Of a DNA stretch of 64,000 nucleotides, positions 1-64,000 are shown one piece after another. The notes under the pieces were generated by a model. It saw only the letters and a list, made by a program, of their open reading frames with translations. It made no database searches and was not told the DNA's origin. The position numbers were made by a program, and so were the translations under genes. The stretch comes from Acidobacteriota bacterium (GTDB lineage: Bacteria > Acidobacteriota > Blastocatellia > UBA7656): positions 1 to 64,000 of the forward strand of contig JACQDB010000121.1 in NCBI GenBank assembly GCA_016201275.1. Direction: 5' to 3'. Every line of letters begins with the position of its first letter. Within the stretch, counting starts at the first letter, position 1.

Positions 1-324
1 AATCGCGTCACGCAGGAAGATTTGAGCCAAGCGGTGACACCACTGTTTGCCAGTAAAAAAGGAGAAGTGATGCCAACCATAGCAGAAACATTACGCAAAG
101 AAGGAATCCAAATTGGTTTGCGACAGGGCAGGCAAGAAGGCACGACAGCGTTGACCTTGCGTCTGTTACACAAGCGCTTTGGCACACTGGATAAACGCAC
201 TCAAGCGCAAATCAAAGGGCTATCACTCGAACAACTCGAAGACTTGGGCGAAGCCTTGCTCGATTTTCAAGCGCCGCAGGATTTGGTGAAGTGGCTGAAA
301 GCTCATCATGGGAAATCCTCTTGA
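1..324 (+). CDS. Rpn/PD-(D/E)XK transposase-family nuclease, C-terminal part (cut by window edge)
   Basis: The reading frame is open from base 1 to the stop at 322-324, so the true start lies outside the window; the TTG at 22 is only an internal codon. The visible 107 residues contain the KEGxxxGxxxG-type stretch (KEGIQIGLRQGRQEG) followed by LLxxRFG, the hallmark C-terminal tail of the Rpn / DUF4351 family. Rpn proteins carry an N-terminal PD-(D/E)XK nuclease that promotes RecA-independent recombination; that catalytic half is not visible here. A second, broken family member starts about 110 bases downstream. The family assignment is fairly firm from the tail; activity cannot be judged. Confidence 0.7.
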   Translation, partial: NRVTQEDLSQAVTPLFASKKGEVMPTIAETLRKEGIQIGLRQGRQEGTTALTLRLLHKRFGTLDKRTQAQIKGLSLEQLEDLGEALLDFQAPQDLVKWLKAHHGKSS

Positions 325-791
325 CGAGTTTTCATTGGAAATAGCAATGACCGATGCAGCGCCAGCCGCGTTCATTGCACTGGTCGCGCAACGCGAAACA
401 GCCGCCGCTGCTGTTTGGTGTTCGAGATAACCCACGATGGCAGAGCTACACAACCCGCACGACCGCTTTTTCAAAGAAGTCTTTTCGCCTCCCGATGCCG
501 CCGACCGACTGCCTGTCGGTAGCCGCTACCTTACTGATGGCAAAGCTTGGCGAAAGCGATGATTGATTTGGCCATCGTTTTGAATCTTGCGCTACCAAGC
601 GATTCCCGGATTCGGAAAAATCGAATTGAAAGCCGCATCTCTTTGCGGTAAAGTGAGCGCCAACAAACGAGCCTCTGCATCCTGAAAAGATTGGTCCAAT
701 GCTGCTTCTGATGCCAGGCTGAAAAAATTGCAAGCGATAAACTCGAAGACTCTGCGCCGCCTGAAAGAGTCTTCTCGCCGGAGAAAAAACG
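325..791. other. Gene-poor stretch between the Rpn end and the large secreted gene
   Basis: This 467-base stretch holds the decayed Rpn start (437-562) and otherwise no convincing gene. Several short overlapping frames exist but show no domain. The last bases before 792 contain GGAG eight bases upstream of the ATG, a usable ribosome binding site for the next gene. Confidence 0.5.
437..562 (+). pseudogene. Truncated start of a second Rpn-family nuclease
   Basis: An ATG opens a 41-codon frame beginning MAELHNPHDRFFKEVFS, which is the characteristic first 17 residues of Rpn/transposase (YhgA-like) proteins. After residue about 24 the similarity stops and the frame ends at TGA. No catalytic PD-(D/E)XK residues remain and no other frame nearby restores them. 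I read it as the stump of a second nuclease copy next to the first, cut by an insertion or deletion. Since the downstream sequence is not Rpn-like in any frame, a simple frameshift is less likely than a deletion junction near 510. Confidence 0.6.
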
Positions 792-3700
792 ATGAAGCGA
801 TTTCTATTTTTCTGCCTCATGCTGGCGCTGATTAATTCTTTATTGCCCGGCAATCTCTCCCACCGATTCTTGCCGCGCATCTTCGCCGCGCCAACCCTGA
901 CACTGGCAAGGCCGCGCCATCCAAACTCGCCTGCGAGCCTGCACATCGTCCCGCATGGCAATACTCGTGTGAAGGTAGAGGCAGGCCAAAGCTTGCCCAC
1001 GCCTGTGAGTTTCGCGGGAGAAAATAATTCTTCGTGGTTATCGCAAACGGTAAAGCCTTTGGCGCTTGCCGCCGGTGATTTTGATGAAGATGGCATAGCG
1101 GATTTGCTGTGCGCTTATGCGAACGGTGAGGGCGGCGAAGTGGTGGGTTATCGCGGCAATGGTGCGTTTCATTCGACGAATCATGCGTCGGGCGAAATGC
1201 AAACCAGCGCAGCAACCTTGAACGATACGCCGTTTTTTGCGCCGCATATCTGGGCTGACTTGAGCGCGCCTCCCGATTTTATAGGCGTCGGAGATTTCGA
1301 TGCTGATGGCCATCTGGACATCGTGACAGCAGCGCGCGGCGGCGACCGTTTTTATGTTCTTCGCGGCGATGGCGAAGGGAATTTTTCGGCGGCAAGTGAA
1401 AAGACAGTGAACGGCCAGATAACCGCGTTGATGAGCGGCGAGGTCAATCGCGCCGATGGTTTGAGCGATTTGCTCTTTGGCATTGACAACGCGCAGGGCG
1501 CAGAGGCGTTGGTTTTTGCATCGCCAAACGGCGCAGTCAACGCGATAGCGGAACATTTCGCGTTGCCTGCGACAGCGCATTCGTTTGCCATTGGTCAACT
1601 CGATAGTGATTACGCGATGGATATTGCCGTCGCTTGCGGCAAAGAGTTGGTGATGATTCACGGGCGCGACCGCAAACTTTCGCTAGACCTGTCGCAGCAA
1701 GCACCTGTCAAAGCGGCAAAGCTTGAACGGCGCGCTTTCGCGGTTGATTTACAAGCCATCGCCATTGGCGATTTTGTTGGCGACAGGCGCAATGATCTAG
1801 CCGTGCTTGGCGACGACGGTAGCCTTCGCGTTTTGAGCGCCAATCGGCAGCAGACGAAGAGGCCGGCATCAGCAGCTTTCACTCGTTGGCAACAGCACCA
1901 CTTGAACGTGCCGCCCATGCCGCAGGCGACGGCGTTGTTCAGCGCCGCACTGTCGAGCCAATCGGGCGACTCGCTCATCGTTGCCGATAACGCAAATCAT
2001 CAACTGCGAGTGGTGGAATCGGCAACCTCAGACGCTGCTGAAAGCGTGCAGGCAACAAGCGGTGATGCCGCCATCGTTGACTTGATTTTCGAGAGCGCGC
2101 CGGTTGCCGTGTTGCCTTTGCGTTTGAATGAAGACGGCTTGAGCGACTTGGTGATTTTTCGTGACGGCGACCTTGCACCGGCTATCGTGGTCTCGGCGAC
2201 TACGACAACCTTTACCGTCGCCAATACCAATGATGCGGGAGCCGGTTCTTTGCGTCAGGCAATTCTCAATGCCAATGCCAGCGTCGGAGCCGACACCATC
2301 ACCTTTGACATCGGCGGCGGCGGCGCGCAAACCATTACCTTGGCTGCCGGTTTACCGGCGCTTACCGAAACCGTCATCATCAACGCCACCACGCAAGGCG
2401 GCTTTGCCGGTAAACCGCTCATCGAAATCAACGGCAACGCGCAGAATGTGGACGGCCTCAACCTCTTGGCGAATAACTGCACGGTGCGCGGTCTGGTGAT
2501 CAATAACTTTCGCGGCGATGGCATAGAGATCGCCAATGCCAACGGCGCAATCATCGAAAATAATTTCATCGGCACCAATCTAGCAGGCACGGCCACGCTG
2601 CCCAACGCAGGACTAGGCGTGCGCCTGACTACGGCCTCGAACAATCGCATAGGCGGCACTACGGCGACCTCGCGCAATCTCATCTCCGGCAATGAAACCG
2701 GCGTCGGCATAGGCGGCGCAAACTCCACAGGCAATCTTGTGCAAGGCAATTTCATCGGCACTAATTTGAGCGGCAATGCGGCGTTGGGAAATGGCATGGG
2801 CGGCGGCGTGTTGATTTTTAACAGCGCCACCAATATCAACAACACCATAGGCGGAACGGCGGCGGCGGCGCGCAATGTCATCGCCGGTCATCTCGCCTCC
2901 GGCGTCACCATTATGGATAGCGCCAGCGGCAACCTGATCCAAAACAACTTCATCGGCACAGATGTCACGGGACTGGTGGCCATCGCCAATGCTGATAGCA
3001 ATGTAGCTATTTTTTCTGCGAACAATACTGTCGGCGGGACGGTTTCAGGAGCGCGCAACCTGTTGTCAGGCAGCACGCAAAATGGCGTGTTGCTGCAAGG
3101 GAATCTAGCCACAGGCAATCAGGTGCAGGGCAATTTCATTGGCACGAATATCAATGGCACGGCGGCGCTTGCCAACGCGCTCAATGGCGTTCTGCTTGAT
3201 GGCGCAGTCGGTAATACGATTGGCGGCACGACGACAGCGGCGCGCAATCTAATTTCCGGCAACGCGCAACACGGTCTGGCGATCACCCAAAACGCCGCGA
3301 ATAATCAGGTGTTGAATAATTTCATCGGTACAACTTCGTCCGGCGCAAGCGGTTTGCCGAACACTTTTGAAGGCGTGCAGATCGGCGGTAGCGCCGCGAA
3401 TAATTTTATCGGCGCAGGGCCGCCAATCAACCTCGGCAACGTCATCGCCTTCAATGGCGTATCCGGCGTTCGCGTCAATGGTGGAACCGGCAATCGCGTG
3501 CAACTCAATTCTATTTTTTCCAACACCGGGTTGGGTATTAATTTAGCCGATGATGGCGTGACGCCCAACGATGCAGGCGATGTGGATACGGGGCCGAACA
3601 ATCGGCAAAATTTTCCACTGTTGACTGCGGCGGAAACCGATGGCAGCGCCACCGCTGTCAAAGGCACGCTCAACAGCATAGCCAGTTCCAGCTATCGCCT

Positions 3701-5522
3701 GGAATTTTATTCGTCGCCTGCCTGCGATGTTTCTGGCAATGGCGAGGGACAAGTTTTTCTAGGCGCTATCAATGTCGCTACCGATGTCGCCGGCAACGCC
3801 AACATTGCGGCAAGCCTTCCAGCCGCCGTACCCGTTGGGCAGGTGGTGACGGCAACCGCTACGGATGGGGCAGGCAGCACTTCGGAATTTTCCGCCTGTG
3901 TCACGGTGGTGATGGCTCCCTGTGCGATGACCTGTCCGGCGAATCTGGTGGTCGGCTCTGCGGCTACGCAATGCGGCGCGCCGGTCTCTTATGCAGCGCC
4001 CACAATTGTAGGAATGTGCGGAACGATAAGTTGTACGCCGCCATCCGGCAGCTTTTTTCCGCTCGGCGTTTCGTCGGTCAATTGCACCAATGCCGGCGGC
4101 TTGAGTTGTGCGTTTACGATTACGGTTTTCGACTCTGCGCCACCAAGGATTCGATGTGCTGAAACCATCACGGTCAATCCTGCCGCTGGGCAACAAGCAG
4201 CGGTGGTCAATTATTCCGCGCCCGTAGTGAGCGACAATTGCTCGATTCCTACAGTCATTTGCAGGCCGCCAGCGGGAGCAAGTTTTCCGCTAGGCACCAC
4301 CGTAGTTCAATGCGTGGCAAGAGATGAAGCGGGCAATGAAGCCGCTTGTCAGTTCACCATAACGGTCAGCGATTTGGAAGCGCCGGTGCTTCGTTGTCCG
4401 GCGAATCTGGTGGCGGATGCGTCGCCCGGTCAAACCACGACGACGGTGAATTACCCGCCGCCGACGGTCACGGACAATGCGCCGGGCGCTACGACGATTT
4501 GTGTGCCGCCTTCGGGATCGGCCTTCGCGCTGGGCGTGACCAGTGTTTCCTGCACCGCCACTGATGCGGCAGGCAATCAAAGCAATTGTAGTTTTACCAT
4601 CAACGTGCGAGGCGGCGCGCCGCTTGCCTTGGTGCTGATTCCAGGTGGTCGCACCGCTGTGCCGTTTGGCTTGAGCATCCCTGTGAACCCGGTGCGAAAG
4701 AATCCCAAAAAGAAAGGCGAATGCGGCTTCTTCAAAATCCGCAATGCGGGCTTCACGCCGTTGATCTTGACCCTGGATTCAATATTACGCACCGGCGCAG
4801 CCGCAGATGCAGGCATCATCAAGGATGTCAACGAAGGCAATTTATATGAATTGAGTCTCATCAATGCCGACCGCGCCGAGGCCGTTTTGGTGCGCGGCGA
4901 CCAAGTGGAAATTCCTGTAGGCGGCGAGCGTGATTTTTGTTTGCGCTTCACGCCCTTCATTCCGGCGGTCATCAACAACCCGACAGCGCTGATGGCAAAA
5001 GATGTCTTGTCGAATCAGTTGACTTCGCGCATCACGTTTCGTCTGGCTGGCGGCAATCCGTTGCTCGTCAATGTAGCGGCGAACCTTTCCACCACCTTGT
5101 TGTTCATCAACGGTGCGAATCCGCGTAAGCAGGCGGTGGTGACTTATGAGCGGCGCGGCAATGAATTCATCTTCACCTATTCGGTGTTCGATGCCAACCT
5201 TGACGTTCGCAAAGCGACCTTTGAATTTTTTGACAGCGCGGGCGCGGCCTTCGGACAACCGATAGAGGTAGATTTGACGCCAGCTTTGACGCAGGCAAAT
5301 ATTTTGAAAGGGCAAAGCTTCACCATCGAACAGCGCTTTACCGGAGCGACGACGAACCCCGAAGTGAGCGGCGGCAGGGTGACGGTTTTCGATGGCGAAA
5401 CCAGCGTCAGTCGCGTCGCTGAAGTCATCAGCGGCAGCAATCTGACGACGGCTTTGCGCTTGATGACGCGGCGCGAAACCATCGAACCGGCAGGCACAAC
5501 GATTGTCCGTGCGCTGCCGTAG
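792..5522 (+). CDS. Large secreted FG-GAP / parallel beta-helix / HYR protein
   Basis: A 1576-residue exported protein. Residues 1-33 form a signal peptide. Residues about 90-460 hold FG-GAP/VCBS-like propeller blades (AAGDFDEDGIADLL, GVGDFDADGHLDIV, AIGDFVGDRRNDLAV). Around residue 473 begins a right-handed parallel beta-helix opening with TNDAGAGSLRQAI and repeating FIGT(N/D) and ARN(L/V)ISGN-type motifs. Residues about 1046-1272 are three HYR (hyalin-repeat) domains with paired cysteines and endings such as GNQSNCSFTINV. The last 300 residues are an unassigned beta-rich region. No catalytic residues are obvious; a cell-surface or matrix adhesion role is a family-based guess. GGAG lies 8 bases before the ATG. 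Confidence 0.85.
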   Translation: MKRFLFFCLMLALINSLLPGNLSHRFLPRIFAAPTLTLARPRHPNSPASLHIVPHGNTRVKVEAGQSLPTPVSFAGENNSSWLSQTVKPLALAAGDFDEDGIADLLCAYANGEGGEVVGYRGNGAFHSTNHASGEMQTSAATLNDTPFFAPHIWADLSAPPDFIGVGDFDADGHLDIVTAARGGDRFYVLRGDGEGNFSAASEKTVNGQITALMSGEVNRADGLSDLLFGIDNAQGAEALVFASPNGAVNAIAEHFALPATAHSFAIGQLDSDYAMDIAVACGKELVMIHGRDRKLSLDLSQQAPVKAAKLERRAFAVDLQAIAIGDFVGDRRNDLAVLGDDGSLRVLSANRQQTKRPASAAFTRWQQHHLNVPPMPQATALFSAALSSQSGDSLIVADNANHQLRVVESATSDAAESVQATSGDAAIVDLIFESAPVAVLPLRLNEDGLSDLVIFRDGDLAPAIVVSATTTTFTVANTNDAGAGSLRQAILNANASVGADTITFDIGGGGAQTITLAAGLPALTETVIINATTQGGFAGKPLIEINGNAQNVDGLNLLANNCTVRGLVINNFRGDGIEIANANGAIIENNFIGTNLAGTATLPNAGLGVRLTTASNNRIGGTTATSRNLISGNETGVGIGGANSTGNLVQGNFIGTNLSGNAALGNGMGGGVLIFNSATNINNTIGGTAAAARNVIAGHLASGVTIMDSASGNLIQNNFIGTDVTGLVAIANADSNVAIFSANNTVGGTVSGARNLLSGSTQNGVLLQGNLATGNQVQGNFIGTNINGTAALANALNGVLLDGAVGNTIGGTTTAARNLISGNAQHGLAITQNAANNQVLNNFIGTTSSGASGLPNTFEGVQIGGSAANNFIGAGPPINLGNVIAFNGVSGVRVNGGTGNRVQLNSIFSNTGLGINLADDGVTPNDAGDVDTGPNNRQNFPLLTAAETDGSATAVKGTLNSIASSSYRLEFYSSPACDVSGNGEGQVFLGAINVATDVAGNANIAASLPAAVPVGQVVTATATDGAGSTSEFSACVTVVMAPCAMTCPANLVVGSAATQCGAPVSYAAPTIVGMCGTISCTPPSGSFFPLGVSSVNCTNAGGLSCAFTITVFDSAPPRIRCAETITVNPAAGQQAAVVNYSAPVVSDNCSIPTVICRPPAGASFPLGTTVVQCVARDEAGNEAACQFTITVSDLEAPVLRCPANLVADASPGQTTTTVNYPPPTVTDNAPGATTICVPPSGSAFALGVTSVSCTATDAAGNQSNCSFTINVRGGAPLALVLIPGGRTAVPFGLSIPVNPVRKNPKKKGECGFFKIRNAGFTPLILTLDSILRTGAAADAGIIKDVNEGNLYELSLINADRAEAVLVRGDQVEIPVGGERDFCLRFTPFIPAVINNPTALMAKDVLSNQLTSRITFRLAGGNPLLVNVAANLSTTLLFINGANPRKQAVVTYERRGNEFIFTYSVFDANLDVRKATFEFFDSAGAAFGQPIEVDLTPALTQANILKGQSFTIEQRFTGATTNPEVSGGRVTVFDGETSVSRVAEVISGSNLTTALRLMTRRETIEPAGTTIVRALP

Positions 5523-5537
5523 TTGGTGAACGAGTGA

Positions 5538-5700
5538 AGATGGTGGATGAAATAACCGGCAAGACTTGCGCGATTTTCTCAAGCCTGGTACGGGCGACCA
5601 CCGCAGGGTCGCCCCTCCTTGAAATGCTTATCCTTTCCAAGGAGGGGCGACCCTGCGGTGGTCGCCCGTACAGGGTTGCACTTGATTTCATCTACCATCC
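5538..5700. repeat. MITE-like element, family A copy 1, with 34-bp perfect inner palindrome
   Basis: Starts 15 bases after the stop of the preceding gene. The left end reads GATGGTGGATGAAAT and the right end is its near-complement, ATTTCATCTACCATCC. Inside, 5588-5621 and 5638-5671 are perfect 34-base inverted arms separated by 16 bases. The same ends recur at 58914-59250 and 60737-60848. No coding capacity. Read as a non-autonomous terminal-inverted-repeat element; the mobilising enzyme is not in the window. Confidence 0.75.
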
Positions 5701-5731
5701 TAAGCAAGTCGAGTGCAGCGATTCTGTAGAT

Positions 5732-5830
5732 AGAGGGTGTTGCAGAATTCCAGAAACTGCCTATATATTGTGGATAGTTGAACCATTACACACAATATCT
5801 GGACAGAACATCCATTTCTGCGACACGCGC
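5732..5830. repeat. MITE-like element, family B copy 1 (99 bp)
   Basis: The ends AGAGGGTGTTGCAGAA and TTTCTGCGACACGCGC are near-complementary. The five bases TAGAT stand on both sides (5727-5731 and 5831-5835), a plausible target-site duplication. The interior (CACACAATATCTGGACAG and CCAGAAACTGCCTATAT) recurs in reverse orientation at about 9991-10096, and one end recurs at 58950-58984 inside a family A element. It lies directly next to family A copy 1. Confidence 0.75.
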
Positions 5831-5862
5831 TAGATAACTCAATGGAGCGAGGTTGAGCAGTG

Positions 5863-6876
5863 ATGAAAACTCTAGTTTATAAAGCGATCAGCATCGGCTT
5901 GATGATGGTCATCATCCCCGGTGCGCTGTGCCAAACGCTGGCGGCGGATAGCGGCATTGGTGAAGATGACAAACCGTTTCGCCTTTATGCGACGGCCTTG
6001 AGCGGCGCACCCATAGCCAGCTTGACGGCATTCAATGACACCACGATTAATGGGCGCGAGATCAACGGCACGCAGGCCATATGGGGTGGCGAAGTCATCC
6101 GAACTACCAAAGCCTCGGCGCGTTTGACGGGTGAACATTTTGGCCACGTCACAATGTTGGCGACATCGCTGGCAAAATTTTCTTTGGGCGAATCGCTCAC
6201 GCCAGACGGAGACCGAATAAAAACCTTGATCGCCGCCGTAATTAGCGGCGGCGTGAAAGTACAATTGCAGCCGAACACTTCGGCGTATATAGAGGCCGGA
6301 GGGTTGGTGTTTCAAGCTACTCCCGGCGCGAGCTTTCGTTTGACGATGAGCGGCGAAATTCCCACTCTGAATATTGAATCGGGAAAGGTGCAGACGCAGA
6401 CCACGCCGCAACGCCGCTACACGGTTCGCCCGGTTGGTATGGGCGCAAAACTGAGTGTGCGGGCGCGCTCGACGCGACAGATACAGGTGCAGGTCACCGA
6501 TGAAAATGACAAGCCGGTTCCCGATTTGCCGATCTTGTTTGCGCTCGGTCAAGGTTCCGGCGGCGTGTTGGGATCGGGCGCGGCAGCGGCGGCGAATGTG
6601 ACCGTGACCACCAATGCACAAGGCCTTGCGACAACCAGTTTCACTGCCGGACAATCGGCGGGCGGGACTTCGATCAGCGCCACGGTTCCCGGCACCAATG
6701 CCTCGTGGACTGGCGAGATTAAAGTTAATAGCTCATCCGGTTTTTTGAATCCCACGAATGTCGCGATTCTTGCAGCAGCGGCGGCGGGCATCATCGCTAC
6801 TGTGGTGGTGCTTGCCAATCGTAATCAATCGCGTGAGCCGATTCTGGCGCGCCCTCCTGATGTTCGCCCCAAATAA
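5863..6876 (+). CDS. Secreted FecR-like / Ig-like (Big-1 type) protein with C-terminal membrane segment
   Basis: A 337-residue protein; the ATG at 5863 is preferred over the GTG just before it, with GAGG about 11 bases upstream. Residues 1-27 are a signal peptide. Residues about 50-175 resemble a FecR-type beta region (ATPGASFRL, LNIESGKVQ). Residues about 205-290 form an invasin-like Ig domain (VTDENDKPVPDLPILFAL; TTNAQGLATTSFTAG). A hydrophobic stretch near residues 300-320 (NVAILAAAAAGIIATVVVLA) could be a membrane anchor. Similar architecture is common among proteins of unknown role in Acidobacteriota. No sigma or anti-sigma gene lies beside it, so signalling is unproven. Confidence 0.65.
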   Translation: MKTLVYKAISIGLMMVIIPGALCQTLAADSGIGEDDKPFRLYATALSGAPIASLTAFNDTTINGREINGTQAIWGGEVIRTTKASARLTGEHFGHVTMLATSLAKFSLGESLTPDGDRIKTLIAAVISGGVKVQLQPNTSAYIEAGGLVFQATPGASFRLTMSGEIPTLNIESGKVQTQTTPQRRYTVRPVGMGAKLSVRARSTRQIQVQVTDENDKPVPDLPILFALGQGSGGVLGSGAAAAANVTVTTNAQGLATTSFTAGQSAGGTSISATVPGTNASWTGEIKVNSSSGFLNPTNVAILAAAAAGIIATVVVLANRNQSREPILARPPDVRPK

Positions 6877-6990
6877 TGGGGAAGGCAAAATCAGGATGAG
6901 GTTTGAGGGGGGGCCAATTTGCTGCGGGGAAAGATTCGCCAAGAGTTCTCTTTCACTTCGCCGCAGCAATGGGGAAAGAAGGCCAGAGTT

Positions 6991-7019
6991 TTCACGAAGC
7001 GCCTGCGGTTTGTTACAAT
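6991..7019 (+). promoter_or_regulatory. Predicted sigma70-type promoter for trpG, close to the start codon
   Basis: TTCACG (6991-6996) and TACAAT (7014-7019) are separated by exactly 17 bases. The start ATG is at 7027, so a transcript starting 6-8 bases after the -10 would have almost no leader. No Shine-Dalgarno sequence precedes the ATG, which fits a leaderless mRNA. Confidence 0.45.
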
Positions 7020-7026
7020 GCCCTGC

Positions 7027-7590
7027 ATGATTCTGGTACTAGACAACTACGATTCATTTACCTATAACCTGGTGCAGTATCTCGGCGAGATGGGCAAAGC
7101 GGTCAAGGTGGCTCGCAACGATGAAATCACGTTGGACGAGATTCGCCAATTGAGACCGGAAAAAATCGTCATCTCGCCCGGCCCCGGCACTCCCGATGGC
7201 GCAGGCATCACGCTGGAGTTGATTGGCGCATTCTCCGGCAAGATTCCCATCTTCGGCGTCTGCCTCGGACATCAGGCCATCGGTCAAGCCTTCGGCGGCA
7301 AAGTGATTCGCGCTCCGTATCTGATGCACGGCAAAACCTCGGAGATTTGCCACGACAACCGCACCGTCTTTCGCGGCCTGCCCTATCGTTTCAACGCCAC
7401 GCGCTATCATTCGTTGATTGTCGAAAAAGAGAGTTTGCCGGAATGCCTTGAAGTAACCGCCACCACTCCCGATGGGTTGGTGATGGGTTTGCGCCACAAA
7501 GAATTTTATGTGGAAGGGGTGCAGTTTCATCCCGAATCCATCATGACCGAGAACGGCAAAAAACTGCTCGAAAATTTTGTGAAGGGGTAA
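7027..7590 (+). CDS. trpG: Anthranilate / aminodeoxychorismate synthase glutamine amidotransferase subunit
   Basis: A 187-residue class I glutamine amidotransferase that supplies ammonia from glutamine to chorismate-using TrpE or PabB. It begins [15 protein letters not shown], the standard TrpG/PabA opening. The nucleophile elbow [15 protein letters not shown] carries the catalytic Cys near residue 79, and the His-Glu pair is in GVQFHPES near residue 170. It leads a group with a thioesterase, trpC and trpF. No trpE is in the window, but a pabB-pabC fusion is at 25067, so this subunit may be shared between tryptophan and folate synthesis. An in-frame upstream extension to 6919 is not homologous and is rejected. 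Confidence 0.9.
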
Positions 7591-7602
7591 GGCCAAATCA
7601 TT

Positions 7603-8028
7603 ATGCCGAAGATGACCGCTCAAGAAGTTGAAGACTTTATCTTTTCGCACTTTCCTACGGCCAATCAGAAGCGCCATTTTCTTGTCGAAAAACTTGAGGA
7701 GATGAGGGCGCAGGTGCGAATGATTTATCACCAACGGCAACTCCGACCGGGCGGCACCATTTCCGGCCCGGCTTTGATGGCATTGGCCGACACGGCGATG
7801 TGGGTGGTGTTGACGGGAATGATTGGCCCGGTGGCGCACACCGTGACGACCAGTCTGAATATTAATTTTTTGCGAAAGCCGGATAAAAAAGATGTGATTG
7901 CCGAAGTGCGCTTGTTGAAACTGGGCAAACGTCTGGCGGTTGGCGACGTGGTGATGTATTCGGATGGCGAGGCACAGCCGGTGGCGCAGGCCAGCGTAAC
8001 CTATTCGATTCCTCCACACCGCGAATAA
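7603..8028 (+). CDS. PaaI-type hotdog thioesterase
   Basis: A 141-residue protein with a single hotdog domain. The region RPGGTISGPALMALADTAMW matches the active-site helix of PaaI/YdiI-like acyl-CoA thioesterases, where the Asp of ALAD acts in catalysis. The strand NFLRKPDKKDVIAEVRLLKLGK(R) follows. Substrate cannot be read from sequence. It starts 13 bases after trpG and is probably co-transcribed with it, though no biochemical link to tryptophan synthesis is known; the placement may be incidental. Confidence 0.8.
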   Translation: MPKMTAQEVEDFIFSHFPTANQKRHFLVEKLEEMRAQVRMIYHQRQLRPGGTISGPALMALADTAMWVVLTGMIGPVAHTVTTSLNINFLRKPDKKDVIAEVRLLKLGKRLAVGDVVMYSDGEAQPVAQASVTYSIPPHRE

Positions 8029-8116
8029 ACGACGCCTTGATCGCACTGCCTGCAAGTGGAAGGGATCGTGCGCGTAAACTCCCACCTGTAGGCCGCACGA
8101 CAAACGATAAAAAATA

Positions 8117-8947
8117 ATGGCGACTAAACCGATAAAACGAGACGGCATTTTATCAACAGGCGGCATCCTTGACCGCATCGTTGACAAGCGACTGCAACGC
8201 CTTGCCCAAGCCAAACGGCGAGTTTCCAGACCTCAACTGCTGGAGCAAAGCGTGAGCAGGAAAGTTCCTCATCAAGCATTTGGTGATGCCTTGCGTGGCA
8301 GCGACGGCTTCAACATCATTGCCGAAATCAAACGTCAGTCCCCTTCAAAGGGCATCCTCCGCGCAGACTTCGATCACTTGGCGATAGCCGAAAGTTACGC
8401 GCAGGCCGGGGCTGCGGCAATATCGGTGTTGACCGAAGAAGATTTTTTCGGCGGCCACCTAAATTTTCTGCGCGACATTCATGAGCAGACCGCTACGCCG
8501 TTGCTGAGAAAAGATTTCATACTCGATGAATATCAACTCCTCGAAGCGTATCTGGCGGGGGCGTCGGCCATCCTGCTGATTACGGCGATTCTGGATGATA
8601 AATTGCTGGCGGCTCTTATCGGTCGTGCCGAAGATTTCAATCTTGAAGCGCTGGTCGAAGTTCATAGCGAAGATGAAATGCGCCGCGCTGCGCGGGCTGG
8701 CGCTTCTATCATTGGCGTCAACAATCGCGATTTAACCACCTTCAAAGTTGAACTGGAAACCTCTCTGCATCTGGCGAAGTTTGCGCCGCGTGAGGCGCTG
8801 CTGGTCAGCGAAAGCGGCATACATACAGGCGCAGACCTTCGCCGTTTGCAGGCCGCAGGTTATCAGGCGTTTTTAATTGGCGAGCATTTGATGCGACAAA
8901 CGGATGTAGCCACGGCCTTGCGCGAATTGATTGAAGAGGCTCGCTAG
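8117..8947 (+). CDS. trpC: Indole-3-glycerol phosphate synthase
   Basis: A 276-residue TIM-barrel enzyme converting CdRP to indole-3-glycerol phosphate. The signature IAEIKRQSPSKG with catalytic Lys lies near residue 73. VLTEEDFFGG, LLRKDFILDEYQ, VEVHSEDE, GVNNRDLTTF and LVSESGI follow in the expected order; the Lys of RKDF is the general acid. The N-terminus (KPIKRDGILSTGGILDRIVDKR) is about 20 residues longer than usual, so an internal start is possible, but no better one is seen. trpF follows after 6 bases. Confidence 0.95.
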   Translation: MATKPIKRDGILSTGGILDRIVDKRLQRLAQAKRRVSRPQLLEQSVSRKVPHQAFGDALRGSDGFNIIAEIKRQSPSKGILRADFDHLAIAESYAQAGAAAISVLTEEDFFGGHLNFLRDIHEQTATPLLRKDFILDEYQLLEAYLAGASAILLITAILDDKLLAALIGRAEDFNLEALVEVHSEDEMRRAARAGASIIGVNNRDLTTFKVELETSLHLAKFAPREALLVSESGIHTGADLRRLQAAGYQAFLIGEHLMRQTDVATALRELIEEAR

Positions 8948-8953
8948 CCAGTG

Positions 8954-9586
8954 ATGACAAAAGTGAAAGTGAAAATCTGCGGCGTGCGAACCTATGCAGA
9001 AGCGCAAACGGCGCTTGAAGGTGGAGCCGACGCGCTGGGCTTTAATTTCTGGCCAAAGAGTGTGCGCTTTATCACCCCCGACCAGGCGCGGAAAATTATT
9101 CAGCGCCTGCCGCCGTTCCTTTCCTGTGTCGGCGTCTTCGTCAACGCAGACGCCCAACGCATCAATCACATCGTTGAACAGACAGGCATACAAATCGTCC
9201 AACTGCACGGCGATGAAGCACCGGAATTTTGTCAGCAGCTTCACGCCGCGAAAATTATTAAAGCGTTTCGCGTCAACGAAGCCTTTGATGTCGAAGTGAT
9301 AAAAACATTTTCAGCAAGCGCTTTTCTTCTGGACGCCAAAGTGAAAGGCGAATACGGCGGCACCGGGCAGCGCTTCGATTGGCAGATTGCTATCGAAGCG
9401 AAAAAGTTTGCGCCGATTATTCTGGCGGGCGGCATCAATCAAGAGAACGTCGCTGAAGCGCTTCGCCTGGTCAGGCCATTTGCCATAGACGTGTGCAGCG
9501 GCGTGGAAGCCGAACCGGGCAGAAAAGATTTGCCCAAGTTGCGCGAATTCATGAAGACCGTCGAACAGGCGAATCGAAGTTGGTAG
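8954..9586 (+). CDS. trpF: Phosphoribosylanthranilate isomerase
   Basis: A 210-residue TIM barrel catalysing the Amadori rearrangement of PRA to CdRP. VKICGVRT carries the catalytic Cys near residue 9; GFNFWPKSVRF, VQLHGDEAPEFC, LDAKVKGEYGGTGQRFDW (catalytic Asp in LDA) and DVCSGVEAEPGRKD follow. The ATG at 8954 is chosen over the overlapping GTG at 8951. It directly follows trpC, giving the usual C-F order as separate proteins. Nothing unusual in the active site. Confidence 0.95.
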   Translation: MTKVKVKICGVRTYAEAQTALEGGADALGFNFWPKSVRFITPDQARKIIQRLPPFLSCVGVFVNADAQRINHIVEQTGIQIVQLHGDEAPEFCQQLHAAKIIKAFRVNEAFDVEVIKTFSASAFLLDAKVKGEYGGTGQRFDWQIAIEAKKFAPIILAGGINQENVAEALRLVRPFAIDVCSGVEAEPGRKDLPKLREFMKTVEQANRSW

Positions 9587-9630
9587 GCCGGTTCCGCGAT
9601 CATCGGAAAATGCTTGTCAAGCGAGCGGGT

Positions 9631-9732
9631 ATGAACCACGAAGGACACGATGAACACGAAGACTTTTTGACAAGCTTCGTCTTCATCGTCTTCATCGTCT
9701 TCATCGTCTTCATCGTCTTCATCGAGTTCATC
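9631..9732. repeat. NHEGHDEHE-type dispersed repeat with 9-base tandem array
   Basis: AACCACGAAGGACACGATG and following bases form the pattern that, when translated, gives spurious NHEGHxEHE proteins in many genomes. It is followed by GTCTTCATC repeated five times exactly (9679-9723) plus one imperfect unit (9724-9732). The two halves (GAACACGAAGAC and GTCTTCATCG) are partly complementary, so the whole can fold back. Confidence 0.6.
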
Positions 9733-9990
9733 GGGGTAATTCTTAACCAACCGGAAATGCGCCTGATTCGTTTCCTGCGAACCGTGAAATTCAAATTTGA
9801 AAAGCCGTTGCCGAGCGCTATCAAACGATCTATGGGCGCGGCGGTGGTGTTGGCGCTTGACGCGAGGTTTGCCACGCTTGTTAGCAATCCGTTTGCGGCG
9901 GAGTGGTTGGCGTGAATGGTTGCGGCGGTGGACGGTAGCGAGCGCAAACCTTCACCGCGTGCCTCCTGCATTTGAGATTTATTTCGTAAC

Positions 9991-10096
9991 TGTAGGTGTC
10001 GCATCAATGGGTTTCCTGTCCAGATATTGTGTGTGATGGCTTGACCATCTACAACATATAGACAGTTTCTGGAATTCTGCGACACGCTCTGGTTAC
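9991..10096. repeat. MITE-like element, family B copy 2, inverted
   Basis: Reads as the reverse complement of 5732-5830 with scattered substitutions. Shared blocks include CTGTCCAGATATTGTGTGT and CAGTTTCTGGAATTCTGC. The ends extend the inverted repeat outward to GTAAC (about 9986) and GTTAC (about 10092). It stops at the 3' end of the minus-strand membrane gene. Confidence 0.75.
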
Positions 10097-10097
10097 T

Positions 10098-11114
10098 TTA
10101 TTTCACTGCTTCAATGGGTTCGACCATCACGAAACTGCTTTTCGTCATCGCCTCGCTTTCGATGAACAACTGATAAATGCCGGTTTGTGGAAACCTCAAC
10201 AACACCGTCTGTTGACTATCAATTTGGGCGACTTGATGGGTTTGCTTGATGTGCACCGACACCGGCGCATTGCCGGAGTTGTAAATCCGAATCTCTCCCG
10301 GTTGTTTCAAGCGCAACCACTCCGGTTTCAGATGATTGCCTTCGACGGCGAATTCACCGGCAACCACATAAGCATCGCGCCGCACCGGTTCCGGCATAGA
10401 CACCACCCAGACCATCGCCAAAATAATCAGCGAACTCAACAACATCGTCAGCGGCATTTTATGGTCTTCGAGAAAATCCCGCGTGGCGTCCCATTTATAA
10501 ACCATCCAGCCGAGCGGCAACCCGTAAGCGATATGGCCAAAATAGGCGATGCCGATGGCGCGATAGTTGCCCGATAAATAAAAAATTCTGGCGAACGGAG
10601 AAAGCACCGCGAGGGTCTCCAACAGACAAGCCCATACGATAGCCCAGCCCCAGAAGCGTTTTTTCATGAACAAGGCGTACATTAAGCCGAAGGTGATGCC
10701 ATTCGAGAAATGATAAGCCCAGCCGCTCAATTCGGTGAAGCGGGTCGAGGTCTCGCTGTTCAACACCCATAAGCCATAGGCGCTGATGGGCGTAAAGATG
10801 CGTTGTCCGGCCAGCGCAAACGGCAACCGCGCCACATCATAACTGATGGTTGCCAGAAAACCGCCGAGGCTGCCAAGCAACAGCGCCGTGGCGAATTCAT
10901 CATCATCCGCCTTGCGCGTCCAAACCCAGATTCCCAATAAGATCGCCCCACAGGGCAGGGTGATGAACAGCACGGTTAAATGCATGGGCGCAAGGCCGTA
11001 AACTTTCGCCAGCAGCGACGCGCCCGAAGGCAGGCATAACAGCAGCGACAATACGCGCAATCCCTGCGTGTATTGTTGTGTCCCACTCTTTCTCTCGATT
11101 CTCTGTGCGATCAT
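10098..11114 (-). CDS. Polytopic membrane protein with C-terminal beta domain, unknown function
   Basis: A 338-residue protein. About six to seven hydrophobic segments lie between residues 20 and 245 (for example LTVLFITLPCGAILLGIWVW, FATALLLGSLGGFLATISY, AIVWACLLETLAVLSPFA, LTMLLSSLIILAMVWVVSM). The last 90 residues lack membrane segments and look like a cupredoxin/Ig-like beta fold ending in LRFPQTGIYQLFIESEAM. I do not recognise the family. It is divergent from trpB, sharing a 250-base region, and points toward trpF, so it splits the aromatic cluster. Confidence 0.6.
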   Translation of the reverse strand: MIAQRIERKSGTQQYTQGLRVLSLLLCLPSGASLLAKVYGLAPMHLTVLFITLPCGAILLGIWVWTRKADDDEFATALLLGSLGGFLATISYDVARLPFALAGQRIFTPISAYGLWVLNSETSTRFTELSGWAYHFSNGITFGLMYALFMKKRFWGWAIVWACLLETLAVLSPFARIFYLSGNYRAIGIAYFGHIAYGLPLGWMVYKWDATRDFLEDHKMPLTMLLSSLIILAMVWVVSMPEPVRRDAYVVAGEFAVEGNHLKPEWLRLKQPGEIRIYNSGNAPVSVHIKQTHQVAQIDSQQTVLLRFPQTGIYQLFIESEAMTKSSFVMVEPIEAVK

Positions 11115-11235
11115 CGGTGATTCCCGTTCACGTCGCGCAACGACAGCGATTCCGGCTTCCGCAAACTCTGCGTGTCGAAGTCAGAAAAACATTTCTGCGC
11201 CTACGGTCTGCAACAATTTTCGTCAGGAGAACTTA

Positions 11236-11244
11236 TGCTATAAT
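11236..11244 (+). promoter_or_regulatory. Extended -10 promoter element upstream of trpB
   Basis: TATGCTATAAT around 11235-11244 is an extended -10 with perfect TATAAT at 11239-11244. The -35 position (ATTTTC) is poor, as expected for extended -10 promoters. The transcript would have a leader of about 110 bases before trpB. A 32-codon frame in the leader has no Trp codons, so there is no sign of classical attenuation. Confidence 0.5.
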
Positions 11245-11363
11245 CCGATGCTCATTCCAATCGGTTATACAAGGCTTCGGTCGGTGCTGCTATTTATGGC
11301 ACAGTTGCAGGGAAAAAGGAACGGAATTTTTACGAATTCTTTTTGAAAGAGAAACTCGTTGCA

Positions 11364-12560
11364 ATGGAAAATTATCACTTGCCGGATGAGGGCGGACATT
11401 TCGGAATTTACGGCGGACGCTTCGTGCCGGAAACCTTGATGCACCCGCTCGATGAATTAACCAAAGCCTACGACGCGGCGCAACGCGACCCGGAATTTCA
11501 CACGCAACTTCAACACCTGCTCACCACCTATGTCGGCAGACCCACGCCCTTGATGTTCGCCGCAGCTTTGACCAGACATTTAGGCGGCGCACGCATTTAT
11601 TTAAAGCGCGAAGACCTCTGTCATACCGGGGCGCATAAAATCAACAACGCCATCGGTCAGGCGTTATTGGCCAAACGCATGGGCAAACAACGCATCATTG
11701 CCGAAACCGGCGCGGGGCAACACGGCGTGGCCTCGGCGACGGTCTGCGCGCTGTTGGGCTTGGAGTGCATCGTTTATATGGGAACCGAAGATATGCGCCG
11801 CCAGGAGTTGAATGTCTTTCGTATGCGTTTGCTCGGCGCGCAGGTTGTAGGCGTGGACGCAGGCAGCCGCACCTTGAAAGACGCCATCAATGAAGCCTTG
11901 CGCGATTGGGTGACCAATGTCGAGACCACCTATTATTTATTAGGCTCGGCTTTGGGGCCGCATCCGTATCCGGCGATGGTGCGCGATTTTCAAGCGGTCA
12001 TTGGTCGAGAAGCGCGCCAACAAATTCTTGCAGTCGAAGGGCGCTTGCCGGATTTATTGATTGCCTGCGTCGGCGGCGGCAGCAATGCCATAGGCTTGTT
12101 TTATGAATTCATCGGTGCTGATGAAGTGCGTATGCTGGGCGTCGAAGCGGGCGGACGCGGCTTGCAGAGCGGCGACCATGCAGCGCGTTTCAGCGGCGGC
12201 AAGCTCGGCGTTTTGCAAGGCACGCGCAGTTATGTTTTGCAGGATGACAACGGCCAGATTGCCTTGACGCATTCGATTTCCGCAGGGTTGGATTATTCGG
12301 CGGTGGGTCCCGAACACGCCTATTTACGCGATGCCGAGCGCGTCGCTTATACTTCGGCAAACGATGACGAGGCGTTGGCGGCGTTTCAATTATTGGCGAA
12401 ATTGGAAGGCATCATACCGGCTTTGGAATCGGAGCACGCCATCGCTGAAGTCATCAAGACCGCGCCGCACATGGCACCCGACAAAATCATCGTGGTGAAT
12501 TTATCGGGGCGCGGCGACAAGGATGTGAACACCGTGATGCCGCTTGTGATGAACCAATGA
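11364..12560 (+). CDS. trpB: Tryptophan synthase beta chain
   Basis: A 398-residue PLP enzyme condensing indole with serine. [18 protein letters not shown] is the standard opening. The PLP lysine is in [13 protein letters not shown] near residue 90, the phosphate-binding loop is GGGSNAIG near 235, and [14 protein letters not shown] is the catalytic COMM-domain segment. The ATG at 11364 fits the family length better than the TTG at 11343. It is separated from trpA by about 900 bases holding an MNT-HEPN pair, although the two chains form one complex and their genes are usually adjacent. Confidence 0.95.
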
Positions 12561-12612
12561 TGAAGTGAAGCGGGGAAGCGGGGACCAGTCGTTTCGCTAT
12601 TTCTGTCTGGTC

Positions 12613-12641
12613 TTGACATATCAAATGGAGAGCCATATCAA
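12613..12641 (+). promoter_or_regulatory. Promoter with overlapping direct-repeat operator for the MNT-HEPN pair
   Basis: TTGACA (12613-12618) and TATCAA (12636-12641) are 17 bases apart. The octamer CATATCAA occurs at 12617-12624 and 12634-12641, one copy overlapping each promoter hexamer, 17 bases apart. That geometry fits autorepression of a toxin-antitoxin-like operon. The operator role is an inference from position only. Confidence 0.5.
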
Positions 12642-12666
12642 GGCACTATGCATGAGGAGTTGATGG

Positions 12667-13068
12667 ATGAGTCTTCCGGTAAGTCAGAATTTTCAAGAAG
12701 CCGTTCAAGCAAAGCCGAGCTTGTCTAAGGAGGCTCTGCGACGCAGGCGCAAACAGATTCAAGAAGTTTGCCGGACAATTATTAGCAATTTTCATCCTGA
12801 AAAAATTACCTTTTTCGGCTCGTTTGCCTATGGCAAGCCAGAGCTAGAATCCGACGTGGATTGGCTGATTGTGATGCCTTATGAAGGCAGCCCGTTTCGT
12901 ATGGCCTCGTTGATATTGACTTTTATCGTTCATTCCGTAGGCGTACTGCCGATTGATTTACTGGTGCGGTCAGAGCAACAGATCAGCCACAGACTGAAAA
13001 TCGGCGACAGCTTTATTCGGGAAATTCTGGAACGCGGAAAGGTGTTGTATGAAAGCGACCGCGCTTGA
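12667..13068 (+). CDS. MNT-type minimal nucleotidyltransferase (antitoxin-like)
   Basis: A 133-residue nucleotidyltransferase. GSFAYGKPELESDVDWLIVM near residues 55-75 exactly fits the GS-X10-DXD signature of DNA polymerase beta-like MNT proteins. In HepT-MntA pairs such proteins AMPylate and neutralise the HEPN partner; whether this one does so is inference. AGGAG lies about 8 bases before the ATG. It overlaps the following HEPN gene by 20 bases, indicating translational coupling. Its TTGACA-type promoter with direct repeats lies upstream, after the trpB stop. The N-terminal 40 residues are charged and without an assignable domain. Confidence 0.8.
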   Translation: MSLPVSQNFQEAVQAKPSLSKEALRRRRKQIQEVCRTIISNFHPEKITFFGSFAYGKPELESDVDWLIVMPYEGSPFRMASLILTFIVHSVGVLPIDLLVRSEQQISHRLKIGDSFIREILERGKVLYESDRA

Positions 13069-13435
13069 ATGGGTGAACAAAGCAGAGGGCGATTGGCACG
13101 TTGCCCAGATGAGTTATCGCGCTCGCAAGCACCCAAATTTTGACGCAGCGGTTTTTCATGCACAACAATGCGCTGAAAAATGTCTGAAAGCCAGACTGGA
13201 AGAATCAGCGATTGCCTTTAGCCGCACGCATGATTTGTTGGTGCTTCATCAACTGGTAATCACGGTCGAGCCGGGCTGGGCGACTTTGCAATTGTTGCTG
13301 ATTATTCTGAATCCATTTGCGGTTGCCTATCGGTATTCCGGCCTATCGGCTTCTCGGTCAGATGCGAAGGATGCCTTGAATGCTGGTCGTGAAGTGCGGC
13401 GAGCGATTCGCAACACGTTTGGTCTGCCGATATGA
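13049..13435 (+). CDS. HEPN-domain protein (putative toxin partner of MNT)
   Basis: A 128-residue alpha-helical HEPN protein. FHAQQCAEKCLKARL followed by AFSRTHDLLVL is the classic core of the family (helix two plus RTHDL turn). The RX4-6H ribonuclease motif of toxic HEPN proteins is not present in its usual form; the nearest arrangement is RARKH (R-X3-H), so RNase activity is uncertain. It overlaps the MNT gene by 20 bases. The pair sits between trpB and trpA. It could be a HepT-like toxin, or a substrate-binding partner of the nucleotidyltransferase with no toxic role. Confidence 0.75.
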   Translation: MKATALEWVNKAEGDWHVAQMSYRARKHPNFDAAVFHAQQCAEKCLKARLEESAIAFSRTHDLLVLHQLVITVEPGWATLQLLLIILNPFAVAYRYSGLSASRSDAKDALNAGREVRRAIRNTFGLPI

Positions 13436-13471
13436 AATTGCATATGCTATGAAACGGAAAACGCGAAACCA

Positions 13472-14257
13472 ATGACGAGAATTCAATCCAAATTTCATGA
13501 ATTGAAACAAGCGGGGCGCAAGGCGTTCATCCCTTACCTTACGGCGGGCGACCCGGATTTGGCGACGACCGCGAAATTGATTTTGTCGTTGGCAGAAAAC
13601 GGCGCGGACATTATCGAATTGGGCGTACCGTTTTCCGACCCGATGGCGGATGGCCTGGTGATTCAGAGAGCTTCTGAACGCGCTCTGCGACACCAGGTCA
13701 GCGTCAGAGATTGTCTTGATCTCGTCAAGCAGGTGCGCTTGCACAGTCAAGTGCCGATAGTTTTATTCAGCTATTTGAATCCGCTGTTGTCGTTGAAGGC
13801 GTTGGGGCAAGCCTTGCGCGAGGTCGGCGTGGATGGCGTACTGGCTACCGACTTGGTGCCGGAAGAAGCCGGGGATTACCTCGCAGAGATGCGCGAAGCC
13901 AATGTTGATACGATTTTTTTAGTCGCGCCAACCAGTCCCGACGCACGCTTGAAGCGCGTAGCGGATTGTTGCACCGGATTTATTTATGCGGTGTCGCGCA
14001 CGGGCGTCACCGGCGTGCGTCAGAGCTTGTCGCAGTCGGCGAATCATCTGGTCCATCGCGTGCGCCGCTTTACGGAATTGCCGATTGCCGTAGGCTTTGG
14101 CATTTCAACCCCGGAACAGGTTGCCGCCGTCTGGCAACACGCCGATGCAGCGGTGGTCGGCAGTCGTATCGTTGCCGAGATTGAAAACCTTGAAGGCCAT
14201 GAACATTTAGTCGAGAGAATCGGCGCATTGACGCGCTCCTTGGTCGGCAAACCTTAG
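13472..14257 (+). CDS. trpA: Tryptophan synthase alpha chain
   Basis: A 261-residue TIM barrel that cleaves indole-3-glycerol phosphate and passes indole to TrpB. FIPYLTAGDPDLATT, then IIELGVPFSDPMADGLVIQ with catalytic Glu near residue 48 and Asp near 59. VLATDLVPEEAG, FLVAPTSPDARL, FIYAVSRTGVTG and AVGFGISTPEQV complete the family pattern. It starts 36 bases after the HEPN stop with no clear promoter, so its transcription may depend on the MNT-HEPN promoter or on read-through from trpB. Confidence 0.95.
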   Translation: MTRIQSKFHELKQAGRKAFIPYLTAGDPDLATTAKLILSLAENGADIIELGVPFSDPMADGLVIQRASERALRHQVSVRDCLDLVKQVRLHSQVPIVLFSYLNPLLSLKALGQALREVGVDGVLATDLVPEEAGDYLAEMREANVDTIFLVAPTSPDARLKRVADCCTGFIYAVSRTGVTGVRQSLSQSANHLVHRVRRFTELPIAVGFGISTPEQVAAVWQHADAAVVGSRIVAEIENLEGHEHLVERIGALTRSLVGKP

Positions 14258-14361
14258 CCGGCGGTTTGCCGAGCCGGAAGGAGTTTTGACCCCCTGAAGC
14301 TTGAACCATGAAGCTTTCGTTGACGAAATATCATTGGTAGTTTTTCGATTTGGAGAATGCT

Positions 14362-14670
14362 GTGGACATCAGTGATTGGCGAGACGAAATTGATCGCATA
14401 GACGAAGAGTTGGTCCGCTTGCTCAATCGCCGTTCGGTGTGCGCGATTGAAATCGGCAGAATCAAACGCGAGTTGAATTTGCCGGTCTATTCCCCGAATC
14501 GTGAAACGGAAGTCATCCGCCATGTGTTGAGCCAGAATCACGGGCCTCTGGAAATGGCGGCGATTCGTCGTTTGTTCGAGCGCATCATTGACGAGTCGCG
14601 CAGTCTGGAGCGCACTATTATGGAGAAAGAATTGGAAGACGAACGCCGCGCCGAAAATGCCCATGAGTGA
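14362..14670 (+). CDS. Chorismate mutase, AroQ class
   Basis: A 102-residue all-helical chorismate mutase making prephenate. WRDEIDRIDEELVRLLNRR with the first catalytic Arg, then IKRELNLPVYSPNRE with the Lys/Arg pair, and the C-terminal helix FERIIDESRSLER match AroQ-beta/gamma-type monofunctional enzymes. GTG at 14362 is preferred because GGAG lies 6 bases upstream; a TTG at 14350 is also in frame. It precedes the FXD-prephenate dehydrogenase gene by 36 bases, so the two consecutive tyrosine steps are probably co-expressed. Confidence 0.9.
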   Translation: MDISDWRDEIDRIDEELVRLLNRRSVCAIEIGRIKRELNLPVYSPNRETEVIRHVLSQNHGPLEMAAIRRLFERIIDESRSLERTIMEKELEDERRAENAHE

Positions 14671-14706
14671 GAGCGTGCGGCGGCCATTTCGTCGAAGGAT
14701 AAAGAG

Positions 14707-15828
14707 ATGATCATCGTTATGGAAGAGAGCGCCAACGAAGCGCAGGTCGTTAAGGTAATCGAAAGAATTGTGGAACTCGGTTTCGACATTTATCGCACCA
14801 CAGGGGCGCGCTACACGATTTTGGGCGCGGTCGGCAACCGTCCCATTGAGCCAAGCGACGTGCAGGCTATGGAAAGGCTCGACGGCGTTAAAGACGTAGT
14901 GCGAATCAGTGGCGATTCAGTACGAAAAATCCAACGCCCGCTGGCCGTCCGTCCGCCCGAAACTCCTGCCGTGCATTTTCCTCATCTGACAATTTTCGGA
15001 GTCGGTTTAATCGGCGGCTCATTGGCGCTGGCCGCCCGCGAAGCCGGACTTGCTGCGCGCATCAGCGGCTGTGGCGATAAGAAATTTTTAGAAGCGGCGT
15101 TGGCGCTACAGGTCATAGACGACATTGACGAAGCCTTTGAAAACGGCGAGACCAGCGATGCCGATTTGATTTATCTGGCGGCTCCGGTCAATGCCATTGT
15201 CGAGTTTTTGCAGACCAAAAGTCATCTAGTGAAAGCCGGAGCGATCATCACCGATGCGGGCAGCGCCAAGCGCGAAATCTGTCAGGCGGCGCGTGATTCT
15301 TTGCCTGCTACGGTTGCCTTTGTCGGCGGCCATCCGATGGCGGGCAGTCATCGAGTCGGCGTGGAATTCGCTTCCGCCGATTTATTCAAGCGCGCCGCTT
15401 ACGCCTTGATAGTGGACGCGACGAATCAACCGGACAGGGTTGCGCTGGCCAACATCGAAGCCCTTATCAAAACCATAGGCGGACGGGTGGTGCAGATGTC
15501 CGCCGAGCAACACGACCAGATTGCCGCACGCCTCAGCCACGCGCCGCAACTGGTTTCCACAGCGCTCGTCAACGCGGTGGCAAAGTCCAACGCCAGTCAA
15601 GCGTTGGCGCTTGCCGGAAGAGGCTTTCAGGATATGACGCGACTGGCCAATAGCCGTTGGTCGGTGTGGGAAGACATCATCGAAGCCAATGCCGATGAAA
15701 TCGTCTTGGCCTTAACAGAAGTTATATTTGAATTGCAAAAAGTTCGTGATAGTATAGCGCATAAAGATTTATCCGATTTGCGGAAAGCTTTTGCAGCGGC
15801 AAATGATTATTTGCACAATGCCCCTTAG
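14707..15828 (+). CDS. tyrA: Prephenate dehydrogenase with N-terminal DAHP-synthase FXD regulatory domain
   Basis: A 373-residue fusion. Residues 1-72 (MIIVMEESANEAQVVKVIER..., ending GVKDVVRISGDS) match the ferredoxin-like FXD domain normally found in front of type I-beta DAHP synthase, where it binds Tyr/Phe for feedback control. No DAHP synthase barrel follows. Residues 95-373 are prephenate dehydrogenase: IFGVGLIGGSLALAAREAG (NAD-binding), ITDAGSAKREI, and FVGGHPMAGSHRVGVE with the catalytic His. ACT domain, the usual TyrA regulator, is missing. The FXD part could give tyrosine feedback or dock onto DAHP synthase. Domain identity is firm; the regulatory role is inferred. Confidence 0.9.
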   Translation: MIIVMEESANEAQVVKVIERIVELGFDIYRTTGARYTILGAVGNRPIEPSDVQAMERLDGVKDVVRISGDSVRKIQRPLAVRPPETPAVHFPHLTIFGVGLIGGSLALAAREAGLAARISGCGDKKFLEAALALQVIDDIDEAFENGETSDADLIYLAAPVNAIVEFLQTKSHLVKAGAIITDAGSAKREICQAARDSLPATVAFVGGHPMAGSHRVGVEFASADLFKRAAYALIVDATNQPDRVALANIEALIKTIGGRVVQMSAEQHDQIAARLSHAPQLVSTALVNAVAKSNASQALALAGRGFQDMTRLANSRWSVWEDIIEANADEIVLALTEVIFELQKVRDSIAHKDLSDLRKAFAAANDYLHNAP

Positions 15829-15883
15829 TTGATGCGGAACAGGTTCACTCTATCGTACACGCGGATATAAGGTCTCATAGATT

Positions 15884-16642
15884 ATGGCAACGTATGTAAT
15901 TGGCGATATACACGGACGGGCGCACTTATTGGATCAGTTGCTGCGCGATCTTCCTTGGAATGTAAAGCAGGACAAGATTGTTTTTCTTGGTGATTTGATT
16001 GATCGCGGCCCCGAATCGCCTGCCGTCATAGACCGCGTGATGGCATTAGCTGCCGCCAATCCTCAGGTCATAGTGCTGCGCGGCAACCATGAACAGATGC
16101 TGCTTGATTGTTTGGAATATGGTGAGTTGAACTGGTTGATTCCCGAAAATGGCGGCCAGGTCACCTTGAAATCTTACGGCATCAGCCTCGGCGAGATCGA
16201 AGACATTGCCGATATAAAAATTCCCGAAGAGCATTTCGAGTTTCTCAACCGCCTGCCGTTTTATCATGAAGACGAGCAGGCGATTTATGTACACGCGGGT
16301 TTGATACCCGGCCTGCCGCCTGCCGAAACCGACCCTGATATTTTACTGTGGACTCGTGACCTGGACTTTTATCGAAACTATCACGGCAAGCTCTGTTTTT
16401 TCGGTCACACGCCTACGCATTATCTGCCCAAAGACGGACGCCGCAAATTCGGCATCTACATACACGGCGGTTGCGTCGGCATAGACACCAGCGGCCAGGA
16501 AGACAGCCCACTCTCGTGCCTCAATGTCGAATCCTTCGCGCTTTATCAAGCCTATCCAACCGGAAAAACCGAAGTCGAACGATTGCGAGAGGCCAAACCT
16601 GCTTTTACTTTTGCCGCCAATGAAGCGCGAGTTGCTTCTTAG
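15884..16642 (+). CDS. PP2A/ApaH-type metallophosphoesterase
   Basis: A 252-residue calcineurin-like phosphatase. The metal-binding signature appears in order: GDIHGR (residues 6-11), FLGDLIDRGPES (about 34-45), LRGNHEQM (about 64-71), then HAGLIPG near 132 and FGHTP near 173. This is the serine/threonine protein phosphatase / diadenosine tetraphosphatase superfamily. Substrate cannot be distinguished from sequence. It follows the tyrosine gene by 55 bases and is likely a separate function. Confidence 0.85.
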   Translation: MATYVIGDIHGRAHLLDQLLRDLPWNVKQDKIVFLGDLIDRGPESPAVIDRVMALAAANPQVIVLRGNHEQMLLDCLEYGELNWLIPENGGQVTLKSYGISLGEIEDIADIKIPEEHFEFLNRLPFYHEDEQAIYVHAGLIPGLPPAETDPDILLWTRDLDFYRNYHGKLCFFGHTPTHYLPKDGRRKFGIYIHGGCVGIDTSGQEDSPLSCLNVESFALYQAYPTGKTEVERLREAKPAFTFAANEARVAS

Positions 16643-16708
16643 GTTGGATGAAAGAGTTTTTCAGCTAGGCTTGCTTCGGCGCGCCTTTCTGGTGATGATT
16701 TCTTTGGG

Positions 16709-17353
16709 ATGGAAAAACGGCTCCCTGCTTTCACCTTGCTTCTTGCCTCTCTGCTCCTGTTTTTTTCCTGCAATCGGCCTTTGCTTGACGAACGATTTCT
16801 CGACAAGCGTTTGGAGAACTGGACGGTCATAGACGACCCCGACACCGTTGAAATCCCTTCCCAATGGCACGTCGAAGATGATGGCTGGTTGCATCAAAGC
16901 AGCAATATATGGGGACGGCGCGGCGATTTTTTAGGGCGCTGGTACGGCACGATGATCGTGGCAGGAGAGGCGAACTGGTCGGATTATCATCTGTCAGTTA
17001 CGGCGAAACCGGAGGATGATGATGGCTTCGGCGTGGTCTTTCGCTTTCAGGATAGCGAGCATTTTTACCGTTTGATTTTTCTCAACGACAGCTTGAGCGG
17101 CGGCCCACTGGCGCGGCTCGATAAACGCGACGGCGCAGATTATACGGAAATCTGGGCGGCGAAAAAAGGCTATAAAATGGGCGTGGAAACGCTCATCGAA
17201 GTGGCCGTGAAAGGCGCTGAGATACGCGGCTCGGTTGATGGGCAGCAACTGTTTTCCGTGACCGATGACTCGTATAAGCGCGGCAAAATCGGACTGTTTT
17301 GTTATGCTCAAAGCCAGCAGGCATTCGATAATGTGCGCGTCAGCAATGATTGA
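16709..17353 (+). CDS. Lipoprotein with LamG/DUF1080-like beta-sandwich
   Basis: A 214-residue exported lipoprotein. LLLASLLLFFSC is a lipobox, with lipidated Cys near residue 21. The rest resembles concanavalin-like (DUF1080 / 3-keto-disaccharide hydrolase fold) proteins: WHVEDDGWLHQSSN, WSDYHLSVTAKPEDDDGFGV and KIGLFCYAQSQQAFDNVRV. The last segment is the typical end of such domains. No catalytic residues can be assigned. A carbohydrate-binding or sensing role is plausible only by fold. Confidence 0.65.
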   Translation: MEKRLPAFTLLLASLLLFFSCNRPLLDERFLDKRLENWTVIDDPDTVEIPSQWHVEDDGWLHQSSNIWGRRGDFLGRWYGTMIVAGEANWSDYHLSVTAKPEDDDGFGVVFRFQDSEHFYRLIFLNDSLSGGPLARLDKRDGADYTEIWAAKKGYKMGVETLIEVAVKGAEIRGSVDGQQLFSVTDDSYKRGKIGLFCYAQSQQAFDNVRVSND

Positions 17354-17391
17354 AGACGACGGGTTCGGCGGTCACAGAGGTTAATATTTTT

Positions 17392-17724
17392 ATGAGCGAT
17401 AAGCACGAAGCACCAAATCATGGCATCACCGGGGGTGCGCCGGTGGTGGTTTATCTGCACACGCCCAGAGAAAAACTTTGGGGCTTGATTGGCGAAGTCA
17501 ATGCGGCAGGAGTTTTTATGCGCGGCATAGACTTAAACACCTTTGATGATTGGACGCAAATGCTGGCCAGAGGCGAACGCAACATCGGTTTAACTCATGT
17601 CTTCTTTCCGATGTGGCGCGTCGAGCGCATCACGCTGGATGAACGCATTGACGATATTCCCTCGCTCGCCGATAAATTTCACGAGCGTGTCGGTTTAACC
17701 CTCGAAGAATACTTCGCTAAATAG
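17392..17724 (+). CDS. Small conserved-looking cytosolic protein, unknown
   Basis: A 110-residue protein without signal or membrane segment. The ATG at 17392 is chosen with AGAGG about 11 bases upstream; an in-frame TTG at 17350 would overlap the preceding stop. The core PVVVYLHTPREKLWGLIGEV, AGVFMRGIDLNTFDDW and VFFPMWRVERITLDE looks like a small five-strand barrel, somewhat reminiscent of Sm/Hfq-like folds, but I do not recognise the family. It converges on the LolA-like gene. Confidence 0.55.
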   Translation: MSDKHEAPNHGITGGAPVVVYLHTPREKLWGLIGEVNAAGVFMRGIDLNTFDDWTQMLARGERNIGLTHVFFPMWRVERITLDERIDDIPSLADKFHERVGLTLEEYFAK

Positions 17725-17750
17725 AGCGAGCCACTTGCGCCGTGCCTTCT

Positions 17751-18719
17751 TTACGGCAGGTGTTGAAAAATCTCCGGGTCGAATTTGGTGCCGTAGGTGA
17801 ATTGCGAGATGATAACTTCCTGAACGAATTTGCCATTCTGCGACATCACTCGACGAACCGGAACCAGAGAATTCTGTATCACTTTCAAGGGCGTGTAAAA
17901 ATACGACAAGCGATATTTTACCGGCGCTTGCCCTTCGCCCATCGTCAGCGTGTATTCCAGATGTAGGATGCGATAGGTTTTGGCGCTGATCCAATAAGTG
18001 GTCTTGGTGCCATCCGGCGAAGTCATCTCTAAAACATTGCAATCCACGCCGACAACGGTTTCGGGTTTCTTCAAGTCGAGCGTGCAACCGTCCTCTTTAT
18101 AGCGCAACAGGGAAGAATAATCGTGCGTCAATTGCGCCCGAAAAGCGGCTTCGGCTTCGGGGCGCGGATTGACATATTGATTGTTTTGCGCCGACCAGAC
18201 CGACGCCCCGTTATACGAGATGATGTATTTGATGGCCTTGGCGACCCCTTGATTTTGTGCTGCTTCGGGAGTGGATAGATTCAAATCAACGCGCAGTAAA
18301 TCCTGCGTGGATTTTTCTCTGGCCGACTGACGCAACAGATAGGTGCCGTTGATGTCGCCCTGATCGGTGGCCAGTCGAATGCTGCCTTCTTCCTGAAGGT
18401 TGGCGCGTGCGGCCTGCAAAGTTGGCCTGCTGCCATAAGCGATGATGACGTATTCGGCCATGATTTCCGCAGGCGATAACTTGACCTGTTGACTGGCCTC
18501 CTGTTTCTTCTTCTCTTTTTCAATCTCTTTGGGCGAGGCCACTTTGCCGGTGTCTTTCTCTTTCAACTCCTTCTGTTCGGCCTTCTTATCTTTCGGTTCC
18601 GGCTTGGCTTCCTGCGCCGAAACCCGAACGACCGATGGCACCACCAACAAGCCGCTGAGAATGATTGCCAATAGCACCACAAATTTTTGCGCCGCTGAGA
18701 AACGAATGAACATGATCAA
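17751..18719 (-). CDS. Secreted LolA-like protein
   Basis: A 322-residue exported protein. GGAGG at 18730-18734 (minus strand) is 10 bases from a TTG at 18719 and 16 from the ATG at 18713, so the TTG start is favoured. Residues 1-37 are a signal peptide. Residues about 38-78 are a highly charged Lys/Glu linker (KPEPKDKKAEQKELKEKD). The remainder has alternating beta strands (YVVIAYG-type, TTYWISAKTYRILHLEYTL, VPVRRVMSQNGKFVQEVII) similar to the LolA/LppX half-barrel that carries lipids or lipoproteins in the periplasm. Assignment by fold pattern only. Confidence 0.55.
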   Translation of the reverse strand: MIMFIRFSAAQKFVVLLAIILSGLLVVPSVVRVSAQEAKPEPKDKKAEQKELKEKDTGKVASPKEIEKEKKKQEASQQVKLSPAEIMAEYVIIAYGSRPTLQAARANLQEEGSIRLATDQGDINGTYLLRQSAREKSTQDLLRVDLNLSTPEAAQNQGVAKAIKYIISYNGASVWSAQNNQYVNPRPEAEAAFRAQLTHDYSSLLRYKEDGCTLDLKKPETVVGVDCNVLEMTSPDGTKTTYWISAKTYRILHLEYTLTMGEGQAPVKYRLSYFYTPLKVIQNSLVPVRRVMSQNGKFVQEVIISQFTYGTKFDPEIFQHLP

Positions 18720-18862
18720 AATGCAGATTCCTCCGAAATTGCCCGGTAGTGATTGAAGCAGTCGTTCTGTGAAAATGAATTTTTACATTCAAGAAGAAAT
18801 GTCGCAAGGCGCAAAGCATGGTTGCGGTTGACGCGCTCGCCTTGAACTCTATAGGGAAGTTA

Positions 18863-18951
18863 AGAAAAAGAAGTTAGGCGTTCCACTTACAGGCGGAAGC
18901 CTTCGCCTTCTAGCGCTTTCGCCTGTAGGCGAGACTACGAAACACTTTCCT
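18863..18951. repeat. Terminal-inverted-repeat element, family C copy 1 (89 bp)
   Basis: The left end AGAAAAAGAAGTTAGGCGTT...ACAGGCG is mirrored by CGCCTGTAGGCG...ACACTTTCCT on the right, so the element folds on itself. The same end sequence recurs twice at 20254-20498. It lies upstream of the LolA-like gene, in a 400-base gap (18720-19122) otherwise without a gene. Confidence 0.55.
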
Positions 18952-19021
18952 GACTCACCCGCTTGCACCACTACCAACATTTTCTTGAAAGCGATTGCCT
19001 TGCGAACCGCTCCACAACGGT

Positions 19022-19109
19022 TTGCAAGGTAACTACGCAGCTAGAGAAATTCGCATACTCTATATCTATAGACAGGTCGCTCCAACGCAGCTACGCAGTT
19101 ATTTCGCAA
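19022..19109. repeat. Terminal-inverted-repeat element, family D (88 bp)
   Basis: TTGCAAGGTAACTACGCAGCT (19022-19042) pairs with AGCTACGCAGTTATTTCGCAA (19089-19109): 16 of 21 positions match and all five differences are transitions. It ends 13 bases before the stop of the alcohol dehydrogenase gene. Only one copy is seen here. Confidence 0.55.
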
Positions 19110-19122
19110 GCCTGATAGGCTT

Positions 19123-20139
19123 TCACAACTTGAGAACCATTCTGCCAGAAATTTTCCCGGCACGCATTTCCGCAAATATTTCGTTCACCTGTTCCAGCGG
19201 TCTAGTCTCGATCTGACATTGCAATTTGCCTTGCGCGGCCATCTCCAACACATCGCGCACGTCTTGGCGCGTGCCAACCGCCGAAGCGTAGATGTGGGCT
19301 TCGCGCCCCACCATAGCGATGGCCGGAAAAGTTAAAGGCTCGGCTGGCAAACCGACAACCGCAATCGCGCCGCCTGGTCGTAACGAATAGAAGGCCGCAT
19401 CATAGGCCGCCTTTGCCGCCGAGGTGACGATGCAGAGGTGCGCGCCGCCGAGGCTCGCCATGCGCTGAACGGTTTTTTCGGTCGTCGCATTGATGCAGTG
19501 GGTTGCGCCTAACGCTTGCGCGAAGGCTAACTTTTCATCATTGACATCAATGGCGATGACCTGGGCACCGGATGACTGAGCGATTTGTACGGCCAGATGG
19601 CCAAGTCCGCCGATGCCGAAAATCGCTACGCGTTGTCCGCTGTGAATTCGGGCTTTTTTGATGGCGCGATAAACCGTGACGCCAGCGCAAAACAGCGGCG
19701 CGGCTTCTTCAGAGGTGAGCGCGGCGGGAACTTTGATAACGTGACTGGCTTTGGCTTTCATCAATTCGGCGAACCCGCCGTCCACCGTAGCACCGGTGAT
19801 TTGTTGTTTAGGGCAGAGGTTTTCATTGCCTTCCAAACACAACTCGCAAGCCCCGCAGGCATAATGAATCCACGCCACGCCGACGCGCTCGCCAATCTCT
19901 AACTGAGTGACCGCTGCGCCTTTCTCGATGATTTGCCCGACGACTTCGTGGCCTAAAATCAAAGGCGTTTTGACAATCTTCATCATCTGCGGCCAATCGC
20001 CTTCGGCTAGATGCAAGTCGGAATGACAAACGCCGCAGGCAGCAATTTGCAGCAACACTTCATCCGCTGCCGGGGTTGGTCTGGCGCTCTCTTCGATGAC
20101 TAATGGCTCTTTGAATTGCTTGACGATGGCTGCTTTCAT
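19123..20139 (-). CDS. Zinc-dependent alcohol dehydrogenase (AdhP-like)
   Basis: A 338-residue MDR-family enzyme. GGAGG sits 4 bases before the ATG at 20139. Catalytic zinc ligands: CGVCHSDLH (Cys near 37) and LILGHEVVG (His near 61). The structural zinc site is CGACELCLEGNENLC. NAD binding: IFGIGGLGHLAVQIAQ near 170. Closest in pattern to bacterial AdhA/AdhP, which interconvert primary alcohols and aldehydes with NAD. It is flanked on both sides by inverted-repeat elements (18863-19109 and 20254-20498). Confidence 0.9.
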   Translation of the reverse strand: MKAAIVKQFKEPLVIEESARPTPAADEVLLQIAACGVCHSDLHLAEGDWPQMMKIVKTPLILGHEVVGQIIEKGAAVTQLEIGERVGVAWIHYACGACELCLEGNENLCPKQQITGATVDGGFAELMKAKASHVIKVPAALTSEEAAPLFCAGVTVYRAIKKARIHSGQRVAIFGIGGLGHLAVQIAQSSGAQVIAIDVNDEKLAFAQALGATHCINATTEKTVQRMASLGGAHLCIVTSAAKAAYDAAFYSLRPGGAIAVVGLPAEPLTFPAIAMVGREAHIYASAVGTRQDVRDVLEMAAQGKLQCQIETRPLEQVNEIFAEMRAGKISGRMVLKL

Positions 20140-20768
20140 AATTCCTCCGGTGGTCTGCAAGGCGAAAGAAGATTTTACGCGGTCTCTGAAGATCACGAAA
20201 CCAGTCGCAGTCTTTGGTACTGGACTTGAAGAAACATCTTTTCTCAAAAGCAGAGAAAAGGAGTTTAGCGTTTCGCCTTCAGACCGCCGATTGGTGTTGC
20301 CACACCTGCCTCCTGTAGGCCAATGGCGTTAAGTTGTAGCGCCGACGGTCTAGTCTGCGGCTGACAGCAGCAAGCTAAGACTTGGATTTCGTGCGCTTCT
20401 GCCACCAAGTCCGCCGCCGGCTAGACCGCCTGCGCTACAGCTATGCCGCTTAACTTCATGCCACTGGTCTGTAGGCGGAACTCTAAACATCTTTTTCTTA
20501 CCAACTGTGTAGTGGCAGAGATGCCGAGGACGTTCTCCCTGTTTCCTCCACCTGTTATTCCGAACGGTGAATCGCTACTCTCCAGACGCGGTTGATAGCC
20601 TTTGTTTATTGCGCTCATGCACCCGACAGATTCGCAAACGGTTGACGATTATAATCACCCGCCGCAGTTTTCAAAAGCTGCTTGGCATCCTTTGCCGGTT
20701 TTGTACTATAGTTTTCCTATAGCACTTTCTACCCCAAATTTTTTTATCAGTGGAATGAAGGAGGAGCC
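20140..20768. other. 629-base gap carrying family C copy 2 and the promoter region of the propeller-amidohydrolase gene
   Basis: Apart from the element at 20254-20498 no gene is visible. AT-rich bases at 20701-20745 (for example TATAGT, CTATAGC) may hold the promoter of the next gene. GGAGG at about 20760 is its ribosome binding site. Confidence 0.5.
20254..20498. repeat. Terminal-inverted-repeat element, family C copy 2 (about 245 bp)
   Basis: The left end 20254-20288 (AGAAAAGGAGTTTAGCG...CAGACCGCC) is complementary, with one small indel, to the right end 20464-20498 (CTGGTCTGTAGGCGG...CATCTTTTTCT). Inside, TTAAGTTGTAGCGCC...GGTCTAG and CTAGACCGCC...GCGCTACAG form a second, looser inverted repeat. 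Same end family as 18863-18951. Confidence 0.6.
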
Positions 20769-23700
20769 ATGCTCTTAATGCGAAAGGCGCGAAAGGTTTT
20801 TGCCGTGTGGATGATGATGGTTGTGTTTGTACCGCTGGCGGTGCTGGCGCAGGGCGACCAGAAAGCTGAAGAGAAGAAAGACGAAAAAAAAGTTGAAGAA
20901 TTGCCGCTCAAGCCGGAAGGCAAAGTCGAATTCACCACCGATGAAGGCACTTGGATGTCTCTGGATGTGTCGCCCGACGGGCAGACCATCGTCTTTGATT
21001 TGTTAGGCGACCTTTACACCTTGCCGATCAGTGGCGGCGCAGCCAAACGCATCGTCGGCGGCATGGCCTTTGAATCGCAGCCGAAATTTTCGCCGGACGG
21101 CAAAAAGCTTGCTTTTCTCAGCGACCGCAGCGGCGCGGAAAATATCTGGATTTGCAATCCCGATGGCTCTGACCCGAAACCGATTACCAAAGGCCGCCAC
21201 ACCATGTTCGTATCGCCGTCGTGGACTCCCGATGGTAATTACCTCATCGCGTCCAAATCCGACAGAGGCATAGGTACATTTCACACCTATATGTATCACA
21301 AAGATGGCGGCTCCGGCGTCAGCATCGGCACACCGCCGCCGCCGCCGCCGCAACCCGGTCAACAGGGGCCGCCGCCCGCTCCGCAACTCAACAAGATGGG
21401 CGCTGTCGCGTCGCCCGACGGACGCTATATTTATTACGCCCAGCGCAACGGGGCTTTTAATTACAATGCACAATTTCCGCTGTGGCAGATCGTCCGCTTT
21501 GACCGCGAGACCAGTGAAACCTCTACGATCACCAACGCGCAGGGCAGCGCTATGCGTCCGGTGCTGTCGCCCGATGGCAAGACCCTGGTTTATGCGACGC
21601 GCTTTGCAACCAAGACCGCTTTGCGGGTGCGCGATTTGACCACCCACGAGGAGCGTTGGTTGCTTAACGGCGTCACCCGCGACGATCAGGAATCCCGCGC
21701 CACGCGAGATGTTTTTCCGAATTACACGTTCATGCCGGATGGCAAATCGTTGCTGGTGCCGATGGATGGAAAAATCAAGCGCGTGGATTTTGCTACTGGA
21801 CAGGCGACCACCATTCCATTCACTGCAAAAGTTGAAGCGGAGACCGCGGCGCGTCTGCATTTCGATTATCGCGTTGATGAAAGCGCCAACGTCAAAGCCC
21901 GTTTGATTCGTTATCCGGCGTTGTCGCCAGACGGCAAGCGCGTAGTCTTTTCAGCCTTCAATAAACTCTATGTGATGGATTTGCCGAACGGCATGGCGAA
22001 GCGTTTGACCAATCAAAGCGCTGGCGAGTTCATGCCTTCTTGGTCGCCCGATGGCCGGACGATTGTTTTTGTTACCTGGTCCAATCAGGGCGGCAATATT
22101 TACCGCGTGTCGGCAGATGGCGGCACCCCGCAAGCCTTAACGCGCCAAGCGGCTTTCTATACCTATCCGATCTATTCGCCGGACGGCACAAAAATCGTGT
22201 TCATCACCGGCGCAGTGGATGACCATCTATATTCAGACCTGCGCGGCGAACGCGATTTTTCCTCGCCGGAAGAAGCCGCCTTGCACGGTCACGAGGCCAG
22301 CAGCGCCGCAGAAATTACTGGCGCGGGTGGTTCGACCGGATTGGACTTGCGCTACATTCCTGCCGATGGCGGCGCTTCGGTTTTCATAGCGCCAACCCAA
22401 GGCGGACGCTATCCGCATTTTTCTAATGATCCGAATCGCGTCTATCTGACTTCGTTTCAAGGGCTGGTCTCGGTGCGTTTGGATGGCTACGACAGACGCA
22501 CGCACATCAAGGTAACGGGAACCGGCGAACCGCCCAATCCGGCGAATGCCAGCGTCATAAAAATTTCGCCGGATGGCAATCGGGCGTTCGTTGATTTGCA
22601 GGGCAAACATTTTTTGCTGACCCTTCCGAAGGCCGGAAAAGAGACCGTCAATATTAGTCTGGCAAGCCCCAATTCATCGGTGCCTGTGAAGAAGATGTCT
22701 GCCGAAGGCGGTGATTTTCTCGCCTGGTCTGGCGATGGCAAAACGGTCAGTTGGTCTTGGGGAACCAAATTTTTTCGCCAGGATATTACCGCTGATAAAC
22801 CGGAGAGTTTCGATATATCGGTAGAGATGGCGAGAGCCAAACCGCAAGGCACTGTGGTGTTGAGCGGCGCGAAACTCATCACTATGAAAGGCGACGAGAT
22901 CATCGAAAAAGGCGACCTCGTCATCACCGATAATCGCATCACCGCTATCGGCGCAAAAGGCAAAGTGGCGATTCCCGCGAACGCGAAAATCATAGATGTC
23001 ACGGGCAAAACCATCACCCCCGGTTTCATAGATGTTCACGCCCATATGTGGCCGCCGCGTGAGGTGCAGCAAAATCAGGTGTGGCAATATCTGGCCAACC
23101 TCGCTTATGGCGTCACCACCACACGCGACCCACAGAGTGCCACCACAGACATTTATGCTTACGCGGATTTGGTGGAGACCGGCGAGATTCTTGGGCCGCG
23201 CATCTATACCACCGGCCCCGGCGTCTTTTCCAGTTCCGGCATAGATGACAAAGAGACGGCGCATAATTACATCAAGCGTTATAAAGAGGCGTACAAGACC
23301 AGCACCTTGAAAGAGTATGTGACTGGTGATCGCTTGACGCGGCAATGGGTAGCGATGGCTTGCAAAGAGTTCGGCATCACGCCAACCACAGAAGGGGCGC
23401 TGGATATGAAACTCGATTTGTCGCAGATGATTGATGGTTTCAGCGGCAGCGAACACGCCTTGCCGATTCAGCCCTTGTATAAAGATGTCGCGCAGTTTGT
23501 GGCGCTGACGAAGACCTTTTATACGCCGACGCTTTTGGTCGCTTACGGCGCGCCGTGGTCGGAAAATTATTTCTTCGAGACAACCGATGTGTTGCACAAT
23601 GCCAAGCTGCGTCGCTACATTCCGCGAGAGTTAATCAATGCCATGATGCGGCGTCGCGGACAGTGGTTTGCGCCCGAAGAATATGGCTTCAAAGGCATCG

Positions 23701-24080
23701 CCAAAGGCGCAGCCGATGTCGTCAAAGCCGGTGGTCGCGTCGGCATAGGCGGACACGGACAGATGCAGGGCATAGGCTATCATTGGGAAGTGTGGGCGAT
23801 GCAAGCGGGCGGAATGTCCACGCACGAGGTCTTGAAAGTGGCGACCATTTTCGGCGCGGAAGCGATAGGCTTAAACCAAGATGTTGGGTCGTTGGAAGTC
23901 GGCAAACTTGCCGACTTGGTGGTGCTGGACAAAGACCCGCTCGCCGATATACACAACACCAACACGATCAAGTGGGTGATGAAGAACGGCGAGTTGTTTG
24001 ACGGCGACACGCTGGAAGAACTCTGGCCGGTGCAGAAGAAACTGGATAAGCAATATTGGTGGGACACCGAGCCGAAATAA
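20769..24080 (+). CDS. Secreted TolB-like propeller fused to amidohydrolase
   Basis: A 1103-residue exported enzyme. Residues 1-30 are a signal peptide, then a Lys/Glu-rich linker. Residues about 60-680 contain repeated PD40/TolB blades (FSPDGKKLAFLSDRSGAENI, WSPDGRTIVFVTWSNQGGNI, YSPDGTKIVFITG). Residues about 700-1100 are a metal-dependent amidohydrolase: VTGKTITPGFIDVHAHMWPP with the HxH metal site near 757, and a C-terminal VGSLEVGKLADLVVLDKDPL strand. The usual Lys and later His/Asp ligands are less clear: GSEH near 895 and GGHGQM near 995 may supply them. Such fusions are often annotated as imidazolonepropionase-like; substrate unknown. GGAGG precedes the ATG. Confidence 0.85.
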   Translation: MLLMRKARKVFAVWMMMVVFVPLAVLAQGDQKAEEKKDEKKVEELPLKPEGKVEFTTDEGTWMSLDVSPDGQTIVFDLLGDLYTLPISGGAAKRIVGGMAFESQPKFSPDGKKLAFLSDRSGAENIWICNPDGSDPKPITKGRHTMFVSPSWTPDGNYLIASKSDRGIGTFHTYMYHKDGGSGVSIGTPPPPPPQPGQQGPPPAPQLNKMGAVASPDGRYIYYAQRNGAFNYNAQFPLWQIVRFDRETSETSTITNAQGSAMRPVLSPDGKTLVYATRFATKTALRVRDLTTHEERWLLNGVTRDDQESRATRDVFPNYTFMPDGKSLLVPMDGKIKRVDFATGQATTIPFTAKVEAETAARLHFDYRVDESANVKARLIRYPALSPDGKRVVFSAFNKLYVMDLPNGMAKRLTNQSAGEFMPSWSPDGRTIVFVTWSNQGGNIYRVSADGGTPQALTRQAAFYTYPIYSPDGTKIVFITGAVDDHLYSDLRGERDFSSPEEAALHGHEASSAAEITGAGGSTGLDLRYIPADGGASVFIAPTQGGRYPHFSNDPNRVYLTSFQGLVSVRLDGYDRRTHIKVTGTGEPPNPANASVIKISPDGNRAFVDLQGKHFLLTLPKAGKETVNISLASPNSSVPVKKMSAEGGDFLAWSGDGKTVSWSWGTKFFRQDITADKPESFDISVEMARAKPQGTVVLSGAKLITMKGDEIIEKGDLVITDNRITAIGAKGKVAIPANAKIIDVTGKTITPGFIDVHAHMWPPREVQQNQVWQYLANLAYGVTTTRDPQSATTDIYAYADLVETGEILGPRIYTTGPGVFSSSGIDDKETAHNYIKRYKEAYKTSTLKEYVTGDRLTRQWVAMACKEFGITPTTEGALDMKLDLSQMIDGFSGSEHALPIQPLYKDVAQFVALTKTFYTPTLLVAYGAPWSENYFFETTDVLHNAKLRRYIPRELINAMMRRRGQWFAPEEYGFKGIAKGAADVVKAGGRVGIGGHGQMQGIGYHWEVWAMQAGGMSTHEVLKVATIFGAEAIGLNQDVGSLEVGKLADLVVLDKDPLADIHNTNTIKWVMKNGELFDGDTLEELWPVQKKLDKQYWWDTEPK

Positions 24081-24107
24081 TATTCGGATAAGACGATTCC
24101 CTCGAGA

Positions 24108-24160
24108 AAGCGGAAAGCCTGAACATACGATTGTCATAAGTTCAGGCTTTCCGCTTATCT
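24108..24160 (+). terminator. Intrinsic terminator after the propeller-amidohydrolase gene
   Basis: A perfect 17-base stem, AAGCGGAAAGCCTGAAC (24108-24124) with its complement at 24140-24156, and a 15-base loop, followed by ATCTTTT. It lies 28 bases after the stop. Confidence 0.75.
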
Positions 24161-24306
24161 TTTCGCTGCGTTAGAAATTGGCTTCGTGGAGTTTCTTTGA
24201 GTATGCCGAGAAACGTCTTTTGAAAACGAGTGGTTTTGTGCTGCTGGCGAAGGTGCTAGAATACCAGTGTTTCACATTGTAGTTCTATGGTCATGAGGTG
24301 AAAAGT

Positions 24307-24561
24307 ATGGATGTAACGATCAGCATACCGCCAGATATTGAGGGGAAGCTTGTGGAACGCGCAAAGAGTAGTGGGTACGCTACCGAGGATTACATTACGC
24401 AACTGATCGTAAAGGATATTTCACGGAAAAGTTTGCGCGACATCTTTGCGCCGGTGCGGGAAGAGATTGCCGCCAGCGGTATATCGGAAGATGAATTAGA
24501 CGCATTGCTTGTAGAAGCGCGTGACGAAGCATTTCAAGAGAGAATGGCCAGAGGTGAATGA
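24307..24561 (+). CDS. Small antitoxin-like protein upstream of a PIN gene
   Basis: An 84-residue protein; ATG at 24307 with GAGGTG 6 bases upstream. The N-terminus VTISIPPDIEGKLVERAKSSG resembles a ribbon-helix-helix DNA-binding strand and helix, followed by an acidic tail typical of a toxin-binding region (GISEDELDALLVEARDEAFQ). It overlaps the next gene by 8 bases (GTGAATGA), as in VapBC-type operons. A -10-like TAGAAT is at 24257-24262. Family name not certain. Confidence 0.7.
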   Translation: MDVTISIPPDIEGKLVERAKSSGYATEDYITQLIVKDISRKSLRDIFAPVREEIAASGISEDELDALLVEARDEAFQERMARGE

Positions 24562-25030
24562 ACCAACTAACCGCCCGAAAGTAGTTTTTGACTGCATGAT
24601 TTTTTTGCAGGGCGTGGTGGGCAAAGAGTTCAGCCCTGCTGCTCAATGCCTTGAGTTGTTTGAGAGTGGAGCAATTGAACTGTTTGTCAGCTACGCGCTG
24701 CTCAATGAAATCAGTGATGTCTTAACCCGCCCGAAACTGCGAAACAAATTTAAAAAACTAACCCAAGAAAGAGCGAATGAACTCATTGAGGGCTTACTCG
24801 ATAGAGCCAGTATGATGGAAGTCGTGCCACGTCAATTTACCTATGAACGGGATCCCAAAGACGAGCCATATATCAACTTGGCAATCATGGCAGATGCTGC
24901 CTATCTGGTCAGCAGGGATAATGACTTATTGGCTTTGATGCAAGACACGGCTGAGGGAAGAGCGTTTCGAGCCGCCTATCCAAACATTCGAATTATGGAC
25001 CCTGTTTCCTTTCTGAAAGTGATGACATAA
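24554..25030 (+). CDS. PIN-domain ribonuclease toxin (COG1569 type)
   Basis: A 158-residue PIN protein. KVVFDCMIFLQGV holds the first acidic residue, LLNEISDVLTRPKL the second, and DPKDEPYINLAIMADAAYLV plus SRDNDLLAL the C-terminal acidic pair. This pattern matches the COG1569/PIN_3 group rather than classical VapC. GTG at 24554 overlapping the antitoxin stop is the preferred start; GTG at 24521 is possible. Probably an RNase held in check by the upstream protein; the RNA target is unknown. Confidence 0.75.
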   Translation: MNEPTNRPKVVFDCMIFLQGVVGKEFSPAAQCLELFESGAIELFVSYALLNEISDVLTRPKLRNKFKKLTQERANELIEGLLDRASMMEVVPRQFTYERDPKDEPYINLAIMADAAYLVSRDNDLLALMQDTAEGRAFRAAYPNIRIMDPVSFLKVMT

Positions 25031-25066
25031 GCCATTGTGAAGGGGAACACAAAATTTTCATATCCC

Positions 25067-26827
25067 ATGAAATATTCCCAGCGCGAGTTTGTGCCGACAG
25101 CAGTTTTTGCCTCCTTCAAAGGCGCAAATCCGCGCTGGGATTTTTCTTTCTCTAACCCTGTGAAAATTTTTGCAGCCTTCACCAATGAAGAAGTCTTGCG
25201 CGCTCTGCACATCGTTGAGCAGGAGACGAGGGCCGGAAAGTGGGGGGTGTTGATGCTTTCGTATGAAGCCGCGACGGCTTTCGATGCGGTGATGAAAACT
25301 CACTCGCTGCATGAGTTTCCGCTCGCCTGGATAGCGATTTTTGACAAACCGGATGACGCAAAAGTTCAAGCGGAAAAGTTGGCCTACGAAGTTTCCGACT
25401 GGCAACCGCAAATTTCTTTCGAAGAATATCGCCAGACGATTGATGCCATTCATCGGCATATCGAAGCGGGCGACACTTATCAAATCAACTACACCTTTCC
25501 GATGCAGGCGACATTTTCCGGCGCTGCCTTGTCGTGGTTTCAGGAATTGGGCGCGATGCAGGAGGGCGAATATTGCGCCTATGTAAATTTGGGGCGCTAC
25601 AAAACTCTCTCCCTGTCGCCGGAATTATTTTTCGAGCGTTGTGGTACTCGCCTGATTACCAAGCCAATGAAAGGGACGATGCCGCGTGGCCGTTGGCTGG
25701 AAGAAGATGAAGCGCAGGTTGAGGCGTTGCGGTCGTCTATCAAGAATCGCGCTGAAAATTTGATGATCGTGGATTTGCTGCGAAATGACTTGGGAAAAAT
25801 CTCGAACATCGGTTCGGTCGAGGTGACCAAACTTTTTGCCGTGGAAAAATATCGCACCGTGGTGCAGATGACTTCGACGATTGAATCAACGTGCGCGGCG
25901 AATCTTGGAGTGACGGAAATCTTGAAAGCCCTGTTTCCTTGCGGTTCGATAACCGGAGCGCCGAAAATCCGCGCTATGCAAATCATCAATGAATTGGAGC
26001 CTTCGCCGCGTCGCGCTTACACCGGCTGCATCGGCATCGTCAAACCCGGCGGCGATTGCCTGTTCAATGTCGCCATCCGCACCATCGTTGTGGATACGCA
26101 AACCAACTTGGCTGATTTTCAGGTCGGCGGCGGCATCACCTATGATTCGACCGCTGAAGACGAATATGCAGAGTGTTTGGTGAAGGCAAATTTTTTGACG
26201 CGCCAATGGCCGGAGTTCGATTTGTTCGAGACCATGCGGTTGGAAGATGGCGAATTCTTTTTGCTCGAACGGCATCGTCAACGCTTGCAAAAATCCGCCG
26301 CCTATTTCGATTTTCAATTTGATGGCGAAGAATTTTATTCACTGCTGAAAGCTTTGCGATACGACTATGCAAAGGGGCGTTGGCGAGTGCGGGTCTTTGT
26401 CCATCGTGAAGGCGCTTTGCGCTTTGAGGTTCAAGAAATCGCGTCGTTCGATGACCGGACGCGCCGGGTGAAATTCGCGGCGCGTCCGGTGGACAGCAAA
26501 AATATTTTCCTGTATCACAAAACCACGAATCGAAAAATTTATGAGCAGGCGCTCGATGAATCCAGCGATTGTGATGAGGTGATTTTGTGGAACGAAGCAG
26601 GCGAAGTGACCGAAGCGACTATCGCCAACGTGGTGATCCAAGTAGGCGAGAGGTGGTGGACGCCGCCGCGTCATTGCGGATTGTTGAACGGCACGTTGCG
26701 CGATGAATTGATAGCGACGGGCGAGTTGCGCGAGAAGGTGATTCGTAAAGACGAGTTGCTGCGATGCGATGCGCTTTTTCTCATCAACTCGGTGCGTAGA
26801 GGTATGCCCGCCACTCTTGTCGAATGA
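25067..26827 (+). CDS. pabB: Aminodeoxychorismate synthase component I fused to aminodeoxychorismate lyase (PabB-PabC)
   Basis: A 586-residue bifunctional enzyme of folate synthesis. Residues about 115-375 form the chorismate-binding domain with TKPMKGTMPRG (the PxKGT of PabB, not PIAGT of TrpE) and CGSITGAPKIRAMQIINELE. Residues about 385-586 are a PLP-dependent class IV lyase: FDLFETMRL, LYHKTTNRKIYEQAL with the PLP lysine, EVTEATIANVV, and CGLLNGTLRDEL. The product of the first half would be cleaved to p-aminobenzoate by the second. Ammonia is presumably supplied by the TrpG at 7027. Start is uncertain: GTG at 25037 is an alternative and neither has a good ribosome site. Confidence 0.9.
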   Translation: MKYSQREFVPTAVFASFKGANPRWDFSFSNPVKIFAAFTNEEVLRALHIVEQETRAGKWGVLMLSYEAATAFDAVMKTHSLHEFPLAWIAIFDKPDDAKVQAEKLAYEVSDWQPQISFEEYRQTIDAIHRHIEAGDTYQINYTFPMQATFSGAALSWFQELGAMQEGEYCAYVNLGRYKTLSLSPELFFERCGTRLITKPMKGTMPRGRWLEEDEAQVEALRSSIKNRAENLMIVDLLRNDLGKISNIGSVEVTKLFAVEKYRTVVQMTSTIESTCAANLGVTEILKALFPCGSITGAPKIRAMQIINELEPSPRRAYTGCIGIVKPGGDCLFNVAIRTIVVDTQTNLADFQVGGGITYDSTAEDEYAECLVKANFLTRQWPEFDLFETMRLEDGEFFLLERHRQRLQKSAAYFDFQFDGEEFYSLLKALRYDYAKGRWRVRVFVHREGALRFEVQEIASFDDRTRRVKFAARPVDSKNIFLYHKTTNRKIYEQALDESSDCDEVILWNEAGEVTEATIANVVIQVGERWWTPPRHCGLLNGTLRDELIATGELREKVIRKDELLRCDALFLINSVRRGMPATLVE

Positions 26828-26842
26828 AATACGGAGCCGCTA

Positions 26843-27550
26843 ATGAAAAAACCGACAACTGATTTCGAGCCGCAGTTGGTCATCATACCGCAAGATGAAT
26901 TTCTGATGGGATGCGAAACGGGCGCGGACAATGAACGCCCTGTGCATCGCGTCTTGCTTGATGCGTTCGCAATTGGGCGGTACACGATAACCAATCGGCT
27001 CTATCAAAGTTTTCTATCGGAATCGGCTAGGCCAGCGCCCGCAAGCTGGCACGACGCTCGCTTCAATCATCCCGATCAACCGGTTACTTCGATAAGCTGG
27101 TTCGAGGCAACAGCGTATTGCGAGTGGCTGGCGGCGACAACCGGCAAGCCGTATCGCTTGCCCACCGAAGCGGAATGGGAGTGCGCGGCGCGTGGTGGAG
27201 TGTCAGAGAAACTTTACACTTGGGGCGACGAAGCGCCGGAAGCACAACCGCGCTATGCGGAGTTGTGGAAGACGGGGCCAGAGCGCGTAGGCCAGCGTCC
27301 GCCGAACGGCTTTGGCCTTTACGATATTTCCGAGAATGTACACGAATGGTGTGCGGATTGGTACGACGCTGATTATTATCGAGTCGCGCCCGTCGCCAAT
27401 CCCGTTGGTCCCGACAGCGGAACCCGTAAGGCATCGCGTGGCGGGTCGTGGCGGCATCAAAATAAAATCACGCGAGTCGCGGCGCGCAGCAGCATCCCGC
27501 CGCAATTTCAATACAGCGACTATGGCTTCCGCTGTGCGATGAGCCGTTGA
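26843..27550 (+). CDS. FGE-sulfatase (SUMF1) domain protein lacking the active-site cysteines
   Basis: A 235-residue single-domain protein of the formylglycine-generating enzyme fold. DEFLMGCETGADNERPVHRV, YRLPTEAEWECAARGG, YTWGDEAP, FGLYDISENVHEWCADWY and RGGSWRHQ are all classic. The catalytic cysteine pair that lies after GGS(Y/W) in true FGE is missing: the segment reads RGGSWRHQNKITRVAARSS. It is therefore more likely a relative with another role, such as ligand binding or mononuclear iron chemistry. It follows pabBC by 15 bases and converges on the CysQ-like gene. Confidence 0.8.
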   Translation: MKKPTTDFEPQLVIIPQDEFLMGCETGADNERPVHRVLLDAFAIGRYTITNRLYQSFLSESARPAPASWHDARFNHPDQPVTSISWFEATAYCEWLAATTGKPYRLPTEAEWECAARGGVSEKLYTWGDEAPEAQPRYAELWKTGPERVGQRPPNGFGLYDISENVHEWCADWYDADYYRVAPVANPVGPDSGTRKASRGGSWRHQNKITRVAARSSIPPQFQYSDYGFRCAMSR

Positions 27551-27571
27551 TCGCGTTTGCCTGTCTTCGCG

Positions 27572-28375
27572 CTACAATCCCAGCGTCGCTTCAATCTCGT
27601 CTTTCAACTTCAAAGGCCCGGCGATCAATCCTCTGAGCAATGGACGCTCCTGATTGAAGCGCAACTGCACAGGCTCTATGCCGCGCACGAAGCCGCCTGC
27701 CGCTTCGATTAACGCCACGCCTGCGGCCACGTCCCATTCGTGTTTGGGAACCAGTGTCCACGTCGCATCGCCTATGCCTGCGGCCACCAAACCCAATTTG
27801 TAAGCCACCGAGCCGACGTGTCGAACCGTAAAAATGGCATCGTTGAAACGATCCCACTCGCCGCGTTTGGCTTCCGAGCGGCTGCCTAAAATGACCGCGC
27901 CTGCGAGAGTTTGTTTGTCGCTTATCGCTGTCGGTGCGCCGTTGTACAGCACGCCTGCACCGATTGCACCGATAACCAATTCGTTAGTTGCAGGGTTGCT
28001 GATGCCTCCGGCTAGTGGTTTGCCGTTGACCACATAGGCTACGGAAATCGCCCATTCGGGAATCCCCGAAATGAATTCTTTGGTGCCGTCAATCGGGTCA
28101 ATAATCCATACGGCCTCTTTTTCCAAGCGGCTCAAATCGTCTGTGGTCTCTTCCGAAAGCCAGCCTTCGCCGTCGCGCAAAAGCAGTTCTTGTAAAACGG
28201 CATTCACTTCGCGGTCGGCTTCGGTGACCGGATCAAATTCGGTTTTATAATCCACCTTGAGCGTTTGATTGATGAAGGCGCTGGCCACAAGGGTGGCGGT
28301 TTTTAAGGCGTTTTCGATGCGACTGAGTAATTCGTTTGGGCTGGTTTCGCCCTCTGACCGTTTGCTTGACTCCAT
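27572..28375 (-). CDS. Inositol monophosphatase family, CysQ-like nucleotidase
   Basis: A 267-residue Mg-dependent phosphatase. Metal motifs: DPVTEADREVN (near 56), EET (near 100, LSEETTDD), WIIDPIDGTKEFISG (near 111-125) and HEWDVAAGVALIEAAGG (near 213). TKEFISG after the DPIDG core is characteristic of CysQ, which hydrolyses 3'-phosphoadenosine 5'-phosphate. An inositol-phosphatase role cannot be excluded. It is divergent from tsaD with about 110 bases between. Confidence 0.85.
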   Translation of the reverse strand: MESSKRSEGETSPNELLSRIENALKTATLVASAFINQTLKVDYKTEFDPVTEADREVNAVLQELLLRDGEGWLSEETTDDLSRLEKEAVWIIDPIDGTKEFISGIPEWAISVAYVVNGKPLAGGISNPATNELVIGAIGAGVLYNGAPTAISDKQTLAGAVILGSRSEAKRGEWDRFNDAIFTVRHVGSVAYKLGLVAAGIGDATWTLVPKHEWDVAAGVALIEAAGGFVRGIEPVQLRFNQERPLLRGLIAGPLKLKDEIEATLGL

Positions 28376-28447
28376 TCGTTCTCCTTAAACGTGCAAGTCT
28401 AGCCGATTGCCAACGACCAAGTCCAACGAGGAAAAAATCGGCTTCGT

Positions 28448-28475
28448 TTGAGGAACGCGGTTCGTCGTGTAGAAT
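28448..28475 (+). promoter_or_regulatory. Predicted promoter directly upstream of tsaD
   Basis: TTGAGG (28448-28453) and TAGAAT (28470-28475), 16 bases apart. The ATG of tsaD is at 28485, so the transcript would have at most a few leader bases. No separate ribosome binding site except AAAGG very close to the ATG. Confidence 0.35.
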
Positions 28476-28484
28476 GAAAAGGCA

Positions 28485-29558
28485 ATGAGAGTGCTTGGCA
28501 TTGAAAGTTCCTGCGATGAAACGGCGGCGGCGATAATCGAAAATGGCCGCGTCATTGAAGCCAATATCATCGCTTCACAAATCAAAACCCACGCGCCGTT
28601 CGGCGGTGTGGTTCCCGAACTGGCATCACGCGAACACCTCAGCAATATCGCTTTCGTAGTCAACTCGGCGCTTGCCGAAGCCCATACAAATCTCGACGCC
28701 ATTGACGGCATAGCGGTCACGCGAGGGCCTGGCTTGATCGGTTCGCTGCTGGTCGGTTTGAGTTATGCCAAGTCGTTGGCTTATGTCGCCAACAAACCTT
28801 TAGTCGGTGTCAATCACATCGAAGGCCACGTTTATTCGGTGGTCTTTGAAAACCCGCCAATCGCATATCCGGCGCTGGCGTTAGTGGTTTCCGGCGGCCA
28901 CACGACGCTGTTCTATATTCCCGAAGAGGGCCGCTATGCCGCCTTGGGGCGCACTCGTGATGATGCGGCGGGCGAAGCGTATGACAAGGTGGCGAAGCTT
29001 TTGGGCTTGGGTTATCCGGGTGGGCCGGTGATTGATCGGCTGGCCAATTCGGGCGATGCGAAAGCCGCTGAGTTGGTGTTTACTTTGCCGCGCATGGATT
29101 CGCCGAATCTCGATTTCAGCTTCAGCGGCTTGAAGACCGCCGTGCTGCGTTATGTGAAAGAACACCACATCAAGCCGGTGGAAAGTCCTGATGCAGTGAC
29201 GCAAGAGATACTCGATTTAATCGCTTCGTTTCAGGATAAAGTGATTCGTTCTTTGCTGTCGCGTGTCCAGGAAGCGGCGCGGCGGCATCATCCGAAGACG
29301 ATGATTCTGGCCGGAGGCGTGGCCTGTAACAGCGCTTTGCGTGCGAAGATGTTGGCGGTTGATTTCGGCTGCCCGGTCTATTATCCGAGTCCGATTTTGA
29401 CTACGGATAATGCGGCGATGATCGCGGCGGCAGGCTTCCCGAAATTGGCGCGAGGTGAAGATCACGGCTTGAACTTTAACGCCACGGCTTCTTTGCGCTT
29501 GGACAATTTCGTGATGGAAGGCTACGACGCGCCTGTGACGGCGAGGTATCGAATTTGA
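28485..29558 (+). CDS. tsaD: tRNA N6-adenosine threonylcarbamoyltransferase
   Basis: A 357-residue ASKHA-fold enzyme that, with TsaB/TsaE/TsaC, installs t6A at position 37 of ANN-decoding tRNAs. [17 protein letters not shown] is the family opening. Iron ligands are in NHIEGHVYS near 110 (HxxxH), followed by [32 protein letters not shown], and the C-terminal [12 protein letters not shown] and [11 protein letters not shown]. Full length. Next gene rsmA follows after 34 bases, giving a translation and rRNA/tRNA modification pair. Confidence 0.97.
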
Positions 29559-29592
29559 TGGAACGTCTCCAGTCGCTTGAACCAACGGTGCG

Positions 29593-30438
29593 ATGTTGAT
29601 GAAAGCAAAAAAAAGTTTAGGACAGAATTTTTTAATTGATGAGCGCGTCTCGCAACAAATTATTGATGCGGTGCGGCCAAAAATTTCTGACATCATTGTT
29701 GAGATTGGGCCGGGAACCGGGGCGCTGACGCAACTACTGGTGGATGAAAGCGGCTTGGTGGTTGCGGTTGAACTTGATGCCCGTTTGATTGAACGACTGC
29801 GGCGCGAAATTCGTGAGCCGAATTTTCATCTGGTCGAAGCCGACGCCCTGAAAGCGGACTGGAACAGTTTGCTGGATGCTGCCATGAAGCAATGGCGCGA
29901 GTTTCATCCTGAAATTACTGCCGCGCCGCGCTTGCGCGTCGTCGCCAATCTGCCGTACTACATTTCGACGCCGATCATGGAAAGATTGCTGCAACTGCAC
30001 GGGCGGTTGTTTGATCTGACCTTGATGTTGCAGGAAGAAGTAGTTGATCGAATCGCCAGTCGTCCGGGCGGCAAAGACTACGGCTACTTATCGGTGCTGG
30101 TGCAGTATTTTTGTATGGCTGAGAAATTATTTGCGGTTCCGCCGGAAGCCTTTTCGCCAGTTCCGAAAGTCCATTCGGCCATCGTGCAGTTGATCTTTCA
30201 CCAACCCAAACCTGTTGAAGTTACTGACGAAGAAAAGTTTTTTGCCGTGGTGCGCGCCGCTTTCGCGCAACGGCGCAAGACCATATTGAATAATTTGAAG
30301 GCGGCGATTTCGATTTTGCATTTTGCTACCGCACCGATTATCGCCCTCGAAAATAGCGGCATTGATGCGAAACGCAGGGCGGAAACTCTGGCGCTTGCCG
30401 AGTTCGCCAAGCTCTATGCGGCGCTCTTTTTCAACTGA
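29593..30438 (+). CDS. rsmA: 16S rRNA adenine dimethyltransferase
   Basis: A 281-residue SAM-dependent enzyme that dimethylates two adjacent adenines (A1518/A1519 in E. coli numbering) late in 30S assembly. KKSLGQNFLIDERV is the typical start, EIGPGTGALTQLL the SAM site, LVEADALK and NLPYYISTPIMERLL (NxPY catalytic motif) follow. VPPEAFSPVPKVHSAIV and the C-terminal helical domain are complete. The second ATG (29599) is equally possible as start. Confidence 0.97.
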   Translation: MLMKAKKSLGQNFLIDERVSQQIIDAVRPKISDIIVEIGPGTGALTQLLVDESGLVVAVELDARLIERLRREIREPNFHLVEADALKADWNSLLDAAMKQWREFHPEITAAPRLRVVANLPYYISTPIMERLLQLHGRLFDLTLMLQEEVVDRIASRPGGKDYGYLSVLVQYFCMAEKLFAVPPEAFSPVPKVHSAIVQLIFHQPKPVEVTDEEKFFAVVRAAFAQRRKTILNNLKAAISILHFATAPIIALENSGIDAKRRAETLALAEFAKLYAALFFN

Positions 30439-30496
30439 GTTACAAAGTGTTATGTTCAACAGTCAAAATGTAGGTTCTTGATTTTGTGGAGGCGGT

Positions 30497-31393
30497 ATGG
30501 ATTTTATGAACACCCTGATTCCAGGTGATTGTGAAGACATCATTAAGCAATTCCCGGACAATTCGATTGATTTAATTTTTACCTCGCCGCCGTATGCCGA
30601 CCAAAGACAAAAGACTTATGGCGGCATCAGTCCTGATAAATATAGCGAGTGGTTTTTACCAAAAGCCGAGCAGTTTTTGAGGGTATTGAAACCTACAGGA
30701 ACTTTTGTGTTGAATATCAAAGAGCGCGTGGTGAATGGTGAGAGGCATACTTACGTACTGGAATTGATTTTGAAAATGCGAGAGCAGGGATGGCTTTGGA
30801 CGGAAGAATTTATCTGGCATAAAAAGAATTCTTATCCGGGAAAGTGGCCTAATCGTTTCCGCGATAACTGGGAGCGCTTGATTCAGTTCAACAAAGAAAA
30901 GCGATTCAAGATGAATCAGGAAGCGGTCATGGTGCCAATCGGGGAGTGGGCTAAGGAGCGTCTGGCTAATCTAAGCGACACGGACAAAATAAGAGACGAG
31001 TCAAAAGCTGGCAGTGGGTTTGGAAAAAATGTTTCCCATTGGTTGGGGCGCGATCTGGTTTATCCCACTAATGTTTTGCACATGGCGACGGAATGTTTTA
31101 ATCGGCAACACAGCGCGACGTTTCCTGTGGCCTTACCCATGTGGTTTATTAAACTTTTTACCGACCGAGGGGACAGTGTTCTGGACCCCTTTGCAGGCTC
31201 TGGCACGACGGCTCTGGCTACGATTCAGGCAGGCAGAAACTATGTTGGAATTGATATTAGTGAGGAATATATAGAAGTGGCGCGCAGACGTATTGCCCAA
31301 ACCCAAATCAGTCTGCTTGATGGTTTTGACTCTGAAACCACCTACGTAAATTCCAATCAGCAAGCCCCAGTTAATGAGAAGGCTGCGCTATGA
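30497..31393 (+). CDS. DNA methyltransferase of a type II restriction-modification pair (beta class)
   Basis: A 298-residue SAM-dependent DNA amino-methyltransferase. Catalytic motif IV is FTSPPYADQ near residue 35; SAM motif I, LDPFAGSGTTALATIQAG, lies near 235, giving the IV-before-I order of the beta class. SPPY is commonest in N4-cytosine enzymes but also occurs in N6-adenine ones. GGAGG precedes the ATG. Its stop overlaps the next start (ATGA). It protects the host from the partner nuclease; the target sequence cannot be deduced. Confidence 0.9.
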   Translation: MDFMNTLIPGDCEDIIKQFPDNSIDLIFTSPPYADQRQKTYGGISPDKYSEWFLPKAEQFLRVLKPTGTFVLNIKERVVNGERHTYVLELILKMREQGWLWTEEFIWHKKNSYPGKWPNRFRDNWERLIQFNKEKRFKMNQEAVMVPIGEWAKERLANLSDTDKIRDESKAGSGFGKNVSHWLGRDLVYPTNVLHMATECFNRQHSATFPVALPMWFIKLFTDRGDSVLDPFAGSGTTALATIQAGRNYVGIDISEEYIEVARRRIAQTQISLLDGFDSETTYVNSNQQAPVNEKAAL

Positions 31394-32142
31394 ATCGCAT
31401 CAATCTCGATGCAGTCCAGCACTATGTGAATCAGAGTATCGGAGACTTTCATAAGGCCAGAATTCGAGCCTTAGAAAATTCTGCACTTCAAAGGCTGTTG
31501 AAGAAAAACCCGTACTTGTTTAAGGCGAAAAATTTAATCACGGCGGGCGACTTGATAACCAGTTTAATGGAAGCCTCTTTGTCGTCTTCAGAAGAAGAAT
31601 TATTTGGCGATTTCCTGGAAGATTTAGCTGTTTTTGTTGCACAACAGACATCAGGTGGTCACAAGTCAACTGCTCCCGGAGTAGATTTAGAGTTCTTTAA
31701 CCATGACATTCATTACGTGGTCTCCGTAAAATCAGGGCCGAATTGGGGGAATAGCTCACAGCAAAGTAAACTTGAGCAGGATTTGAAGAACGCTGTCGTA
31801 AGAGTCAAACAATCGAAACGCGGAGGCAATGTTCAACCGGTTCTGGGCATTTGTTATGGCAAGACAAGAACCAGTTATCTTCGCGGATATTTAAAAATTG
31901 TCGGGCAAAACTTCTGGTATTTGATAAGCGAAAATAAAGATTTATATACAGAAATTATCGAACCAATCGGATACCAGGCCAGAGAGCATAATGATGCCTT
32001 TTTGCTTGAAAAGGCCAAAGTCATCAACCGATTCACCAAACTTTTTCTTGAAACATATTGCGATGAAACTGGTGCCATAAATTGGGCAAGGCTTGTCGAG
32101 GTTACCTGTGGCAATTACGATTTGGATAAATTTTTGCCTTAA
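31390..32142 (+). CDS. Type II restriction endonuclease (PmeII-like, PD-(D/E)XK)
   Basis: A 250-residue protein overlapping the methyltransferase stop by four bases. A predicted PD-(D/E)XK site is GVDLEFFNHD near 97 and YVVSVKSGPNWGN near 111-123 (VDLEF - x - SVKSG). FLEDLAVFVAQQTSGGHKS just before it could be the site's helix with the accompanying Glu. Resemblance to PmeII-type enzymes is from memory of the family; the target is unknown. Linked gene and motif make restriction activity likely. Slightly AT-richer than neighbours, consistent with acquisition. Confidence 0.75.
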   Translation: MNRINLDAVQHYVNQSIGDFHKARIRALENSALQRLLKKNPYLFKAKNLITAGDLITSLMEASLSSSEEELFGDFLEDLAVFVAQQTSGGHKSTAPGVDLEFFNHDIHYVVSVKSGPNWGNSSQQSKLEQDLKNAVVRVKQSKRGGNVQPVLGICYGKTRTSYLRGYLKIVGQNFWYLISENKDLYTEIIEPIGYQAREHNDAFLLEKAKVINRFTKLFLETYCDETGAINWARLVEVTCGNYDLDKFLP

Positions 32143-32248
32143 ATAATGACCTAGGTTCCGTGTAAACATAGCTGGCGTACTGTTATACTGTGTGTTGCGC
32201 TGCGGCATCACTCTCTACGAAATCAAACGGCGGACGCAATCAAACTTT

Positions 32249-33910
32249 ATGGCTGAAGGAAAACTGGAAATCATACCGCTGGGCGGCGTGGGACATTTTG
32301 GAATGAATATGATGGCGCTGCGTTATCAAAACGTCGCTATCATCATTGATGCGGGAATGGGATTTCCCAACGAAGACCTGCCCGGCGTTGACATCATCAT
32401 CCCCGACTTTACGTTTATTGACGAGTACCGCGACGAAATCGCTGCCATCGTCTTAACTCACGGTCACGAAGACCACATCGGCGCGGTGCCTTTTCTGCTC
32501 AAAGAGATTGACGTGCCGGTTTACGGTACGCATTTCACTCTGGCGTTACTCGAAAACAAACTCCTCGAACACAAGTTATCCGACACCGCGCAGATTCACG
32601 CCGTTGAGACTGGCGAAAAAATTACCGTCGGCGAATTCGAGGTGGAATGGATACACGTCTCGCACAGTTTGACTTCGTGTGCGGCGCTGGCGATTACCAC
32701 ACCGGTTGGCGTGGTGATTCATTCGGGCGATTTCAAAGTAGATGACACGCCGGTGGTCGGCCCGACCATTGATTTGAAACGCCTGACCGAATACGGCGAT
32801 CAAGGGGTGCTGGCTTTATTGGCCGATTCGACCAATGCCGAACGCCCCGGACGCACGCTGTCGGAACGTGCGGTGATTCCGGCGCTGGAAAAAATATTCG
32901 ATGAAACCTACGGGCGGATTATCGTCAGTTGTTTCACTTCGTCCATCCATCGTTTGCAAATTATTTTCGATCTGGCGCAGGAGTTTAATCGCCAGGTCTG
33001 TTTGCTGGGGCGCAGTATGTTGCGGAACGTAGAGGTGGCCGACAGCTATCGGCAACTGGATATTGCCGACGGGTTGTTGGTCAGTCCCGCACAAGCGCGG
33101 CAGATGCATGATGATGAAATTATTTTGCTTGCCGCAGGCTGTCAGGCCGACCCGATGTCGGCAATGATGCGTTTGGCTACCGATCAGCATAAAAATTTGT
33201 CCGTCGAAGAAGGCGACATGGTGGTGCTGTCGGCGCGCAACATACCGGGCAATGATCTGGCGATTTCGCGGCTGATTTCGCATTGCTACAAACGCGGCGC
33301 GCAGGTCGTGGATAGCTCGACAGCGCGTGTGCATTGTTCGGGGCATGGCAGTCAGGAAGATTTGCAAATCCTGATTGAAGCGGTGAGACCGAAATTTTTG
33401 ATTCCCATACATGGCGAATATCGCCAGCTTTATCGCCATAAAGAATGGGCGGTCGGTTTGGGCATCGTCGAAAAAAACAACATCGTGATTTTTGAAAATG
33501 GCGATGTCCTGGCGTTGGATGAACGCAGCGCCGAAATCATCGCCAAAGAAGCGGTCGGGCGCACCTTCATAGATCAATCGTATGGCGAAGTCGAAGACAT
33601 CGTGGTGCGCGACCGCAAACATCTTTCTTACGATGGCATAGTGGTTCCGGTAGTCGCTATCAATCCGACTTCCGGCGAAATGGAATCGGAGCCGGAAATC
33701 GTCACTCGCGGTTTTATTGTCGAAGAGGCGGAAACTGATTTTCTCGAAGAGTTGAAAGAGATTGTCGAGAACACCGTGAACGAAGCGAGTCACGAAGAAC
33801 GCATAGATCATTCGGTCATCAAAGAAAAAACCCGCTTGGCGCTCAAACGCTTCATCCAGAAACGCACCGGGCGACGCCCCATGATTCTTCCCGTGGTGGT
33901 TGAAGTGTAA
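32249..33910 (+). CDS. rnj: Ribonuclease J
   Basis: A 553-residue beta-lactamase-fold exo/endoribonuclease acting in mRNA decay and rRNA maturation. Start at the ATG preceding AEGKLEIIPLGGVGHFGMNM; the upstream in-frame codons are not homologous. The metal site is LTHGHEDHIGAVPF near 70. CFTSSIHRLQ, VVLSARNIPGN and VHCSGHGSQEDL follow, with IPIHGEYRQL of the beta-CASP domain and a C-terminal RNase J domain ending in KRTGRRPMILPVVVEV. A TATACT -10 at 32184-32189 precedes it by about 60 bases. The stop overlaps the next start. Confidence 0.96.
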   Translation: MAEGKLEIIPLGGVGHFGMNMMALRYQNVAIIIDAGMGFPNEDLPGVDIIIPDFTFIDEYRDEIAAIVLTHGHEDHIGAVPFLLKEIDVPVYGTHFTLALLENKLLEHKLSDTAQIHAVETGEKITVGEFEVEWIHVSHSLTSCAALAITTPVGVVIHSGDFKVDDTPVVGPTIDLKRLTEYGDQGVLALLADSTNAERPGRTLSERAVIPALEKIFDETYGRIIVSCFTSSIHRLQIIFDLAQEFNRQVCLLGRSMLRNVEVADSYRQLDIADGLLVSPAQARQMHDDEIILLAAGCQADPMSAMMRLATDQHKNLSVEEGDMVVLSARNIPGNDLAISRLISHCYKRGAQVVDSSTARVHCSGHGSQEDLQILIEAVRPKFLIPIHGEYRQLYRHKEWAVGLGIVEKNNIVIFENGDVLALDERSAEIIAKEAVGRTFIDQSYGEVEDIVVRDRKHLSYDGIVVPVVAINPTSGEMESEPEIVTRGFIVEEAETDFLEELKEIVENTVNEASHEERIDHSVIKEKTRLALKRFIQKRTGRRPMILPVVVEV

Positions 33911-34707
33911 TGCCCATCCGAAAACGGCTGACCCGCTGGCGCATCATCCTGCTTATTCTTTTCACCCTGTTGGCTGGCTTGTTGGTCTATGCCTACGAAG
34001 TTGAACCTTATCGCATAGAAGTCACGCGCTATCACCTTGCCGCGACGTTGCAATCGCCCATCAAAATCGCCCATCTTACCGATCTGCATACTTATGGATT
34101 AGGGCGGCGTGAAGGTCAGATGATCGCCATACTCAAAGCTGAGAAGCCGGATTTGATTGTCATCACCGGCGACCAGATTTCTGATCTGAGCGGCTATGAC
34201 GGCTGCCGCCAGGTATTGCAGCAACTCCATGCACCGCTAGGCGTTTGGGTCGTGCCGGGCAATCACGACAACTGGTATCGCATCGCCAAACAGAAAGAAT
34301 TTTATGCCGAGGCGGGAGCGAAATTCTTAAAGAACGAGAGCGGCAAAGTGCGCGATGATGTCTGGATCATCGGCTTGGATGATGCGATGACGGGGACGCC
34401 GGACATCAAGGCCGCGTTGAAAGGAGTGCCGGAAAATGCCTATAAAATCGGGCTTTTTCATGCGCCTGCCTATTTTGATGTAGCGGCAGGGAAATGCGAC
34501 GTGGTCTTTGCGGGGCATACGCATGGCGGACAGATTCGCGTTCCGTTCCTCAAACCCTTCTGGTTGCCCAAAGCCTGCGGCGACTACGTTGCCGGTTGGT
34601 ACGAGCGCGCCGGTTCGAAGCTGTACGTCAGTCGCGGGATAGGCACTTCGATTGTTTCAGTGCGCTTCAATTGCCGCCCGGAAATCGCCATTATCACTTT
34701 GGATTAG
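33910..34707 (+). CDS. Membrane-anchored metallophosphoesterase (YkuE/YaeI-like)
   Basis: A 265-residue protein with an N-terminal membrane segment (IILLILFTLLAGLLVYAY, residues 13-30) and a calcineurin-like domain: LTDLHTYGLG, VITGDQISDL, VVPGNHDNW, FAGHTHGGQIRVPF in order. YaeI/YkuE-type proteins are lipid or UDP-sugar pyrophosphatases; the substrate here is unknown. It overlaps the RNase J stop by one base (TAATG). It converges with the C69 gene, overlapping by 4 bases. Confidence 0.85.
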   Translation: MPIRKRLTRWRIILLILFTLLAGLLVYAYEVEPYRIEVTRYHLAATLQSPIKIAHLTDLHTYGLGRREGQMIAILKAEKPDLIVITGDQISDLSGYDGCRQVLQQLHAPLGVWVVPGNHDNWYRIAKQKEFYAEAGAKFLKNESGKVRDDVWIIGLDDAMTGTPDIKAALKGVPENAYKIGLFHAPAYFDVAAGKCDVVFAGHTHGGQIRVPFLKPFWLPKACGDYVAGWYERAGSKLYVSRGIGTSIVSVRFNCRPEIAIITLD

Positions 34708-36011
34708 TTGGCTCTCCCTTTGCTATCCAGCTTTTCCTGCTTTACCCAGAACCGCTTGAAACGTGAAAGCTGCCCGACAAGTGGAGCGGCTTGCTCCACT
34801 TGTCGTAGCCACTCCGGCAAGATTTGACGATGCGTTTCCCAGGCTTTCCGGCATTGAGAAGCGGTGCGCCAGGTTTCGACTGATGACACGAAACCGGCTT
34901 CCAGAGCCATTCTTGTGTCATCAATGATTTTTTTCAAGACTTCGTAATCGCGCAAAACCAGGCGATGCAATTTTTCATGTCGCCAGAATAAACTTTCCGC
35001 ATCGTAGCCTACACCCGGAGTTGCGCCGGTCACAATCAAATCGCTCTCCAATACCAGAGGCTTGAAAATACTCAGGCACGGTGAAGAGGTTCCGGTGAGC
35101 CAATGCGTTTGATCGGTAGAGTGCAGGCGACTGACCATAGCGCCAGTGGTTTGTCCGGCAATGCGCGTCGGCCACCACGACGCATGGGCGCAAGGCATCT
35201 TCATGCGCCAGCCGTCTTGCGGCTGCAAACCGTTGTGGTCGCGCAAAGCGGCGAAGAAGTCTTCCCGTTCCAGTTTGTCATTTTTCTGCTTGAGATTTTT
35301 CAATGTGCAGGCGCTGCGTTCAAGAGCGCCGGACAGCTTGCGGTATTTCGCGTCGCCGAAACAGCGTGCGAAATCGAAATCCGCCGACGCTTTGCACCAG
35401 CCTTGCCGACGCGCCAACCGATAAGCTTCATCGGCTATCAAATCGAATTCTTTGCCTATGGAAAGGGCGTTTGAAATGCTGCGAATGCCGCGCACTTTTT
35501 CCGCCGCCCACATGGTATCGGCGGTCTCCAAGACCCAAGCTTCGTGCGGGTCGGCGATGATAAAGGAATTGTGATAACGAAAATTTTTATGGCGATAGCC
35601 GCAATTGCCGCCCTGCCCGTAGCGCTGCAAAAAGGTGGTGATGAATTCCAAAGCCTCTCGTGCCGAGGCGGTGCGTTCGAGCGCCAGTCGCAGCAAGTCC
35701 ATTCCGGTCAGCCCACTTTTTGCGACCGGCAATTTCGTCCACACCGCTTCATTGCCTATGGCTACGCCGTGGTGATTCGCGCCAATTTCTGCGCCCCACA
35801 TCCAGAAAGGCCGACTCAAAATGACTGCGTTGGTGTGCGCGGTTTGCGGGATTTCTATATAGGTGCATTGCAAAGTCCTGGCGTTGTGGTGATGGATTTG
35901 CGGCAGGTGGTCAACGGCCTGCGCTTCGCCGGGTTCGCGGTCACTGTTTTTGGCAAACCACACTGCGCCATCGGCGGTGTGATTGGGCAGAGCTACCATT
36001 GTGTCGCACAT
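34704..36011 (-). CDS. Peptidase C69 / secernin-like hydrolase
   Basis: A 435-residue N-terminal-nucleophile protein. The sequence begins MCDTMVAL, so Met removal would expose the catalytic Cys2; the rest matches secernin/C69: VWFAKNSDREPGEAQ, RPFWMWGAEIGANHHGVAIGNEAV, HNSFIIADPHEAWVLETAD. Usual substrates are dipeptides or peptides. The last 80 residues contain a 13-base perfect inverted repeat at 34775-34805 within the coding sequence. It converges on the metallophosphoesterase gene. Confidence 0.8.
   Translation of the reverse strand: MCDTMVALPNHTADGAVWFAKNSDREPGEAQAVDHLPQIHHHNARTLQCTYIEIPQTAHTNAVILSRPFWMWGAEIGANHHGVAIGNEAVWTKLPVAKSGLTGMDLLRLALERTASAREALEFITTFLQRYGQGGNCGYRHKNFRYHNSFIIADPHEAWVLETADTMWAAEKVRGIRSISNALSIGKEFDLIADEAYRLARRQGWCKASADFDFARCFGDAKYRKLSGALERSACTLKNLKQKNDKLEREDFFAALRDHNGLQPQDGWRMKMPCAHASWWPTRIAGQTTGAMVSRLHSTDQTHWLTGTSSPCLSIFKPLVLESDLIVTGATPGVGYDAESLFWRHEKLHRLVLRDYEVLKKIIDDTRMALEAGFVSSVETWRTASQCRKAWETHRQILPEWLRQVEQAAPLVGQLSRFKRFWVKQEKLDSKGRAN
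34775..34805. repeat. 13-base perfect hairpin inside the C69 coding sequence
   Basis: CGACAAGTGGAGC (34775-34787), a 5-base loop, and GCTCCACTTGTCG (34793-34805). It encodes part of the C-terminal region of the minus-strand protein. Could be a convergent-transcription terminator or chance. Confidence 0.5.
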
Positions 36012-36018
36012 CGTTTTA

Positions 36019-36585
36019 TCAAGAGGTCGGACGATTACCAGCCATTGAAAGATTCACAGGGAAGAGCGAACTGAGCAGCCATAAAATCATCAACAACCAT
36101 ACGACGACGACCGCTCCGAACAGACCTAAGAGCATAAACAGCCAGAGGTAATCCGTAAAGCGTGTGCGCTCGCTGCCTTCGGCAAAACGATTCAACAACG
36201 CAACATTTTTCTTGTTCGCCTGAAACGCAAAGTCCAGAAAATCGCCTACCAAAGGTATGCTGCCGATGAGGTAATCGAAGGCGACATTAAAGACCATGCG
36301 CCCGATGACAATCTTCGGCAAGCCATATTGAATCGAGCGCAACACCAGGTAAACGGAAATCAAGGCGCTGATGGAATCGCCAGCGACGGGTAAGAGAAAG
36401 CCTATGATAGGGTCAAGCCCGAAGCGGATTTCGGTTCCGGGAATCCGAAAGATTTGGTCTAGCACGAAGCCGATTTTTTCGAGTCGCGCATCTACGTGTC
36501 GTTCAGCGATTTGGCGTTGTGGCGATTGGTTCGGGTCGGCATACAGGATTTCAGGTGCTGCCGGGGGATTGAAAGTTTTACTCAT
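36019..36585 (-). CDS. DUF4112 membrane protein
   Basis: A 188-residue protein. Start at 36585 with GGAGG 5 bases upstream. The DUF4112 core is visible: LDQIFRIPGTEIRFGLDPII, GFLLPVAGDSISALISVYLV, and IGSIPLVGDFLDFAFQANKK. Two or three hydrophobic segments plus one near the C-terminus suggest an inner-membrane protein. No function is known for the family. Its stop lies 8 bases before the C69 gene, so the two may be co-transcribed. Confidence 0.85.
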   Translation of the reverse strand: MSKTFNPPAAPEILYADPNQSPQRQIAERHVDARLEKIGFVLDQIFRIPGTEIRFGLDPIIGFLLPVAGDSISALISVYLVLRSIQYGLPKIVIGRMVFNVAFDYLIGSIPLVGDFLDFAFQANKKNVALLNRFAEGSERTRFTDYLWLFMLLGLFGAVVVVWLLMILWLLSSLFPVNLSMAGNRPTS

Positions 36586-36701
36586 TGCGGCCTCCAAAGC
36601 TCAGATGAACAGTAGCGCAGAAATGGCTGTATGAAAAAATCAGAGTATCGGCAAGCGGAGAACTGCCATCGCAAAAACGCTCAAATGATTTCAGAAAAAA
36701 A

Positions 36702-37319
36702 TCATTTGATTAAGGAGAGAATAATTACTGTGATGACAATGGCACCAAGCAAAGTGGCGGTTGCATATTTGTAATAATGTCTCGGCCAGGTCGAGGCTCG
36801 TTCGCCGACATATTTGATCGCGCCGCATTCGCCGATGAAGCGCAGCAGGCGACTGATCAGCATCAGCCCCAGAAAGAGCAGCGGATTCATGCCTGTAAAT
36901 CCGGCTCCGAGACTGGCCACGCGAACCAAGCCGGTGGTCATACCGGCCAGTAAAATAAAACCTACGCCCCAATGGCTATCGAATTTTTCGATGATGCCCG
37001 CCCAACGCTCCTGCGCTCCATACAGGGAAATTAGGCGTTCGCCCAGCGACTGAAAAAAAACTAAACCAATGACATATAAAACCAGAGAGCCGCTGACCGA
37101 GCCACAGGTGGCGCTGACGGCAAAGCGCAGCCATTTGCGCGGCGCGGCGGTGATTAAGGCCACCAAAATCAAGGCTACAGGGATGGGAAAAATTGTCAGC
37201 CCGGCAAGTTCCAGTAAAAAGACGTAGCCTTCGGCGCGAGGATGCGCGGCGATGCGTTGGGCGTTGGGCTTGATTTTTTCCCTCCACCAAGTGGAACTCC
37301 AGAAGTGTTTGATGGCCAT
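36702..37319 (-). CDS. YqaA/DedA-like small membrane protein
   Basis: A 205-residue polytopic protein. Segments LAGLTIFPIPVALILVALIT, SGSLVLYVIGLVFF and VITVIILSLIK are membrane spans; the motif FIGECGAIKYVGE lies between spans. It resembles the SNARE-associated / YqaA family. Starts at 37319 or 37346 are both possible; the first has a weak AGGG site. Confidence 0.55.
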   Translation of the reverse strand: MAIKHFWSSTWWREKIKPNAQRIAAHPRAEGYVFLLELAGLTIFPIPVALILVALITAAPRKWLRFAVSATCGSVSGSLVLYVIGLVFFQSLGERLISLYGAQERWAGIIEKFDSHWGVGFILLAGMTTGLVRVASLGAGFTGMNPLLFLGLMLISRLLRFIGECGAIKYVGERASTWPRHYYKYATATLLGAIVITVIILSLIK

Positions 37320-37436
37320 CGCCCTGTAGTTTACCCGAATCATTTTGACTGCGTAAGGGCATTGATGAAACTGGCAATCACGAAATATCAATGCGGGTTT
37401 TTGTCGGCGCGGGGGCATTCAGTTCTCCGCGAACAA

Positions 37437-37535
37437 GAAGAAGCCACAGATGAACACCGCTGCACACCGATAGGAAAAGCCAAGACCCTTTGGGTTTTTC
37501 TGGCCTCGGTGTTGATCTGTGTGCATCTGTAGTTC
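37437..37535. repeat. Dispersed 'ACAGATG...CACAGAT' inverted repeat
   Basis: CCACAGATGAACACC (left) and GATCTGTGTGCATCTGTAG (right) are near-complementary and enclose about 65 bases. Translated, such repeats give spurious SVCSGVHLW / LICVHL-type frames found in many genomes. It lies upstream of ruvB (37675), in a gap without a gene. Confidence 0.6.
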
Positions 37536-37674
37536 TCTTGCGCCCTTTTGTGGCGAGAACCATATGACCTTGTTGTTGGCGCGGGATATTGCAAAAGTTT
37601 GCGGCGCAGCTTTCAGCCGTAGTCTGTGGCTGTGGTAAAATAATTCGACAAACCCATCGCTAAAGGAACAACCC

Positions 37675-38721
37675 ATGTCAGAAGAGAGAATGGTTTCCGC
37701 AAATGCCAATGATTCGGAAGAACAAAAAGTTGAATTGAGCCTGCGTCCGAAATGGATCAAAGAATATATCGGCCAGAATAAAGTCAAAGAGAACCTCAGC
37801 ATCTTTATGCAGGCGGCGAGAAAACGCGGCCAAGCCTTAGATCACGTTCTGTTATATGGCCCACCGGGTCTAGGGAAAACGACTTTGTCGAATATAGTAG
37901 CCAACGAAATGGGCTGCGATATTAAATCCACTGCCGGGCCGGTCATCGAAAAAGCCGGAGACCTGGCCGCCTTGTTGACCAATCTCTCCGATGGCGACGT
38001 GTTGTTTATAGATGAGATTCACCGCCTTAATCCGGCTATCGAAGAAATTTTGTATCCGGCGATGGAAGACTATCAGTTGGACATCATCATCGGCCAAGGC
38101 CCGTCGGCGCGCTCGATCAAAATTGATTTGCCGAAATTCACTTTGATTGGCGCGACCACTCGCGCCGGATTGTTGACCGCGCCGCTGCGCGCCCGATTCG
38201 GCATTCCGCTGCATCTGGATTTTTATTCCGTCGCTGATCTCGAAGTCATCATTTTGCGTTCAGCGGAAATTCTAGGGGTGCAGATTGAACAAACGGGGGC
38301 GGTCGAAATCGCCAAGCGTTCGCGTGGCACGCCGCGCATCGCCAATCGGTTGTTGCGTCGCGTCCGCGATATTGCCGAGGTGGTGTACGATGGTATCGTC
38401 AGCGCCGAGGTGGCGACCGATGCCTTGAATCGCATGGAGGTGGATACTTACGGGTTGGATGAAGTTGATCGCAAATTGATTTTGACCATCATCGAAAAAT
38501 ACGAAGGCGGGCCGGTCGGTTTGGGCACGCTGTCGGCTTCGATCAGCGAAGAGAAGGATGCCATAGAAGAAATTTATGAGCCGTACCTGATTCAAATCGG
38601 CTTTTTGAATCGCACGCCGCGAGGCCGCATGGCCGCACGCGCCGCTTACGAACATTTCGGCTTTCCTTATCAGGCCAGCGCGAATCCGTTAGAACAAGGC
38701 AAGCTCTTCAGCGGCAGTTGA
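37675..38721 (+). CDS. ruvB: Holliday junction branch migration DNA helicase RuvB
   Basis: A 348-residue AAA+ motor. [38 protein letters not shown] (Walker A), [15 protein letters not shown] (Walker B) and [19 protein letters not shown] (sensor) are all present, followed by the winged-helix domain ending [18 protein letters not shown]. Full length. It works with RuvA and RuvC, neither of which is here. Upstream TAAAAT could be a -10. Confidence 0.97.
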
Positions 38722-38970
38722 GCCGCAGGGCTTGAAGGGTTGGCGTGGCTGGCGATGAAAAATCAAAAGGGCAGGAAAGCTGGCGGTTTTTTTACATTTT
38801 TTTTGCAACTTTCTGCACCCATTTGCCACTTACCCAGCGTTTATAGCTGGTGACACGCAATTGTCGAAAAAGCCAGAAAATATGGGAACTTTAGCGAGTC
38901 TCTTTCGTTTGGAGTTGCATTACCCGAAGTAGCTTGTTTAGGTCAGTACCAAAATCAGTTGGAGTTCAAT

Positions 38971-39840
38971 ATGAAAAAACTAAGTCGCAAAACGCCATTC
39001 CTGATGCTGTTGGTTTTAAGTCTGATTGCTTCGCAACTTTTCCTCAAAGCCTTTGGCATCAATCTGACGCCTAGCCTAGGAACCCTTGCCCATTCGTGGA
39101 GCCGCGTCGCCAGCGCCGTCGGCTTTGTGTATCAACCGGGTTTCGCGGCGGAGTTGGATGCTCTGAGCCATCATCTGTTTTGCGATGAAAAAGGACAACC
39201 CGTTGACCGCGAAGAATTCTGCGGCGAAATGGCTTGCTATAAAGGGAATGATTTTGATTTTGAGATGCCGCCAGCTATCGAAATCACCGAGCCGGATTAT
39301 GGCGTCGAGCCGGAAAAGCCGGGCTGTTGGAAATCGGCTTATAAACAGATACTGTTGCAAGATAAAAAACTGGAGACCGAGGTTGTCGAGATCGCCACAG
39401 ATGCTGACGAAAACTCTGCGGATGCCGATGGCAAGAGCGAAGGCACAGCGGTGAGTAGTTCAACACCGGCGACAGGCGAAGCGGCTACGGGTGCGGCGGA
39501 AGCCGATGCGAAAACTTCTGTCACCACCGTCGAGAATAAAATTTTTATGACCACAGATGATGAGCGCGTTGCGCCGAAAGCCGATAAAATCCGCAAGCCC
39601 TGCCCCGAACAGAGGCCATTAAAGAGAGAAGAGTTGCAACGTCTGGAAGAGAATCTGAAAAATTTTGAAGAACGAAAAATGAATTACGACATTCCCTTGG
39701 TGCAAGCGTTGCAGACGCTCAAGAGGCTGGAAAAAACCAAACACTTTCGCATCATCGTCCGCCTGAGTTCGCCGGTATCGCCGCACGCTTTCACGTCAGC
39801 GCCGAGTTCATTGGCCGGCCTGGAAGAGAGCGAGTTGTGA
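38971..39840 (+). CDS. Secreted protein of unknown function
   Basis: A 289-residue exported protein; ATG at 38971 with GGAG about 7 bases upstream. Residues 1-29 are a signal peptide. It contains a cysteine pair region (HLFCDEKGQPVDREEFCGEMAC), an acidic alanine-rich stretch, then a coiled-coil-like segment (LKREELQRLEENLKNFEERK). No domain recognised. Followed by an intrinsic terminator at 39879. Confidence 0.5.
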   Translation: MKKLSRKTPFLMLLVLSLIASQLFLKAFGINLTPSLGTLAHSWSRVASAVGFVYQPGFAAELDALSHHLFCDEKGQPVDREEFCGEMACYKGNDFDFEMPPAIEITEPDYGVEPEKPGCWKSAYKQILLQDKKLETEVVEIATDADENSADADGKSEGTAVSSSTPATGEAATGAAEADAKTSVTTVENKIFMTTDDERVAPKADKIRKPCPEQRPLKREELQRLEENLKNFEERKMNYDIPLVQALQTLKRLEKTKHFRIIVRLSSPVSPHAFTSAPSSLAGLEESEL

Positions 39841-39878
39841 GGGTTTTTCTGTGCCGTTTTTTCTTTTTCCTTACTTGG

Positions 39879-39908
39879 AATGCGGGTCAACAGCCCGCAT
39901 TTTTTTTG
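39879..39908 (+). terminator. Intrinsic terminator
   Basis: AATGCGGG (39879-39886), seven-base loop, CCCGCATT (39894-39901), then a run of T. Strong GC stem followed by seven to eight T residues. Confidence 0.8.
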
Positions 39909-40011
39909 CATCGTTGATGCAACGCGGGGGCTTTTCGCGGATTCAAAATTGACTCCTGGAAATTGGCTTCGTAAACTGAATTCAGCAAATCTTAAACAGC
40001 GAGGGAACAGG

Positions 40012-40440
40012 ATGTCACAACGTCGAACCATGAAAAAGAAGATGAAAGACCTGCTGCTTTTCATCCCCAATCTATTGAAATTATTAATTGATCTATTGCG
40101 CGATTCACGGGTTTCCTCCGCCGATAAAGCGATAGTTGCGGGAACCATTCTCTACGTCATTTCACCCATAGATGTGATTCCCGATTTCATTCCCTTCATC
40201 GGATTGATAGATGATTCCTATTTGATTGGCATCGCGCTGCTGCGCTTGTTGAATCGTGCTGAACAGGGTTTGGTGCAGGAACATTGGCGAGGTTCATACG
40301 ACATTAAAGAATTGGCGACGAATCTTTCCAAGGTGGCGTCGTTCTTTTTGCCGGAGCGCATCAAAAATGTGCTGCACGGACGCATCGAACCGAAAAGCAG
40401 ACTGTCGGTGGTGCAAGGTGCCAAAGCGGTGAACGAATAA
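40012..40440 (+). CDS. YkvA/DUF1232 small membrane protein
   Basis: A 142-residue protein; ATG at 40012 with GAGGG 8 bases upstream. The DUF1232 signature ADKAIVAGTILYVISPIDVI followed by PDFIPFIGLIDD is clear. Family members are small membrane-associated proteins with no known biochemical activity. Followed by a bidirectional terminator shared with mpl. Confidence 0.9.
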   Translation: MSQRRTMKKKMKDLLLFIPNLLKLLIDLLRDSRVSSADKAIVAGTILYVISPIDVIPDFIPFIGLIDDSYLIGIALLRLLNRAEQGLVQEHWRGSYDIKELATNLSKVASFFLPERIKNVLHGRIEPKSRLSVVQGAKAVNE

Positions 40441-40466
40441 CGCTATACCGGACGGAGATTTTGATG

Positions 40467-40493
40467 AGAGGCGAATTGCGGTTCGCCTCTTTT
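40467..40493. terminator. Bidirectional terminator between YkvA-like gene and mpl
   Basis: AGAGGCGAA (40467-40475) pairs with TTCGCCTCT (40482-40490), followed by TTT. It overlaps the stop of the minus-strand mpl gene. Confidence 0.65.
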
Positions 40494-41907
40494 ACATGGC
40501 AGGTAGGCTTTCGTTGAGCGCTCGCAACAGCTTTTCGTGAATGCCGCCAAACGAGCCATTGGACATGGCTACGACGACATCGCCGCTGCGTAATTGTGGC
40601 GCGAGCGTTTTGACAATCTCATCCGGCGAGGCGATGAACTCGGCTTCGCGGCCTTGTGCGGTCAGTTGTTCAATCATTTCCTGCGGGTTGATGGCGGTCT
40701 CTTTGCTGTAGCGTTCAGGGTGAAATAATCCGGCGATGATAATTTTATCGGCGTGCAGTAATCCGGCGGTGAAATCATCTTGAAATTGTTTGCGCTGTGC
40801 GGTGTAAGAACGCGGCTCGAACAAAGCGATGAGGCGTTGACTGGAATATTTCTGCCGCGCCCCTGCCAGGGTCTCTCTGACTGCCGTTGGGTGATGCGCG
40901 AAATCGTCAATCACCGTGATGCCATTGATAATGCCGCGCACCTGCATACGGCGTTTGACGCTCTGGAATTCCGCCATCGCCGCCTGCACCGCTTGCCGGT
41001 CTATGCCCAGCACTTCGCTGGCGGCAATCACTCCTAGACAATTTTTCACATTGAACATACCGACGAGCGGCGATTGATAGTCACCAAACTTTCGGCCTTC
41101 GCAACACACCGTGAATGTGGTTTTTTCGCCCGAAAAATCAATGTTGGTTGCCTGCCAGGTCGCGCCGTCTTCGGTGCCGAAACTGATGACCGGGCAAAAG
41201 GCTTTGGGGGCTAATTCGCGGACAATTTCCGAATCCCAGCCCGCCAGTAAATGGCCCTGGCTCGGAATCAAATTAATCAAACGACTGAACGCGAATTTGA
41301 CGGCTTCCAGATCACGATAAATATCGGCGTGATCGAATTCGATGTTGTTGAGAATCACGGTGTCGGGCAGGTAATGCATGAATTTCGGCCCCTTGTCGAA
41401 ATAGGCCGTGTCATATTCATCGCCTTCTATGACAAAGTATTTGCCGGAGGTGACGCGGAACGAGGCGTTGAAATTTTCGGCGACGCCGCCGATTAAAAAG
41501 GCCGGATGCGCTTGGGCTTTTTCCATTGCCCAAGCCATCAAAGAAGTCGTTGTGGTTTTGCCGTGTGTGCCAGCGACGACGATGGAATGATGGCCGCGAA
41601 TGAAGTTCTCTTTGACGACTGCTGCCATCGAGGTGTAGTACATTTTTTCATTCAAGGCATATTCCAATTCTGGATTGCCGCGACTGATGGCGTTGCCGAC
41701 AACGATGAGGTCTGGGCGTTCGCATAAATTTTCGGCGTTGTAGCCTTCATTGACAGGGATGCCCAGCCGTTTCAATTCAAGTGACATGGGCGGATAAACA
41801 TTTTCGTCCGAGCCGGTGATTTTGTGGCCTTGAACGGCCAGCATTCCCGCCAGCGATGCCATAGCCGTGCCGCAGATACCGATCAAATGATAATGCCTGG
41901 TTTCCAA
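40492..41907 (-). CDS. mpl: UDP-N-acetylmuramate:L-Ala-gamma-D-Glu-meso-DAP ligase
   Basis: A 471-residue Mur-ligase family enzyme that reattaches recycled murein tripeptide to UDP-MurNAc. TTG at 41907 with AGGAG 8 bases upstream is chosen; it gives the expected N-terminus ETRHYHLIGICGTAMASLAG. GTHGKTTTTSLMAWAMEK is the ATP site, and VIEGDEYDTAYFDKGPKF is the Mpl-specific block that separates it from MurC. DFAHHPTAVRETL completes the family pattern. It indicates a Gram-negative wall-recycling pathway. The long in-frame upstream extension to 42141 lacks homology. Confidence 0.92.
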   Translation of the reverse strand: METRHYHLIGICGTAMASLAGMLAVQGHKITGSDENVYPPMSLELKRLGIPVNEGYNAENLCERPDLIVVGNAISRGNPELEYALNEKMYYTSMAAVVKENFIRGHHSIVVAGTHGKTTTTSLMAWAMEKAQAHPAFLIGGVAENFNASFRVTSGKYFVIEGDEYDTAYFDKGPKFMHYLPDTVILNNIEFDHADIYRDLEAVKFAFSRLINLIPSQGHLLAGWDSEIVRELAPKAFCPVISFGTEDGATWQATNIDFSGEKTTFTVCCEGRKFGDYQSPLVGMFNVKNCLGVIAASEVLGIDRQAVQAAMAEFQSVKRRMQVRGIINGITVIDDFAHHPTAVRETLAGARQKYSSQRLIALFEPRSYTAQRKQFQDDFTAGLLHADKIIIAGLFHPERYSKETAINPQEMIEQLTAQGREAEFIASPDEIVKTLAPQLRSGDVVVAMSNGSFGGIHEKLLRALNESLPAM

Positions 41908-42187
41908 TAATGGGTCTCCTGTGAAAAATGAATTGTTCAGTATAACTGCCAAGCTTTGGCTTTGGAAAGTTGGCGGCAAGCTTTGCGGCAGGGAAGTCGG
42001 CCATACGAATCGCGTCATGCCGTTGTCGGCGACCGAGAAACAACCACCAATGAGCCTGGCTAGAAAAATCGAGAAAGCTGCTCTTGATACTGGCCTTGAG
42101 GCGCATCGGTGATTTCGTTGGTGACAGAAAAAAATCCGCAACGATCAACCTTGAGGTGATTTGATGAAGTTGAAAAAATGAGGCGGA

Positions 42188-42733
42188 CTATCTGGAATTT
42201 TCGATCAGATCAACAAACTGTTGAACCGAGCGCGGGTAACCGGCGACCGCATTTAAGGAGCGCCCGTTTTCATCTAGGATAATTGTGGTCGGATAGCCGG
42301 AAACCTCCATGCGTCTGGCAAAGCGTTCCCCTTGGCCGCCATCTTCGGCGTTGAGTTTCAAGAAGACGTGTCTATCGCTTAACGCTACGACCTTCGGATC
42401 GGTATAAATCGTCTGATCCATTTTTTTGCACCAGCCGCACCAGTCCGTATAAACATCCACTACGACTTTGCCGTGATTGGCTTTGGCCATATTCAAGGCG
42501 CGGTCCAGGTCACGCTGCCAACTGATGGACAGCGCAGTAGAAGGCGCTGTCGGGGTTGGCGCAGACCGCGAGGTGGGCGACGAAGTAGGGTTGGGCGAAG
42601 CCGGAGCGGAGCGCGGCGATGGTTCAGTCGGAACCACAGCGGCGCGGCGTTTGGCGCTATCCTGAACTTGAATCAACAAGACCATGCCGATGGCGACCAC
42701 CACCATAGCGAAAAAGGAAATGACATAACGCAT
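42188..42733 (-). CDS. Membrane-anchored thioredoxin-like protein
   Basis: A 181-residue protein with an N-terminal membrane anchor (ISFFAMVVVAIGMVLLIQV) and a proline/serine-rich linker. The thioredoxin fold follows: VVVDVYTDWCGWCKKMDQT with the redox CGWC near residue 97, and VSGYPTTIILDENG with the cis-Pro. It faces the periplasm. It resembles DsbD C-terminal and thioredoxin_7 domains and may be a disulfide reductase or carrier. ATG at 42733 has a strong GGAGG upstream. Confidence 0.85.
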   Translation of the reverse strand: MRYVISFFAMVVVAIGMVLLIQVQDSAKRRAAVVPTEPSPRSAPASPNPTSSPTSRSAPTPTAPSTALSISWQRDLDRALNMAKANHGKVVVDVYTDWCGWCKKMDQTIYTDPKVVALSDRHVFLKLNAEDGGQGERFARRMEVSGYPTTIILDENGRSLNAVAGYPRSVQQFVDLIENSR

Positions 42734-43017
42734 CGTTTTGCTCCTCCTGATGTTGGGCCAGCCAAATTGAAGAAATGGCAACCTCATTATTATTTAACCT
42801 CTTGATTGCGGGGGCAACAGTTTCTTTTCTCCATACCCCTTTCACCTTTTCAATTTTCCTATACCAAAGCGTTTGCTGAGGGGCGTTGGCAACCTTGAAA
42901 GTCTGACTGGTAGAGCAAACTTGCCTTGATTGTGGTCAGTCGGTGTGAAAGAATTTTGCGCGATTGATAAGGAATCAATCCCCCTTGGCATGATTTTTTT
43001 ATCGGAGAGTTAGCGCT

Positions 43018-45177
43018 TTGCCTAAGAAGTTTTTATTTCTTTGCCTGCTACTATTTTTTGGCCTGTCAGCTTTGCACGCTCGATGGCTGCAACCTGCTGC
43101 CGCCGACCAGCGCCTCAGCGCGACGCTTGATGTGCGCGTCAGCCCTGCCGATGACCCAGACCCGCGTGATGAAACCTCTATCGCGGTCAGTCCCCTCAAT
43201 CCGCAAATCATGGTTGGCGCTTCCAAAGTTATCCTCGGAGGTGGCAACGGCGTTTCCGGCAACACGCGTGTGTCAGTTTATCATTCAACCGATGGCGGCA
43301 GAACTTGGGCGACCGCTTTATTACCTTTGGACACGCCGCAAAAAGTTTGGGGGCGTGCTTCCGATCCCTCCGTCGCCGTTGACTTGAACGGCACGTTTTA
43401 TCTAGGCGCATTGTTATTGGACAATACCAATTTCGACAGCAGCATTTACGTTTTTACTTCGAGCGATGGCGGACGAACCTTTGGCAACCCGCTGCCGGTC
43501 ACCTTCGATATAGGCAGCGGCTCGAACCCGAAACAGGCGGACAAATGCTACATCACCGTTGATACCTCGCCCACCAGTCCTTTCAAAAATTCTCTCTACG
43601 CGGTATGGACGTTGACCGATAGAGACGATTTCGGCATGAATCGAGCCACCATCAAGCTGGCCTATAAACGCCCGAACGATGCGGCCTTTTCGGCGGTCAA
43701 AACTATCTCTCACGAAGGCGATATGCGCGGGCCTTCGATCACCACAGGTCCCAATGGCGAGGTCTATTCGGCGTGGGAAGGCATAGGCAATCCCAAGGTG
43801 ATTTTGTTCAATGCTTCAACCGATGGCGGCACGACCTTTTTTCCTGCGGAGGTCGCGCCCTCTATTGATTTCAATGTTCACAATTTTACCGGCTCGCTTT
43901 CTGCGCCGTCTCCGGCTATCTTCATCAACGGGATGTCGCGTATGAACAGTTTTCCGGTGATTGATTGTGACCGCAGCAATGGCGCAAATCGCGGAACCAT
44001 TTATATCGCCTGGGCGGAAAGCACGAATCGTATAGACGCGGATATTTTTGTCAAAAAGCTTTCGCCGCCAAACGGCGCTCGCCCGACGATCAGCGAACCC
44101 GTGCGCGTTAACAATGATGGCGCGGGGTTCGACCAGTTCTTTCCGTGGTTGCGCGTGGATCAATCAAATGGTCAAGTCGAAGTAGCGTTTTATGATCGCC
44201 GTGATGATGGGCAACTGCTGCTTAATATGTATATCGCCCGTTCCCTTGATGGCGGCACGACCTTCCCGGAAAACATTCGCGTGAGCGGCGCAGGTTCAAA
44301 CCCGCGCCTGCAAGCTGCGGTTGCCGGAACCAATGGCAATCCAATCGGCTTGGGCGATTATGTGGGATTGGTTGCTGCCAATGGCAAAGCGCATTTGCTG
44401 TGGGCCGATACGCGAGACCAGAAACAGAATATTTATTACGGCTTGGTGGAGTATGCTTCTGCGGGTGGTGGCGACGGCGGCGGTGTGGCCAACGATAGCT
44501 GCCAAACGCCGAAGGCGATTAGCGCGCTGCCGTTTGACGATAGCCTTGATACGCGCAGCGCCACCTCGGCAGCCGATGATCCGGTGACTTGTTCTGGCAG
44601 CGCTGATACTCATACGGTTTGGTACGGCTTGACACCGACGGTGAATGCGACCATAGGCATAGATACCATCAGCAGCGATTATGACAACGTGTTGAGCGTT
44701 TATACAGGTAGTTGCGGCGCGTTGACACGCCTTGCCTGTAGTGGGAATTTTGGCGGCGCAAGTAGCGAGAACAATCGTTCGGTGGTGACCTTTGCGGCAA
44801 CTGCCGGAGTGAAGTATTTGATTGGCGTGAGCGGCAAAGGGCAAGGCGGCAATCTGAAACTCCGCGTCGGCTATCCGACCGTTACCTTTGCCGATTATTT
44901 CACCGCCGATGATGGCACAGAATATATCCGTGTCCGAGGCGCGGGTTTTGTTGGCAGCAATGCGGCGATGGTGATTCGCAAGGACGATGGCGATACATCG
45001 TTGACCAGTGTGATGTTTATCGGAGCGCGCCAAGGCGACGGGTCATTTACTGAGCTTTGGGGAACCAAAAAGAAATTACGCAAGCTCGTCAAACCAGGCC
45101 GCTCGGCGCGTATCTTTGTCGAAAGTCCGATTGGCAGCGGACGGCTTTCCGTGCCGTTCTTTTTTGTGAGAAATTAA
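43018..45177 (+). CDS. Secreted Asp-box (BNR) propeller protein with C-terminal PPC-like domain
   Basis: A 719-residue exported protein starting at TTG 43018 with CGGAGAG about 9 bases upstream. Signal peptide residues 1-29. Four Asp-box motifs of type SxDGGxT(W/F): STDGGRTW, SSDGGRTF, STDGGTTF, SLDGGTTF, marking a sialidase-like six-bladed propeller, but no catalytic Arg triad can be assigned. From residue about 490 a pre-peptidase C-terminal type domain begins (NDSCQTPKAISALPF, DNVLSVYTGSCG). Likely binds or degrades extracellular polymers; enzyme class not determined. Confidence 0.75.
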   Translation: MPKKFLFLCLLLFFGLSALHARWLQPAAADQRLSATLDVRVSPADDPDPRDETSIAVSPLNPQIMVGASKVILGGGNGVSGNTRVSVYHSTDGGRTWATALLPLDTPQKVWGRASDPSVAVDLNGTFYLGALLLDNTNFDSSIYVFTSSDGGRTFGNPLPVTFDIGSGSNPKQADKCYITVDTSPTSPFKNSLYAVWTLTDRDDFGMNRATIKLAYKRPNDAAFSAVKTISHEGDMRGPSITTGPNGEVYSAWEGIGNPKVILFNASTDGGTTFFPAEVAPSIDFNVHNFTGSLSAPSPAIFINGMSRMNSFPVIDCDRSNGANRGTIYIAWAESTNRIDADIFVKKLSPPNGARPTISEPVRVNNDGAGFDQFFPWLRVDQSNGQVEVAFYDRRDDGQLLLNMYIARSLDGGTTFPENIRVSGAGSNPRLQAAVAGTNGNPIGLGDYVGLVAANGKAHLLWADTRDQKQNIYYGLVEYASAGGGDGGGVANDSCQTPKAISALPFDDSLDTRSATSAADDPVTCSGSADTHTVWYGLTPTVNATIGIDTISSDYDNVLSVYTGSCGALTRLACSGNFGGASSENNRSVVTFAATAGVKYLIGVSGKGQGGNLKLRVGYPTVTFADYFTADDGTEYIRVRGAGFVGSNAAMVIRKDDGDTSLTSVMFIGARQGDGSFTELWGTKKKLRKLVKPGRSARIFVESPIGSGRLSVPFFFVRN

Positions 45178-45181
45178 TTTT

Positions 45182-46174
45182 ATGAAAGCATTGCGATTTG
45201 ATGGTCGTTTACAACTCAGTCAAGATGCGCCGGTCAAGCAGCTTGAAGGCGAAGCCCTGGTTGAAGTCCTGTATGCGGGCATCTGTAACACGGACTTGGA
45301 AATTGTCAAAGGCTACGCCGGTTTTCAAGGCATTCTCGGTCACGAGTTTGTCGGTCGCGTGGTAGAGGCCGAGGAGTCTTCCTGGGTTGGTTCACGAGTG
45401 GTCGGCGAAATCAATGTCGGGTGCAATCAATGTTCCCTTTGTCTATCGGGCGATGCCCGGCATTGTTTGAAGCGCACCGTGCTGGGCATCAAACAACGCG
45501 ATGGCGCGTTTGCCGAATATCTCTCTTTGCCGATCAGAAATCTTCGCCCGATTCCCGCTGCCATCGCCAACGAAGACGCGGTATTTATCGAGCCGCTGGC
45601 GGCAGCCTGCCAAATACTCGCACAGGTTAAGATTCATCCGGGAATGACGGTCGCGGTGATTGGTGATGGCAAGCTGGCGCAATTGATTGTGCGCGCCCTG
45701 GCTTCGACCAAATGCGATTTGACGATTATCGGCAAACACCAAAACAAACTCGATTTGATGAGCGGCTTGGCTGGGCAGGTGATTCAATTCACTGCCAATG
45801 AAAATTCATTGCAAGAGATTTTTCGGCAATTAGGCAATAGCCGATTCGACCTGGTGATTGAAGCGAGCGGTTCATTTTCGGGGTTGCCGATGGCCATTCC
45901 GTTGGTCAAACCGTGCGGCGCGATTGTGTTGAAATCTACTTATAATGGCAGCTCCTCCTTAGACCTGACGCAAGTGGCGGTCAACGAGATTCAGATCATC
46001 GGCTCGCGTTGCGGACGCTTTGACTCGGCTATTGAATTGCTCGCCAATAATCGCATAGAAGTGCGCTCGCTCATCAGCGATATGATTGAGTTAGACGAAG
46101 GCTTGCACGCCTTTGAAGCCGCGACCGCACCACAGAGCCTGAAAGTGCTGCTGCGTATGCCCGCCGCGTCGTGA
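45182..46174 (+). CDS. Zinc-binding MDR dehydrogenase
   Basis: A 330-residue medium-chain dehydrogenase. AGICNTDLEIVKGYAGF with Cys as first zinc ligand, GILGHEFVGRVV with His, and CNQCSLCLSGDARHC as the structural zinc site. The Rossmann segment VAVIGDGKLAQLIVRAL has GDGKLA instead of GxGxxG, as in sorbitol/threonine dehydrogenase relatives. Substrate not identified. It starts 4 bases after the Asp-box protein stop. Confidence 0.85.
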   Translation: MKALRFDGRLQLSQDAPVKQLEGEALVEVLYAGICNTDLEIVKGYAGFQGILGHEFVGRVVEAEESSWVGSRVVGEINVGCNQCSLCLSGDARHCLKRTVLGIKQRDGAFAEYLSLPIRNLRPIPAAIANEDAVFIEPLAAACQILAQVKIHPGMTVAVIGDGKLAQLIVRALASTKCDLTIIGKHQNKLDLMSGLAGQVIQFTANENSLQEIFRQLGNSRFDLVIEASGSFSGLPMAIPLVKPCGAIVLKSTYNGSSSLDLTQVAVNEIQIIGSRCGRFDSAIELLANNRIEVRSLISDMIELDEGLHAFEAATAPQSLKVLLRMPAAS

Positions 46175-46257
46175 GAAAAAAGCCCAGAAGCGCTCATCCT
46201 CAAAACCCTGAATCCGGCTCTCCTAGCCGGTTTCAAGCTTTTCGTCCCGGAAAATTG

Positions 46258-46286
46258 TTGACACCGTATTTTTCTGGTGCTATAAA
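46258..46286 (+). promoter_or_regulatory. Canonical sigma70-type promoter of the HU gene
   Basis: TTGACA at 46258-46263 and TATAAA at 46281-46286, exactly 17 bases apart. About 60 bases of leader run to the HU ATG, which has GGAGG in front. Clearest housekeeping promoter in the window. Confidence 0.85.
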
Positions 46287-46353
46287 CTCGCCGGCACTTT
46301 GTACAACATATCGTATTGAATCTATATCGAACATACCATATTTAGGAGGGAAG

Positions 46354-46638
46354 ATGAATCAGGGCGATTTGATTGAAAAAGTTGCAGTCGCGGCTTCGAT
46401 TACCAAGGCCGAGGCCGAGCGCGCCATCAATGCGTTTAAGGGCGCGATCACCGATAGTTTGAGAAAAGGGCAGAGAGTCACGTTGGTCGGATTCGGCACC
46501 TTTGGCGTATCGCAGCGCAAGGCGCGCAAAGCGCACAATCCGCATACCAACAGCATGATCAAGGTTCCTGCCAGCAAAACCGTCAAATTCGCCGTCGGCA
46601 AGAAATTGAAAGAGGCCGTCAACAAACGCCGAAAATAA
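46354..46638 (+). CDS. hup: HU-type DNA-binding protein
   Basis: A 94-residue nucleoid protein. LIEKVAVAASITKAEAERAI, VTLVGFGTFGVSQRKARKAH and NPHTNSMIKVPASKTVKF match the helix pair and DNA-intercalating arm of HU/IHF. GGAGG five bases before the ATG. Single gene with its own promoter and terminator, bends and compacts DNA. An upstream extension to 46171 is not homologous. Confidence 0.95.
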   Translation: MNQGDLIEKVAVAASITKAEAERAINAFKGAITDSLRKGQRVTLVGFGTFGVSQRKARKAHNPHTNSMIKVPASKTVKFAVGKKLKEAVNKRRK

Positions 46639-46649
46639 GCTTTCCGATC

Positions 46650-46680
46650 AAGCCGCTTGCCGTTTGGAAGCGGCTTTCTA
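46650..46680 (+). terminator. Terminator after HU
   Basis: AAGCCGCTT (46650-46658), loop, AAGCGGCTT (46668-46676), then TCTACTGCTTTT, a weak T tract. Confidence 0.6.
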
Positions 46681-47189
46681 CTGCTTTTCACGGAGCCGAT
46701 CTGTGCGCTCTTCTTCCCTCTTCCAGCGTGAAAATTCAAGCCTACGATCACCGAGTTGCGACGGGTAAGCATTGCCAATTTGGCCAACCATAAAGCGCGG
46801 CTCCGGTTGCCATCGTCAAGCCATCCTGGCGAGGGGCGATCAGCAGACTTTTATAGCGGATTGTAGATGCGTGTGATTCGTTGAGAGGGAATTTCCGACC
46901 CCTGTCGGTTTGCCTGATCCAATTGATGCACGAAAAAGTGCAACGCTAAACTAAAAGGGGATTCGGCGTTCTTTCTACAGCATCAAAATCGTTGGCTAAC
47001 CTCTTTGAATGAAATAATTTTTCCTGCTTCGGCCTGTGGTATGGCGATTGCCAACCCAAGCGTGACTGTTGATTGATTGCTATCGGCAAAGGTTGCGTAT
47101 GAAACGAATAAGAATTTACCCCTTGCATTGCATCAGATTCTTATTAAAATTGCAGGCAACCGATTTTGAAGTTTGGTTGGTGAAGCAGT
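46681..47189. other. 509-base gap without a recognised gene
   Basis: No frame longer than about 60 codons has a recognisable domain. No tRNA cloverleaf or tmRNA-like ends were seen. It contains mixed AT-rich sequence that may hold regulatory sites for the small secreted gene at 47190. Confidence 0.4.
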
Positions 47190-47408
47190 ATGAAAAAGTA
47201 TTTGGCATCTATTTTTATCGCGCTCTTTCTGGGGCTTGCGGCGGGGACGTTCGCTTCGCCGAATGCAGCGGTCTTTGCAGCGACAGTGGACGATAGGAAA
47301 AAGGATGACAAAAAGAAAGATCCACCGGGTCCGCCTCCTGTCAAAGATAAACGAGAAGAGCCAAAAAATGATAATCAAAAACCGAAGGACAAGAAGCCGG
47401 GAAATTAA
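47190..47408 (+). CDS. Small secreted Lys/Pro-rich protein
   Basis: A 72-residue protein with a signal peptide (MKKYLASIFIALFLGLAAG) followed by a charged, proline-rich tail (DDRKKDDKKKDPPGPPPVKD). Low complexity; no domain. An excellent terminator overlaps its 3' end. Ribosome binding site is weak, so confidence is moderate. Confidence 0.55.
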   Translation: MKKYLASIFIALFLGLAAGTFASPNAAVFAATVDDRKKDDKKKDPPGPPPVKDKREEPKNDNQKPKDKKPGN

Positions 47409-47421
47409 CCCGGCTTCTTTT
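47391..47421. terminator. Terminator shared by the Lys/Pro-rich gene and the STAS gene
   Basis: AAGAAGCCGGG (47391-47401), AAATTAA loop, CCCGGCTTCTT (47409-47419), then TTTATTT. Perfect 11-base stem. On the minus strand a T-rich tail is likewise present, so it can stop both converging transcripts. Confidence 0.8.
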
Positions 47422-47776
47422 ATTTGGGGAAACTGGCGATGGCCTCTTTTTCTTCGGAAAAAATATCAAATACCCCGTCGAGCTTGGAGATGGCGAGAAT
47501 ATTTTTCACCGATTGCGAAGGCGACAACAGCTTGACCTGCCCTTTCTTCTTCAACACGGCGCGATAGCATTTAATCAAACTGCCAACGCCGGTGCTGCTG
47601 ATGTAAGTCACGGCGCGCAAATCGAGCAGGAAATTGATTTCATCCTCCTCAATGAATTTCTGCACCAGTTCGCTCAACTGGTCGGGGCCGTCGCCAGGGT
47701 CCAGCCTGCCGGTGATTTTCACAATTCTTATGGCCTCTACCTGTCTGCTGATTATTTTTGTTGGTCTTCTCATCAT
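47420..47776 (-). CDS. STAS-domain protein (anti-sigma factor antagonist-like)
   Basis: A 118-residue STAS protein. VKITGRLDPGDGPDQL, FLLDLRAVTYISSTGVGSLIK with the conserved Ser of the SpoIIAA-type phosphorylation site, and VKLLSPSQSVKNIL follow the family. ATG at 47776 is used. A strong GGAGG is followed by a 5-codon frame (MSIQL, then TGA overlapping the STAS ATG), so translation may be coupled from that mini-ORF. A partner-switch kinase or phosphatase is not seen nearby. Confidence 0.85.
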   Translation of the reverse strand: MMRRPTKIISRQVEAIRIVKITGRLDPGDGPDQLSELVQKFIEEDEINFLLDLRAVTYISSTGVGSLIKCYRAVLKKKGQVKLLSPSQSVKNILAISKLDGVFDIFSEEKEAIASFPK

Positions 47777-48003
47777 AGCTGAATACTCATTTAGAAACCT
47801 CCAAAGCGGAACCTGAGAGCAGTTTGATAAGCCTTGCCCGGACGCCGCCATGAGTTGATTAATGGTTTAAGAATTCATTCCACCGATACTGTAAACCGGA
47901 TTGAGTAAAAACGGTACTCCATATTACCTCACTCATACATTGGTCACAAGCTGCGATAAAGATAATAACGTGATTGCGCCACCGGGAAACTTTCTGTAGA
48001 ACT

Positions 48004-48309
48004 ATGTTTATGGCCGACAAAATTTCGCAGTACGAACAGATCATCAAACAGGGAATGTGCCTGGAACATGATGGCGTGGAATTGAAACCCAACCTCTGGG
48101 AAAACGGCGTCTATTGGGGCGCGGATGATTTTGTTTATCACCTGCTTGCCGAAGTGGGAAAGAAAGGGTTGAAGGCCACCATCCTGGGCAAACGCCCGGT
48201 TGGCGAATACCTTCGATGGGTTGACGGGCTGTATCGCCCTGGCGAAATTCCTTCCGCCTCCAACGCCATACATTATCGCGCAGCGCGCAAACTTCGAGAG
48301 TTGTTGTAA
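48004..48309 (+). CDS. Unknown 101-residue protein
   Basis: A compact protein (MADKISQYEQIIKQGMCLEHD..., YLRWVDGLYRPGEIP). No signal or membrane segment and no domain recognised. Start at 48004 or 48010; no strong ribosome binding site. Kept because it is free of overlap and has a protein-like composition, but it could be a false frame. Confidence 0.4.
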   Translation: MFMADKISQYEQIIKQGMCLEHDGVELKPNLWENGVYWGADDFVYHLLAEVGKKGLKATILGKRPVGEYLRWVDGLYRPGEIPSASNAIHYRAARKLRELL

Positions 48310-48384
48310 ACGGTTCATCAAGGAAATCAGCACACTCAAACATCACCAAGCCTCTACTCATCCCTATGGCGCTGTGGGTCCGCC

Positions 48385-48894
48385 TCAAGGCTGGCGATGG
48401 GCGCGCATCCAAACTTCATCCACCGCGCCTTCCTGCAACATTTTGGCGACATAGACAATCTGTCCGGCGTGCGTGGCCAGATGCACGGCAACATTGACCA
48501 ACAGATTGAGCATGGTCGCATTGTATGCCGGTTCCGGGGTTGGCTCTAATAAGCGTTTGGTCTCGAACGCCTCCAATACCTGCGTCACTTCGGCGATGGT
48601 TGCCGCAAACATAGAAACCACTTCAGCTTTGGGCAATTGTCGGCGTTCGGCAAACTCTGCCGGACGGTTGCGCTCATAGTCGCTGCCGCCCATCGTTTTC
48701 ACGATAAAATGACGCAGCGAACCGCTGAGGTGAATCAGCAGATTGCCTACGGAGTTGCTGGTTTCATTGGCTCGCCACCACAGTTGTTCATCCGTCAATT
48801 CTTCGACGCAGGAAAGAATTTGCTGAGGCAGGATTTTAGTTATCCGTAGGCGTAAGGCATCCAAGGCAACTTGCGAAACGGTGTGTTCTTCCAT
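48385..48894 (-). CDS. DinB-family protein
   Basis: A 169-residue four-helix-bundle protein. The central LWWRANETSNSVGNLLIHLSG with the metal-site His, and LLVNVAVHLATHAGQIVYVA with the paired His, match the DinB/DUF664 family; a third ligand comes from the first helix. Family members are metal-binding and often act as thiol transferases; activity unknown here. GAGAGGG precedes the ATG. Confidence 0.8.
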   Translation of the reverse strand: MEEHTVSQVALDALRLRITKILPQQILSCVEELTDEQLWWRANETSNSVGNLLIHLSGSLRHFIVKTMGGSDYERNRPAEFAERRQLPKAEVVSMFAATIAEVTQVLEAFETKRLLEPTPEPAYNATMLNLLVNVAVHLATHAGQIVYVAKMLQEGAVDEVWMRAHRQP

Positions 48895-49023
48895 GTTTTT
48901 TTACCCTCTCTGCAATTTAACTCATGCCATCATAAACCAGAATTTCTCCAGCCACAATTTGCCCGGCGAGGTGGAGCAATATCCGCTTTGCTGGATTCTT
49001 TCGTCGCGTCATTTTTCACTTGT

Positions 49024-50322
49024 TCAGGTCTTTCTGAGAAAGACTATGGTCTCGACGTGATAGCTTTGCGGGAACATATCGAAGGCGACGAGGTGTTCGA
49101 TTTTATAATCATAAGAGTGCAGGGTTTTCAAATCGCGAGCCAGCGTCATCGGGTCACAGGAAACATAATGAATACGCGGGGGAGCGAGTCTGGCAATGCC
49201 GGCAAGGGCTTCGGCTGCGCCGCTTCTGGGCGGATCAAGCACGATCAAATCAGGCGTTTGTTGAGGCGAGGTTTTGATGAAATTTCTCAACCACAGGTCG
49301 GCGCGTGCGGCGACGATTTCGGCGTTGCGAAGGTTATTGAGCGCGAAATTTTTTGCGGCGTATTCAACCGCCTCAAGGTTGGCTTCCACGCCAATCACCT
49401 TTTGAAAATGACGCGCCAATTGCACCGTAAATAAACCGACTCCGGCGTACAAATCAATTGCCAGTTGGCCGCTTGCTGCGCCTATGGCTGCCGCTACAAA
49501 ATCGTCCAGCAACAGCGCGTTGACCTGAAAAAAAGTGGCAGGCGTGAATTGATAAACTGCGCCGCCAACTTTGCGTGTAACGTCGGAACGGTTAAACCCC
49601 GCCAAGCGCGGATAGACCGAAACGCTTTCACCGGCAGCGCGATTTTCGGAAGCCGTCTGCAACGGGTCGCTGGCGGTTAAAAAAATCTCGTCGTGTTTTT
49701 GAAAACTGGATTTTCGATTCGCTTGCACGAAGGGGCGAATCTCCTGCAAGGCGTCATTCAATTCCGGCAATAGAATGTCACAGCGGTCTATGTCACAAAC
49801 GGTTTGCGAGTGGGCGCGAAAAAATCCCAGATGAACCATTGAGGGGTTTTCGCGCCTTGAAATTTTTTCATTGTTCGAGGCTTGAACCGCGTTTTGATTG
49901 GCGCTGCGTGCGATCTTCAAATTGGCGCGCAGGCGATAATTGTATTCCTTGGCAGAAACGATGTTGATCGCTTCCGGCCATTCAATTTTGGCGATGCGGT
50001 GCAGGGCGTCGCGTATGAATTCGACTTTGGCCTGCAATTGATTTTCATAGCGCAGATGTTGCCATTGGCAGCCGCCGCAGTCGCCGAAATATTTGCAGCG
50101 CGGCGTGATTCTATCCGGCGAGGGCGTCAAAATTTCTTCGATGACGGCGCGAGCAAAATTCTTTTTTTTCTCGGTGATTCGGACGCGCAGGGTTTCCGCA
50201 GGTGCCGCAAACGCAATGAATATGGCCAGCCCTTGATGACGCGCTATCGCTTCGCCGCCATAGGCGAGGCGTTCGGTGGTGACTTCGATACGGTCGCCGA
50301 CACTTAGTAAAGTTGCATTCAT
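49024..50322 (-). CDS. rlmD: 23S rRNA (uracil-C5)-methyltransferase, RlmD-like
   Basis: A 432-residue TrmA-family methyltransferase. N-terminal TRAM region, then CKYFGDCGGCQWQHLRYENQ, the four-cysteine iron-sulfur cluster signature found in RlmD but not TrmA. YAGVGLFTVQLARHF (SAM site), LDPPRSGAAEALAGI and VSCDPMTLARDL with the nucleophilic Cys complete it. Modifies a uridine of 23S rRNA. It sits 25 bases after the unknown gene 50348-51118. Confidence 0.9.
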   Translation of the reverse strand: MNATLLSVGDRIEVTTERLAYGGEAIARHQGLAIFIAFAAPAETLRVRITEKKKNFARAVIEEILTPSPDRITPRCKYFGDCGGCQWQHLRYENQLQAKVEFIRDALHRIAKIEWPEAINIVSAKEYNYRLRANLKIARSANQNAVQASNNEKISRRENPSMVHLGFFRAHSQTVCDIDRCDILLPELNDALQEIRPFVQANRKSSFQKHDEIFLTASDPLQTASENRAAGESVSVYPRLAGFNRSDVTRKVGGAVYQFTPATFFQVNALLLDDFVAAAIGAASGQLAIDLYAGVGLFTVQLARHFQKVIGVEANLEAVEYAAKNFALNNLRNAEIVAARADLWLRNFIKTSPQQTPDLIVLDPPRSGAAEALAGIARLAPPRIHYVSCDPMTLARDLKTLHSYDYKIEHLVAFDMFPQSYHVETIVFLRKT

Positions 50323-50347
50323 AGTGGAACCATAGCGCCTTGCGGGG

Positions 50348-51118
50348 TTAGATGTAAAACAGGCTCAGGCGCGGGATTTTGTGGGTTTCGCGCAGGCGTC
50401 GGGAAATAAAATTCTGCAAGGTCTGCTCGAAAATCTTTTTATCCATTTTTCGTTTATAAGATTTCAAATGCGCGTCGGCTTCTTCTTCTATGGCCTGTCG
50501 CTGTTTGTCAGCCAGAGAATCTTTGATGGTTTTCAAAATCAGGCGGTCTATGCCATCCAGGTCATGCTCCAACGCCTGTTCGTTTACCGGGTCGGCCTGA
50601 TCAATCTCTTCAGCAAGGCCGCGCAGTCGTTTGCGCGCCCGTTTCAAGGTCTCGACCAATGCGGTTTTCTGTTGCTCTCTGGCAGCGTTTTCGGCGTAAG
50701 CCAATTCCTGAAAAGAGCGGTCGAGAAATTCCCGCAGCGCCGCTTTCGGAAAGACCGCTTGCGAAGCGGCGGCGCGACTCTGCTCTTCTGGTGCAGGAGT
50801 TGAGGCCGTCGAAGTTGGCGTAGGCGTGGATGCGCCTACCTGTGACAAGCGATATTCGGCGAACATCGTTTCCACGGTCTGCTCGCAATAAAACATCGAA
50901 TTGACTTTGCGAAATTTGCGCTCCCGCGCCTCGTAAGCGTCGAAGGCTTCGTTAATGGCGCGCAAGACGAGGTGCAGCGGGATACCGGCGTTTTTCCAAC
51001 TCTCGATCAAGGCCCAATCCATAGGCGAAATGAAGAGCGGTTTGCCGCGTCGGCGCACAAACTCTTCTTCAATTTCGGTGAAATAGTTGAAGTAATTGAA
51101 TTGCTCCGGTGGGTTCAA
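50348..51118 (-). CDS. Unknown coiled-coil-rich protein upstream of rlmD
   Basis: A 256-residue protein; TTG at 51118 is the preferred start, though GTG at 51145 is also in frame. The N-terminal part is compact (FNYFNYFTEIEEEFVRRRGK, PMDWALIESWKNAGIPLHLV, INEAFDAYEARERKF). Then a Thr/Pro/Ala-rich linker and a long charged helical tail (QKTALVETLKRARKRLRGLA). The first block strikes me as conserved in Acidobacteriota, but the function is unknown. Co-oriented with rlmD and the upstream small genes. Confidence 0.6.
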   Translation of the reverse strand: MNPPEQFNYFNYFTEIEEEFVRRRGKPLFISPMDWALIESWKNAGIPLHLVLRAINEAFDAYEARERKFRKVNSMFYCEQTVETMFAEYRLSQVGASTPTPTSTASTPAPEEQSRAAASQAVFPKAALREFLDRSFQELAYAENAAREQQKTALVETLKRARKRLRGLAEEIDQADPVNEQALEHDLDGIDRLILKTIKDSLADKQRQAIEEEADAHLKSYKRKMDKKIFEQTLQNFISRRLRETHKIPRLSLFYI

Positions 51119-51165
51119 GGGGTTCTCTTGAGCTGGTTTTTTCACAGGATTCGCAAAGCGGAAAA

Positions 51166-51217
51166 CAAAGGCACAAATGCGCGGAGTCGGAATTCGACGC
51201 GGCGTTTTGTGCCTTTG
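51166..51217. repeat. Inverted repeat in the leader of the 50348-51118 gene
   Basis: CAAAGGCACAAA (51166-51177) and TTTGTGCCTTTG (51206-51217) are perfect 12-base arms; an inner GTCG/CGAC pair lies between them. On the minus strand it precedes the downstream start by about 50 bases. It could be a terminator after the small membrane gene, or an attenuator. Confidence 0.55.
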
Positions 51218-51243
51218 CGAGTTCTCAAAAAAAGAAAGACTGC

Positions 51244-51390
51244 TTACAGATTGCTGACCGTGCCGACCAGGTAGTAGCACACCAGCGCCACCACCATAGT
51301 GAGAAGAATATACCCTAAAAGCGAAGTCGCTTCTGTGGACGCGGCTGCATTGAGTGCGCCGATTGAACTGTAGTCGTTGCCTTCTGCCAT
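51244..51390 (-). CDS. 48-residue single-span membrane protein
   Basis: A short gene with AAGGAG 7-8 bases before the ATG. The protein has an N-terminal polar half (MAEGNDYSSIGALNAAAS) and a hydrophobic segment LLGYILLTMVVALVCYYLV. It lies between the unknown genes at 51457 and 50348 on the same strand, forming a likely operon. No family recognised. Confidence 0.6.
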   Translation of the reverse strand: MAEGNDYSSIGALNAAASTEATSLLGYILLTMVVALVCYYLVGTVSNL

Positions 51391-51456
51391 TTGCTCATCT
51401 CCTTGATTGAAATTTGAAAAACCGTTGGGAATACTTGCCCTGCCAACCCTCGCTAT

Positions 51457-51996
51457 TTAGGCCAGCGGCGTAAGCCGCCCGATGATGTTGCCCTGGGTGA
51501 TTTCCAATTGTTCGCGGATGATTTCCATATTGGTTTCGCTCAGGCGCAGACTCGCGGCAATATCACGCGCTGCTTCGGTCAACTCTCTTTGCAGGACGTT
51601 GGCCAGACGTTCGCGCTCGGCTGCCGACACCGCTTCGGTATTGGCCTGCGAATGCGCGACCTCCAGGCGCGCATCGGATTTCAGCGCATTGATAATGTAA
51701 GCGAAATTGGGAACCGGATACAGTTGAGCTTTGCGAAAGCCTTCGCGCATTTTGGCTTTGATGTCGCTTTCGCTCATGCCTTCCAGACCTTTCAACACTT
51801 CTTCATCGGCCTTCGTCCAATTTTTATCGGCCAAGTCTTCGTAAAAGCGGCGCACCCCTTCCAGTTTTTCATCCGTGGAAGACGCCGGACGCTGTTCAAA
51901 TTGTTTTAACCGCTCGCCGATGCGGCGATTGGCTGCTTCAAATTCTTCGCGGCAAATTTCACTGATTTCATTGGTATCACTGGTGCGAATTCTCAT
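51457..51996 (-). CDS. Unknown helical protein heading the small-gene group
   Basis: A 179-residue, highly charged, mostly helical protein (ICREEFEAANRRIGERLKQFEQRP, LRLSETNMEIIREQLEITQG). GAGGTG lies about 6 bases before the ATG. No domain recognised and no signal peptide. The likely operon runs on to the 48-residue membrane protein, the 256-residue protein and rlmD. Confidence 0.6.
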   Translation of the reverse strand: MRIRTSDTNEISEICREEFEAANRRIGERLKQFEQRPASSTDEKLEGVRRFYEDLADKNWTKADEEVLKGLEGMSESDIKAKMREGFRKAQLYPVPNFAYIINALKSDARLEVAHSQANTEAVSAAERERLANVLQRELTEAARDIAASLRLSETNMEIIREQLEITQGNIIGRLTPLA

Positions 51997-52087
51997 TAGT
52001 TCACCTCGACTATGTTGTATGAATCATCGTTCAGGATAAATACAATATACCTTTGAATTGCTTGAAACAAGTCAACGGAAATTGCCA

Positions 52088-53248
52088 TTAGGCGAGCGCC
52101 CGTTGAATCTTGGCGGCGGCTTCGGCCAGCATTTCGTCCTCGCGTGCAAAACACCAACGCATATACACATCCTGTTCGGGGGCTTCCATAAAGGCGCTGC
52201 CGGGAACCCCTGCGACGCCGCTCTTTTGAATCAACAAATTGTTCAACTCCGTCGCATCGTTGAAGCGTTCCGGTATGCGCGCCCACAGGTAAAAGCTCGA
52301 ACGCGAAGGATAAACGCTGAAGCCCGTGGCCTGCAAAGCGTTGCCTAAGACCTCGCGCTTGCGCCTGAAATCGTCGCGCAGTTTGACGTAATAATCGGGG
52401 TCGGCAAGCAGCACTCTGGCGAGCGCCTGTTGCAAAGGCGTAGGCGTGCAGACGTAATAAATATTGCCCAATGCCGTCAACTTTCCCACCAATTCGCCAG
52501 CCCCGTAAACATAGCCGATGCGCCAGCCCGACACGGCCCAGGATTTTGAAAACGAGTTGACCGTGAGAGTGCGCGACAAAGCGCCGGGCAGCGAGGCGAT
52601 AGAGATATGGTCTTGCGGCGTCAGCGTGAAATGCTCATAGACTTCATCGGCGATGAGCAATAAATTGAACTCTTCGGCGATGGCGAGAAGGGCTTGCAGT
52701 TCGGCTCTGGTATAAACCCTGCCGGTGGGATTGGCAGGCGAACAAATGATCAGGGCTTTCAGCGGATAGGCGGCGCGCTCAGTGCCGGCGCGACAGAGGC
52801 GGCGCAATTCCTCAACGTCGAGTTCCAGTTGATCGCCGCGCAATTTCACCACGTCTATGCGGGCATCGCAGGTTTGCAGAGTCTTTTTATGATACGGATA
52901 ATACGGCTCGAAGAGCATCGCCGCCGCGCCGCGCAAATAGGTGTGGGCGATGGTGACGAGGCCGCCGGTTCCGCCCGGCGTGATGATTAATTCCAGGGGC
53001 TTGGCCTCGGGGTCTATGGCGATGCCGTTGTAGCGGTTTATTTTTTCGGCAACGGCGCGGCGCAATTCGTCCACGCCCTCGAAAAAGCTGTAATGATTCA
53101 AGCCTTCATGGATAACTTGTCGGGCGTCTTCCTCAAGCAAGGGATGGAGCGCGACTTCGTTTTGTCCTTGCACCAGATTGCCAGCGGGTTGAATCAGTCT
53201 GGCGATAGCGCGTATATCGGGCTGCGTGATTTGCGTTTTGGTTTGCAA
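52088..53248 (-). CDS. Class I/II pyridoxal-phosphate aminotransferase
   Basis: A 386-residue fold-type I aminotransferase. SPANPTGRVYTRAELQALL, LIADEVYEHFTL, and TVNSFSKSWAVSGWRIGYVYG with the PLP lysine in SFSKSW are clear. The C-terminal FYLWARIP and YMRWCFA segments carry the substrate-binding Arg. Closest in pattern to aspartate/arginine-pyruvate aminotransferases; substrate not determined. Divergent from gatB. Confidence 0.9.
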   Translation of the reverse strand: MQTKTQITQPDIRAIARLIQPAGNLVQGQNEVALHPLLEEDARQVIHEGLNHYSFFEGVDELRRAVAEKINRYNGIAIDPEAKPLELIITPGGTGGLVTIAHTYLRGAAAMLFEPYYPYHKKTLQTCDARIDVVKLRGDQLELDVEELRRLCRAGTERAAYPLKALIICSPANPTGRVYTRAELQALLAIAEEFNLLLIADEVYEHFTLTPQDHISIASLPGALSRTLTVNSFSKSWAVSGWRIGYVYGAGELVGKLTALGNIYYVCTPTPLQQALARVLLADPDYYVKLRDDFRRKREVLGNALQATGFSVYPSRSSFYLWARIPERFNDATELNNLLIQKSGVAGVPGSAFMEAPEQDVYMRWCFAREDEMLAEAAAKIQRALA

Positions 53249-53422
53249 CTTAAACCTCCAAGATAAGCTGAGGTGGCGCTTGCGGTAGGGGTGCGCCGCG
53301 TTTATGAAACTGAATGGTAAGGCTCAACGGTAGCACTGTCAAGCAAGGAGAAAGTGCTGGCTCAAGGCCCCACCGAAAAGCCCAGCATTGCCAGTGAGCG
53401 GCGCACTTTCAGCGCCGACTTG

Positions 53423-53450
53423 TTGAGAAGGGAGGCCTTGATGCTATACT
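53423..53450 (+). promoter_or_regulatory. Predicted promoter of gatB
   Basis: TTGAGA (53423-53428) and TATACT (53445-53450), 16 bases apart, 22 bases before the ATG. Confidence 0.55.
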
Positions 53451-53472
53451 TCTGCCTTACCTGAAAAAGATT

Positions 53473-54948
53473 ATGAGAGAGAAATACGAACCTGTTATTG
53501 GCCTTGAAATTCACGCGCAACTCAAGACCGAATCGAAAATTTTTTGCGGTTGTTCGACGCGCTTCGGCGACACTCCCAACGGCAACACTTGCCCGGTCTG
53601 TCTGGGCTTGCCGGGGGCTTTGCCGGTGTTGAATCGCGAGGTCTTGCGAAAAGCTACACGCGCCGCGCTGGCGTTGCATTTGCACATCAATCACGAATCC
53701 ATCTTCTCGCGCAAAAATTATTTTTATCCGGACTTGCCCAAAGGCTATCAAATCTCGCAATACGACCGCCCGTTTTCCGAACACGGCTGGGTCGAGATTC
53801 CCACCTCGGAGCGCAACGCCACCGGGCAGGCCATCGAATGGCGTATGAAACGCTTTGGCATCACCCGCCTGCATCTGGAAGAAGACGCGGGGAAATCGCT
53901 GCACGAAGGAATGGCGGAATCGGCGACGAAATCCTATGTGGATTTGAATCGCAGCGGCACGCCGCTGGCGGAAATTGTCTCGGAGCCGGATTTTCGCTCG
54001 TCGTGGGAGGCTTACGATTATGTGCAGTTTTTGCGTCGCACCTTGCTCTACGTTGAGGTGTGCGATGGCAATTTGGAAGAAGGGAATTTCCGTTGCGATG
54101 CCAACGTCTCTGTGCGTTTGAAGGGCGCGGAAAAATTCGGCACGCGCACCGAGTTGAAGAATTTGAACTCCTTCCGCTTTCTGCAAAAAGCCATCGAATA
54201 CGAAATAGACCGGCAAATCGAAGTCCTCGAAGCCGGTGGCCGAATTACTCAAGAGACGCGCTTGTGGAACGAACGCGAAGCCAAAACCGTGTTGATGCGC
54301 TCGAAAGAAGACGCCCACGATTATCGCTATTTCCCGGAACCGGATTTACCGCCGCTCCTCATCAGCGAAGCTTTTATACAGGCACAACGCGAAGTCATGC
54401 CGGAATTGCCGGAAGCACGGCGTCGCCGCTTTGTGGCAGAGTACGGCTTATCGTTTGACGACGCCGCGCAATTAACCGACAGCAAAGGCCTGGCCGATTA
54501 TTTTGAAGCCGTGGTCAAAGCGAGTGGCAATGCGAAGGCGGCGGCCAATTGGATGCTCAACGAGTTGGTGCGCGAGTTGAATCACTCCGGCAAGTCCATC
54601 AACGACAGTCCGGTCACGGCGGAAGCCTTGGCGGCGATGATCGAGATGATTGACAATCAAACCATCAGTGGCAAGATGGGCAAAGATGTATTGATTGAAA
54701 TGTATCAATCCGGCAAAGCGGCTAAAGAGGTCGTGGAAGCCTTGGGCGGCGCACAGATTTCCGATGTCGAACAGATACGCGCTATGGTTGAACAAGTGGT
54801 GGCCGGTAACGCCAAACAGGTCGAAGCCTATCGCGGCGGCAAGACGACGCTCTTCGGCTTTTTTGTCGGCCAGACGTTGAAAGCCAGCGGCGGCAAAGCC
54901 AACCCACAAATCGTCAATCAAGTTTTGAAAGAGATGCTTGATTCATAA
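53473..54948 (+). CDS. gatB: Aspartyl/glutamyl-tRNA amidotransferase subunit B
   Basis: A 491-residue subunit that converts misacylated Glu-tRNA(Gln) or Asp-tRNA(Asn). EPVIGLEIHAQLKTESKIFC, PNGNTCPVCLGLPGALP with the zinc cysteines, and PDLPKGYQISQYDRP define the catalytic cradle. ELKNLNSFRFLQKAIEYEI and the C-terminal tail/YqeY domain (LKASGGKANPQIVNQVLKEM) are complete. gatA and gatC are not in the window. Confidence 0.97.
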   Translation: MREKYEPVIGLEIHAQLKTESKIFCGCSTRFGDTPNGNTCPVCLGLPGALPVLNREVLRKATRAALALHLHINHESIFSRKNYFYPDLPKGYQISQYDRPFSEHGWVEIPTSERNATGQAIEWRMKRFGITRLHLEEDAGKSLHEGMAESATKSYVDLNRSGTPLAEIVSEPDFRSSWEAYDYVQFLRRTLLYVEVCDGNLEEGNFRCDANVSVRLKGAEKFGTRTELKNLNSFRFLQKAIEYEIDRQIEVLEAGGRITQETRLWNEREAKTVLMRSKEDAHDYRYFPEPDLPPLLISEAFIQAQREVMPELPEARRRRFVAEYGLSFDDAAQLTDSKGLADYFEAVVKASGNAKAAANWMLNELVRELNHSGKSINDSPVTAEALAAMIEMIDNQTISGKMGKDVLIEMYQSGKAAKEVVEALGGAQISDVEQIRAMVEQVVAGNAKQVEAYRGGKTTLFGFFVGQTLKASGGKANPQIVNQVLKEMLDS

Positions 54949-54957
54949 GAGTAAAAA

Positions 54958-55027
54958 TTTCGTCGTCCCGCCGGCAAGCGGCAACGGTCGCGGTTAAAAA
55001 ATTGCGCTTGCCGGCGGGACGACGAAA
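54958..55027. repeat. Hairpin element, copy 1
   Basis: Perfect 23-base inverted arms at 54958-54980 and 55005-55027 (TTTCGTCGTCCCGCCGGC...), separated by 24 bases. The loop side contains CGGTTAAAAAATTGCG, also found in copy 2. It lies just after gatB. Confidence 0.8.
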
Positions 55028-55056
55028 CGCAGGGGTGGATCAATGAGGCTAGAGGT

Positions 55057-55124
55057 GTCGTCGCCCCGCTGGCAGGCAGAAGATGGCGCGGTTAAAAAAT
55101 TGCGCTTGCCAGCGGGGCGACGAC
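55057..55124. repeat. Hairpin element, copy 2, with compensatory changes
   Basis: Arms 55057-55076 and 55105-55124 (GTCGTCGCCCCGCTGGCA...). Compared with copy 1, two base pairs have changed on both arms (T-A to C-G, C-G to T-A) and one has become G-T. The loop-side CGGTTAAAAAATTGCG is unchanged. Confidence 0.8.
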
Positions 55125-55185
55125 TCCCTTGCCTTGCTCACCTCACTGAACCGCTACCCCCAATTTTTTGTCAAAGGAAGATCAT

Positions 55186-55806
55186 TTGAGTACGCTGAAA
55201 ATTTTTGTTGTCGCGTTGGTACTTGGCCTTTTTTTACTTGGCTCCTCGGCCTGTGGAGTTGACCCCGGAAGTGCAGATGAAGTCGCGGTGATTGATACGA
55301 GCTATGGGAAGATCGTGGTGGAATTTTTTCCCAAAGAAGCGCCGCGTAACGTCGCTAATTTCAAACAACTGGCGCGTGAAAATTTTTATGAAGGCACGAA
55401 GTTTCATCGCCTGGTCAGAGACAAAGGACAGTACATAGCGATTCAAGGCGGCGACCCAAATACCATCTCCGGCGACTTGTCCACCTGGGGCAAAGGGCAG
55501 GCCAATCAAAAGACCGTGCCGGCAGAATTCGTCAAAACTTTACAGCACTTTCGCGGTATGGTTTCAATGGCCAGAAGAGGCGATGATATTAATTCCGCCA
55601 CCAGTCAATTTTTTATCTGCACGACGGATTGGCATGAGTGGGATGGCAAGTATTCGATCTTTGCCAGAGTGATTGCCGGTATGAATGTGGTGGATTCCAT
55701 CGCCCGCGCTCCTATGGTGAAAAACTCTGAGTTTCCCGTTGACCCGGTGGTGATCAACAAGGTTACGATTACAAAACGCGATCAGGTACAGGCGCTCATG
55801 GAATAA
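55186..55806 (+). CDS. Lipoprotein peptidyl-prolyl isomerase, cyclophilin type
   Basis: A 206-residue protein; TTG at 55186 with AAGGAAG upstream is chosen. LFLLGSSACG is a lipobox with the Cys near residue 23. The cyclophilin domain follows: YGKIVVEFFPKEAPRNVANF, FHRLVRDKGQYIAIQGGDP, and FRGMVSMARRGDDINSATSQ, then FFICTTDWHEWDGKYSIFAR. It acts in the periplasm on prolyl bonds of exported proteins. Confidence 0.9.
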   Translation: MSTLKIFVVALVLGLFLLGSSACGVDPGSADEVAVIDTSYGKIVVEFFPKEAPRNVANFKQLARENFYEGTKFHRLVRDKGQYIAIQGGDPNTISGDLSTWGKGQANQKTVPAEFVKTLQHFRGMVSMARRGDDINSATSQFFICTTDWHEWDGKYSIFARVIAGMNVVDSIARAPMVKNSEFPVDPVVINKVTITKRDQVQALME

Positions 55807-55910
55807 TTTTTCGCTTGCTCAAACGCCGAAAATACTGATTGTAGCGGCAACGCTTTTTGCCGCCAGCCGGGCTATTCCTTCTCCTTAAAATTAATCGTTA
55901 CGAGCATGGT

Positions 55911-58463
55911 ATGAGTGATTTGTTGAACAAATTATTTTCCAGTCCGCTGGCGCTTGGGATACTGATTGGCGCGGCGGTGCTGCTGATTTTGCTTGTCGGC
56001 TTTCTGTTGGTGCGCTTCCGCAGAGGCGGCAGAGAGGAAGAGAAAGTGCGCTCTCAATTGGCCGCTATGGAAAGAGAGACGCAGTTTGCCGGGGCGGTCG
56101 AACAGGTTCCCTATCAGGCCGCGCCGGAAGCCTGCGCCGCCCAACTTGCCACCGTCTTTAAGGATTATCTTGCCATGCCGGTGTTCAAAATTTACGCCGG
56201 ACACGAAAGCGATCAGGAGTTTGTCAACGTCTTGCCGAAAGAGCAAGCGGGCGCGTATGTGACCAATGATTTAGCCATCACGGCAACGCTGCCGCCGACG
56301 ATTCCGGCCAACGCTGCCTTGGGCTTTTCGCGTCCGCAATTAATCAACACCAACGCTTTGTTGACGCAGCCTCCTGCCGTTCCCGGCCAAAGTGTGACGG
56401 CGCTGCCGTGGCGTGGCGCTTTCGGGTGGAGCGGCATGATTATCGCCAACGTGATGAACACCAATCCCGCCGAAGCGCTGGCCAATTTTCAACCGTCCAT
56501 AGCGCACCTGTGCAACCGTCTGGCGGTGGCGTTGGAACTGGCCAGCCAGCAAACCGACCACGTTGATGTTGAACAAAAGGTGTCGCGTTCGGAGCAATTT
56601 TATCAGGCCGTGCTGGCGGCGCTGGAAGAGGAAGCGCCGCTGCCTGCCATACTGCGCGAGGTGACGGCTTTGCTGGGCAGCGATAGTTCAGCGATGTGGC
56701 TTTTGGATGGCGCTTCGCAAATGCTGCGCCTAGATGCTTCTTACGGCTTGCGCTCGACGGAATTTTTGCCGTTGCCTTTAGGTCAAGGGTTGGCGGGCAG
56801 CATAGTCGAAAGCGGCAACCCTTTGGCGCTGGAAGATGCGCCTGCAGACCCGCGTTGCATCTTTCCACGCGAAGCCCGCGAAAGCGGTGTTGGCTCGTAC
56901 CTGGGCGTGCCGATCCTTTCCAATGGAGTTGCCATAGGGGCTTTGGAAGTTCATACGGTCAAGTCGAAATGGTGGAGCGACGCCGATGCCGCCACGTTGT
57001 TGTCGGCGGCTTCGGCGCTTGCTTCGGTGATGCAAAACAGCAAGTTGCGCGGCAACAAACTGCGCGTCGAAAATGCCTATCTGGGTTTGGCCGAAGCCTT
57101 GCAGCGATTGCGAACGCCGGAAGATTTAAAGGCGGCGGTGGTCGAAGTCCTCGGCCATGCGCTGGGCGTTTCCCGCGCCACCGTGGTGGACTTCGACGCC
57201 CACACAGGGGCCGTTTCAATGCGCCACGAATTTAAGCGCCAGAACATCAAATCGGCTCTGGGAGCCACTTTCAAGGGCACTGCTTTGCAGGAGATGCTGC
57301 AAACTTCTACGGATGGCGAGCCGGTTGCCATTCGTGATTCGGAAGCGCATTCGCTGATTGATCGTGAGTTGGCGAAGGCTTTACATATCCTGTCGGAGTT
57401 GGCGATACCGGTAAAGATCGAAGGCCAGATACGCGCTTTGATTTATCTGCATCAATGCGACCGCGTGCGCGTCTGGCAGCCATCGGAAATCGAATTCGCG
57501 GATCGCGTCGGGCGGCAACTCTCTTTATCGCTGGCCAATGTGACGGCATTGAACGAAGCGCTACAGTCGGCAGAAGCGGCGCGTGATGCGGCGAAAGTTG
57601 CCGCCGATTCGATGAACCGGGCGCAGACCATTATCAACGCTTTGCCGGAAGCGGTTTTGGGATTGGACAAAGAAGGCCATTTAACTTTTGTCAACAACAT
57701 GGCGCGCCACTGGCTGTCGCTCAAGCAGGAAGATTTGGGGAAAATGGCGAACTGGATTGATCGTCTGGCGATGGCTGACCCGATGTTCTGGAGTCGCGTC
57801 ATTGCCGCCAAAACGGTGACCAAATTGGAATCGCGTTTGAAAGCCAATCCCACCGTTGGGCAAACTCTGACCGAGGCTTTGATTCTCGATAACGATGATA
57901 GTCAACCGGTCTATGTTGCCGTAGCGCCATTGAAAGGCAGTATGGGCGAAGCCAATGGTTTTCTGGTGGTGATTTCCGACCGTGGGCAATTATCCAATGA
58001 AGATGGCAGATATGCGCCGAGGTTTGATGCGCTCAAAGAACAACAGGCCGAACTCGAACGCCGTTTGACCGAAATGCGCGCCGCCGAATTGCAGGCGCGT
58101 GCGAGAATCGAAAAACTCAATTCGTTGGAGGCCAGCCTGCGCGATAATGCCGCCAAGTCCGGCGATGCTGCTATGCTACAGGAACGAGAGCGCCTCAAAC
58201 AGGAACTCGCCAAGGTGCAAAGTCAGTTGCAGCAGTTGCTGACCGCTTATCAACTCAAGAGCGAATTCATTGTCAATTGTGGCAGCGAAATGGCGGCGAC
58301 CATTCACACCACCATAGGCATGGCGGAGATGTTGGAGAAGGGAATTTACGGTCAACTGAATGACTCGCAGCGCCAAGCGGTTGGCGAACTTTTAGGCAAG
58401 GCGCGAAGCCTCAAGGGCGATCTTGGCAGCCTTGTCGAATACGGTTCTTCACGCCCCAGATAA
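55911..58463 (+). CDS. GAF/PAS signalling protein with histidine-less HisKA-like end
   Basis: An 850-residue membrane-anchored protein. Residues about 13-36 (LALGILIGAAVLLILLVGFLL) span the membrane. A degenerate GAF may fill 60-210; GAF domains are clear at about 245-395 (LPLGQGLAGSIVESGNPL, SYLGVPIL) and 410-560. A PAS domain follows at about 590-700 (IINALPEAVLGLDKEGHLTF), then a coiled coil. The last 65 residues (LKSEFIVNCGSEMAATIHT, MLEKGIYGQLNDSQRQAVGE) match a HisKA dimerisation helix, but SHE(L/M)RTPL has become GSEMAATI, so the phospho-accepting His is Ser. No HATPase follows. Likely a catalytically inert sensor. Confidence 0.8.
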   Translation: MSDLLNKLFSSPLALGILIGAAVLLILLVGFLLVRFRRGGREEEKVRSQLAAMERETQFAGAVEQVPYQAAPEACAAQLATVFKDYLAMPVFKIYAGHESDQEFVNVLPKEQAGAYVTNDLAITATLPPTIPANAALGFSRPQLINTNALLTQPPAVPGQSVTALPWRGAFGWSGMIIANVMNTNPAEALANFQPSIAHLCNRLAVALELASQQTDHVDVEQKVSRSEQFYQAVLAALEEEAPLPAILREVTALLGSDSSAMWLLDGASQMLRLDASYGLRSTEFLPLPLGQGLAGSIVESGNPLALEDAPADPRCIFPREARESGVGSYLGVPILSNGVAIGALEVHTVKSKWWSDADAATLLSAASALASVMQNSKLRGNKLRVENAYLGLAEALQRLRTPEDLKAAVVEVLGHALGVSRATVVDFDAHTGAVSMRHEFKRQNIKSALGATFKGTALQEMLQTSTDGEPVAIRDSEAHSLIDRELAKALHILSELAIPVKIEGQIRALIYLHQCDRVRVWQPSEIEFADRVGRQLSLSLANVTALNEALQSAEAARDAAKVAADSMNRAQTIINALPEAVLGLDKEGHLTFVNNMARHWLSLKQEDLGKMANWIDRLAMADPMFWSRVIAAKTVTKLESRLKANPTVGQTLTEALILDNDDSQPVYVAVAPLKGSMGEANGFLVVISDRGQLSNEDGRYAPRFDALKEQQAELERRLTEMRAAELQARARIEKLNSLEASLRDNAAKSGDAAMLQERERLKQELAKVQSQLQQLLTAYQLKSEFIVNCGSEMAATIHTTIGMAEMLEKGIYGQLNDSQRQAVGELLGKARSLKGDLGSLVEYGSSRPR

Positions 58464-58468
58464 TCTTC

Positions 58469-58852
58469 ATGCTGATGCTTTGTCCAATTTGTGCTGAAGA
58501 ATTTTATAAGCGCTTGCTGGCCTGTCCAAGCTGCGGTTGCGATCTGGTGCCGGAAACGCTGGCGGAGGTGAGGCAAATGACGATCACGGAAAACGACAGC
58601 CGACCGAGCGAGTTTGTCGAGTTGTGCCGCCCGAAACTTTATCCGGTTGCCATGCTCATCAAAGAGACCTTGGAGCAGAACGGCATACATACTTTAATCA
58701 AAGGCGGCAATGCGATTTCGCTGTTACCGCATCTGGCCTTTGGCGGTGAATTGCGCGTGCTAGTGGATAAAGAGCAACTCGATTATGCACGCGAACTTTA
58801 TCAAGCCTATTTTGAAAATCAGGAAGACATAGACTACTTGCCGGAAAGTTGA
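58469..58852 (+). CDS. Zinc-ribbon plus DUF2007-like protein
   Basis: A 127-residue protein following the GAF gene by 5 bases. MLCPICAEEFYKRLLACPSC is a zinc ribbon with two CxxC pairs. The second half (LYPVAMLIKETLEQNGIHTL, LRVLVDKEQLDYARELYQ) matches DUF2007 signal-transducing small domains. The function is unknown, but its coupling to the GAF gene suggests a shared output. Confidence 0.75.
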   Translation: MLMLCPICAEEFYKRLLACPSCGCDLVPETLAEVRQMTITENDSRPSEFVELCRPKLYPVAMLIKETLEQNGIHTLIKGGNAISLLPHLAFGGELRVLVDKEQLDYARELYQAYFENQEDIDYLPES

Positions 58853-58913
58853 GCGCAGAAAATCTTTGGCATGAAGTTCAAACCGGGAGCAAGTATGCCC
58901 GTGCGCCCGATTT

Positions 58914-59250
58914 GAATTGTGGATGAAATAATCTGCAAAAAGATATGGGCGGTTTCTGGATTTCTGCACCACGCTCTAACTACCCAGATTGGTTGTGAGC
59001 GTTGAACGCGGTGCGGCTATGCTGCTTTGATGTGCAGAGAGTCTGTGACTCTCCGCGAGGCTGGTTTTCCTTTTTTGCGGCTGCGCCGCTCAGGAGGCTG
59101 TGCCTCAGAAAAACTTGTAGGCAGAAGCCCACGGGCGGCATAGCCGCGAGAGTTGCGAGCATAGCTTACGGAAAAGCTACACCAGTCCGCACCTCAAAGC
59201 GGCACAGCCGCAAGCACTGGCTGGGTCGTTACTTATTTCATCCACAATCC
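58914..59250. repeat. MITE-like element, family A copy 2, carrying a family B end
   Basis: The left end GAATTGTGGATGAAATAA and right end TTATTTCATCCACAATCC (complementary) enclose about 337 bases. Within it, 58950-58984 repeats one end of family B (TTTCTGGATTTCTGC). The rest has short palindromes (AGAGTCTGTGACTCT, GAGGCTGTGCCTC) and no gene. Confidence 0.7.
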
Positions 59251-59326
59251 TAATGATTTCTCGTGCAGATGATGGAATCAAGGCGTAGCCAATGGGACAA
59301 CGAAGTGGATTGTCGCACCATTGAAA

Positions 59327-59506
59327 CTATAATTCTTTGTTGTCGGATTTGATGCCAAAGAGAATTCCGGTGAGGATGGCAAACAATATTTCCGCCAAGC
59401 CAACAAGCTGAACGACGGGTTTGCTCAAGTGCATAAACTTCAAAATAAGCGCGGCTCCCAAAAGTGCCGCGCTCCACAGCCATAACCATTTGTGCGATTT
59501 CAACAA
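59327..59506 (-). CDS. Small two-span membrane protein
   Basis: A 59-residue protein starting at TTG 59506 with AGGGAGAG 8 bases upstream. Two hydrophobic segments: WLWLWSAALLGAALILKF and LVGLAEILFAILTGILFG, separated by a short polar turn, and a charged tail. No family recognised. It lies between the family A element and the ADC-family gene on the same strand as the latter. Confidence 0.5.
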   Translation of the reverse strand: MLKSHKWLWLWSAALLGAALILKFMHLSKPVVQLVGLAEILFAILTGILFGIKSDNKEL

Positions 59507-59654
59507 CGCGATTTCTCTCCCTGTTGGCTTTGATTCATCTGCAAATTCATTTATAACAACTTGCCAATGCCTGCGTCCATCCTTGCATCACTCGGACGCC
59601 ACAGCGAAGGCTGGCAAAAGCTCTGGCAAGGCCGGTCTGCGGGCGGCACAAGAC

Positions 59655-60410
59655 TCATTTCAGATGCTTCAACACGCGAATGCTTTCGGGATATAAATCA
59701 TCGAGAGTGCCGTACAGAGCGCTGAGAATTTTTCGCGGTTTGAGTCGCGCTATGGGATCATCGCCAGGGTCGGAAAAAATCAACTCGCCATCACCGGCTT
59801 TGAAGTTGAGATTGGTCAGCCGCGAAGTTGAGGTAAGAAAATAGGCCGCGTCGCAAGTCTGGCCGTCGAGGCCGGGAATTTCTTTGTAAAGAATGATCGG
59901 CAAAAAATCCAACGCGGTGATGGCTGCGCCGCCAACCGTCGCCGTAGCGTGCATGATTTCGCGTCCGTGCCGCGTCAGGCGAGCGCGCACTTGGCCTTGC
60001 GCTACGGTAATTTCGGTTTGGCCGAACACCGCAGGCCACCCTTGACTCTCTCTGTAGCAGGCTAAACTGGCATCGGTGCTGGTGTACAGATATGGCACGA
60101 ATTGCCCAATAAAATCGCCGTAGCGCACCGGAATACACGGCATGGTGAAATTGTGCGCGCCCATGCCGGTGACCTGTGGGCAAAGAAAAAAGCACATCAC
60201 CACGGTGTTTTCCGGAAGCGGCTCAAGCTCTTGCGGCAACACCTCACGAAGCGCCGACTCTTCGGCTTCATAGACCAGCATCAACACCACATCATCGGTG
60301 TATTGATAAGGTGGCGGCTCGTACAACGGTTGCAAAAACGGCAAGCCTCGCGGTTTTGCGGCGCTGAGTTGAATGTCGCCGCCACGATAATCGAAGGGTG
60401 CATCGTCCAT
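59655..60410 (-). CDS. Acetoacetate decarboxylase-family protein without the Schiff-base lysine
   Basis: A 251-residue protein of the ADC superfamily: VVLMLVYEAEESALREVLPQ, MPCIPVRYGDFIGQFVPYL, LACYRESQGWPAVFGQTEI. In true decarboxylases the segment GxPK carries the Schiff-base lysine; here it is GWPAVFG, so the lysine is missing. It therefore probably has another substrate or function. Full length and intact. About 150 bases upstream of the small membrane gene on the minus strand. Confidence 0.75.
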   Translation of the reverse strand: MDDAPFDYRGGDIQLSAAKPRGLPFLQPLYEPPPYQYTDDVVLMLVYEAEESALREVLPQELEPLPENTVVMCFFLCPQVTGMGAHNFTMPCIPVRYGDFIGQFVPYLYTSTDASLACYRESQGWPAVFGQTEITVAQGQVRARLTRHGREIMHATATVGGAAITALDFLPIILYKEIPGLDGQTCDAAYFLTSTSRLTNLNFKAGDGELIFSDPGDDPIARLKPRKILSALYGTLDDLYPESIRVLKHLK

Positions 60411-60442
60411 AATGTTCTCCTCGTCTGGCGAAAAATCCGTTT

Positions 60443-60468
60443 AGGATTGTGGCTGAAATCAAGGGCAA
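60443..60468. repeat. Solitary family A end
   Basis: AGGATTGTGGCTGAAATCA matches the left end of the other family A elements with one change, but no partnering right end follows before 60737. Probably a decayed copy. Confidence 0.5.
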
Positions 60469-60736
60469 CAATTCTTATAGTGAATTGCATTTGCCCGCGA
60501 CTATGACACCTGGTTGAGAGGCAATCTGTGACCGCCTCTCAACCCATCGCACACCTCTGCGATTTGCTATAAAGCATCCTGAAAAAAACTCCTGCGGCGA
60601 AGGGCTTGGCCTGTGAGCTTTTGCCTACTTGCAGGCTCTGGCGTTTTTCCAGGTCGAGCGCTTGGTTTGCAGTTGCAGCAAGCCGCGCAAGGAGGCTCGC
60701 CGCTATTGCCTGAGCGCCTTGCTTGATGAAGCTTTT

Positions 60737-60848
60737 AGGATTGTGGATGAAATCAAGTGCAAGACTTGAGTGATTTTCCAATGCCCTGTACGAGCGACCC
60801 TGCGGTGGTCGCCCGTGCAAGGTTGCACTTTATTTTATCCATAATCCT
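60737..60848. repeat. MITE-like element, family A copy 3 (112 bp)
   Basis: AGGATTGTGGATGAAATCA at the left and TTATTTTATCCATAATCCT at the right. The interior CGACCCTGCGGTGGTCGCCC is shared with copy 1 at 5538-5700. TTA stands next to both ends, a possible short duplication. Confidence 0.7.
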
Positions 60849-61051
60849 TAGTGAATGCGGTGAACTGCGCTGGCTAATACGGCGGCTATCGAGCGTTGGA
60901 TTTGCGCTTGCTGCGGGAGCGCAACGTCAGCCTATAGCACGGGCTAATCTCTTCAACCTCGTCGGGCAAAGGCGCGGAGTCGTGCCGCTCCCTGAGCCGA
61001 TACCTGTTCCGAAGCCCTCAGGCACGACCGGTGCAAGCGTCGTGTGCCATG

Positions 61052-61100
61052 CTTTTGCCTTTTGTCTTTTGCCTTTTGTCTTTTGCCTTTTGCCTTTTGC
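61052..61100. repeat. Seven-base tandem repeat
   Basis: CTTTTG(C/T) repeated seven times, about 40 bases upstream of the LysR start. Confidence 0.8.
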
Positions 61101-61144
61101 TTTCGCTATGATGAGCGCAAGAGTTGATGCTTCAAGGTGGGTGT

Positions 61145-62029
61145 ATGCATATAGAGTCTCTGAAGGTGTTTTGCGATTTGATTGATACGCGCAGTTTCTC
61201 GAAAGCGGCGGAGAAAAATTTTATCTCGCAATCCGCCGTCAGCCAACAGGTGCGAGCCTTTGAAGAACTCTTTGAACGTCAGCTTGTCGAACGTCACCGC
61301 AAAGGGTTGTCGCCGACGGCTGCCGGAGTAATTTTTTATCAGGGCTGCCGCGATATACTCGAACGCTACAACGCCCTCGGTGAAGAATTGAAAAACCTCA
61401 GCAACATCGTTAGCGGCCAGGTGCGGATTGCCACTATCTATTCCGTCGGCCTGCACGAATTTTCGCACATCGTCAAAAAATTTATTAAAGCCTATCCGCA
61501 AGCCAACATTCATATCGAATACAGCCGCGCCAACAAAGTCTATGACGATGTGATTAACGGCACCAATGATTTTGGCATCGTCGCCTATCCGTTGCCGAGT
61601 CCACAACTGGAAGTCATACCGTTTCGCAGCGACCGTCTGGCCTTGATCTGTTTTCCCGAACATCGTCTGGCGCAATTGAAAAGCGTGGACATCGGCGAGT
61701 TGAAAGACGAGCGTCTGATTGGCTTCGAGCGCGATATACCGACGCGCAAAGCGGTGGATAAAATTCTCCGCGATCACAAAATCATTCCCGACTATGTGAT
61801 GGAGTTTGACAACATTGAAACCATGAAAAGTTATGTTGAAGCCGGACAGGGCATCACCATCATGCCGCGTGCTACGGTAGAACACGAAATCAAATCCGGC
61901 AGCCTGCGAGCCGTGAATTTCACCCAGACGTTTATGCGGCCTATCGGCATCATTCATCGCAAAGGCAAGGTCTTCAGCACCGCGACGAGCAAGTTTTTAG
62001 AACTGCTGGTCGAATACGCTTCGGCTTGA
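61145..62029 (+). CDS. LysR-family transcriptional regulator
   Basis: A 294-residue regulator. MHIESLKVFCDLIDTRSFSK and AVSQQVRAFEELFERQLVER form the N-terminal winged helix-turn-helix. The remainder is the two-lobe effector domain (YSVGLHEFSHIVKKFIKAYP, GTNDFGIVAYPL, YVEAGQGITIMPR). Similar in length to CysB/CbbR-type regulators. Target genes unknown; no divergent partner gene is adjacent, the gap upstream being repeats. Confidence 0.9.
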   Translation: MHIESLKVFCDLIDTRSFSKAAEKNFISQSAVSQQVRAFEELFERQLVERHRKGLSPTAAGVIFYQGCRDILERYNALGEELKNLSNIVSGQVRIATIYSVGLHEFSHIVKKFIKAYPQANIHIEYSRANKVYDDVINGTNDFGIVAYPLPSPQLEVIPFRSDRLALICFPEHRLAQLKSVDIGELKDERLIGFERDIPTRKAVDKILRDHKIIPDYVMEFDNIETMKSYVEAGQGITIMPRATVEHEIKSGSLRAVNFTQTFMRPIGIIHRKGKVFSTATSKFLELLVEYASA

Positions 62030-62159
62030 AGTTCACCCCGTTGATATAAAAATTGTGACTTTATAAAGTTGAGAGCGTACAATCGAGACACCTACATAAG
62101 GCTCACTAATTGACCTGAAGGCAATTCTGTTTCCGTAGAATCATAAAGGAGGTGAACGT

Positions 62160-62861
62160 ATGAAATGGCTTTTCAGCTTTGTGATTTGTAGTCTGTTGAT
62201 AGTGAATGGATCGCAATTTCAGCTTGCTACTGGCGCGAATTCTACGCTTGTCAGCACTGTTTCTGCCCAAGCTTCAGACCATGCACCGAGGATTATTTAT
62301 GCCGAATGGGTTGGCAAGAATTTGTACGTACAAGGTGACAACTTCGCCGCTGGCGCGACCGTGTTTATAGATGGTCAAAAACTTAAAACCTCGAATGCTG
62401 CGTACTCTTCTAAAATTCTTTTGGTGGCTAAGAAGGCAAAAAAGAAGGTCGCTCCCGATCAGGCCATCAAATTGCAAGTGCAAAACCCTGACGGAGAAGA
62501 GTCAAATGAATTCACCTTTTACAGCGGCTTCGTGGTGACCACCTCGTATCAAAATAGCGTCATCAAGGTAAAAGTAGGCGAGCGGTTTTTACTCTTTTTA
62601 CCTGACGAGTCTGCGGCTTTTCGATGGTACGTGGAGGTTACAGGCGCAGACCCGACTATCCTTTCTCATTCGACGGACAATTTGCCGATTTCAAATTCAC
62701 AGGGTTTCTATCAAGCGATCAAGCCTGGACGGGTTTTTATCAACGCCCAAGGCAGCCCCTTGTGTCCACCTGCGCCCCCTTATGCTTGCCTGAGTGGAGA
62801 ATTTCATGGATTCGGCGGTCTGGCTATTGATATCGATGAAGCCGTCCTTCAAGCGAATTAA
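62160..62861 (+). CDS. Secreted IPT/TIG-like protein
   Basis: A 233-residue exported protein with a perfect AAAGGAGGTGA ribosome site. Residues 1-39 are a signal peptide. Residues about 45-125 look like an IPT/TIG Ig-fold (PRIIYAEWVGKNLYVQGDNF, IKLQVQNPDGEESNEFTFY). The C-terminal half (KVKVGERFLLFLPDESAAF, YQAIKPGRVFINAQGS) has no assignment. Its strong translation signal suggests abundant product. Confidence 0.6.
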   Translation: MKWLFSFVICSLLIVNGSQFQLATGANSTLVSTVSAQASDHAPRIIYAEWVGKNLYVQGDNFAAGATVFIDGQKLKTSNAAYSSKILLVAKKAKKKVAPDQAIKLQVQNPDGEESNEFTFYSGFVVTTSYQNSVIKVKVGERFLLFLPDESAAFRWYVEVTGADPTILSHSTDNLPISNSQGFYQAIKPGRVFINAQGSPLCPPAPPYACLSGEFHGFGGLAIDIDEAVLQAN

Positions 62862-63175
62862 CGATAAAATGACTCGCTGTCCTTGTGTGGTTGCGCTATT
62901 GAATTCCTGATATGGAGAAAGAAGCAACAAGCACTCCGCTGCTCACTTTTTTTGTTGCCTGCTTGATCGAAACTTGGGTTTGCTTTGCAAGCACTACGTC
63001 TTGATGATAAAGCCTTGCCGATTTTCAAGTAAAACTATGCTTCAACGATTGACATCAACGCGCTTATCAAGCATCTTTGTTGCGGCACAACCGGAGTCTC
63101 CCCTCACGAGATTTCGCGTACTCGTTTCCGCGTCACCAATCACTTGGCTGAAACATTATTCAAGGAGTCCAGACG
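62862..63175. other. 314-base gap before the TPR gene
   Basis: No gene. TTGACA at 63049-63054 may be a -35, but the -10 (CATCTT) is weak. AAGGAG at about 63162 is the ribosome site of the TPR gene. Confidence 0.4.
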
Positions 63176-64000
63176 ATGACAGGCTCACCGAAATCCACCA
63201 GCGGCGCGCTCCATACGGCGCAGCAATATTTCGATAAAGGCTTGAGCTTTTATAATAAAGGCTGGCTCGACGAAGCGATTAACAGCTATCGCTTGAGCAT
63301 AGAGATGCGCGGCGGCAATTTTCCTCGCGCCTACTATCATCTGGCGCACGCTTTGCTTGATGCAGGCGAGGTCAACGGGGCGATTGAATCGTTTCGCAAA
63401 GCCATCGAACAGCAGCCCGAAAATCCCGATGCCTTTTACAATCTCGGTCTGACGCTGGCGCGCCTGGGCGAACACGCCGAAGCCGTCAACGCTTATCGTC
63501 AGGCCATCGAACAACGCGGCGGCAATCACCCGTGGGCGTATCACAATTTGGGCATCTCGCTGTTGCGCCGCGATGCCTGCCCGGAAGCGGTGTTGGCCTT
63601 CAAGCAGGCCATCGAACAACGCGGCGGCGAATTTCCCAAAGCCTGGCATAACCTAGGACTCGCCCTGGCGCGCAGCGGCGACCTCGAACAATCCGCCGAA
63701 GCGTTTCGCAAAGCCATCGAACAACGCCACGGCAATTATCCCGACACCCAATTTGAACTGGGGCGGGTGTTGATTGAAAAAGGCGATTTGCCTGCCGCCG
63801 TCGAAGCCTTCAAAGCGAGCATCGAAAATCGCAATCAGCGATTCCCACAAGCCCATTTTGAATTAGGCCGAGCGCTTTACGGCTTGGGGCGCACCGACGA
63901 AGCGATAAGCGAATTCCGCGCCGCCATGAGCGAACAGACCAACTATCCGGAAGCCCAACATGGTTTGGGGCGAGCGTTGGCGCGGCAAGGCCACCTCAGC
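63176..64000 (+). CDS. TPR-repeat protein, 5' part (runs off the window)
   Basis: The frame is open from ATG 63176 to the window end (275 codons, no stop). AAGGAG lies about 8 bases upstream. At least six consecutive TPR-like helix pairs are seen, with the conserved A-xx-NLG-xxL and AxxxFRKAIEQ pattern. Most repeats are 35 residues rather than 34, the extra residue falling in the linker (EQRGGNHP, EQRGGEFP, EQRHGNYP). Likely a protein-interaction scaffold. The 3' end and total length are unknown. Confidence 0.85.
   Translation, partial: MTGSPKSTSGALHTAQQYFDKGLSFYNKGWLDEAINSYRLSIEMRGGNFPRAYYHLAHALLDAGEVNGAIESFRKAIEQQPENPDAFYNLGLTLARLGEHAEAVNAYRQAIEQRGGNHPWAYHNLGISLLRRDACPEAVLAFKQAIEQRGGEFPKAWHNLGLALARSGDLEQSAEAFRKAIEQRHGNYPDTQFELGRVLIEKGDLPAAVEAFKASIENRNQRFPQAHFELGRALYGLGRTDEAISEFRAAMSEQTNYPEAQHGLGRALARQGHLS

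Follow-up and report, generated by a model that had tools for sequence, protein, structure and literature searches.

An FXD domain of DAHP synthase joined to prephenate dehydrogenase in an Acidobacteriota bacterium

In this study, we report a protein in which an FXD domain of DAHP synthase is carried by another enzyme. The window, by which we mean the whole stretch of 64,000 nucleotides analysed, encodes in one open frame (14707-15828, + strand) a protein of 373 amino acids in which a short disordered linker connects an FXD domain to a complete prephenate dehydrogenase (TyrA). We propose, with a probability of about 0.55, that the N-terminal FXD would act as an allosteric domain of this prephenate dehydrogenase, with an effector pocket that would have been retuned. 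A broader scenario, which we advance tentatively and at somewhat less than even odds, is that allosteric control moved from the entry enzyme of tyrosine synthesis to its final enzyme when the intervening catalytic domain was deleted, that the FXD came onto TyrA at least twice independently, and that in one lineage the sensor was retuned once another DAHP synthase, regulated separately, had taken over the first step.

Domain composition, structure and gene neighbourhood

In Pfam searches, the N-terminal residues 1-68 (14707..14910, +) match DAHP_snth_FXD (PF18152) with 55.0 bits against a cut-off of 27 (E 7e-15), and are followed by PDH_N (PF02153, residues 106-262, 97.5 bits) and PDH_C (PF20463, residues 265-362, 64.7 bits). 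Taking the structure model and its PDB matches into account, the NAD(P)-binding domain covers residues 91-262 (14977..15492, +) and the dimerisation domain residues 263-373 with the stop codon (15493..15828, +). The same search of the 373-residue protein returned no match to the DAHP synthase barrel (PF00793), so that it does not classify as a type I-beta DAHP synthase, and no ACT domain at E values up to 10; in the model, the chain ends with PDH_C. A first-pass annotation, made from the sequence alone, had described just this arrangement, an FXD without barrel or ACT in front of TyrA, and only its domain boundary has moved, from residue 72 to 68. The linker (residues 69-90; 14911..14976, +), which evolves almost freely and may stem from either the C-terminus of the old barrel or intergenic DNA, no longer has the P-Y-K-L motif of the FXD-barrel junction. 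On the TyrA side, S186, H209, D270, S277, H278, R312 and W321, which we take from A. aeolicus TyrA to form the catalytic site, are invariant across the three FXD-TyrA fusions discussed below. Moreover, the fusion is the single PDH_N match genome-wide, and no second, stand-alone TyrA was found in the genome.

The AlphaFold model of the whole protein has a pLDDT of 94, with very low confidence in linker residues 73-80, and the model of residues 1-72 alone reaches 89. When the latter was compared with the PDB, T. maritima-type FXDs came ahead of all other structures, as expected if the domain is the one that precedes the Thermotoga DAHP synthase. Indeed, they make up the eight best Foldseek matches (4grs, 1rzm, 1vr6), with E values of 6e-5 to 8e-4 and TMq of 0.78-0.82, and VIA gave Z scores of 11.7-12.1 over 69-70 residues, the best unrelated fold scoring 8.8. 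For the TyrA part, matches to solved structures of bacterial TyrA proteins have Z 27-34. In a phmmer search of the PDB with the FXD alone, the match was weak (4grs, E 0.25), so that the profile and fold comparisons are needed for this domain.

The fusion gene lies in a conserved trp-CM-TyrA cluster on the + strand. The genes trpC (8117..8947), trpF (8951..9586), trpB (11343..12560) and trpA (13472..14257) were named from their translations, and their order is shared with relatives. Directly upstream of the fusion lies a chorismate mutase gene (AroQ, CM_2; PF01817, 86 bits; 14350..14670) which, as already noted in the first pass, ends 36 bases before the ATG at 14707; a Shine-Dalgarno-like GAAGGA (14694..14699, +) stands 7 bases before this start. 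Downstream follows a calcineurin-like phosphoesterase (PF00149; 15884..16642, +), which the family members without the fusion also have. Three other elements are found within the trp cluster: a nucleotidyltransferase gene (NTP_transf_2/Polbeta) overlapped by a HEPN-domain gene (12667-13435, +), which together resemble a MNT/HEPN toxin-antitoxin pair and separate trpB from trpA; 6.3 tandem copies of the 9-base unit TCGTCTTCA downstream of trpF (9677-9733); and, on the opposite strand, an ORF for a membrane-protein-like product of 338 amino acids without Pfam match (10098-11114, -).

Origin of the fusion

The same architecture is encoded in a genome of another genus of the same family, G002 (L137:7455-8576), with 63% identity over the full length and, as in the window, a chorismate mutase gene upstream and a phosphoesterase gene downstream. 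Since an independent genome carries the same protein at the same operon position, an assembly join of two separate genes is ruled out. The fusion is rare: counted over the class, it occurs in 2/162 genomes. In each of the five other genomes of the family, FXD-DAHP synthase and TyrA are encoded by distinct genes of the same cluster, in the order trpA-CM-[FXD-DAHP synthase]-[TyrA]-phosphoesterase; the phosphoesterase is found in the family and trp genes often precede. Further members of the class and phylum also show CM-[FXD-DAHP synthase]-[TyrA] as two separate genes. In both fusion genomes, what is missing between FXD and TyrA is the barrel.

Gene order thus makes it most likely that the fused FXD is the remainder of a DAHP synthase gene that once stood between chorismate mutase and TyrA, and that it was not recruited from afar: the ancestral cluster would have lost the barrel, leaving the FXD in frame with TyrA. 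The first-pass annotation had seen the domain as recruited to TyrA; the part of this idea that stands is a genuine FXD, kept under selection in a way that fits regulation, but its source was most likely the neighbouring gene. In another genome, G026 (L147:4994-6901), only 39 bases separate the ORFs of FXD-DAHP synthase and TyrA, and a frame of 636 codons, broken by a single TAG, holds the reported TyrA match, which shows how near to fusing such neighbours can come.

Phylogenies of the two parts were also compared. In the TyrA tree, the window and G002 sequences are sisters (support 100) and fall inside the family (97). In the FXD tree, the fused domains group with the operon-cluster type and apart from the FXDs of the genome's further DAHP synthases, so that an origin from those copies was rejected, and they lie nearer to the cluster FXDs of another family than to those of their own. 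A gain from that other family's cluster is hinted at; on 75 columns only, however, the test does not reject common descent with their own family (p-AU 0.26), and we did not retain this origin.

A further FXD-TyrA protein was found when the search was widened to 396 genomes of the phylum, in G170, the sole genome of its class in this sample. It is 361 amino acids long (PF18152, 67.9 bits) and its gene lies in the order trpD-C-F-B-A-CM-[FXD-TyrA]-[FXD-DAHP synthase]-aroA-aroE, in which genes without a profile match were named from their translations. Phylogenetically, the TyrA of G170 sits on a long branch far from that of the window, so the two fusions most likely arose independently. The adjoining intact DAHP synthase has another FXD subtype.

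Selection, effector pocket and proposed function

Between the window and G002, dN/dS is 0.19 for the FXD, 0.89 for the linker and 0.17 for PDH_N; as dS is near saturation these values are rough, and the linker serves as internal control. With the FXD at 0.19 next to a linker at 0.89, codon comparison indicates that the domain is maintained on TyrA by purifying selection and is not debris. Identity between the two proteins is about 71-72% in the FXD, 32% in the linker and 61-64% in PDH, the difference between FXD and PDH not being significant. In unfused pairs from different genera of the family, FXD identity is 82-85% at a PDH identity of 54-57%, against about 72% at 62% for the fused pair. 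Thus, the fused FXD evolves faster than in the unfused cluster, and the constraint on it is weaker than in DAHP synthase.

The changes include two positions that are otherwise constant. His29 and Ser31 occur in all 36 operon-linked FXD-DAHP synthases aligned from several phyla, and also in T. maritima, whose FXD is taken at residues 1-65 from the database match, the short tail behind them having no bearing on positions 29 and 31. Both family fusions have Tyr29 and Thr31 (in the window, codons 14791..14793 and 14797..14799, +), while the fold residues M5, A9, G25, G33, G40, G43 and V61 are kept. In T. maritima DAHP synthase, His29 and Ser31 presumably touch the bound tyrosine. As H29Y and S31T are found in both family fusions, plain tyrosine sensing cannot be assumed, and it would not be safe to infer that tyrosine exerts feedback on the window protein by way of the ancestral pocket: either the effector or its affinity has changed, or sensing has been traded for permanent pairing. 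The other FXD copies of the genome have His29 with Ile or Met at position 31. The fused FXD is therefore the last operon-type FXD of this genome, altered at 29 and 31; and since other FXD subtypes also do without Ser31, the replacements lower the claim to an ancestral tyrosine sensor, not the membership of the domain in the FXD family. Direct regulation of tyrosine synthesis by the FXD, as first suggested from the sequence, thus keeps the support of a domain retained under selection but loses the assumption that tyrosine acts through an unchanged pocket.

How the FXD could act on TyrA is suggested by DAHP synthase. In T. maritima, the tyrosine sites are built jointly by two N-terminal ACT-like domains (PMC5493349), and Phe or Tyr bound to the ferredoxin-like domain limits the access of substrates (PMC5526877). 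By analogy, the FXDs of the fusion would pair within or between TyrA dimers, and tyrosine, or a closely related aromatic end product, would bind between two of them. The ligand-bound FXDs would then lower TyrA activity, which is the role of ACT in other TyrAs. With H29Y and S31T, affinity or specificity would probably differ from that of the ancestral domain.

The DAHP synthases of the genome suggest why the operon barrel could have become dispensable. Besides three FXD-DAHP synthases and one KDO8P synthase, the genome encodes one type I-alpha DAHP synthase, in which no FXD match was found and whose closest counterpart is the Tyr-sensitive AroF of E. coli. The type I-alpha enzyme is present in 12 of the 162 genomes of the class, namely ten of one other family and both fusion genomes, and absent from all five other genomes of the window's family. 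At the position that is Ser in 4hsn (Neisseria) and Gly in 4hso, the window and G002 enzymes have Gly and those of the other family Ser; Gly at this place is typical of Tyr-sensitive and Ser of Phe-sensitive enzymes. The acquired AroF-like enzyme may have taken over the control by tyrosine of the first step. The window and G002 enzymes are 75% identical to each other and 52-56% to those of the other family, which argues for one acquisition, and the correlation with the fusion counts as one event.

Taken together, the synteny with G002, the dN/dS values, the fold match, the independent fusion in G170, the status of the fusion as sole TyrA and the co-occurrence of the type I-alpha enzyme count for an allosteric FXD, while the loss of His29 and Ser31, the faster evolution of the domain, its placement in the FXD tree and the single event behind the type I-alpha correlation count against it. 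Among the other explanations, the one that survives best, although at perhaps one chance in five, is that the FXD is only an oligomerisation or stability module, with the Tyr29 side chain possibly standing in for the ligand, in which case the domains would pair permanently and sense nothing. In favour of such a module are the joint replacement of two otherwise invariant positions, now fixed in both genera, the retention of the fold residues and the purifying selection on the fold. However, Thr31 still carries a hydroxyl group, and the independent G170 fusion retains both His29 and Ser31, which makes sensing the more natural common benefit.

It is improbable that the FXD is a functionless remnant of the deleted gene, tolerated as an N-terminal tail. 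The deletion origin, the altered pocket and an evolution faster than in the DAHP synthase context would fit a remnant, but the low dN/dS beside that of the adjoining linker, the confidently folded model, the persistence of the fusion through divergence to 63% identity and the fact that FXD-TyrA arose twice all speak against it. Least likely of all is pairing in trans with the remaining FXD-DAHP synthases, a coupling of first and last pathway steps that the first-pass annotation had envisaged: pairing of N-terminal domains does occur in T. maritima DAHP synthase (PMC5493349) and three possible partners exist in the genome, but these type I-beta enzymes carry FXDs of their own, of other subtypes with Ile or Met at 31, and are encoded on other contigs than the fusion, and the FXD-less type I-alpha enzyme lends the idea no support either.

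Comparison with known systems

TyrA proteins with a fused regulatory domain are already known. The Bacillus-type TyrA with a C-terminal ACT (B. anthracis 5uyy) has a TyrA core 33% identical to that of the window by structure match; the window protein differs from it by an FXD in place of ACT, located at the N-terminal instead of the C-terminal side and left over from a DAHP synthase. With the T. maritima type I-beta DAHP synthase (1rzm, 1vr6) it shares the same FXD by profile and structure, but lacks the barrel, has the FXD on another enzyme and has His29 and Ser31 replaced. The best structural match of its FXD, 4grs, is a chimeric DAH7PS in which the T. maritima FXD was reportedly engineered onto the Pyrococcus enzyme. 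There too the domain sits on a new catalytic partner; the window fusion, by contrast, is natural, and joins the domain to an enzyme that belongs to the same pathway but is unrelated. Unfused, fused, independently fused and four-domain forms can be compared as a natural counterpart of such domain-transfer experiments, and the changes at positions 29 and 31 allow a precise prediction of effector specificity that can be put to the test.

Gene neighbourhood followed by loss of the catalytic part would be a simple route for a regulatory domain to change enzyme. Song et al. 2005 (PMC1173090) list AroQ-TyrA, TyrA-AroF (EPSP synthase), HisHb-TyrA, TyrA-ACT and TyrA-REG fusions, with no FXD among these, and only speculate on the same route for a broken TyrA fusion, a disrupted fused-domain remnant in P. 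syringae that might turn into a new regulatory domain. The window case is alike, being the remnant of a catalytic partner, but on the N-terminal side. In the open-access literature, whose coverage is incomplete, we found no report of an FXD on TyrA, and a text search for the FXD family names gave no paper.

Barrel-less FXD-TyrA proteins were seen in further phyla neither among the best 80 loci of a contig search nor, within 195 genomes of the phylum that holds L061, among the listed matches; as both searches rank by TyrA similarity, they do not establish that such proteins are absent elsewhere. Four-domain chains, FXD-DAHP synthase-PDH-ACT, are encoded in two genomes of one phylum (L061:1746-3941, +, 731 amino acids, by Pfam; L218:348-2510, +, 720 amino acids, read from the translation). 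They have FXD and TyrA in one chain, as in the window, but keep barrel and ACT, so that one protein covers the first step of tyrosine synthesis as well as the last and has two regulatory domains; fusion of these neighbours thus also occurs without loss of the barrel.

Follow-up and report, generated by a model that had tools for sequence, protein, structure and literature searches.

The two hairpins downstream of gatB in this Acidobacteriota genome are, with a probability that we put at about 0.9, REPINs (REP doublets, or BIME units), probably fossil ones that a REP-associated tyrosine transposase (RAYT) would once have spread and that now appear orphaned in their host. The REP/REPIN family to which they belong, together with its RAYT clade in the Blastocatellia, constitutes a new family within a known class of elements and not a new RNA. 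We consider the family orphaned because no close RAYT was found in the host and few copies are canonical. The host genome (G000) is a 6.84-Mb draft assembly that is 98.7% complete, and the window is the whole 64,000-nucleotide stretch of it that was analyzed.

Results

Paired hairpins downstream of gatB

The preliminary description of this DNA reported two adjacent hairpins after gatB whose stems differ by compensatory base changes, and both observations stand. All 23 of 23 arm positions are paired in hairpin 1, which is ~70 nt overall, and 22 of 24 in hairpin 2; the spacers between the stems are 24–26 nt, the copies are 77% identical over 86 nt, and the two hairpins folded jointly reach −107 kcal/mol (z = −10). 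The compensatory changes had been slightly understated, as three pairs rather than two differ on both sides between copy 1 and copy 2 (T-A to G-C, T-A to C-G and C-G to T-A), at stem positions 2, 9 and 15 counted from outside. In copy 2, one A-T has also become the G-T pair described earlier and one outer pair is broken. Coordinates are collected in Table 1.

The loop-side sequence had been described as unchanged and taken to be under selection. The identity is real, but selection on the loop is not supported, since spacers differ elsewhere and the shared spacer GCGGTTAAAAAATTGCG has just two occurrences in the 6.84-Mb genome, both at the gatB pair. A genome-wide search for the 23-nt version of the spacer, allowing up to three mismatches, found none beyond this pair, and the idea of a conserved loop was rejected. 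Copy 2 is probably a local duplication of copy 1. Neither copy retains the canonical foot or loop, GTCG standing in place of the one and GGCA in place of the other, and in the left arm of copy 1 the in-arm stem and loop are degenerate. In the closest relative that shares this gene order (L094, with a gatB that is 74% identical), the gap between gatB and the isomerase gene is about 21 bp, which corresponds to an empty site.

Table 1. Positions in the window of the gatB hairpins, their parts and neighbors, and of two further family copies
Feature	Position	Strand	Remarks
gatB	53473-54948	+	upstream neighbor of the hairpins, co-directional
peptidyl-prolyl cis-trans isomerase-like gene	55168-55806	+	downstream neighbor; named from its own sequence; gene order kept in relatives
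REPIN copy 1 (hairpin 1)	54957-55028 (hairpin 54958-55027)	.	inverted REP arms plus spacer; matched by models R1 and R2
REPIN copy 2 (hairpin 2)	55055-55126 (hairpin about 55054-55127)	.	in tandem with copy 1, 98-bp period
left REP arm, copy 1	54957-54981	+	match to family arm consensus
foot GTCG, left arm, copy 1	54962-54965		followed by TC
stem CCGCC, left arm, copy 1	54968-54972
loop GGCA, left arm, copy 1	54973-54976
AGCGG, left arm, copy 1	54977-54981
right REP arm, copy 1	55004-55028	-	inverted; match to family arm consensus
spacer CGCGGTTAAAAAATTGCGC, copy 1	54989-55007	+	common to the two gatB copies only
same spacer, copy 2	55087-55105	+	identical to copy 1 spacer
mixed-type family copy	18865-18949	.	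R2 71.5 bits; one GTTAGGCGT arm, one GTTTCGTAGT arm
strongly degenerate family copy	8028-8111	.	R2 39.6 bits

A dispersed family of inverted REP doublets

Searching the genome with a covariance model, as had been proposed, yielded many further copies. The model built from the two gatB copies (R1) found dozens of them. A further model (R2), for which 41 copies were used, extended the list to at least 74 distinct dispersed places, a lower bound because scoring covered 150 of the 2829 initial candidates. The unit consists of GTTTCGTMGTYCCGCCTTCAGGCGG (also a GTTTGGMGT variant), a spacer that varies from copy to copy, and the inverted arm, about 70 nt in total. Type A arms have the consensus GTTTCGTMGTYCCGCCTTCAGGCGGAAGC, and type B arms GTTTGGMGTWCCGCCTTCAGGCGGAAGC. 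In a few copies, such as C103:9592 and the window copy C16:18865, a type A and a type B arm share one unit, and a few shortened units of about 44 nt are present in C54, C85 and C127. Four chimeric units (C86:12471, C89:70290, C22:15768 and C69:20315) combine one family arm with one arm of the form CTTCATGCCATTGGCCTTCAGGCGG, which has a different foot and the same stem half.

The layout of the arm is that of a REP: a GTAG-type foot, two bases, a 5-bp stem and, canonically, a TTYA loop. What characterizes REPINs is found here, namely inverted REPs able to form a long hairpin, multiple and mainly extragenic copies and, at the level of the family, a GTAG/GTGG-type tetranucleotide beside a short stem-loop, with GTCG and degenerate in-arm stems in the gatB copies. 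Arms of the family combine a stem with a foot that reads GT(A/C)G or GG(A/C)G. Fifty-one of the 74 places lie outside every called ORF, in co-directional (38), convergent (8) or divergent (5) gene contexts; the other 23 overlap ORFs, many of which are short and probably spurious, as ORF calling was crude. Many R2 matches elsewhere are diverged, and canonical foot, stem and loop are retained in both arms of only 2 of the 74 copies. Arms within one mismatch of the consensus number 25 in the host, compared to 90 in G004, a relative from the same taxonomic family.

Other palindromes were seen in the course of this work. A long palindrome with 34-bp arms, GTACGGGCGACCACCGCAGGGTCGCCCC..., lies at 5588-5671 and 60737-60848 of the window, with similar ones at L239:4653-4736 and L241:3150-3233; as these palindromes recur, the host has a second repeat family. 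Two more long palindromes, of the GCCTGACCGTAAGGGAGGGCTG and GCCCGACCGTGAGGGAGGGCTT types, were noted at L104:1545-1636 and L238:7197-7268, on two different Acidobacteria contigs, and a perfect 17-bp hairpin, AAGCGGAAAGCCTGAAC, which is possibly a bidirectional terminator, lies at 24108-24156 of the window.

Covariation and decay of pairing

The covariation holds as sequences are added. Among the 41 copies, two-sided changes are seen at 17 of the 19 pairs of the stem; none of 500 shuffles reached the observed values, and 90.6% of cells are paired, far above both shuffles and slid controls. Given dozens of additional copies and this covariation, chance is excluded as the source of the hairpin pattern. 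Arms also resemble each other more within than between copies (type A, 0.80 versus 0.73; type B, 0.875 versus 0.79; 0 of 2000 permutations), and for type A this extends to the in-arm loop bases (0.83 versus 0.65). However, one-arm changes outnumber two-arm changes by about 4:1 in the host and some family copies hardly pair at all, which indicates that pairing in the family is decaying rather than strictly maintained.

Selection for pairing at the level of the transcript would be expected to tolerate G-U intermediates but not A-C ones. On the transcribed strand of 30 copies that lie between co-directional genes and were oriented by them, the mismatches comprise 41 G-T and 42 A-C, and since these counts are equal, there is no sign of selection at the RNA level. 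The preliminary description had inferred selection for the paired structure, as RNA or as single-stranded DNA. Of these two carriers, single-stranded DNA is the better; an RNA is not supported.

RAYTs in relatives are flanked by the same repeats

We searched 58 genomes, namely that of the host and those of relatives, most of which belong to the same class, and obtained matches to the covariance model in 24 of the 58. RAYTs were sought with NCBIfam NF047646 and their flanks inspected. (The first Y1_Tnp loci retrieved from relatives were mostly IS200-like and were not flanked by the family, and the link came through NF047646.) In G004, a RAYT of 199 aa at L215:1887-2486 scores 81.4 bits against NF047646 (cut-off 80); its best PDB match is 4er8, deposited as TnpArep (phmmer E 7e-5), with which its HUH motif (HYH) and tyrosine motif align. 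Doublets of GTTTCGTAGTNCCGCCTTCAGGCGGAA border this gene to the left (GTTTCGTAGTCCCGCCTTCAGGCGGAATC...GATTCCGCCTGAAGGCGGGACTACGAAAC) as well as to the right (GTTTCGTAGTACCGCCTTCAGGCGGAA...TTCCGCCTGAAGGCGGTACTACGAAAC), and they represent the host's type A consensus. The RAYT of G046 has type B flanks (GTTTGGAGTTCCGCCTTCAGGCGG, the GTTTGGAGT variant), and that of G052 is flanked by GTTCGTAGTTCCGCCTTTAGGCGG.

Close homologs of the G004-clade RAYT (E below 1e-68) are encoded in 16 of the 58 genomes. Family repeats are present in 15 of these 16 and in 9 of the 42 genomes without the clade (Fisher p = 5.7e-7, uncorrected for phylogeny, with genomes that are not phylogenetically independent). RAYTs of the clade in 15 genomes are bordered, on one side or both, by REPs in which the foot invariably ends in AGT and the loop is TT(T/C)A. 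We compared 19 RAYT-flanking REPs, selected by hand from the flanks and trimmed to 25 nt. All 95 of 95 stem cells are paired, and two-sided changes occur at all five pairs, giving at least nine stem forms (CCGCC, CCGAC, CCGGC, CCAAC, CAAGC, CAACC, ACGCC, CACGC, CCAGC and others), and the first two bases of the foot are variable. Direct tandem single REPs, GGAGTTCCGCCTTCAGGCGG, with a 26-bp period, were also seen in G013 at C7:112585-112760 and C29:80391-80488.

Thus, the suggestion that the hairpins are REP-like elements is confirmed by the dispersed copies, the REP layout and the RAYT link in relatives. As for the RAYT that the preliminary description proposed looking for, RAYTs exist, with the cognate ones in relatives (the same repeats flank RAYTs in G004, G046, G052 and others) and not in the host. 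The search for a close homolog of the clade RAYT in the host found none, the best match having an E value of 0.09, although a RAYT could have been missed in a draft assembly. The sole host RAYT above the NF047646 cut-off, C93:36475-36930, adjoins a different REP, GTTGAGAGGCGGTCTCCGACCGCC. Eight Y1_Tnp matches in the host (one gene twice) were considered as a local source and rejected, as the family is absent within about 1.5 kb of them.

Several other loci in the host resemble REP systems. To one side of the C93:36475-36930 RAYT (L186, L238, L255), GTTGAGAGGCGGTCTCCGACCGCCG is repeated in tandem, with a related palindrome at L239:1363-1415, and this gene and its repeats are a candidate separate REP/RAYT pair. 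A doublet at L238:1645-1711 (host C93), GTTCAGAGGTACGCCTTTAGGCGTGA, is much like the REP beside the RAYT of G024 (L309), a resemblance from which we conclude that a remnant of a further member of this REP clade is present in the host. At C89:101919-104703, a Y1 transposase-like gene lies next to a REP-like pair, CTAGCCCGCGAAGGCGGGCGATAG (L057:2163-2227).

Discussion

How would such hairpins have arisen? By analogy with other bacteria, a RAYT, which is an HUH/tyrosine nuclease, would copy the repeats as single-stranded hairpins, reading foot, stem and loop, and the repeats of the host, whose cognate RAYT lies in relatives, would once have been mobilized in this way. The gatB pair would derive from one insertion after gatB followed by tandem duplication, and is now probably an inert fossil. 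Its compensatory changes may have been inherited from differing source copies that were constrained to remain paired as entire palindromes and not as an RNA, with arm-to-arm template switching at replication possibly helping to keep the arms paired.

Template switching could also have done more than help. If replication copied one arm onto the other, the paired changes would be mutational in origin; the elements would still be REPINs, and their covariation would be uninformative about function. We regard this as possible, if less than probable. Template switching has been reported both to create and to maintain perfect hairpins (PMC8794818), G-T and A-C intermediates are equal in number, and the covariation extends to in-arm loop bases that have no need to pair within the REP. 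Against it, most two-arm changes affect a single base and they show no clustering beyond chance, albeit in small numbers, and RAYT-adjoining REPs covary in the stem while foot and loop remain fixed, which points to recognition.

The remaining explanations are much less likely. A structured RNA of the gatB operon under selection in the transcript, such as a 3′ UTR stabilizer, a protein-binding site or a noncoding RNA, might be expected from very stable hairpins between co-directional genes, and the authors of a survey of GTAG-tagged REPs see many REPs as transcribed RNA elements, based on placement and G-T pairs (PMC3733652). We nevertheless consider it very unlikely: G-T is not in excess of A-C on the transcribed strand, the whole window is without an Rfam match at the gathering score, the gatB insertion is lineage-specific, and the copies are dispersed in unrelated contexts and associated with RAYTs. 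The same lack of an Rfam match and of a G-T excess leaves the RNA-binding site or noncoding RNA family of the preliminary description without support. That the hairpins are intrinsic terminators, as strong G+C-rich hairpins directly past a stop codon could be, is the least credible account, since neither stem is followed by a T run on the + strand, a scan for terminators and promoters found none, and 23-bp stems with 24–26-nt spacers are untypical. Hardly better is a MITE of a DDE transposase, that is, a miniature transposon bounded by terminal inverted repeats. Although the inverted arms are long and the copies dispersed, each arm is in itself a REP, having a foot and a loop; such REPs lie on the flanks of Y1 (HUH) transposases, and direct tandem singlets occur in G013.

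Orphaned REPINs, our preferred explanation, have close parallels. The REPINs of Pseudomonas fluorescens SBW25, described in 2011, measure about 71 bp, and compensatory changes are frequent in them; likewise, the family described here consists of intergenic, RAYT-linked inverted REP doublets with a spacer, about 70 bp in length, that form a long hairpin and carry compensatory changes (PMC3116915). Unlike SBW25, the host lacks a cognate RAYT, its copies are strongly diverged and the sequence family is another. The family also resembles the GTAG-tagged REP superfamily, whose members are short GTAG-tagged palindromes in inverted dimers downstream of genes, with the same placement bias by orientation of neighboring genes as the host copies (PMC3733652). 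The hosts in that survey are Proteobacteria, Cyanobacteria, Chloroflexi and PVC, Acidobacteria not being among them; the acidobacterial transposases it mentions lie between long terminal inverted repeats that are unrelated, and it allows that a host REPtron may be missing through deletion, such that a cognate RAYT is usual but not universal (PMC3733652). With E. coli REP/BIME and TnpAREP (4er8), the Blastocatellia system shares REP doublets and a RAYT of the same protein family, although E. coli REPs have bulged stems and the Blastocatellia ones short, perfect stems. A literature search on RAYTs, REPs and Acidobacteria led to the GTAG survey and a transposase phylogeny, and no description of the Blastocatellia family was found in the papers searched.

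The most informative comparison is with Marinomonas REPtron Mb, a group 3 TnpAREP whose REP, studied in vitro, consists of GTAG, two bases, a perfect 5-bp stem and a TTTA loop, of which positions 1, 2 and 4 (T, T, A) are essential for cleavage and the third is free (PMC8266576). The Blastocatellia RAYT-flanking REPs share this layout, with TT(T/C)A loops in which only position 3 varies. All 19 that we compared are Mb-like in this sense, a likeness of REP layout. They differ from Mb in an extended foot (GTTYNKAGT or GTTTCGTAGT) with the tetranucleotide GTAG, GGAG or AGAG, and their RAYTs are about 200 aa. By extension from the Marinomonas results, the gatB copies, with their GTCG feet and GGCA loops, would be poor substrates.

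It is conceivable, if doubtful, that the arms evolve in concert over their full length, inner loop bases included, in a genome without a cognate RAYT. Were this true, either template switching keeps the arms paired or an unrelated Y1 transposase mobilizes the repeats in trans, and REPIN covariation can persist without selection by a RAYT. In any case, strong stem covariation among repeats does not necessarily indicate a functional RNA.

Our findings add a Blastocatellia REP/REPIN family with its own RAYT clade to those known. Judged from the repeats beside them, the RAYTs of this clade appear to read the fixed AGT foot end and the TTYA loop, leaving the stem free provided that it is paired, in agreement with the in vitro data on one Marinomonas enzyme. 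Natural variation among these repeats makes RAYT recognition testable.
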